Virus record (IMG/VR): IMGVR_UViG_3300032058_000131
Location: 1 to 27,147 of that record
Direction: 5' to 3' (one strand)
DNA: 27,147 nt
DNA from: a virus
Part shown: positions 1-27,147 of the stretch, one piece after another
How the letters are laid out: every line of letters begins with the position of its first letter
Position numbering within the stretch: position 1 is the first letter of the stretch
The notes under the pieces: generated by a model
Seen by the model: only the letters and a program-made list of their open reading frames with translations
What the model was told of the DNA's origin: nothing
Database searches by the model: none
Made by a program: the position numbers and the translations under genes

Positions 1-167
1 AATACAACGGTAAACTGTATGTTAAAATTGAATCGGGGCCAAGAACAGGCAAAATATATCAGCTACCTAAGAGTGCTAACGTTGCAGTGTTTAAAATGTC
101 TGAAAACGGGCCAGCTGTTGCATTTTCCACAACAACCGGCAGTAATGGGGAGATTTTGCTGGTATGA
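1..167 (+). CDS. C-terminal fragment of an unidentified protein (5' end outside window)
   Basis: An open frame runs from the left edge (first full codon at base 3) to a TGA at 165-167, giving 54 residues of a protein whose start lies outside the window. The residues alternate hydrophobic and polar positions (for example KLYVKI and GKIYQL) and end in a Ser/Thr/Gly-rich stretch, as in beta-rich phage structural proteins. Its stop overlaps the ATG of the next small gene as ATGA, which supports real translation of this frame over the other two, which are stop-broken or atypical. I do not recognise the family. A fibre, decoration or tail accessory protein is possible, but only from its position upstream of the packaging genes. 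Confidence 0.55.
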   Translation, partial: YNGKLYVKIESGPRTGKIYQLPKSANVAVFKMSENGPAVAFSTTTGSNGEILLV

Positions 168-238
168 TATGGAAATTTATTGAACTTACCGCGTTTCTGG
201 TAATATGGTTGTTAAGCGCATACTTGTATTTTAACTGA
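164..238 (+). CDS. 24-residue single-pass membrane peptide
   Basis: A tiny ORF encodes 24 residues with a short N-terminal head (MIWKFIE), about 15 hydrophobic residues (TAFLVIWLLSAYLYF) and then Asn. It is predicted to be one transmembrane helix. Its ATG overlaps the preceding TGA as ATGA, and a GGGGAG stands about 11 bases upstream, so translational coupling is likely. It lies just before the holin-like gene. A role in lysis, such as a pinholin-type or holin-modulating peptide, is an inference from the membrane segment and the neighbour. No sequence family is recognised. Confidence 0.5.
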   Translation: MIWKFIELTAFLVIWLLSAYLYFN

Positions 239-250
239 CCGGGGGGTATT

Positions 251-499
251 GTGAACACTTGCGATAAATATGAATGCGTAAAAGCGGGTGAAATTGATGC
301 CATGCTTGCGCGTGTTGTCCGTGTTGAGAATTACCTCTTCGGTTGTAACGGAAACAACGGCTTAAACAGCCGGCTTGTAAAACTTGAGCAGCGTGTTGGC
401 GGGTGGTATAATTTTGTTGAGAAAATTATATACGCTCTTATAGGTGGTATAAGCGTGTTTTTATCTGGTGTTTTATCAAAGTACATAGGGGGTATATGA
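251..499 (+). CDS. Holin-like / XhlA-type membrane protein
   Basis: This 82-residue protein starts with GTG at 251, preceded by a run of six G at 241-246. Residues 11-50 are charged and probably helical or coiled-coil (ARVVRVENYLFG, then SRLVKLEQRV). Residues 57-76 form one hydrophobic segment (IIYALIGGISVFLSGVL), followed by a short tail. A soluble coiled-coil followed by one C-terminal membrane helix is the layout of XhlA-type hemolysin/holin accessory proteins and many phage membrane-bound proteins. In that role it would sit in the inner membrane and help release or activate the endolysin. The endolysin gene lies 2.4 kb downstream, beyond the terminase. The function is inferred from layout only; a structural membrane protein is an alternative. 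Confidence 0.5.
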   Translation: MNTCDKYECVKAGEIDAMLARVVRVENYLFGCNGNNGLNSRLVKLEQRVGGWYNFVEKIIYALIGGISVFLSGVLSKYIGGI

Positions 500-599
500 G
501 TATGCGGAATTTGCGGAAAGGTACTGTAAAGCGGGATTTCGGGGCCATCTGGCTTTGCCTATGATTTCGCAAACTTTTTCGGGAAGGTTTTGGGATTGA
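489..599 (+). other. Open frame without a start codon between the holin-like gene and the terminase block
   Basis: This roughly 100-base gap contains an uninterrupted frame (489-599) whose translation looks protein-like (for example EYAEFAERYCKAGF, then ISQTFSGRFWD). Its TGA (597-599) overlaps the ATG of the next gene as TGATG. It has no ATG, GTG or TTG before an internal ATG at 561. The holin-like gene could run into it by a +1 shift at the GGGGG at 488-492, adding about 36 residues. A competing frame from ATG 502, with that GGGGG as ribosome-binding site at 9-base spacing, encodes only 20 residues. Options are an indel in the read, a +1 frameshift, a noncanonical start, or chance. Confidence 0.35.
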
Positions 600-850
600 T
601 GAGCGTCGAAGAAAGCCGTGAACTTTACTACCGGATACTTGCAGAGAAATTAAGCATTCAGGCGGAGATTGAGAATGAGAAATTGAAGCGAATTCGTAAT
701 GAAAGCGTTGACCGCGCTGTTGTAGAGAAGTTACAGAGTCTTGTGATTGTGCTGTTGCGTGATATACAGAAGCGTTATCCGGATGATGCGGAATTGCGCG
801 ACCGTGTAACTGATTTTGAACTTGAGTGGAACAGGTTACTTAAGCTGTAA
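599..850 (+). CDS. Small helical protein upstream of TerL; possible terminase small subunit
   Basis: This encodes 83 residues from ATG 599. That start is chosen over an in-frame TTG at 590 because GGGAAGG at 581-587 is spaced correctly for it. The protein is highly charged and almost all helical (EESRELYYRILAEKLS, then ENEKLKRIRNES), with no visible metal or nucleotide motif. Its TAA overlaps the ATG of the large terminase, so the two are translationally coupled. By position and size it could be the DNA-recognition (small) terminase subunit, but it is shorter than lambda Nu1 (about 180 residues) and no winged-helix motif is obvious. A packaging accessory protein is equally possible. Confidence 0.45.
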   Translation: MSVEESRELYYRILAEKLSIQAEIENEKLKRIRNESVDRAVVEKLQSLVIVLLRDIQKRYPDDAELRDRVTDFELEWNRLLKL

Positions 851-2586
851 TGTTTGTTTTACCGTCGATACGGCAGTTTGCTGAAGAGCGCTTGGTGATA
901 CCGTCAGGCGTTCGCGGTGGCATGCGTTATCGTAGAGATGTTAATCCGGTAACGCATGGTGTTTTTGATATATATGATGCGTTTTTGAATGATCAGGAAG
1001 CGCGGGAGTTATTTTTGGTTGCCGGCAATCAGGTTGGAAAAACGCTGTCGCTTATTGCGTTGGGTGTATATGTGCTAACGGAGTTGCGGGAAGACTTGCT
1101 TGTGTTTGGGCCGACGCTTCAGGTGGCTCAGGCGGTTGGTGGTGAAATGATCCGTGTTATGGATCATATGGGTGTTAAGTATGAACGTGGTACGTATAAC
1201 TGCCGGCTTGAGAATGGTACGGTATTAACATGGCGTGGTCAAAGTGACGCGCAGCGAAGTCAGGTAACGGCGCGCATAGTTCTTGTTACGGAGGCGGAGA
1301 AGATCAGGCAAAAGCGAACTGAAGAAGCGCATCCCATTGATCAGATTCGGGCGCGTACCATGTCGTTTTCCAATGGAAAGATAGTATTTGAGAGTACGCT
1401 GACGAGTGAAACGGGTGTAATGTGGCGTGGTTATAATGAAGCTGAAGTGCGGTATCGTTTTCATCATCGCTGTTATGAATGTGGTTCTTTATTTTTGCCG
1501 GATGTAGCTGGGTGTTTTTCGGATTCTTATGCATGTACTGTTTGCGGTTCGCTGCTGACTGGCCGGCGTCGCTGTGTAAGCGAGGGTGAATTTGTACGTG
1601 AAGGTGAACCGTGTGGAAGAACGTATGGTATACGGTACACGGCGTTTGATGGTCTTCTTATTGACCCGCTGGCTACGATGTGCGTGTTACGGGACAGTAA
1701 GGACATAAACGATCTTCGCCGGTTATATTTGCAGTTTTTAGCTGAACCGCCGAAGATTGTTTTTGTTGCGCCAAGCGATCCAACTGTGTTTATACACCGT
1801 CGCGGTCAGGTTAATCCGGAAGACTTCTGGGCTGTTGGTGTTGACGTTGGTTCTTCCGTGTCACATTGGGTGCTGCTTACGTATACGCCCGGCGAGCGCC
1901 ATATTAAAATTACAGATTTCGGCAAGTGTCGCGGTTCGATAAAAGATCAGGTGAACATGCTGGCGTCGATAATCAGCGGGTTGAATGATCGTGGTGTGCT
2001 GCTTTTTGATTATGGTTTCAATGGTGCTCATCTGGTACGTTTATGGAACAGTCTTGAACCTCGTCAGCGTGTTTTGCCTGTACGTGGTATAAGTGAACGT
2101 AGTTTTGTTATCGACCCGAACACGGACATCAGTTATGGTGATTTCTGGCGTTATCGTCGCATGAAGGGTAGTGGAACGTATGGTATTCAGGTGTATACCG
2201 TTTCAGCGAAGGATGCGGTGTTTGGTTTGTTGTACAGTAGTCGTCTTGTTATTTTTGCCAATGACGGCAAGGACGTAACGATAAAGTATTTCACCGATTC
2301 GATATGCAGAAGCGAGCGTCCGATTGAGAAGAATGGCCTGCGTGTATATGAGCTTGTCGGTACTTCAAACCACTATTTTGATGCTACGGTGTATGCTCTT
2401 ACCGGTTTGCTGTTTGCAGGGGCGCCGGTTGATTTGAGTGGTTTGCCGCGGGTTGAGGCTGCGGGTGTTGTGTATGACGGTAACGTTGATGATCTTACGT
2501 CTGGTGATATAGACATTGTTGAGAATGTAAAACACCAGAGAAGGTTGCGCATGAAATCGACGATAGACAAAGGAGCGTTAATATGA
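850..2586 (+). CDS. terL: Terminase large subunit, GpA type
   Basis: This is the ATP-driven packaging motor and headful/cos nuclease that threads DNA through the portal. The 578 residues carry an N-terminal ATPase domain with Walker A at 59-65 (GNQVGKT). A Walker B-like strand at 142-148 (RIVLVTE) has Thr where the family usually has Asp. A treble-clef-like CxxC...CxxC (C208, C211, C229, C232), as in lambda GpA relatives, joins it to a C-terminal RNase H-like nuclease. Likely nuclease acidic residues are D332 (GVDVG), D387 (LLFDYG) and D511 in the typical NHxxDA motif. Length is close to the GpA family (about 600-640). ATG 850 overlaps the preceding TAA, and the stop overlaps the next ATG as ATGA, so it belongs to a coupled packaging operon. 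Confidence 0.93.
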   Translation: MFVLPSIRQFAEERLVIPSGVRGGMRYRRDVNPVTHGVFDIYDAFLNDQEARELFLVAGNQVGKTLSLIALGVYVLTELREDLLVFGPTLQVAQAVGGEMIRVMDHMGVKYERGTYNCRLENGTVLTWRGQSDAQRSQVTARIVLVTEAEKIRQKRTEEAHPIDQIRARTMSFSNGKIVFESTLTSETGVMWRGYNEAEVRYRFHHRCYECGSLFLPDVAGCFSDSYACTVCGSLLTGRRRCVSEGEFVREGEPCGRTYGIRYTAFDGLLIDPLATMCVLRDSKDINDLRRLYLQFLAEPPKIVFVAPSDPTVFIHRRGQVNPEDFWAVGVDVGSSVSHWVLLTYTPGERHIKITDFGKCRGSIKDQVNMLASIISGLNDRGVLLFDYGFNGAHLVRLWNSLEPRQRVLPVRGISERSFVIDPNTDISYGDFWRYRRMKGSGTYGIQVYTVSAKDAVFGLLYSSRLVIFANDGKDVTIKYFTDSICRSERPIEKNGLRVYELVGTSNHYFDATVYALTGLLFAGAPVDLSGLPRVEAAGVVYDGNVDDLTSGDIDIVENVKHQRRLRMKSTIDKGALI

Positions 2587-2864
2587 TATATTCGCCGCCT
2601 GTTGTTATCAATAATATTGATGAGGCGCTTGCCTTGTATAATGGGAGTTTGCCGTGGGAGGAAGACCCCATTCGCGCTCGCAATGTGCTTGCCGCGCTTG
2701 AGTATATTCTGTTGAATCGTCCGCAGCAGTCTCAACTGGCGCAATTGGGTATGAGTTTCGAGCGTGTACGGGAAGAGCTTGACAGGGTACGCGGGTATCT
2801 GGGCTTGGCTGATGTTGAACACAAGCATTACTTTCAGCGGGTTAATACTACCGGCATTGTGTAA
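2583..2864 (+). CDS. Small helical protein after TerL; gpW-like head-tail joining candidate
   Basis: This encodes 93 residues, with its ATG overlapping the TerL stop (ATGA) and its own stop overlapping the endolysin ATG (TAATG). After a short extended N terminus the middle is helical (ARNVLAALEYILLNR), followed by a turn and a second charged helix (FERVREELDRVRGYLG). In lambda-like gene order the small gene between the large terminase and the portal is gpW, which stabilises packaged DNA and completes the head. The size and two-helix layout fit that kind of protein, but no diagnostic residues are visible and the assignment rests on synteny. Confidence 0.45.
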   Translation: MIYSPPVVINNIDEALALYNGSLPWEEDPIRARNVLAALEYILLNRPQQSQLAQLGMSFERVREELDRVRGYLGLADVEHKHYFQRVNTTGIV

Positions 2865-3430
2865 TGACTATACTTATAGGTGTATGCGCCATGTTGAACA
2901 TGTTGAACAAGGGAACGATAAACGATTGTGTAAGATATGTTATTCAGAACGAGGGTGGATATTCAAACCATCGTTCTGATTATGGTGGTGAAACGTATTG
3001 GGGTATAACGAAGGCTTTTGCTCAAGAGAATGGTGTACCTTGGCCGCCAAGCAGAAGGGATGCAGAACAGGCATACGAAGCTATTGGGAAGAAGTTTGGT
3101 GTTTTTTATCTTGATGGTCCTACGGCGAAGTTTCTTTTAGATGGCTGTGTATTGTTCGGGTTCAGGCGTTTTATCGGGTGGTTTCAGGGCGCGATAAATG
3201 CGTGTTGTGGTAGTAGTCTTGTGGTGGATGGTGTTATAGGCCCGAAGACTGTAGCCGCTTATTCTGCTTGTAATAAACGTGTTGTTATAAGGCGTTTACA
3301 TGAACATGTAAGGTCTTATCATATTGCGGTTGTGTCTCGTGACAGAAGTCAGTTGGCGTTTTTACGCGGGTGGCTTGTACGTGCAGAGAGCAGATACAAC
3401 GAGTTTCTGAAGGGGCTTGAAAATGGCTGA
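2864..3430 (+). CDS. Endolysin, GH108-type N-acetylmuramidase with peptidoglycan-binding C terminus
   Basis: This enzyme cleaves the glycan backbone of peptidoglycan to lyse the host. The 188 residues contain the GH108 signature ENEGGYSNHRSDYGGET-like region at 28-44, with catalytic Glu E30 in NEGGYS, then YWGIT at 45-49. A C-terminal domain carries VVDGVIGPKTVAAY at 120-133, typical of the PG_binding_3 module. The length matches the family (about 170-190). ATG 2864 overlaps the previous stop. The N terminus also contains an in-frame tandem 9-base repeat (ATGTTGAAC twice at 2891-2908) giving alternative starts at M10 and M13. No convincing signal peptide is present, so release should need a holin. 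Its place between TerL and portal is unusual. Confidence 0.88.
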   Translation: MTILIGVCAMLNMLNKGTINDCVRYVIQNEGGYSNHRSDYGGETYWGITKAFAQENGVPWPPSRRDAEQAYEAIGKKFGVFYLDGPTAKFLLDGCVLFGFRRFIGWFQGAINACCGSSLVVDGVIGPKTVAAYSACNKRVVIRRLHEHVRSYHIAVVSRDRSQLAFLRGWLVRAESRYNEFLKGLENG

Positions 3431-4370
3431 TCAGATTATAACATTATTGCGCCGTAGTGGTATTCGACCGGAAACGCTTGAAACGTATAACATGCAGCAG
3501 AGTACACGACTGGATCGTGTACTTTATTGCAGAAAGTTCTATAAAGACAGCATGCTGTTTCGCACCATTGTTAACCGTATTATTGATATGGTTAATGTAT
3601 ATGGTGCTAATATTGTAAGTGCTCCCGATATTGTGACGAACGAGTTTCTTGTAAACGCATTGAGGGAGTATCTGCTTACCGGTGAAATTCTGTTTTACGT
3701 ACCGACGAATCAGCTGCTTGAGTCCGAGCGTGTGGAGTACGAGGTTGATGAAGAGACAGGAGAAGTGACGCGTGTTATGTTTGATGGGGAATTTGAGATT
3801 GACTATGACGGCATAATTGGGGAGTATGAGTACTTACGTCCGTCTGCTGTACGTGGGGAGCCGCCGTTTGCGGTGGTGTTGCCGTGGGTTGTTCAGATCA
3901 GCTCTCTCATGTATGCACAGATTCGTGCAGCTGAAATCGGCTCCCGTTTGCTGGCGCGTATTGTGACGGGTGTTGGTGGTATTAATTCTGAAGACCCGGA
4001 GTTGCAGCTAAGTGAGGATACGTATATTTTGCGTACAAATAACCCACAGGATGCTATTGACTTTCCGAAGTATCAGCCCGCTGATTTTACGGTGCAGATG
4101 AAGACACTGCTTCGTCAGGTTTCAGCGGCATGTGGTATGCCGTATGAGGTTCTGATGAGTGATTTCACGGAAGCGAATTTCAGTCAATCTAAAGCGGCGT
4201 TTATTTCAGCGCGATATGAGATTAATCGATATCGCGGGTTTATAGACAGATTTGTTAACCGTATTGGTAATACCGTTATTGAATGGCCGGATGTTGAGAG
4301 TCTTGATTTTCTTGATCAGGCGAAGGCTGCTGCGATTATGAGTAATATAAACACGGTGGAGGGTGCATGA
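3423..4370 (+). CDS. Portal protein, lambda gpB family (short)
   Basis: This forms the portal ring at the capsid vertex, through which DNA enters and to which the tail joins. The 315-residue protein matches the second half of lambda-type portals: a proline-tryptophan element leading into a long helix (LPWVVQISSLMYAQIRAAEI), the NPQDAIDFPKYQPADF region, then the diagnostic CGMPYEVLMSDFTEANFSQSK and FIDRFVNRIGN. ATG 3423 is preferred over the in-frame TTG 3417 because AGGGG lies seven bases upstream. It overlaps the endolysin end by eight bases. Lambda gpB has 533 residues, so the N-terminal clip/wing portion is much reduced. The frame is intact, so this appears to be a compact version and not a broken gene. 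Confidence 0.82.
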   Translation: MADQIITLLRRSGIRPETLETYNMQQSTRLDRVLYCRKFYKDSMLFRTIVNRIIDMVNVYGANIVSAPDIVTNEFLVNALREYLLTGEILFYVPTNQLLESERVEYEVDEETGEVTRVMFDGEFEIDYDGIIGEYEYLRPSAVRGEPPFAVVLPWVVQISSLMYAQIRAAEIGSRLLARIVTGVGGINSEDPELQLSEDTYILRTNNPQDAIDFPKYQPADFTVQMKTLLRQVSAACGMPYEVLMSDFTEANFSQSKAAFISARYEINRYRGFIDRFVNRIGNTVIEWPDVESLDFLDQAKAAAIMSNINTVEGA

Positions 4371-4371
4371 T

Positions 4372-4455
4372 ATGTTTGAATTTATTGTATCTGTTTCCGG
4401 TGTTGTGTTTATTCTATATTTGATTATTCAGTTTATTTTAGGAGGTATATACTGA
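4372..4455 (+). CDS. 27-residue single-pass membrane peptide
   Basis: A tiny ORF between portal and protease encodes MFEFIVSVSG followed by a strongly hydrophobic stretch (VVFILYLIIQFILGG). This is one predicted transmembrane helix covering nearly the whole product. It has a very good Shine-Dalgarno (GGAGGG at 4358-4363, eight bases before ATG), and its TGA overlaps the next ATG (TGATG). Its 3' end contains the AGGAGG used by the protease gene. It may exist mainly for coupling, or may act in lysis with the other small membrane proteins; neither is proven. No family is recognised. Confidence 0.55.
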   Translation: MFEFIVSVSGVVFILYLIIQFILGGIY

Positions 4456-5453
4456 TGAAATACTGGGCGAGCATAGAGTTGCCGGAAGGTGATATTCCGG
4501 TTGCTTTAGCCGGGAGAGGTGGTGCAGCTCCATCATGGTTTTACCGTGATGTTGATGGTGTAAGGGAAATTGGCATAACTGGGGCACTGTATCCGGTTGG
4601 TGATGAGGCGCTTGGTGTTATTGGATACGACTGGATACTTGACGCGATTAATGGGGTCGACAGTGTAAGGCTGTTTATTGATTCGCCCGGTGGTGTGGTG
4701 CATCCGGCTCTTGAGCGTATTATGCGTCGGTTGCAGGGTATTGATTCTGAGGCTATTATTACCGGCACATGTGCGTCGGCAGCGTATTTCATTGGCCGAA
4801 GCTGTAAGAGGCTTATTAGCGACGGTTATACGACAGAGGTTGGCGGCATAGGCGCGTATGTTTTGCTGTGGGATTTTGGTGAAGCCAACAAGAACAGGGG
4901 CGTGAGGCCGATTAAGATTAAAATCGGTGAAATGAAGGGGATAGGAGCCGGTGGAGAGTACACACAGGCTGAAATAGATGAGGTTTATCGTGAACTGAAG
5001 GATATTTTTGATGGCTACATGAATATACTTGGGAGCAAGTATGCACAATTTGCGGACGGTCGGGTTTACACTGCGGTAAGGGCCTTTGAGATGGGTCTTA
5101 TTGACGGTGTAACGCCGGCAATTTACACGGGAGAAGATGCTATGGCTAACGATGCTGATGATGTGATTGTGGAGCAGGCTGATGCTTGCGAACAGGAGAC
5201 ACGGGCTGAAGCTTGTGAAGTAGAAATGAAAGCGGAAGAACCGGTTAAAGATGTTGAGCAGAAGGCAGAGGAACCGGTGGAAGAGAAGGTTATGAAGAAG
5301 CTTCCGGTTCGTCGGGTAAGTGACGACTTTGCACCGGAAAGGCTTTTCTATAAGCTTCTGGAAATTCATAAAACACGAACGGCTGCGTGGGCCGCGCTGG
5401 AGCGAATTAATCAGGAAGCGTATATGAAGTTGCGTAACAAATTGCATTTTTAA
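4455..5453 (+). CDS. Capsid maturation protease, peptidase S49 (lambda gpC-like), with C-terminal scaffold region
   Basis: This protease degrades scaffold and itself during prohead maturation. Residues about 35-220 form a ClpP/SppA-like S49 domain: the SPGG strand-turn at 77-80, the nucleophile S108 in TCASAAY, and the likely general base K161 in GEMKGIG, followed by the helix YTQAEIDEVYREL. Residues 225-285 are acidic, low complexity and contain KAEEPV twice. The last about 45 residues are basic and helical (ERINQEAYMKLRNKLHF). AGGAGG lies at 4440-4445, nine bases before the ATG. The S49-acidic-basic layout matches lambda C, whose 3' part is separately translated as scaffold Nu3; see the nested feature at 5142. 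Confidence 0.88.
   Translation: MKYWASIELPEGDIPVALAGRGGAAPSWFYRDVDGVREIGITGALYPVGDEALGVIGYDWILDAINGVDSVRLFIDSPGGVVHPALERIMRRLQGIDSEAIITGTCASAAYFIGRSCKRLISDGYTTEVGGIGAYVLLWDFGEANKNRGVRPIKIKIGEMKGIGAGGEYTQAEIDEVYRELKDIFDGYMNILGSKYAQFADGRVYTAVRAFEMGLIDGVTPAIYTGEDAMANDADDVIVEQADACEQETRAEACEVEMKAEEPVKDVEQKAEEPVEEKVMKKLPVRRVSDDFAPERLFYKLLEIHKTRTAAWAALERINQEAYMKLRNKLHF
5142..5453 (+). CDS. Nested scaffold protein started inside the protease gene (Nu3-like)
   Basis: In frame with the protease, ATG 5142 (protease residue M230) is preceded by GGGAGA, with GGAG at 5130-5133 and eight bases of spacing. It starts right after the S49 domain ends. The predicted product has 103 residues: an acidic, Glu-rich, probably helical N-terminal half and a basic C-terminal helix. 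That is the charge layout of scaffolding proteins whose C terminus touches the capsid protein. Lambda C/Nu3 has the same nested arrangement, and no separate scaffold gene is present between protease and major capsid protein here. The internal start is an inference from the strong ribosome site and synteny. Confidence 0.6.
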   Translation: MANDADDVIVEQADACEQETRAEACEVEMKAEEPVKDVEQKAEEPVEEKVMKKLPVRRVSDDFAPERLFYKLLEIHKTRTAAWAALERINQEAYMKLRNKLHF

Positions 5454-5477
5454 CTGTAAAACGAAAGGGTTAATAAT

Positions 5478-6416
5478 ATGGCTATTTCTTGGAGTACTAA
5501 TGCTGAAATTAGGCGGGATTTGACTGATGCTTTCATTGAGGCTGCTGCACCGGCGGCAGCGTATCGGGTTGTGTTTTCGCCGTTGCCTGTTCCGTCTCGT
5601 GTAGGAGCGATTAAGGTTGCACCATTCAGCAGTATTGCTGTTGCACCGACTTCAATTACGCGCAGCCCCAATACAGAGTATACTGAAGGTACACTGTCCC
5701 TTACTTCTGTGCTGTATGAATGCACGGATGTGGGCCTTCAGATGTCGATGGATATTGCTGAGGAATATCCGGTTAACATCGAAATGGCTATGGCTCAAGC
5801 ACTTCGCTTTAAGCTGGAGTCAGCGGCGGAGGCTCTTGCTGTAAACGTGTTGTTTAATTCGACCACAGGGGCTGTACGTGCTGCGAATAACAATATTCTA
5901 GCTGTGACTACGGCATGGAATGCAGTTGGGAGTACGCCTATTGCAGATGTGGCGGCGGCTTATGAGGTGGCCACGGCCGCATCCGGTGGTATTACCCCGA
6001 ACACGCTGGTGCTTTCTCCGGCGGCGTTTTTGGCGTTGAAGGGGCACCCGGATATTATTGCCCGTTTACCCGTCACCGTTCTTCGTGGTGATAATGAGAT
6101 TGAACAGGCTCTTGCCGGTGTGTTTGGAATTCAGAACATTATTGTGAGCCGCGTGGGCACGCCCTCCGGTTATGCTTGGCCTGCCGGTACTGCCCTTCTT
6201 GCGGTAACGGCTCCGGCCAATTCTCTTGCCTCAACGCCAGCCGCGTGTCGGCTTGTTTATTGGTCTGAAGACGGTGACATCAGCCGCGAGGGTTGGGTTG
6301 TTGAGTCGTATGACAAGATTGAGACACGCTCGCATGTTATCCGTGCTCGTCGTAACGCGGGTCATGTTGTGATTTCGCCGCGCGGTCTGTTTGGCCTTAC
6401 CGGAGTCGTCTCGTAA
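5478..6416 (+). CDS. Major capsid protein (HK97 fold)
   Basis: This is the shell subunit of the head, 312 residues. The central part matches a widespread prophage capsid family: a long helix (MAMAQALRFKLESAAEALAV), a strand and loop ending in TTAWNAVGSTPIADV, then GGITPNTLVLSPAAFLALKG and HPDIIARL, followed by FGIQNIIVSRVG. Pro-Asn-Thr-Leu-Val-Leu followed by HPDI is characteristic. The N terminus lacks a long coiled-coil delta domain, in keeping with a separate scaffold. AAAGGG at 5464-5469 stands eight bases before ATG. It directly follows the protease gene. No obvious separate decoration protein gene (lambda gpD type) is present. Confidence 0.88.
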   Translation: MAISWSTNAEIRRDLTDAFIEAAAPAAAYRVVFSPLPVPSRVGAIKVAPFSSIAVAPTSITRSPNTEYTEGTLSLTSVLYECTDVGLQMSMDIAEEYPVNIEMAMAQALRFKLESAAEALAVNVLFNSTTGAVRAANNNILAVTTAWNAVGSTPIADVAAAYEVATAASGGITPNTLVLSPAAFLALKGHPDIIARLPVTVLRGDNEIEQALAGVFGIQNIIVSRVGTPSGYAWPAGTALLAVTAPANSLASTPAACRLVYWSEDGDISREGWVVESYDKIETRSHVIRARRNAGHVVISPRGLFGLTGVVS

Positions 6417-6760
6417 TGTTGTTACAGGGGCTGAAAAATATTTGGCCCTTCATGCGTTCGGTGTGTGGTGGTGTAGTTCGCACATATACGGATTACACCA
6501 CCGCCACCTATAGCGAATGGGAGGCGATTGTGTTCCCGGGGTATGCATCAACGGGTATTTCTGCTTCTCTTGGTTTTACAGAAGAAGCGGATTATATATG
6601 TGTTATCAGAGCCCCATACTATTCAACACGTGCGGCTAAATACGCCAGTATAAGCAATGAGAATCACAGTAGAAAATACGTTATCAAAAGGTGGTCTGAC
6701 GTTGTGGGCGGCTTTTTGATCGTTACACTTGTAAAAACAAGGAGTGAAGAGGCGTTATGA
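6416..6760 (+). CDS. Neck protein candidate (head-tail connector), unknown family
   Basis: This encodes 114 residues, with its ATG overlapping the capsid stop (TAATG) and its TGA overlapping the next ATG (ATGA). The sequence is a mix of short strands and loops rich in Tyr, Ser and Thr (TYTDYTTATYSEWEAIVFPGY, in part), with no nucleotide or metal motif. Between the major capsid protein and the tail tube, siphoviruses normally encode the adaptor, stopper and tail-completion proteins. This first gene of three is therefore a likely connector component. Family membership is not recognisable by eye. Confidence 0.4.
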   Translation: MLLQGLKNIWPFMRSVCGGVVRTYTDYTTATYSEWEAIVFPGYASTGISASLGFTEEADYICVIRAPYYSTRAAKYASISNENHSRKYVIKRWSDVVGGFLIVTLVKTRSEEAL

Positions 6761-7146
6761 ACATAAACACCATTGCTGGCGATATACTTACGACCGCATC
6801 TATTGTTTTCAATGTACCTGTTGGTGCTTTTGGTACATATAAAGGTTCAGAAGAAAACGGTTTTATATTGCGTTTAGATGGCTATGCAGCGGAGAAGCGT
6901 CAGATTACCGGAAACGAGTGTTTATTGGCCGTTAATGTTATTTTAACAGGCGTATACAGTGTTCGTATTAATCAGGACATGAACATGTATGGGGTAGAGT
7001 GTGACAAGTCAGTTTCATTTGTCAATGAAGTGATAAAGGCGCCCGGTGTAAGTGAAGTGATGATAAGGGATGTTGAAATTGTTGGTGATGGTGATTTTGC
7101 GGTGTTTACATTTTCATTTGTTGTAAACGGGTTAGTAAATGCGTAA
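6757..7146 (+). CDS. Neck/tail-completion candidate, unknown family
   Basis: This encodes 129 residues, starting at the ATGA overlap with the previous gene and overlapping the next by eight bases. Predicted strands alternate with helices, ending in a strand pair (VEIVGDGDFAVFTFSFVVNG). A helix-loop with LLAVNVILTGVYSVRINQ precedes it. Ending in a two-strand hairpin after a helical middle resembles small tail-terminator proteins (lambda gpU-like) that cap the tail tube, and the position two genes before the tail tube fits. This is synteny-based and not a recognised motif. Confidence 0.4.
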   Translation: MNINTIAGDILTTASIVFNVPVGAFGTYKGSEENGFILRLDGYAAEKRQITGNECLLAVNVILTGVYSVRINQDMNMYGVECDKSVSFVNEVIKAPGVSEVMIRDVEIVGDGDFAVFTFSFVVNGLVNA

Positions 7147-7942
7147 AGCTTTTGTTGACATAAAGATAAACAATAAAGATGCGCGTCAGGCTGCATATCA
7201 CTCAAATGTGAAGAAGAGCGGCCCCAAGAATCAGTTGCGTAATAATTTGCGTGTTATTGGTGTGGCGTTCTGGAATTGGTTGCGGCTTGCAATGCATAAA
7301 GACACTGGCGCGGCAGCTAAATACACAACGATTAGCGTAAACAGTGCTGGTAATAAATATTGGATAAGGTTTGCGCCGCAACGTATAAAACGTGATGAGG
7401 ACCCGAAGCTTCAAGAGGCTATAAGAGAGTATGAGGAGATGAAGGCTAAGGGTATGATTGATGATATACCGAAGATAGTACGCGGTCGTCTTGAGAGTTA
7501 TAAGGAATATGTTGTAGATTACTGGTATATTGCGACTGGTTATGGCGGTGTAAGAGAGGAACTCTTGCGTTTATGGGATGATAGACTGGCTAACGTTATA
7601 TGGCCCCGATGGAGCAGGGACATGTGGGCGCTACAGTGTTGGGAGCTATTTGGTGGTGGTGACAGAAAAGAATCTATAAAACTTGCTGCTGCGGCCCTAA
7701 ATCTTCCGCAAAAGGTTTATGTACCGAAGTATTACCCGACGAAAGACCCGGAAAAAATTCTGAAGCTGTTACGCAGGAAGAAGTATTTCCAGATAATTAG
7801 TAAGCGTCTTGAGGACAGAAAAGTACAGTGGGAACACAGAAGGGCTACAAGAGCAAGATTAAACAGAATGATTCGGGCGGACAGCAAATATGCGACACCG
7901 CAATTAAGGAAGAGAATGGTTAGGTCTATAATCAATGTATAA
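7139..7942 (+). CDS. Basic protein between neck genes and tail tube, unknown function
   Basis: This encodes 267 residues from ATG 7139. It is strongly basic, with Lys/Arg clusters at both ends (PEKILKLLRRKKYF; QWEHRRATRARLNRM), and its middle is rich in Trp (DRLANVIWPRWSRDMW, CWEL). The N-terminal third has the strands AKYTTISVNSAGNKYWIRF. It sits where tail-completion or head-closure proteins are normally found but is longer than the usual 100-150 residues, which suggests an added domain. Strong positive charge could mean contact with packaged DNA at the neck, but that is inference. No family is recognised. Confidence 0.4.
   Translation: MRKAFVDIKINNKDARQAAYHSNVKKSGPKNQLRNNLRVIGVAFWNWLRLAMHKDTGAAAKYTTISVNSAGNKYWIRFAPQRIKRDEDPKLQEAIREYEEMKAKGMIDDIPKIVRGRLESYKEYVVDYWYIATGYGGVREELLRLWDDRLANVIWPRWSRDMWALQCWELFGGGDRKESIKLAAAALNLPQKVYVPKYYPTKDPEKILKLLRRKKYFQIISKRLEDRKVQWEHRRATRARLNRMIRADSKYATPQLRKRMVRSIINV
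7904..7932 (+). promoter_or_regulatory. Possible promoter before the tail-tube gene
   Basis: A perfect TATAAT at 7927-7932 lies 17 bases downstream of TTAAGG (7904-7909), only a 3/6 match to the -35 consensus. It would give a leader of about 19 bases into AGGAGG and the tail-tube ATG, a highly expressed gene. It lies within the end of the preceding coding region, so chance occurrence is quite possible. Confidence 0.25.
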
Positions 7943-7957
7943 ACAGGAGGTTTAAAT

Positions 7958-8470
7958 ATGTCTTTGCCTACACCTACAGGAACAATTCTGTATTACAGCA
8001 CCAATGGCACCGATTGGACGGCATTCGGTTGTGTGACCAATATCTCGTATAAAGAGAGCACGAAAACGAGTGAAGTTGATCTTATCAATAACGACACTTC
8101 ACAATGGTCGGGAACGACTGTAACAAGTCGAACCAGAAGCTTTGAGGTTTCCGGGCTGTTTAAAAACACGGGACCGAATGGTGGTGTTATTTCCGGTTCC
8201 ACGCTGACGGGGACAAACAATACGGTTCCCAGCTCCGGTATGTCGGGAGCCGAGGGTGTATTTAAGGTTGGTCAGAAATATCGGCTTGCGCTTGCTTTGC
8301 CCGTTACTGATACGAACTACACCGTCATTCGTTTTACGCGTGACGATGGTGAGGTTGCTACCGGTAACGAATTGCGGTTTGTGGTAACCGACCGAAACAT
8401 CACGTTCAGCGGTACTGAGCCGGTTAGCTTTACTATTACGTTTGCCATTGATGCGGGTAGCCTGTGCTAA
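7958..8470 (+). CDS. Major tail tube protein
   Basis: This subunit polymerises into the non-contractile tail tube. The 170 residues are almost all beta strand with Ser/Thr/Gly/Asn loops. It opens with PTGTILYYSTNGTDWTAFG, then NISYKESTKTSEVDLINN, a strand-turn pattern typical of siphovirus tail tubes (lambda gpV N-terminal domain-like). It ends in strands NITFSGTEPVSFTITFAID. It has the strongest ribosome site of the block, AGGAGG ending about seven bases before ATG, as expected for an abundant structural protein. The chaperone pair and tape measure directly downstream confirm the position. No C-terminal Ig-like domain is present. Confidence 0.82.
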   Translation: MSLPTPTGTILYYSTNGTDWTAFGCVTNISYKESTKTSEVDLINNDTSQWSGTTVTSRTRSFEVSGLFKNTGPNGGVISGSTLTGTNNTVPSSGMSGAEGVFKVGQKYRLALALPVTDTNYTVIRFTRDDGEVATGNELRFVVTDRNITFSGTEPVSFTITFAIDAGSLC

Positions 8471-8487
8471 TTGATGGAGTGCTAAAT

Positions 8488-8784
8488 ATGTTTATCAGCA
8501 CATCTGAAAGTAGCGTATTTACAGGGAAATATATTAAGCAGTTGACCATGCGTCAACTACTGAATATTACGGATGCGAAGAAGGCGGACGCCGGTTATAA
8601 TCAGGTGGCTGAAATGGTGTATTTGAGTTATTTCAATGATGCTGCCTGCACCCAACGCATGTTTAACAATGGTGGTGATGCTTTAGATGCATTGCCGCCC
8701 AATATGTTCAATGCGGCCGTGAATGAAGTGATGGTGTTTAACGGAATCTCGGAGGGTAACACTGAAACTGAAAACCCTACCTGA
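8488..8784 (+). CDS. Tail assembly chaperone, short form (gpG-like)
   Basis: This encodes 98 residues from ATG 8488. That start is chosen over an in-frame GTG at 8464 because GGAG at 8476-8479 is eight bases upstream. It begins MFISTSESSVFTGKYIKQLTMRQLLNI and has a helical middle. Proteins at this point, directly before the tape measure, bind the tape measure and recruit tube subunits (lambda G). The zero frame ends in TGA at 8782-8784, just after the A AAC CCT heptamer. A fraction of ribosomes should slip and make the longer form. Identity rests on position, size and the frameshift geometry. Confidence 0.75.
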   Translation: MFISTSESSVFTGKYIKQLTMRQLLNITDAKKADAGYNQVAEMVYLSYFNDAACTQRMFNNGGDALDALPPNMFNAAVNEVMVFNGISEGNTETENPT

Positions 8785-9062
8785 TATTGATAAGGGACGG
8801 CATTGATGCTGATATACCTGTGAATGTTGCCAATGATATATTGCGAAGTTATAGAAGCGACCCGCCTACAAGATACCGTGTTGAGTTCTGGTTATCTTTG
8901 ATTGCGAAGATGATATACAGCGCATTGGGGGGTAAGGGTGAAATGCCGACGCCCCCTTGGTGGACTAAAGAGGAAAAGAAGGCTGACATTGATGCGGTTG
9001 TTGCCGGGCTTAAAATGCTTGGTATAGGTGTTACGATGGGGGATTTTACAGATGCCGAATGA
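8488..9062 (+). CDS. Tail assembly chaperone, -1 frameshift fusion (gpGT-like)
   Basis: Reading 8488-8778 in the first frame and continuing at 8778 in the -1 frame to TGA 9060-9062 gives a 191-residue fusion joined as ETENP/YLILIRDG. The -1 frame (8772-9062) has no ATG near its beginning, no ribosome-binding site before the TTG at 8787, and is blocked upstream by TGA at 8769-8771. Its 94 codons are therefore best explained as the frameshift extension. In lambda, G and GT share this arrangement and both are needed for tail assembly; the T part recruits the tail-tube protein. The end overlaps the tape-measure start by 11 bases. Confidence 0.8.
8772..8778 (+). other. -1 ribosomal frameshift slippery heptamer A AAC CCT
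   Basis: In the chaperone reading frame the heptamer reads A AAC CCT and fits X XXY YYZ exactly (X=A, Y=C, Z=T). After slipping by -1, the tRNAs re-pair on AAA and CCC. The slip has to occur between the -1 frame stop at 8769-8771 and the zero-frame stop at 8782-8784, and the heptamer lies inside that 13-base window. No clear downstream stem or pseudoknot was found by eye. Confidence 0.8.
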
Positions 9063-11304
9063 AATAACACTTGGGTTAAATACGGGGCCAGCCGAATCTG
9101 CTCTTGACAGATTTTCTGGTAAGTTCCGTGCGTTTGCCGGTGGGCTTGGAAGGGCTGCTGACAGCACGAGTGTTATTTCTCAGGCTATGTCAAGGCTCCG
9201 CTCGACGCTTATCAGTTTTGCTGGTGTATATGCATTCACATCTGAAATGCAGAAGATTGACAGCCTAAGAAAATCGGCTGAAGCGCTTGGTGTTTCATTT
9301 GAGAAGCTACAGCAGTATTCGCGCGCCGGCGTGGTTTCGGGTATAGGTAATGTCGAGGGTATTCTTGCCCGGGGCGCCGCGTTTCTTGAGAGGTTGAGGG
9401 CTGGGGAGGAAGACGCAAAAAAGATTGGTCGAGCTCTTGGCGTTGGTGCTGCAAGCGGTATTGAAGACCTTATTCGTGCTGTTTCCTCATCACCCAATAG
9501 AATGATGTATCAGCGTTCTATCTTTGGGCGTGGCCTTGGCGCAAGAGACATAGGAAAGCTTCTGGAAAATGTTGGTGGTGTGAATATAAGTGAAGAATTT
9601 GCCAGATCGATAGAGCAATTTAGAGACTCTGTTTTGCTGTTTCGTGAAACAATTATACGCGATTTGTTGAATGTTGTGCAGCCGCTGTTTTCGCGTGTGA
9701 ACAAAGTTCTTTCCAATGATAAATTGAAATATGCCGCATTTGCTGGTCTTGGTTACTTTGGCTTAATGGGTACGGCTAAGTATTGGCGAAGATTGGTGCC
9801 ACCGGTGCAGAAGGGAGAGTATGGAGGGGCGTTGGCGTTCGGCGAAAAGCTTGTGATGTATCCTCTTGAGAGATTTTTATCTGGAAACCCGCCCTATTCT
9901 TGGGGTGGATATGAATATGTTCGCAATTACAGGAGTTTGAAGAAAGCGCTTAATATACTGAAGGCGACCGGTTTCAGTGAAGATTTTATTGACCGGTTTT
10001 TGAGGACAGTCAACAAGAGTGCTGTGCTGTCGTTTCTTGCGCCAGCGGCTGCTGTTTTTCTTCGCGGTATTGATAAAATTGCAGATGATTTAAAAACCGC
10101 ATCGAGATTGCTTCTTTCCCCAATTGTCAGCATACCGGTGGCGGTTGGGTCTTTCTCGTATGCATTTTATGAGGTGTACCGTTATCGCCTTATAAACATG
10201 CGGTCTATTATGGATAAAATCAGGGGTGGTTTTGAGAAAATAACAAATGCGCTCTCCGTGTTTTCCGGTTTGCTGGATATATTTTCGGAGCCGTTTGTTG
10301 TTGGGTTTAATAAGATTACCGAAAAGATTAAGTCTGTATTGGCTTCCGTTTTTAAGGGGTTTGATTTCAGCGCCGCGTTTGGCGAGATGGAAGCGCCAAG
10401 CATAGCGAAGGGAAACAGGTTAGCAATTGTCAACAAACAATTCAACAGCTTTATCGATGCATTTAATAAGCTTACGGAAAATCTGGAGCCGTTCGATGAA
10501 GCACTGAGGAACATACCGGATTTAAAGCAGAAGGCAACGATAAACACATTTTCTTTAAACAGTCTTCTTGATAATATCAACCGCCTGCTTGATTTTTACA
10601 ATCAGATTGAGCGGGGCTTGTTGACACCGGAGCAGCAGGATTCGCTTGATAACGCTGTCGAGAGTTTGATTAAACAAAGGGAAGCAGTAGAAAATGCGTT
10701 GAAGGCAATAGATACCGGCGTATATTACAAGGTGTTACTTCGCAATATACACAAGGTTGATGTTGATGAAATAAAAGGCCCGCAAGAAATTCTTGATGCA
10801 TATAATGATGCGATAGGCGTGCTGAATAAGGTATTCGAGAAGGGACTCATCAGTGAAGGTGCATACTCCGCTGCGGCAAGGGAGATATGGGAAAAGTATT
10901 CACAAATGTGGGACAATCTTCCGGAAAACGTAGACATGAAGAAGGCACAGGAAGAATGGGATAATATGCAGAAGGCAATTCAGGAACAATGGGAAAGTCT
11001 TATGGGTTCAGCGCGCAATGTTATTGAGTCCGTAGACCCGATTGAGCGTTTCAAGGGGCGTGTTTACGATGCTGTGAAGGCTTTCATAAATGGGCTGATT
11101 GATGAAGATATTCTGATGCAATATGCATCGAATGAGTATCGTGATATATTCAGGTCTGGTGAAGGTGCAACGTCTGCACTGGTTGGTCAGCAGGGTGTAA
11201 CGTCATATTTTGCGAATGTATTCACGTCGATTCGTGTGCCGATATGGTCAATTCAGCAGCTGCTTCAACAGATAGTTGTGAACGGGGTGTATCTGAAAGG
11301 GTGA
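9052..11304 (+). CDS. Tail tape measure protein
   Basis: This encodes 750 residues from ATG 9052, preceded by GGGGGA at 9038-9043. An in-frame GTG at 9028 is rejected because it has no ribosome site. The protein sets tail length and is ejected with DNA. It begins with a typical tape-measure N terminus (GLNTGPAESALDRFSGKFR), followed by long Ala/Leu/Lys/Glu helices, a hydrophobic central region around LAPAAAVFLRGI and LLLSPIVSIPVAVGSF, and a helical C-terminal half with repeated acidic-basic helices (TPEQQDSLDNAVESLIKQ). At the usual about 0.15 nm per residue the tail would be around 110 nm. No lytic transglycosylase or peptidase motif was seen. Confidence 0.88.
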   Translation: MPNEITLGLNTGPAESALDRFSGKFRAFAGGLGRAADSTSVISQAMSRLRSTLISFAGVYAFTSEMQKIDSLRKSAEALGVSFEKLQQYSRAGVVSGIGNVEGILARGAAFLERLRAGEEDAKKIGRALGVGAASGIEDLIRAVSSSPNRMMYQRSIFGRGLGARDIGKLLENVGGVNISEEFARSIEQFRDSVLLFRETIIRDLLNVVQPLFSRVNKVLSNDKLKYAAFAGLGYFGLMGTAKYWRRLVPPVQKGEYGGALAFGEKLVMYPLERFLSGNPPYSWGGYEYVRNYRSLKKALNILKATGFSEDFIDRFLRTVNKSAVLSFLAPAAAVFLRGIDKIADDLKTASRLLLSPIVSIPVAVGSFSYAFYEVYRYRLINMRSIMDKIRGGFEKITNALSVFSGLLDIFSEPFVVGFNKITEKIKSVLASVFKGFDFSAAFGEMEAPSIAKGNRLAIVNKQFNSFIDAFNKLTENLEPFDEALRNIPDLKQKATINTFSLNSLLDNINRLLDFYNQIERGLLTPEQQDSLDNAVESLIKQREAVENALKAIDTGVYYKVLLRNIHKVDVDEIKGPQEILDAYNDAIGVLNKVFEKGLISEGAYSAAAREIWEKYSQMWDNLPENVDMKKAQEEWDNMQKAIQEQWESLMGSARNVIESVDPIERFKGRVYDAVKAFINGLIDEDILMQYASNEYRDIFRSGEGATSALVGQQGVTSYFANVFTSIRVPIWSIQQLLQQIVVNGVYLKG

Positions 11305-11308
11305 TGCC

Positions 11309-12379
11309 GTGTCTCGATATATTGATCTCTCTAAGGTTGAAATTCTCTTTCAGGGTGAATCGATGTCGATTGGTACGGCGTCGACAGCTGAGCGAAGATA
11401 TATGATAAAAATAGATAAGAGTGCATTCACAAACGAGATCACAAACAAGAGTGTGTTGCGAATAGAGCACAATGTTAACAATATAACGATAAGACTTTCA
11501 CCTATTGAGATGTTTTATCTTGCCGGGTTAGCTAAAAGCATACAGGATTCCATACAAAGCTCAAATTACAACATATTTAAGACGATACCATATTCAAGGT
11601 TTTACTACAGCGGGTTAAGTCAATCGTTGTATGATGGTTCTATCTTCAATCTTGCGTATTCATACTGTGGTTTTATTGGTACACCGTATTCGTTAAACAG
11701 AATGGATTTACGGTGTTCTAATGTTGATGTTCGATTTATTGATGAAGTATGTATTCTGACGCTTGGTTATTCATTCTTTGGTATGGTACCGTCGAATAAG
11801 TTTGCAACATTCATAATGCCGTATGGTAATGCGCAAAGATATCCAAGCGTATACAGATTCAAGGCCGATGGTGGTGTTGAGCTGAACACGGTTACATATT
11901 CAGGAGACACACAGGTTGCAGAATTGCCGGAAACGTATGGAAGCGAATGCAGGTATAGGGTGCTTGTTATTAATCCGGTGTATCCGGCATATTACCAGTC
12001 TTTTCTTGGTACGGTAAATAATGCGCCCATAAATTGGCTGGATGTTGGTGCTATTATTGGTGAACCGGCCGAACAGGCTGCTGGTCTTATGATTGATAAC
12101 TACAACGTTTCAGTTATTCCGACTGTTTATCCGGTGTATACGGGCTTATGGCCGCCTACCAGCACGACGCTTACATTTCAACCGTCGTATCTATTTCTGC
12201 ATGAATTGGGCGTTGTTGGATATAGAAACAATTCTCTTTCCGCTGACGCTGGGTTCAGGCGGCCGGTGGTTTATGTTAACCCTGAAACCGGTAAGCCGCC
12301 GGAAGACATTACGGTGGGTAATGGCATAGAACAGGCGCTTATTGCGAAACCGGCTGACTGGAGTTTTCTGGCGCAATGA
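11309..12379 (+). CDS. Tail-tip (distal tail/hub region) protein, unknown family
   Basis: This encodes 356 residues starting with GTG 11309, with AAAGGG at 11296-11301 seven bases upstream. It is the first gene after the tape measure, where siphoviruses encode the distal tail protein (Dit-like) or minor tail protein M. The protein is beta-rich with many aromatic residues (FKTIPYSRFYYSGLSQ; YSYCGFIGTPYS; VLVINPVYPAYYQSF) and has no enzyme motif. Its stop overlaps the next ATG as ATGA. A baseplate/tip role is inferred from position; the family is not recognisable. Confidence 0.45.
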   Translation: MSRYIDLSKVEILFQGESMSIGTASTAERRYMIKIDKSAFTNEITNKSVLRIEHNVNNITIRLSPIEMFYLAGLAKSIQDSIQSSNYNIFKTIPYSRFYYSGLSQSLYDGSIFNLAYSYCGFIGTPYSLNRMDLRCSNVDVRFIDEVCILTLGYSFFGMVPSNKFATFIMPYGNAQRYPSVYRFKADGGVELNTVTYSGDTQVAELPETYGSECRYRVLVINPVYPAYYQSFLGTVNNAPINWLDVGAIIGEPAEQAAGLMIDNYNVSVIPTVYPVYTGLWPPTSTTLTFQPSYLFLHELGVVGYRNNSLSADAGFRRPVVYVNPETGKPPEDITVGNGIEQALIAKPADWSFLAQ

Positions 12380-12750
12380 TAAACAGGGGTGATTTAATAA
12401 ATCGAGACAAGCTTAACGGGCTTATTTCAGATACCGCAAATAAGACACGTGTTGTTGGTGGTGGTAAGATTCTACCGAACAACAACCCGGCGGTTAATCA
12501 GATTATTGTAAGCGGTGTTGGCGGCGGTGGTGGTGGTATTACCGTCAAATTCGTTGCAAAGTTACCGCCTATAAATACAACATCCAAAACGCCCCGCTTT
12601 GTGTTCTGGTGTTCTGAGGAGACCGGCAACGAGATTCTTGGGGAGCCGGGTACAGGTGATGATCAGGTGTGGGCGTGGTGGCCCAATGCGCCTTATTATG
12701 TACCGGTACAAAGGTACACCATGAAGAGCGGTTTTCCGGAGGTTGCCTGA
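12376..12750 (+). CDS. Small Gly-rich tail-tip protein, unknown
   Basis: This encodes 124 residues, coupled by ATGA to the gene before and by TGATG to the subtilase gene after. The middle has a run of six glycines (SGVGGGGGG) forming a flexible hinge between a polar N-terminal part with Asn/Lys (ILPNNNPAVNQIIV) and a C-terminal part with several Trp and Tyr (DQVWAWWPNAPYYVP). The glycine hinge and aromatic tip suggest a small structural adaptor for the large protein that follows. No family is recognised. Confidence 0.4.
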   Translation: MINRGDLINRDKLNGLISDTANKTRVVGGGKILPNNNPAVNQIIVSGVGGGGGGITVKFVAKLPPINTTSKTPRFVFWCSEETGNEILGEPGTGDDQVWAWWPNAPYYVPVQRYTMKSGFPEVA

Positions 12751-15700
12751 TGTATACGCTGTATATAAAGGGTTACAGAAACACCAGTTTCACGGATGGG
12801 CCGGCGTCTGAAGATGACGCCGTTATTAATCTGGATGCCAAGTTTGCGTCTTTTGATGTAGCTGAAGGCGTTGATGTGCATTATAACTGCTTGGGCCAGT
12901 GTAAGGTTACATGTGAAACAAGGGAGCAGGCTGAGGCTGTTATTGAGTTGTTGCGCGATTATGAAGTGGTTGCCGTTAATCCGGAGGTTAAATTTCAGGT
13001 AAGGGCGCAGGTACCTAATGACCCGTTGTTTGCCCGTCAATGGCATCTGCAAAATCTTGATGCTACCGTTGCGTGGGATTATATTAAACAGCAGGGTATT
13101 TATCGTATTGGTGTTATAGATACAGGGTTCATGAATATACAGGACCTTAATGAGTCCAGACCGTTTATAAGTGTTTTCTATAAGGGTCAGTTATATACGA
13201 ACGTTGTTGGGGCGGGATGTTTTTCTCTCAACAATAATGTTGAGTTTTATACATCAAGGTCCGATGACAGGAACTGGAAAACGTCAGAGGGTGTTTCTGG
13301 GCTATGGTCTGTTCACGGTTCACACGTCGGCGGTATTATAGCCGCAAGGGGCAATAACAATGTAGGTGTTACAGGTGAAATCTGGAATGTTTACAATACA
13401 AGCGCCGGTATATTTCCGATAAAAGCATTTAATTACGGTTATAAGTATCAGACGCCTTACGGCACCCGTTACACGACAACCGGAAGTTTTGATGCTATAT
13501 ATAACGCTATAGATGTTGCTATTGCGCTTGGTTGTCGCGTTGTAAATATGTCTATCGGCGCATGGGTATCCGCTTTATATGGCGGTGCTGAAATCAAGCA
13601 ACTGTTTGAGGAAAAATTCGAAGCAGCATATAATGCCGCTGGCACCGTGTTTGTGATTGCTGCTGGCAACAGCGCGCTGCCGGTGGTGTCGTCCGACCCG
13701 TTCTTTGGTTTGCCGGTATGGGAGCTTCCAGCCGCATGCACACCATCAACGAACAACGTTATTGCGGTTACCGCTGCAAAAAAAGACAATGATATTGCAC
13801 GATACAGCAACTACCACATGAATTTGTGTGATATAGCCGGCTATGGCGGTGCTGGTTATGATGCAGTAGAAGACGACATACTTTCAACAGCGGGTCAGAT
13901 TGGTCTATGTGAAAGGGGTTATGATAAAAGGGTTGTAACCGTACAGGGTGATAATACCCAGTACATGTTTCTTGCCGGTACATCAATGGCCGCTCCGACG
14001 GTAGCCGGGGCCGCAGCGCTTGTTTTAGCTAAATATTACAGTCTTAAAACACAGCACCTTAATGTAGATACTCTTCGCGCAATATTGCGCGGTACATGCA
14101 AGCGACACAACAGAAACCATTTTTTTACGAATAAGGCCGGTGGTATACTGAATCTTCATTATGCCCTTATGGGTGTTACGGAGTACGCAGCCGGTTATAG
14201 CCCACCGTCCCTTGAGGTGTATATTGATGAAGAAAACAACGTTGGTAACCTATGCATCAAAATAACCAACAACGATACGGCCACGCGTCTGTGTATTGTC
14301 CGCGTTGGTGCGGAACGGTTCTGGTGTCCGTATGATGAGACAACAAATGAAGAGCGCAGTATAGGCGATTTTGCACAATTTTTGAACTCTGGTCAGAACA
14401 CGATATTCAGGATACCGCTTGAAGATTTGGGTGACAATTACGATAAGCTGCTTGGTATAACGGCTTACAGCGTTGATGTTAATTATTGGCCCTTCAGATA
14501 TTCATATTGCAATAAACAGCGCTACACAATTAAGGCTGATTGTCCATCTGGTCTTGGCTTACACCCGGGCGTTGATGTTGTTGCCGTAGACCCGCGCGCG
14601 TTCTTCGGTAACGATATACCAGACTATCGTGAATTTGAAAACCTGTTTGATGCAAATGCTATAGTTCGCCTTTACCGTTACGCCCATTGTGTTCTTACTG
14701 CTGCTTACGGGCGTAATTACCCCCCTGCGGGTGGTATCGTATCATTACCTGATGGTGTTGGTGTTGAAATGACGAAATACGTGCTTCGCAAGGACACAAC
14801 ACAAAGGGATATAATGTATGCGCTTGCTTCATTGCATCGGCAATTATACGACGTTGTGAATAATGGTGTATACCGCTATTCAAGTAAGTTCTCACGGGGC
14901 ATGTGGTATTACCCTATTGATGTGGTAGCGTATTATAACACCGGTAAAATAAAACGTAAGCGCTACAGTGACACATTCTTTCTTGGTTATTGTGACATAC
15001 GCGTTGAGAATATGAAGCGTGTAGTGTATCAGATATTCTCCATGTTACGTTCGCTGTCGTGTTTGTTTACAGTGCTGTATAGCGTACAATGTGCAGACTG
15101 TGGTATGGGTTTGTATACAGCCAGATATTGGGGGAAAACACCGCTATCATTTACGAGCCTGATGCCAGTACCGGTTAACGGCAGAAACTTTTCTGACAGC
15201 GGAAGTAATGATATATGGATTGACGGAATACAGCGCAATTATACATGCGACGGGTCGAATCTAGAGTCAAGCACTGAAACCCCACCACGCTATGTTGGTA
15301 TAACACAGAACACAGCTATGGGGCCGTTAACTGACCTTAGGGCGTTTCCTTTTCACCATCAGAATCACGCCCCATATTTCTTTAAGGCTGGGGGTGTAAC
15401 TGTCGGTGATGTAACGTATTATTATTTACCGTGTCATGTAAAAGAGCTGTCTGACTTGGATAATAAAACAGAAAACGACACCGGTGAACCGACGTATACG
15501 CCGCCAAGTGAAAATTCATGGTACAATCTAACATCGTATCTGGCTGGTGTCTCCCATGGCGATAGACCGAAACCGCCAATCGGAAACGGCACCCGCAGAG
15601 CATTTGGAATTTATGATTCATTAAATGACACAGATGATGGGCTATATGCACATTCTAATATTTGGGATGATGTTCGCGATATAGCTGAATCCTATCGTGG

Positions 15701-17255
15701 TGTTATGTATAAAACATATTCAGCGCTGCGCCTTGAAACCGCCTTGCAGAACGTGCTCCCGCCGATACGCATTAATGTAAGGGTCTTCATGGGGAGCGAT
15801 ACAACAGACTGTTGGCCCCGTGGTCAGACGTCGTCGCCCTTACCACGAAACACCATTAACAACTGGCCTGTAAGACAAACGTTGGCTATAGAAGGTTATT
15901 ATAAAATCTACAAAAATGCGCCTTCCAATGAGAATCTGGTTGTATCGAAAACGTTCAGATATTCACTTGAAGATTTGCCTGCCGGTGTTTCGCAAGTGGA
16001 GAGGCTTGTTGATGTGGTAACCGTTGATATACCGACAGAGGCACCCGGTATTATTGTTGTTGAAACTGGGCTTAACAAGGAATTTGCGAAGTCGCAACCT
16101 AAAGCGACATTTATGCTGCATTATACTGCGTTGCCGGTGCCAGCAAACGGCGGAGATGTTCGACTTGTTTGCGATAGAAGTTATGTTGGCAAACCGTATA
16201 ACCGCGTTCTTGCCGGTGTAGATGACGAGACCTTTGCCGACAATTCAAGGTGGGATTTAAGGTTTTACAATCTTGAAGGGGAGGGGATGGTGCCGTACAC
16301 CGTTGGGCTTTATGGTTATGGTTCATACACAAGAAACTGTTTTATTGGTTTAAGTTATTATGTAGGCGCACATAGAGCCGATTTTATAACCGTTCCAGAC
16401 GTTCGCGGTATGTTTAAAACGACTGCCGAAACGCTGCTTAGTGGTTTGGGTTTGACTGTACAAACAAGAAGTGATGATCGCATTAATGGCGTTGTTTTCC
16501 GGCAGGTGTCAAGCAGCGAAACACCATACGAACCGATTGTTGCTGAAATGATACCACCGCCCGGGTTTGTCTACTCTAAAAATGATACACCGCCTGCAAA
16601 CAGAAAAGTGTTTCTGATTAATCAGGTTGGCGGTACCACAAACAAAATAGAATATAAGCCGGATATGCCAACGTATGACGAACCACTGATTGAAATTGCT
16701 GTACCGTCAGAAAAAAGAAAGATATACACCGCGCCCCACCCCAACAGGCCATATAAAAACGTATCACAAAAGCGTATATGGTGCAGAAACACGGTACTTG
16801 AAAGCGGGCTTACAGAAATGGAGAATTACGTTATCGGTGGTGGTGTATACAGAAAAAACAACAATGGTACGGATTCAGACTTTACCGTTGTATTCCCCCT
16901 TAAATATGATATACCCTTTGTTGTCAGCGCATCACTAAACGGGCAAATATATACGCCGCGCGGTGTTAAGATTGTGTATACTGATATACGGCCAAATGAA
17001 AAAGACTTTATACCGGACCTCATTGGCCTTAAATACGAGGAGGCTCAGAGCGTTGCACAGAATCTTGGAATCGAGATTGCAATATGTGGAGCACGCATGC
17101 ATTATCTAAACAGGGGAGATAGCCCATATATCGTTTCACAATGGCCAGCCCCGGGGGTAAGATACTGGCCTTTTGTATTCCAGAAGATAAAGAAAATATA
17201 TGTTCTGCTTAACTCTTCCACACCGTCACTTACATATCTTGACGTTGATCTATAG
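12750..17255 (+). CDS. Giant tail-tip subtilisin-like protease with PASTA-like C terminus
   Basis: This encodes 1501 residues from ATG 12750; GGAGG at 12738-12742 lies seven bases upstream, and an in-frame upstream extension lacks a start site. Residues about 40-88 resemble an inhibitor-I9-type propeptide, followed by NDPLFARQWHLQN, the usual start of a subtilase domain. The S8 catalytic set is complete: D124 in GVIDTG, H189 in VHGSH, oxyanion N307 in AAGNS, S412 in GTSMAAP. Residues 480-1200 are unassigned beta-rich sequence. Two PASTA-like modules follow, about 1213-1292 (VPDVRGMFKTTAETLLSGLG) and about 1419-1488 (IPDLIGLKYEEAQSVAQNLG). It is the last gene of the tail block. It may cut host surface proteins, process the tail or bind the cell wall; these roles are inferred. 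Confidence 0.85.
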   Translation: MYTLYIKGYRNTSFTDGPASEDDAVINLDAKFASFDVAEGVDVHYNCLGQCKVTCETREQAEAVIELLRDYEVVAVNPEVKFQVRAQVPNDPLFARQWHLQNLDATVAWDYIKQQGIYRIGVIDTGFMNIQDLNESRPFISVFYKGQLYTNVVGAGCFSLNNNVEFYTSRSDDRNWKTSEGVSGLWSVHGSHVGGIIAARGNNNVGVTGEIWNVYNTSAGIFPIKAFNYGYKYQTPYGTRYTTTGSFDAIYNAIDVAIALGCRVVNMSIGAWVSALYGGAEIKQLFEEKFEAAYNAAGTVFVIAAGNSALPVVSSDPFFGLPVWELPAACTPSTNNVIAVTAAKKDNDIARYSNYHMNLCDIAGYGGAGYDAVEDDILSTAGQIGLCERGYDKRVVTVQGDNTQYMFLAGTSMAAPTVAGAAALVLAKYYSLKTQHLNVDTLRAILRGTCKRHNRNHFFTNKAGGILNLHYALMGVTEYAAGYSPPSLEVYIDEENNVGNLCIKITNNDTATRLCIVRVGAERFWCPYDETTNEERSIGDFAQFLNSGQNTIFRIPLEDLGDNYDKLLGITAYSVDVNYWPFRYSYCNKQRYTIKADCPSGLGLHPGVDVVAVDPRAFFGNDIPDYREFENLFDANAIVRLYRYAHCVLTAAYGRNYPPAGGIVSLPDGVGVEMTKYVLRKDTTQRDIMYALASLHRQLYDVVNNGVYRYSSKFSRGMWYYPIDVVAYYNTGKIKRKRYSDTFFLGYCDIRVENMKRVVYQIFSMLRSLSCLFTVLYSVQCADCGMGLYTARYWGKTPLSFTSLMPVPVNGRNFSDSGSNDIWIDGIQRNYTCDGSNLESSTETPPRYVGITQNTAMGPLTDLRAFPFHHQNHAPYFFKAGGVTVGDVTYYYLPCHVKELSDLDNKTENDTGEPTYTPPSENSWYNLTSYLAGVSHGDRPKPPIGNGTRRAFGIYDSLNDTDDGLYAHSNIWDDVRDIAESYRGVMYKTYSALRLETALQNVLPPIRINVRVFMGSDTTDCWPRGQTSSPLPRNTINNWPVRQTLAIEGYYKIYKNAPSNENLVVSKTFRYSLEDLPAGVSQVERLVDVVTVDIPTEAPGIIVVETGLNKEFAKSQPKATFMLHYTALPVPANGGDVRLVCDRSYVGKPYNRVLAGVDDETFADNSRWDLRFYNLEGEGMVPYTVGLYGYGSYTRNCFIGLSYYVGAHRADFITVPDVRGMFKTTAETLLSGLGLTVQTRSDDRINGVVFRQVSSSETPYEPIVAEMIPPPGFVYSKNDTPPANRKVFLINQVGGTTNKIEYKPDMPTYDEPLIEIAVPSEKRKIYTAPHPNRPYKNVSQKRIWCRNTVLESGLTEMENYVIGGGVYRKNNNGTDSDFTVVFPLKYDIPFVVSASLNGQIYTPRGVKIVYTDIRPNEKDFIPDLIGLKYEEAQSVAQNLGIEIAICGARMHYLNRGDSPYIVSQWPAPGVRYWPFVFQKIKKIYVLLNSSTPSLTYLDVDL

Positions 17256-17260
17256 TGGTG

Positions 17261-17635
17261 CTATATAAATGGGCTGTATTTTGTGTTAAATTCACCTTGC
17301 CGTATTAATATGTCGTTCACGCTTATTTCAAACGTGTTGTCTTCGTATACAGTGGCGCGAATGTGTTTCTTCCCGTTGTAGCCAAGAAATTCAATCACGC
17401 CCTCGCGAAGCAGGTGTATCAGGTCAGCCAATTCTTCTGTGTACATATCACGGCTTATAGCTTCTTCTGATTCTATGCACGCTTGTTTATTATTCATTAC
17501 GGCAATGTTTATATCCGGTGTGATGTGCAGCTCAACTTCCGTACCACCGAAGTAATTAAGTGTACATTCGGCATATTTGATGCCGGCGCAGCGCATGAAG
17601 TCCACCATTTTACACAGTACATTATTCACGTTCAT
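17261..17635 (-). CDS. Unknown early protein, 124 aa
   Basis: This is the last gene of the left minus-strand unit; its stop is five bases from the subtilase stop. The 124 residues have an N-terminal helix with Cys residues (VLCKMVDFMRCAGIKYAEC), then strands (TEVELHITPDINIAVM), an acidic helix and C-terminal strands (KHIRATVYEDNTFEISVND). GAGAGAGA lies upstream of the ATG as a purine-rich ribosome site. It overlaps the preceding gene by 14 bases. No enzyme motif is seen and the family is unknown. Small size and early-gene context would suit a host-interaction protein, which is only inference. Confidence 0.5.
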   Translation of the reverse strand: MNVNNVLCKMVDFMRCAGIKYAECTLNYFGGTEVELHITPDINIAVMNNKQACIESEEAISRDMYTEELADLIHLLREGVIEFLGYNGKKHIRATVYEDNTFEISVNDILIRQGEFNTKYSPFI

Positions 17636-17888
17636 TTTTTTCTCTCTCTAAGCCTTCTTTCACGGCCAGTACACCCCACGGGTTTATATATAGCTTGTAT
17701 TTCTCCAGTGTAGCAAGCCATATAACACCGCCCCCTATTATTGCATCAACGTATATGACTCCCTCTTCAAGTTTTGATCGCAACTTTATATTATTCTTTT
17801 TCGCAAACTCCAGTATTTCCCACCCGACGGCACTGCGTTTAAGGATGTCTTCGGGTGGTAATGACTTTTTACGCTTCGCATTCCTCAC
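17622..17888 (-). CDS. Unknown small basic protein, 88 aa (GTG start)
   Basis: This encodes 88 residues. The start is GTG at 17888-17886 with GGAGG at 17899-17895, six bases upstream. No in-frame ATG lies near the start. A basic N terminus (RNAKRKKSLPPEDILKRS) leads to a helix (WEILEFAKKNN) and then a set of strands (EEGVIYVDAIIGGGVIWLATL; KYKLYINPWGVLAV). It ends in a charged tail. It overlaps genes on both sides (14 and 20 bases). The basic N terminus could bind nucleic acid. No family is recognised. Confidence 0.5.
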   Translation of the reverse strand: MRNAKRKKSLPPEDILKRSAVGWEILEFAKKNNIKLRSKLEEGVIYVDAIIGGGVIWLATLEKYKLYINPWGVLAVKEGLEREKNERE

Positions 17889-18120
17889 ATGTACCCTCCT
17901 CTATCTGAATAAGTCTGTCTCCACATCTTAAATAATATGGTGAATCACTATTTGCTTCACTCATAGGTATAACTGCACCTGCACATACACCCATTCTGTT
18001 TGTTTTTTCCTGAATGATGATGCACTCGTCGGGCCATGTTACAGGGTTTCCGTTTTCATCAACAAAAACCATAACCCTGTATATGTTACTGTATTCACGT
18101 ATAGCATTGTAGATCAACAT
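17869..18120 (-). CDS. Unknown small protein with C-terminal Cys pair, 83 aa
   Basis: This encodes 83 residues. Strand-rich N-terminal part (YRVMVFVDENGNPVTWPDE; CIIIQEKTNRMGVCAGAV), then PYYLRCGDRLIQIEEG and a CEEC close to the C terminus. With C-G-D upstream, the Cys residues might bind a metal, though the spacing is not a standard zinc finger. GGGG about nine bases before the ATG may act as ribosome site. It is separated by three bases from the upstream gene. Function unknown. Confidence 0.5.
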   Translation of the reverse strand: MLIYNAIREYSNIYRVMVFVDENGNPVTWPDECIIIQEKTNRMGVCAGAVIPMSEANSDSPYYLRCGDRLIQIEEGTCEECEA

Positions 18121-18123
18121 TCT

Positions 18124-18633
18124 TTAACCCCTTATAATGTACAGGCGTTTTTTGAACATTGTTGGTTCGCCTTTATGGGCAACAGTAACGCTGTCCGCGT
18201 TTTTTCTCAATATCTGCAAACACACTTGTCTGTCGTATGGTTCGTATGTCACATACAGGCCCGACTCGTCCATATACCAGTAATAAAAATTACCGTCGTC
18301 ATTGTCTACCAGCCTGAAGCCATTTCCCGCGTCAATGCCCGCACAATATGCGTCTAAACATGATTTATATACCATTTGCCTGACGAACCGTTGCGGCTCC
18401 TCCCATTCCCTGATCTTGATTGCCGTTTTTGTGTTTACAAGACGATGGCTAATTACAAACCACCTCCCTGTTATATCGCCAAGCGTTTCACCGTATTCAG
18501 TAAGCTGAATACTCCAATATTTTCTGTCACAGCATTTTACCGCACCAATGATGTTTATATTGGTGCCGGGTATTCCAAAATATGCCTGACCACCAAATAT
18601 AAACGGTTGCACTGTTCCGTAAGATGTCTTCAT
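18124..18633 (-). CDS. Unknown early protein, 169 aa
   Basis: This encodes 169 residues whose ATG overlaps the stop of the preceding gene (ATGA), with AAGGG eight bases upstream. The sequence is beta-rich and aromatic (YGTVQPFIFGGQAYFGIPG; DNDDGNFYYWYMDESGLYVT), with a helical middle (EPQRFVRQMVYKSCLDAYCAG, in part). There are several Cys but no zinc-finger spacing. No family is recognised. It is part of a six-gene unknown block transcribed away from the promoter near 19360. Confidence 0.5.
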   Translation of the reverse strand: MKTSYGTVQPFIFGGQAYFGIPGTNINIIGAVKCCDRKYWSIQLTEYGETLGDITGRWFVISHRLVNTKTAIKIREWEEPQRFVRQMVYKSCLDAYCAGIDAGNGFRLVDNDDGNFYYWYMDESGLYVTYEPYDRQVCLQILRKNADSVTVAHKGEPTMFKKRLYIIRG

Positions 18634-19091
18634 ACAGCAACCCTTCGGGTTACAGCGCTGAAGCGTTCATTGTCGATAATAACATAACGGTTGTCCTTAA
18701 TTCCGATCATATTTAGCCCCGGCAAGATAAATCGGTTAGCGTACCGGTGGATTCGGCAGCTAACAAACCGATTCGGCTTCCGGAGGTATGCGATCGGTTT
18801 ATATACCCTTCTATCAATACAAAGTTCACCGCCACCACAAACCAGATCGATGTAATTATCATATTCCACATCCCCGAGGATGTCCACAACACAGGCGCAA
18901 TCCGATTCGTTGTAGAACGAATCCATTTTATTTTCGAACATACCGAACAACCGCATGTCGAAATCACCGTAAACCTCTTTCTTATGCCGGATGATGCTCA
19001 AACCATCCAGAACCATTGTCTCCTCGGTGTTGTTCACCGAGATGGCGAACTCATTCCACGGTTCCATGTTTGACGGAAACGACGCCTTCAT
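18630..19091 (-). CDS. Unknown early protein, 153 aa
   Basis: The start is ATG at 19091-19089, chosen over one seven codons upstream because an excellent GGAGG(G) run at 19107-19099 lies about seven bases before it. The 153 residues include the helical-acidic ETMVLDGLSIIRHKKEVYGD, an acidic DSDCACVVDILGDVEYDNYID-like region, a Gly-Cys turn (CGGGELCIDRRVYKPI) and C-terminal strands (LNMIGIKDNRYVIIDNERF). No enzyme motif. Its stop overlaps the start of the next gene by four bases. Function unknown. Confidence 0.5.
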   Translation of the reverse strand: MKASFPSNMEPWNEFAISVNNTEETMVLDGLSIIRHKKEVYGDFDMRLFGMFENKMDSFYNESDCACVVDILGDVEYDNYIDLVCGGGELCIDRRVYKPIAYLRKPNRFVSCRIHRYANRFILPGLNMIGIKDNRYVIIDNERFSAVTRRVAV

Positions 19092-19092
19092 G

Positions 19093-19296
19093 TCACATCC
19101 CCCCTCCGGCAAGAATGGTAATCGCCGTGTCTACCGGCAGCCAGTAGACAACCCTGTCGCCATAGTATAGAACGACTGTTGCCTCCCCGACTTCAAGGCT
19201 CCAGTTCCCGCGTGTAATCCAAGACCTCCCCTTGTAGACGGCCTCGCGCAGCAAGGGCCAAAACCGCGACCTAATCTCTTTCCTTGTCCTGCTCAT
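19093..19296 (-). CDS. Unknown small basic protein, 67 aa; first gene of the left early unit
   Basis: This encodes 67 residues from ATG 19296. That start is chosen because AAAAGGAGG (19311-19303) is a near-perfect Shine-Dalgarno, and an in-frame upstream extension would run through the promoter. It has a basic N terminus (SRTRKEIRSRFWPLLREAVYKG), then strands (WSLEVGEATVVLYYGDRVVYWLP) and a Gly-rich end. First genes of phage early operons often act on host machinery, but nothing in the sequence proves it. The family is unknown. Confidence 0.55.
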   Translation of the reverse strand: MSRTRKEIRSRFWPLLREAVYKGRSWITRGNWSLEVGEATVVLYYGDRVVYWLPVDTAITILAGGGM

Positions 19297-19335
19297 TGCT
19301 AACCTCCTTTTCGCCGCTCGTCGGCTACCACCAAT

Positions 19336-19391
19336 ACAATGCCATATGCGCAACCGTAATGTCAAGTACTTTTTGATTTTTTTAAAAAAAT
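19336..19391 (-). promoter_or_regulatory. Promoter for the left early unit, with AT palindrome upstream
   Basis: On the minus strand, a perfect TTGACA (19365-19360) is followed after 18 bases by CATTGT (19341-19336), a 3/6 match to the -10 consensus. Just upstream is a perfect 16-base palindrome, seven T then seven A flanked by A and T (19376-19391), which could act as an UP element or a bent binding site. The site lies in the only sizeable noncoding gap of the minus strand (19297-19403) and points at the strong ribosome site of the 67-residue gene. The weak -10 lowers certainty. Confidence 0.55.
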
Positions 19392-19403
19392 TTTCCCGGC
19401 ATT

Positions 19404-19817
19404 TCAGCACAAGATAAAAGCACATCCACACTCAACTAAAAACTTTACCGTTTCTTCTGCCGTTTCAATTGATCTGTCGCTACCATTCGGCCGGCGCTTC
19501 TTGCTTAATACGATATAAAGCGTATTGCCGGCTGTTTCTGTTACGACATCTTTAACAAACCCACGGAGTCTTTCAGTGTCTAGGTGTATCTTCTCATACA
19601 TGTAAACATCGATAACACCGCGGTCCATTACAACGCTTCCGCTTTGCATGAACTGAATATGATTTTGCATTGCACGCGTAAGCATTTGTTCCTGTGTACC
19701 ACCATACGAAGAAAAAGATGGTATAAAGAAAGCGTTATTTCTGCGGGCCAGCCATCGCGCTATTGTGCTCTTGCCGGTTCCAGTATCACCTGTTACGATT
19801 ATTCTACTTGAAAGCAT
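19404..19817 (-). CDS. P-loop nucleoside/nucleotide kinase-like protein
   Basis: This encodes 137 residues beginning with a strand and Walker A, GDTGTGKST at 10-18, close to the N terminus as in nucleotide kinases. D65-R66 (VVMDRGVIDVYMYE) matches the substrate-side DR motif of deoxynucleoside kinases. Then comes a strand (NTLYIVLSKKRRP) with basic residues 106-109 where a lid would lie, and a C-terminal helix-strand. Such proteins supply dNTP precursors for phage DNA synthesis. It is short compared with the usual 180-200 residues, so a phosphotransferase of another substrate is possible. It is the last gene of the replication unit and overlaps the gene before it by 19 bases. Confidence 0.65.
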   Translation of the reverse strand: MLSSRIIVTGDTGTGKSTIARWLARRNNAFFIPSFSSYGGTQEQMLTRAMQNHIQFMQSGSVVMDRGVIDVYMYEKIHLDTERLRGFVKDVVTETAGNTLYIVLSKKRRPNGSDRSIETAEETVKFLVECGCAFILC

Positions 19818-20017
19818 TTAAGTATGTACTCCATTTTGTAAACGCCCGGCTCTATTGGCTTGTCTTCCATTGACGCGGTTACAGCTCGACCTATACCGCC
19901 GTCTTTTCTTTCGAATGTGTACACCCGTGTACTGTCGTCGAACGAAACTTCCACATCGGCGTTACCCCATAATTCATTCATCAGCTTCAGCATTGAAAAC
20001 AGATCCGTCGAATTCAT
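19799..20017 (-). CDS. Unknown small acidic protein, 72 aa
   Basis: The start is ATG at 20017-20015, six bases after GGGAGAG. The 72 residues open with a helix (TDLFSMLKLMNELWG), continue with strands (DVEVSFDDSTRVYTFERKDGG) and end with a short helix (MEYILKCF). It overlaps the nuclease gene by 44 bases in a different frame and the kinase gene by 19. No domain is recognised. Its tight packing between nuclease and kinase suggests a part in the same replication process. Confidence 0.45.
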   Translation of the reverse strand: MNSTDLFSMLKLMNELWGNADVEVSFDDSTRVYTFERKDGGIGRAVTASMEDKPIEPGVYKMEYILKCFQVE

Positions 20018-20774
20018 TGACAACTCTCCCTGTGGTTAATTGACCGTTTTTGTATACGTAAATGCCGTGTTCCCGTTCTATGCACCCGAATTCCTTCATC
20101 TCATTCATGAACTTTGACCGTATTTTCTTCAACTCTGTCGAGTACCGTAAAAATTGCCCTATGTCATCTCCGCCTTTATATACACTGCATACGTTTTTAT
20201 AAGAGCAGTAAGAGCAGTGTGACCCGGGCATGTGTTCGTATTCACTTTCTTCCTCCATGGCCTTTATAACGCCTTTAAGAAAAGCCTCTACATGTTTTTT
20301 TTCAAATTTGTAGGTCCTGCTTGACACCGGCGACAGAAACGTTACTCCGTCGCATCGGCCATATTCGCTTAAAGCAGCCAAGAAGTAAACAGCGCCCTGT
20401 AGAATGTTCTTTTCCGACAACCCGAAAGATTTGAAATCGACAACATCTATTTCACCACCACAACGTCTTATTATAAGGTCTGGTTTCGCTATGAATGGCT
20501 TACCCGCTGCTGTGAATCTGATTTCCTTTTCAACGTCATAAGAGACAACGGCCTTATCAATAACACTTGCAAGATTCAGGGCTATAAATGCCGCGATTGG
20601 GTCTGTATGGACCTTAAAGTTGTCTTTCAGAATGCCCTCTATGTACTCGTGTACAATTTGACCGCGATTACGGTCATCTTCACACGAAAGCCCGTCTATA
20701 TACCTGTACTTGAATCTTGCCTTACACTCCAGAAACGAGGCTATTGCACTGTAGCTTAACGGTCTTTCATTCAT
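19974..20774 (-). CDS. Cas4/RecB-like PD-(D/E)XK nuclease with Fe-S cysteines
   Basis: This encodes 266 residues from ATG 20774, six bases after GGAGAGG. It is a PD-(D/E)XK exonuclease of the Cas4/AddB-C/RecB group. An N-terminal SYSAIASFLECKARFKYRYIDG-type helix bears C17; H42 lies in RGQIVHEYIE; the catalytic D99 (AKPDLII) and D113-x-K115 (VVDFKSFG) follow; Q126 (LQGAVYFL) completes motif III. C187, C190 and C196 near the C terminus would complete a 4Fe-4S cluster with C17. A C-terminal tail of about 65 residues is extra. Phage members process DNA ends during recombination and replication. No Cas1/Cas2 genes are present, so it is not part of a CRISPR system. It overlaps the primase-helicase gene by eight bases. 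Confidence 0.88.
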   Translation of the reverse strand: MNERPLSYSAIASFLECKARFKYRYIDGLSCEDDRNRGQIVHEYIEGILKDNFKVHTDPIAAFIALNLASVIDKAVVSYDVEKEIRFTAAGKPFIAKPDLIIRRCGGEIDVVDFKSFGLSEKNILQGAVYFLAALSEYGRCDGVTFLSPVSSRTYKFEKKHVEAFLKGVIKAMEEESEYEHMPGSHCSYCSYKNVCSVYKGGDDIGQFLRYSTELKKIRSKFMNEMKEFGCIEREHGIYVYKNGQLTTGRVVNEFDGSVFNAEADE

Positions 20775-22284
20775 ATTGCGCCTCTCCAAGTATTTTGATG
20801 CCCTCGCCGTGTATTCTCGAGAAAACCGGATAATTAAGCACCCATTCTGACGGGTGCGGTGACAGCAGTGACCTGCTTATACACTCAAAACGAAACGCAT
20901 TCTTTATTTTTGTTGCAAGTGGTGAAAATGTTATGAACGCATCGGCCCAACGGGCGAAGTTGCTACTTCCGCTGGCTCGGTCAATCATAGAGCGACTTCC
21001 GGGCATACCCTTAGCGAAATGGTGAACAAGAATCACGGAACAACCGGTCGATACAATAAGCTGGTCTATGCGATTCAAAAACTGCTTTGTAACACTTGCA
21101 TCACTCTCATCACCATCAAGCAGCAGATAAACCGGATCAAATATCACCACATCATACTTGCGCCTTTTTGCTACAACATTAACGGCGTCAATTACCTCTC
21201 TACCACGGTTAAAACAACCGCGCAAGTTCCACACATCCACAAAACGACAGTCAATCCCTGTAGCGGTCATATCATCAGCACGCTGGCGCATTGTGTATGC
21301 GTCAATCTCAACGTTGATGTATAGTACATTACTTTCGCGGCATTTCAAACCATACCACTCACCACCCTCTACAAGTGCAGAAGCAAGCCACAACATGCTT
21401 AGAGACTTGCCTATCTTTGCGGAGCCGCTTATGATGCACTTTTGCCCACAACGCATAACACCTTCGATAAGCACGGGTGACGGTGCTGCAAAGCCCTCTG
21501 CACCTATGGCCTTTGGCAGCCCAATTCGCTTTATAGATTCCGGTAGCGATATACCAACAATAAAATCATCAAAATTTTCTATGTTGTCACTTACATAAAC
21601 CGGTTCAATAAGCACACCATCACGGTAAGAATACGGTAACCTGCTTAATCTACTTGGGTTTTTACATGCTTTATCTATCGCATATCCGCGACTTGTTATC
21701 AGATCGTGCAGTTCCCTAACACGCTGTTTATAGTCGTCAATACCACTTGCCCCGACACGTGCAATAATGTGAAGCGACTTGGAACCGCTGTAATAAGCGC
21801 AAACCGCAATCGGCTTGATTAACTCAAGCAACTCAATCTGTCGCTCAAGCGTTTCACCGTCACATTCAATAAGCGCGTTTGTAAAGCCTTTAACGTCCTT
21901 ATCACTCTTGCCTGTGGTTGAATTTATTCTGTAAAAATATTCAACACCCGGCTCACTTGTAAGATTCACAACAAACGAATTTGCTTCCTCGAAATCAAGA
22001 AACGAATCTGTAAATTTGTTTCCGACCCTTTTAGTTATGCAGATTGTATCGAGCGGCGCGAACAGTCTGCTCATTATTGCAGCCGGATCAAACTCAACAT
22101 TAACGCGATATCTTGCCGCGCTTGCTATTGTTTTATCCACCTCGGCCGGTGAAAGCCCGTCTATGTTTATAGCCTTTTCTCTTATGCGGTCAAGCATATC
22201 GGCAATGTGACCGTACTTGATTGCGGCTATAAACAGCGCGTTATTTCTTCGCCCTTGTTCTATTTTATTCTGTAGATACCACAT
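20767..22284 (-). CDS. Bifunctional primase-helicase: AEP-like primase fused to RepA-like ATPase
   Basis: This 505-residue protein should prime and unwind phage DNA. Residues about 75-240 carry the three archaeo-eukaryotic primase motifs: E140-C-D142 (IECDG), S170-L-H172 in YYSGSKSLHII, and D204 in DKACKNPSRLSRLP. Residues about 265-480 form a RecA-fold, RepA-like helicase: Walker A at 287-294 (GSAKIGKS), an acidic strand NVLYINVEID, Walker B D383 (YDVVIFDP) and VILVHHFAKG around H421-H422. Residues 1-70 are helical and may be an accessory domain. The start overlaps the resolvase gene by 20 bases. Which catalytic metal ligands are active cannot be proven by eye. Confidence 0.82.
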   Translation of the reverse strand: MWYLQNKIEQGRRNNALFIAAIKYGHIADMLDRIREKAINIDGLSPAEVDKTIASAARYRVNVEFDPAAIMSRLFAPLDTICITKRVGNKFTDSFLDFEEANSFVVNLTSEPGVEYFYRINSTTGKSDKDVKGFTNALIECDGETLERQIELLELIKPIAVCAYYSGSKSLHIIARVGASGIDDYKQRVRELHDLITSRGYAIDKACKNPSRLSRLPYSYRDGVLIEPVYVSDNIENFDDFIVGISLPESIKRIGLPKAIGAEGFAAPSPVLIEGVMRCGQKCIISGSAKIGKSLSMLWLASALVEGGEWYGLKCRESNVLYINVEIDAYTMRQRADDMTATGIDCRFVDVWNLRGCFNRGREVIDAVNVVAKRRKYDVVIFDPVYLLLDGDESDASVTKQFLNRIDQLIVSTGCSVILVHHFAKGMPGSRSMIDRASGSSNFARWADAFITFSPLATKIKNAFRFECISRSLLSPHPSEWVLNYPVFSRIHGEGIKILGEAQYE

Positions 22285-22753
22285 TATCTTCCACCCGTGA
22301 AATACATACTGAACAGTTTTGAGCGGTTTTGTTGAGTGTCAGTAAACAGCCGACAAAGGCGTCTATTGCGTTATGTGACAGTTCGTTGTTTAACACGCGG
22401 CTGTAACGTTCAATCACAACACGCCGCATGTCTTCTTTCTTCTCTTTAGCGCAACCAACAAACGCCTTTATCGACATAACATATACGGGTATATATGCAA
22501 TACCGTTTTCTTCAGAATACATAAGAGTTATACCTTCATAAGCTCCATATTGATGTGCTGCTTCTGTACCCAGGTGTCTGTTAACCTTTTCATAGCCAAT
22601 CACGTCCGGTTCGACGCTGCATATAAGCTCATAAAAACGCAAGAATCTTTTGCCAAGATCAGACGGCAACACCTCTTCTCCGATAATCATAAAGTTATCG
22701 TCGTGTACCGCGTATCCGGTACACTTTCCAAAATCCAAAAATAAAGTTCTCAT
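22265..22753 (-). CDS. RuvC-like Holliday-junction resolvase
   Basis: This encodes 162 residues with the RuvC RNase H-fold pattern: D7 in LFLDFGKCTGYAV, E55 in VIGYEKVNRHLG, the long helix EAAHQYGAYEGI, and near the end H127 and D131 (LSHNAIDAFVG). A basic helix (CAKEKKEDMRRVVIERY) lies before the last motif, as in RuvC. It resolves branched DNA produced by recombination-dependent replication before packaging. The length matches the family (about 160-175). Its ATG overlaps the stop of the gene before it (TAATG). A RuvC-fold nuclease with another substrate is possible. Confidence 0.85.
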   Translation of the reverse strand: MRTLFLDFGKCTGYAVHDDNFMIIGEEVLPSDLGKRFLRFYELICSVEPDVIGYEKVNRHLGTEAAHQYGAYEGITLMYSEENGIAYIPVYVMSIKAFVGCAKEKKEDMRRVVIERYSRVLNNELSHNAIDAFVGCLLTLNKTAQNCSVCISRVEDNVVSTE

Positions 22754-23040
22754 TATAACACCCTAACAGCCTTACCATAAAGTATAGCACTCGTATCTTC
22801 ATTACACTTCACACACAGCACACCGATCAGTTGCGACTCATACAACCAGCCGGCATCAATTACATTCGCTGCTATTACACGCAACACTCCGGTCTTTCGT
22901 TCCTCGTGTTCACCGAATAGTATAGAGCGGAGCTCATAGCGTTTTCCGCTCAGAGAGAACATCGGCAATTGTTCCTGAACATAGTAGGCAACTTCATCTT
23001 TTCGTATTGGCGCAAACTTGGCAACCACAGAAAAGTACAT
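22753..23040 (-). CDS. Unknown small protein between SSB candidate and resolvase, 95 aa
   Basis: This encodes 95 residues, one base from the preceding gene and overlapping the resolvase ATG by one base; AAGGTG is the ribosome site. The sequence alternates strands and loops (MYFSVVAKFAPIRK; KRYELRSILFGEHEERKTGVLRVIAANVID; LIGVLCVKCNEDTSAILYGKAVRV, each in part). A CVKC pair may or may not bind metal. No family is recognised. Position between recombination genes suggests a DNA-metabolism accessory role, without direct evidence. Confidence 0.45.
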   Translation of the reverse strand: MYFSVVAKFAPIRKDEVAYYVQEQLPMFSLSGKRYELRSILFGEHEERKTGVLRVIAANVIDAGWLYESQLIGVLCVKCNEDTSAILYGKAVRVL

Positions 23041-23041
23041 A

Positions 23042-23464
23042 TCACAGCACCTTCAGATCGATAAGATAAGAGTTTTTATATTCGCCGGAATGGCACGTTT
23101 CAATCGTTGCAATAACATCAAGGTCAAGAGTCTTAGATGAAAGTACATCAAACGTCGGCACCCGGTCAATGCCCTTTTCCTTGTACTGATTTTGAAGGTG
23201 TTTCGCCTCTTCCAACCAGTTTCGGTTAGACATGAGAACGGTTGAAATGATCTTGACTGAACGTAAGTTTTTGCTTCCGTCCCGTTTTGTGATTGGCGCT
23301 TCAGCACAGTACACGGCCCCATCATACTCGAAATAAAATCGAGCCTTAGGGAACGGTGTATCATAAAACTTAACCCGCTTCAGCGTGCAGTTGTACTGAC
23401 CGGTTTCCAGTGTACCCGGGCGTTCACTTACACTCTGTTCGATGTAGCTGATGAAATCATCCAT
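23042..23464 (-). CDS. Candidate single-strand DNA-binding partner of the Sak4-like protein
   Basis: This encodes 140 residues with GGAGG about nine bases before the ATG. Strands dominate (GQYNCTLKRVKFYDTPFPKARFYFEYDG; LDLDVIATIETC), with a basic helical insert (NWLEEAKHLQNQYKEKG), consistent with an OB-like fold carrying a loop. In many phages the Sak4 recombinase is followed by a single-strand binding protein it depends on, which fits the position directly after it. No acidic C-terminal tail typical of bacterial SSB is present; the protein ends in YLIDLKVL. Assignment is inferred from context and general fold. Confidence 0.4.
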   Translation of the reverse strand: MDDFISYIEQSVSERPGTLETGQYNCTLKRVKFYDTPFPKARFYFEYDGAVYCAEAPITKRDGSKNLRSVKIISTVLMSNRNWLEEAKHLQNQYKEKGIDRVPTFDVLSSKTLDLDVIATIETCHSGEYKNSYLIDLKVL

Positions 23465-23467
23465 TGT

Positions 23468-24163
23468 TCAAGCCTCCAGTTGTTGTTCCATTGTTTCAAT
23501 CAGTTTCACAAACCCTTCCGGCGTGATCTCCACATCAATCCCGCCGGTTATCACGTCCTTAGTTAACAGTAATCCGCTCTCTTCTGTTGTGGTCAACACG
23601 CGTTTACCGGTTTTCTTTTCAATCACACACTGCTGACCATCAACACGCGTGTTTTTTGTTTCTTTCGGACGGTGCATAACACCGATAACATCACAGTGCT
23701 TTTCAAGCACAGTAAGCGGGCCGGTTTTCCCGCCCGACAGCGCCGGACTGTACAGTATGCGCTTGTATGTTGTGCCGTCTTCCCGTATTTCTGTTGAATC
23801 TTCTCTAAGTATGTTTGCCGTCATAATTACGGTCTTGTCAAGAGAGCGTAACATATACATCAGGTCGTGCATTTCTTCAGCACGCATGATCCACCGCTCT
23901 CCATAGACCTGTGTACCGGCGGCGGCTTTTGCATATACTTCAATATGACGTGCAAGCGCATCTACCGAATCAATAACCACGCGCTTTCTGTCAGTGTTCT
24001 TCAGCGCTTCATGAAGCTTGCGCTTATCGTACTTCAGAAACACAAAAGCGTCACTGACACGGCTTCGCCCTTCTGTGTCGATGTATAATGCATCTGGTAC
24101 AGCACGACAACACGTTGTCTTACCTACGCCCGGATCACCATAGAATAGCACTATCGGCCTCAT
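23468..24163 (-). CDS. RecA-like AAA_24 ATPase, Sak4-type recombinase
   Basis: This encodes 231 residues. Walker A is at 9-16 (GDPGVGKT), followed by YIDTEGRS at 27-34, a hallmark of AAA_24/Sak4 proteins. Walker B is D65 in RVVIDSVDAL, a sensor-like strand TVIMTANILRED follows, and then a region that folds over the core (SPALSGGKTG). Sak4 proteins anneal or exchange strands during phage recombination and work with an SSB. The length (about 230) is usual. ATG 24163 overlaps the preceding stop (ATGA), with AGGAG about nine bases upstream. An unrelated AAA_24 motor is the alternative. Confidence 0.78.
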   Translation of the reverse strand: MRPIVLFYGDPGVGKTTCCRAVPDALYIDTEGRSRVSDAFVFLKYDKRKLHEALKNTDRKRVVIDSVDALARHIEVYAKAAAGTQVYGERWIMRAEEMHDLMYMLRSLDKTVIMTANILREDSTEIREDGTTYKRILYSPALSGGKTGPLTVLEKHCDVIGVMHRPKETKNTRVDGQQCVIEKKTGKRVLTTTEESGLLLTKDVITGGIDVEITPEGFVKLIETMEQQLEA

Positions 24164-24801
24164 GATTCATTCTCCTGTGTTTCGTGTGCTTCACACTTAT
24201 CCTTATTTTTTTTAGCCGGTTGCGCCCAAACAATGCGGCCCGCCTGACGCCCCTTTTCGCTGCCAAACCGAACATAAAACTTCGTACCGGCATCCAGATT
24301 CGTGAACAGCTTTTTGTACACACTGAATTGTGCATACGTGTCCTTAATTTTCCATATACTTGTCGGTACACGTTGCACGTCAAAATCGAACTCTACAAAC
24401 AAGACCTCGTGCTCGCCGTCACGGAACTTAAAAACCTTACTGCTTACGCTTTTCAGTTTTGCCTCGTATTTCATTGACCTCTTTAGCTCCCTTGCTTTTC
24501 TCTGTGACAGTTTCCATTCTCTCTGTATATCTTTAATACCCATACATCTCAGATCTTCCTGCAAATCGATAATCTCTGAGGGCGGGCCTGTAGCCGTTGG
24601 CATAATACGCGCGTATTCATATTCCGCAAGCGCATCGTTCACTTTCTTTCTTATCACCCTTGATATGAAATATTTTGTATACTTGATAACAACCCCGTCG
24701 GGTGCATCATAATTAGGGAAATATTTCCCGAACCAGATTGTGAAATCAGCGGCGTGATCCTTACCTATAACCTTTGCCGCTATATTATAAACCCTTTCCA
24801 T
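24160..24801 (-). CDS. Unknown protein upstream of Sak4-like gene, 213 aa
   Basis: This encodes 213 residues from ATG 24801, preceded by AAAGGA. The N-terminal half is helical and charged (YTKYFISRVIRKKVNDALAEYEYARI; QREWKLSQRKARELKRSMKYEAKLK, each in part). The C-terminal half has strands (HEVLFVEFDFDVQRVPTSIW; GTKFYVRFGSEKGRQAGRIVWAQP) and a Lys/Glu-rich tail. It might be a nucleic-acid-binding or replication accessory protein because of its basic character and its neighbours. No family is recognised. It overlaps genes on both sides by a few bases. Confidence 0.45.
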   Translation of the reverse strand: MERVYNIAAKVIGKDHAADFTIWFGKYFPNYDAPDGVVIKYTKYFISRVIRKKVNDALAEYEYARIMPTATGPPSEIIDLQEDLRCMGIKDIQREWKLSQRKARELKRSMKYEAKLKSVSSKVFKFRDGEHEVLFVEFDFDVQRVPTSIWKIKDTYAQFSVYKKLFTNLDAGTKFYVRFGSEKGRQAGRIVWAQPAKKNKDKCEAHETQENES

Positions 24802-25138
24802 ATATCCTTTCCCTGTGTTTAAAACGAACTTTTATCTTGTGATAAAACGGGTACCTGTCTTTTTCTGCTATCATATAGAGGGGCATTTCTCTTTTACCTG
24901 TGTCCTTGCGATAAATTGCATACATGCCCCTTATTCTTTTGCAATCCTCCTCCTCACTGCCTGATACGATTGATTCAAGTTCTCTCTTCGCAATATACCC
25001 GCACATATAAATCTCATCGCCCTTAACCACAACGAAGGGCTTTCTAACCTTTACGGCCCTGTCACATATCTTCGCATGTAACTGAAGTGTTACATGATCT
25101 CCAACGTACAAGCCATTGCGGTATATCACAGGCACCAT
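24785..25138 (-). CDS. Unknown beta-rich protein, 117 aa
   Basis: This encodes 117 residues, starting 12 bases after the zinc-finger gene's stop and overlapping the next gene by 17 bases. It contains repeated short strand-turn-strand units (NGLYVGDHVTLQL; KPFVVVKGDEIYMCGYI; GMYAIYRKD) and a basic end (IKVRFKHRERIYGKG). The ribosome site is weak. Similar short hairpin phrases recur in the neighbouring zinc-finger protein. Function unknown. Confidence 0.45.
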   Translation of the reverse strand: MVPVIYRNGLYVGDHVTLQLHAKICDRAVKVRKPFVVVKGDEIYMCGYIAKRELESIVSGSEEEDCKRIRGMYAIYRKDTGKREMPLYMIAEKDRYPFYHKIKVRFKHRERIYGKGL

Positions 25139-25150
25139 CCCGATACACTC

Positions 25151-26116
25151 TTATTCACAGTAACATATACACCGGCCGGCGACGCTATATATTCCGTCTT
25201 TTAACGCAACATATTTTACGCCGGCGTCATACAGCAAGTTCCATGTCAGGCCGGAAACAAATGATGCGTCCTTTGACTTCGTGGGAAATTCGGTAACCGG
25301 ACAGATGCGCATACCATTCACAAAAACATATCCTCCGTCAACAACAACACCGCCAAGAGAACCGAACAGTGAATACGCAAGCACCGGGTATTCGCGCTTG
25401 ATAAAATCTTCAAGCCCGATTCGCGGTGAATACATCGCCTTTGCGTCCATTTTCTTCACATATATCTTCTCCTTATTCACGGCAACATATACCCCAGACC
25501 TTGTTACCTGGGGAAACGGAATGCGCCCACCACTTATAGCTGGGAACACATCCGAAGAGCTAACAGAAACAAGCATATCCTCATCGCACCACAGAAAGCG
25601 TTCCAATAGGGGTAACATGTGAAACCCCTTTGCCTTCATGCAGTGCAGCCTCATGAAGTTTACCATAAAACCGGCACAATTTTCACACCCCCAGCCGTCG
25701 GCGGCAACAACAAACTGGGGCATTACTTTGTCGCGATACACCGCATACACCCTGCCAGCATAAGCGAGGGGTACGGCGTCCTCTCTCTCAAACTCGTATC
25801 CAGTACCACACACGTGACACTTCCATGTACCATGCGCAGGAACCGGCAACACCCTCTTATTCTCAATGCAACTTGCCCGGAAGGTCTCATCTTCCCAATC
25901 ACATGTATTGAATGGGGAAGAAGTCACAATCACATGGGTATTCAGACAGAAGAGGTGGGCTCTGCGGCCGTCCAGAACGACCGCATATTTCTTGCCACCG
26001 TGCTCGAAGCAGCCATGCGACCTACCTTCGGCCGCCAGTTCCGCAGCAACATTCACGGGGAAGAGCCAGTCTTCAAGGTGTGGATCATTAATCACGTTTC
26101 TTGTAAACTTTTCCAT
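25151..26116 (-). CDS. Unknown zinc-finger protein with repeated beta-hairpin units; first gene of the replication unit
   Basis: This 321-residue protein starts at ATG 26116, about 15 bases after the predicted transcription start, with AAAGGAG as ribosome site. A four-Cys site is formed by C100-x2-C103 (WKCHVC) and C144-x2-C147 (WGCENC). Five short hairpin-like units of similar wording recur at about 42-57 (KKYAVVLDGRR), 121-135 (GRVYAVYRDK), 207-221 (SGVYVAVNKEKIYV), 260-273 (DGGYVFVNGMRI) and 299-312 (VKYVALKDGIYSV). The C terminus adds CICYC. No catalytic motif is evident. A regulatory or DNA-binding role would fit the first position of an early operon, but that is inference. Confidence 0.55.
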   Translation of the reverse strand: MEKFTRNVINDPHLEDWLFPVNVAAELAAEGRSHGCFEHGGKKYAVVLDGRRAHLFCLNTHVIVTSSPFNTCDWEDETFRASCIENKRVLPVPAHGTWKCHVCGTGYEFEREDAVPLAYAGRVYAVYRDKVMPQFVVAADGWGCENCAGFMVNFMRLHCMKAKGFHMLPLLERFLWCDEDMLVSVSSSDVFPAISGGRIPFPQVTRSGVYVAVNKEKIYVKKMDAKAMYSPRIGLEDFIKREYPVLAYSLFGSLGGVVVDGGYVFVNGMRICPVTEFPTKSKDASFVSGLTWNLLYDAGVKYVALKDGIYSVAGRCICYCE

Positions 26117-26137
26117 TTCTTTGCTCCTTTCACTTCA

Positions 26138-26166
26138 ATTATACCACACGAAACCACAAAAGTCAA
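26138..26166 (-). promoter_or_regulatory. Strong sigma70-type promoter for the replication unit
   Basis: On the minus strand the -35 is TTGACT (26166-26161, 5/6), the spacer is exactly 17 bases and the -10 is a perfect TATAAT (26143-26138). Predicted transcription starts near 26131 and gives a leader of about 15 bases into AAAGGAG and ATG 26116. The -35 box covers the ligase stop codon (26163-26165), so the promoter overlaps the end of the upstream gene. Confidence 0.85.
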
Positions 26167-26180
26167 GTGGTTTTCGTGTG
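26145..26180. repeat. Inverted repeat over the promoter, operator-like
   Basis: On the plus strand the left arm CACACGAAACCAC (26145-26157) is complementary to the right arm GTGGTTTTCGTGTG (26167-26180) with one extra base, giving 13 paired positions around a nine-base centre that contains the -35 box. The arms also cover the spacer and the ligase C-terminal codons. The position suits a repressor operator. It could instead fold in RNA of the ligase transcript. No U-run follows on either strand in a terminator position. Confidence 0.7.
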
Positions 26181-27147
26181 ATTTTTACATGTAAGAATCG
26201 TGCTGTTTTCTTTGCATTCCACTTCACCGCCACATTCCGGACAACAGCTTGGAGCTTCAATCTTATTCCCAGCCGTAAGTACCGACACAACAACTGGTGA
26301 TGCACCACCGGATAAAGACACCTCAACCCGTGAACCAACGCCCACACCGATCGTTTCAGCGTTGTATACCGTTCCCATGTTAACGCGCCTGACGGTCTTA
26401 CCTTCCACTTCTACCGGTTCAACGATAAGCACAGGCGTTATGCGCCCGTTTTTACTTACACTGTACTCCACGCCCGTAACCGTTGTTTCAACAGCTGGTA
26501 CCCCGAATTTATATGCAATTTGCCAGTTATGGTGATGCTGTGTACTCCCCATTTTTTCACGAAGCGTAATATCATCAACCTTCACCACCACACCGTCGGA
26601 ATCATAAGGCAATTCACCACGTTTCTCTTCAAGCGCTAAACAGCTATTAATCAATTCTCTTGCGTTATAACAGCGAACTCGAATACCGGTATCAAATCCC
26701 ATCTGGAAAAGCAGACACATGTTTCTAAAGTGGGTGTCCCAGATTCGCTCCGAACACTCAACAATATCGTATGCAATAAACGACAGCTTGCGCTCATGCT
26801 TCTCCGGATTCTTGAGAAACAGGGCACCTGCTGTTGCGTTGCGCGCCGTTGATCTGATTGACAGCTCTTCGAAGTGTTCACGCGTCATGAACACTTCACC
26901 GCGAATTACAGCGTGCTTAATCGGTATGGTTTTCGGTACGCTATTGCAGTACCGGGTGAAATTTTCCGTCACATCCATGCCGCAAAAACCATCCCCGCGT
27001 GTTGCGGCACACACAAGAGACCCGTCTTCATAAATCAGACTTATGGCAACCCCATCAATCTTCATCTCAACGCAAACCGGGTTGCCATGTACAACTTCAT
27101 AAAACCACCGTTCTATATCATCAAGGCTATATGTATGTTGCATTGAC
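26163..27147 (-). CDS. ligA: NAD+-dependent DNA ligase, compact phage form (N terminus outside window)
   Basis: About 328 residues are visible; the frame is open at the right edge, and the first Met (27143) sits inside the family's conserved LSMQHTYSLDD-like stretch, so the true start lies outside. Numbered from that Met: K28 in KIDG (adenylated lysine), TRGDG at 48-52, IRGEVFM (E83), ARNATAGAL, DGVVVKVDD (K188) and W-x-IAYKFG (K212) complete the nucleotidyltransferase motifs. An OB-fold region (about 215-290) follows. The zinc finger is partial: C301-x2-C304 and C319, with no fourth Cys. Bacterial LigA is about 670 residues; the helix-hairpin-helix and BRCT domains are absent. It joins nicks made in phage replication. 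Confidence 0.88.
   Translation of the reverse strand, partial: SMQHTYSLDDIERWFYEVVHGNPVCVEMKIDGVAISLIYEDGSLVCAATRGDGFCGMDVTENFTRYCNSVPKTIPIKHAVIRGEVFMTREHFEELSIRSTARNATAGALFLKNPEKHERKLSFIAYDIVECSERIWDTHFRNMCLLFQMGFDTGIRVRCYNARELINSCLALEEKRGELPYDSDGVVVKVDDITLREKMGSTQHHHNWQIAYKFGVPAVETTVTGVEYSVSKNGRITPVLIVEPVEVEGKTVRRVNMGTVYNAETIGVGVGSRVEVSLSGGASPVVVSVLTAGNKIEAPSCCPECGGEVECKENSTILTCKNHTKTT

Follow-up and report, generated by a model that had tools for sequence, protein, structure and literature searches.

The described phage proteins closest to the one examined here are the S8-family (subtilase) proteins of T4-like cyanophages (PHROG 9158 and 3677), which are encoded among baseplate genes. In cyanophage S-H38, the S8 gene (QPB07966) is flanked by baseplate genes on both sides. 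In Synechococcus phage S-SCSM1, gp144 (5932-10164) is 1411 aa long, has its S8 motifs intact and also carries LamG modules; it is annotated as a virion protein according to the record's own note, and 45 virion proteins of this phage were identified by mass spectrometry (PMC9602691). The papers that we found do not discuss the function of these baseplate-region subtilases, either for gp144 or for PHROG 9158. In a review of the enzymes with which tailed phages breach cell barriers, the words protease, proteolytic and subtilisin are absent (PMC6116005). Proteolysis of a tail protein is described for Tal of phage TP901-1, whose C-terminal domain is thereby removed (PMC11409707). Pseudomonas phage Lydia gp69 was rejected as an S8 parallel, the likeness being limited to Ig-like domains according to its authors (PMC11946847).

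The DNA analysed here, referred to as the window, is a 27,147-base IMG/VR virus record, and the phage is known from metagenomic DNA alone. It encodes a large protein with both a subtilase domain and PASTA modules. The closest solved relatives of the catalytic domain, by sequence and by fold, are EpiP and other secreted subtilases, including CylA; EpiP and CylA are bacterial lantibiotic-leader proteases. All of these are stand-alone secreted enzymes and, unlike the window protein, have neither a tail context nor PASTA. In bacteria, kinases and PBPs carry PASTA modules that bind fragments of peptidoglycan.

Genomic context of the subtilase-PASTA gene

The gene is a single + strand ORF coding for 1501 residues plus stop, and it closes a + strand block of head and tail genes with the tape measure upstream. 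Genes past position 17,255 lie on the opposite strand, with DNA-metabolism genes among them. The relevant features are the following:

850-2586, + strand: terminase large subunit, head/tail block
2864-3430, + strand: lysin with Glyco_hydro_108 and PG_binding_3 (Pfam)
3417-4370, + strand: portal, head/tail block
4455-5453, + strand: head maturation protease, head/tail block
5478-6416, + strand: major capsid, head/tail block
9028-11304, + strand: tape-measure protein, 758 aa (weak matches to PHROG_167, 1e-7, and PHROG_305, 4e-7)
11309-12379, + strand: 356-aa protein between the tape measure and the subtilase gene, placed as a distal tail protein would be (by position only)
12376-12750, + strand: 124-aa tail-block protein (by position only), stop/start coupled to the subtilase gene
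12737-12752, + strand: Shine-Dalgarno GGAGG and TGATG stop/start overlap with the preceding gene (read from the sequence)
12750-17255, + strand: subtilase-PASTA gene, 1501-aa product (ORF list and Pfam)

The start of the gene is credible: its ATG is closely preceded by GGAGG and shares bases with the stop codon of the gene before it. Upstream of it lie the weakly matched tape-measure gene and the distal tail gene, the latter recognised by position only; its 356-aa product had no match in Pfam or PHROG. The first-pass annotation had described the gene as the last of a siphovirus tail block. Its place as the last + strand gene was confirmed; the siphovirus label is tentative, as it rests on the weak tape-measure match (1e-7) and on the fact that no sheath protein was recognised among the tail-block proteins scanned.

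The lysin gene occupies an unusual spot, the terminase/portal interval, and shares 14 bases with the beginning of the portal gene. The portal itself starts at TTG and, at 317 aa, is short for such a protein. Lysins of the GH108 plus PG_binding_3 type are frequent among phages that infect Gram-negative bacteria, and the one in the window hints at such a host rather than at a thick-walled Gram-positive one; docking on a thick Gram-positive wall is therefore not to be assumed. Many window genes have Shine-Dalgarno-like sites, a mild argument against Bacteroidota as the host.

Beyond the S8 domain, the 1501-aa protein had no homologue in INPHARED or PLSDB. No close relative of the whole protein, its S8 region, its middle region, the terminase large subunit or the capsid protein was found in IMG/VR, and none of the whole protein or the middle region in GTDB; both searches required an exact 8-residue match, so that distant relatives may escape them. 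Records very close to the window were possibly excluded as well. The capsid and tape-measure proteins of the window had no tblastn match in INPHARED. At the sensitivity of these sequence searches, the phage is thus a singleton. INPHARED tblastn matches at E 0.003-2 were rejected as relatives; three of them were unannotated fecal contigs with bacterial-looking neighbour genes, and one was a lantibiotic gene cluster. The fecal 'Bacteriophage sp.' records in INPHARED contain genes that look bacterial (SusC/SusD-like, flagellin, glycogen metabolism enzymes).

Domain architecture of the 1501-residue protein

The protein is composed of the following parts:

12750-13007, + strand: propeptide-like N terminus without apparent signal peptide, residues 1-86 (AF2 model)
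13107-14111, + strand: Peptidase_S8 catalytic domain, residues 120-454 (Pfam, PHROG, alignment, Foldseek)
14175-16364, + strand: middle region, residues 476-1205, without profile or sequence match
16386-16640, + strand: PASTA unit 1, residues ~1213-1297, VPDVRGM...A...GL ... PPPGF (Pfam; outer limit by eye)
17010-17216, + strand: PASTA unit 2, residues ~1421-1489, IPDLIGL...A...GI ... QWPAPG (second Pfam stretch; limits by eye)

Residues 120-454 matched Peptidase_S8 (PF00082) in Pfam with an E-value of 7.3e-31 and a score of 108 bits (cut-off 21.8), and PHROG_3677, named 'protease', matched the same region at 1.2e-27. The Asp-His-Ser triad and the oxyanion Asn occur in canonical S8 motifs (D124 in VIDTG, H189 in VHGSHVGG, N307 in AAGNS and S412 in GTSMAAP), and all four residues are invariant in a 15-sequence alignment of the 1501-aa protein with 14 viral S8 domains. 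The AF2 model built with this alignment has a subtilisin fold (pLDDT 63, pTM 0.69). A Foldseek search of the PDB with the S8 model gave EpiP as the best match (~1e-18, probability 1.00), and TM values (target) of 0.7-0.8 were obtained for several subtilisins. By these matches the protein is a member of peptidase family S8, and proteolytic activity is predicted. We rejected 'phage tail sheath subtilisin-like domain', a Pfam name, as a description, since the match was to the true peptidase profile and not to the sheath, and all catalytic residues are present.

The N-terminal 86 residues form strand-strand-helix elements in the AF2 model, at low confidence and in a propeptide-like layout, and had no match to the inhibitor-I9 profile of Pfam. 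The propeptide-like N terminus of the first-pass annotation is suggestive in its layout and tentative, given the low model confidence and the missing I9 match. No hydrophobic N-terminal stretch was found in the protein, so no Sec signal is apparent.

The middle region of about 730 residues (~476-1205) had no match in Pfam, PHROGs, the PDB, INPHARED, IMG/VR or GTDB, and a single-sequence AF2 model of residues 470-1501 reached a pLDDT of 30. Near the C terminus, PASTA (PF03793) was matched in two stretches with an E-value of 4.6e-9 and 36.5 bits against a cut-off of 23.2; in unit 1, the best Pfam stretch was 1213-1253. A DNA pattern for PASTA matched the window at 16392 and none of 100 shuffled versions.

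Several claims made from the letters alone were borne out: a 1501-residue protein encoded at 12750-17255, the full S8 catalytic set at the four positions given above, some 700 residues without recognisable match, and two PASTA-like repeats at the end. The profile search, named beforehand as a test, found both S8 and PASTA, and structure prediction of the S8 region agreed. Phage homologues of residues 476-1205 were also sought, and none was found in INPHARED or IMG/VR. The analysis thus supports the view that a tail gene encodes an active-looking S8 protease together with PASTA modules.

The cyanophage proteins share with the window protein the intact S8 domain and an N-terminal propeptide-like stretch without an obvious signal peptide, and their baseplate location compares with the tail-block location of the window gene. 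Their phages, in contrast, are contractile-tailed and T4-like, and LamG or gp10-like parts take the place of PASTA; S-SCSM1 gp144, for example, ends in LamG lectin-type modules. The likeness is confined to S8, with a best local E-value of 0.004 in a two-sequence comparison. PHROG 9158 gave a local match only (E 0.011, residues 372-427, around the Ser motif), and the protein falls outside this family, as a match along the S8 part together with the gp10-like C-terminal part was absent.

Subtilases and PASTA modules in other phages

The serine motif of S8, searched for as a DNA pattern, was found in at least 120 IMG/VR viral contigs. For 47 contigs with a clear S8 ORF, same-strand ORFs up to three genes away were collected; among 100 neighbour ORFs scanned, PHROG 677 (baseplate wedge tail fibre connector) and PHROG 9729 (tail fibre) were each matched by 11. 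One similarity cluster of 27 neighbour ORFs covers roughly half of the 47 contigs, and 7 of its 8 scanned representatives matched tail families (tail-fibre or baseplate). PHROG 9158 itself seems to join S8 and connector-type parts in one family, since S8 proteins match its positions 6-581 and connector-type neighbours match its last 110 positions. A member of the tail-adjacent S8 group found 42 INPHARED records, 33 of them from Synechococcus phages. The earlier statement that subtilases are rare as tail-tip proteins was contradicted by this abundance beside tail-fibre and baseplate genes, and also by the baseplate-region S8 genes of T4-like cyanophages and the virion annotation of gp144. Bacillus phages Goe3 and SP-15 and Moorella phage MTATph1 have small S8 genes that lie at a distance from any recognised tail gene.

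Some viral S8 proteins are very large. One contig carries two adjacent ones of 1034 aa (3670-6771) and 2358 aa (6780-13853), the latter also with FG-GAP and RCC1 repeats, and a 3139-aa protein on another contig (1912-11328) combines S8 with FGE-sulfatase-like and fn3 domains.

The PASTA pattern was found in 86 viral contigs. Of the 61 distinct ORFs obtained with it, 54 carried PASTA by Pfam and 9 carried DUF2612, and PHROGs labels many of them as structural, baseplate wedge, or major or minor tail protein. The expectation that PASTA normally sits on bacterial kinases and PBPs therefore did not hold for phages, where the module is widespread on virion-type proteins. We found no paper on this distribution. 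The proteins of this kind (DUF2612/PHROG 587, PHROG 13163 and 1469 baseplate wedge), which PHROGs names structural, baseplate or tail, have the PASTA unit as the sole part in common with the window protein, and S8 motifs are absent from their ORFs. Because of this distribution, PASTA modules do not by themselves indicate docking on peptidoglycan.

S8 motifs occurred in the same ORF as PASTA in none of the 61 PASTA ORFs, and PASTA in none of the 50 S8 records searched. Two of 50 PASTA records, both from IMG/VR, also contain S8, but the 321-residue S8 frame is a separate one; these two were rejected as fusions, as the domains lie in different genes and the fetched stretches do not overlap. In this limited sample, drawn with one strict DNA pattern per domain, S8 and PASTA in one chain are unique to the window. 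The protein is an unusual new combination and no new kind of machine, since other phages already have subtilases linked to tails and, separately, tail proteins that bear PASTA.

Proposed role and alternative readings

We propose, at about even probability, that the gene product is a tail-tip protein (baseplate or adhesion) with a zymogen subtilase that cuts host-surface proteins at adsorption. The protein would be made in the cytoplasm without a signal peptide, its N-terminal 86 residues would hold the subtilase inactive, the large middle region would join it to the distal tail, and the C-terminal PASTA modules would extend outward, serving as spacer or for adhesion. During adsorption, proteins at the host surface or near it would be cut by the protease, which would help the tail to reach its receptor or to cross the envelope. 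The S8 fold, the intact catalytic residues, the PASTA modules, the place in the tail block and the coupled start are observed; presence in the virion, zymogen control, attachment through the middle region and the target are inferred. Besides these observed features and the lack of a signal-like stretch, the clustering of S8 genes of other phages with tail-fibre and baseplate genes, the S-H38 and gp144 examples and the recurrence of PASTA on virion-type proteins favour this reading. The missing I9 match, the unassigned middle region, the weak tape-measure match (1e-7) and the restriction of the cyanophage likeness to S8 weigh against it. Attachment to the tail is suggested by gene position. Tal-type lysins of the TP901-1 kind offer a comparison, as they are likewise large, multidomain and enzyme-bearing, and the window gene lies in the corresponding place after the tape measure; the Tal enzyme, however, is a C-terminal cell-wall hydrolase, whereas that of the window is an N-terminal, protein-cutting subtilase, and no Tal or gp27-type match to the protein was found in Pfam or PHROG.

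The main rival is that the subtilase mainly cleaves its own chain or a neighbouring tail protein during assembly, so that the tail tip would exist in mature or alternative forms, which we regard as unlikely. To our knowledge, few of the proteases that mature phage heads and tails belong to the S8 family, and no cleavage site can be named in the protein, nor are there relatives to reveal one. The propeptide-like N terminus ahead of an intact S8 domain nevertheless fits such processing, for which Tal of TP901-1 is a precedent (PMC11409707). Both surface-protein trimming at entry and self-cleavage are possible. Next comes a non-virion enzyme acting in the host cytoplasm or at lysis, where it would degrade host proteins or aid release, its place at the end of the tail operon being incidental. 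Small, separate S8 genes away from recognised tail genes do exist in the Bacillus and Moorella phages, and the last position of an operon is one where unrelated genes can be added. Those enzymes are much smaller than the window protein with its 1501 aa and two PASTA modules, its start is coupled to the preceding tail-block gene, and a separate lysin gene is already present at 2864-3430; we consider this role improbable.

Two further readings concern the PASTA modules. The protease domain might be a mere scaffold in what is mainly an adhesin docking on peptidoglycan, as the known binding of bacterial PASTA modules would allow. All four catalytic positions are intact, which is unlikely under relaxed selection, and many virion-type proteins have PASTA, those of baseplate-wedge families among them, so that wall binding is not to be assumed; of the readings considered, this one has the lowest probability. 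Ranked above it, and still doubtful, is a reading in which a dormant subtilase on the tail tip would be activated at the surface, be anchored to the cell wall by PASTA and digest envelope proteins, opening the way for DNA. If true, a non-contractile phage would have an entry enzyme based on proteolysis, unlike the tail enzymes known to date, which cut polysaccharide or peptidoglycan.

Tail-associated phage subtilases are a known kind of protein that has been little studied. Their genes lie repeatedly beside those of tail-fibre and baseplate proteins, to which they are apparently fused in PHROG 9158, and one product is recorded in the virion. The window adds a small-phage example with a different C-terminal module, PASTA. 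Should any such protease be active during entry, proteolysis by the virion would be a step of infection that has been overlooked.
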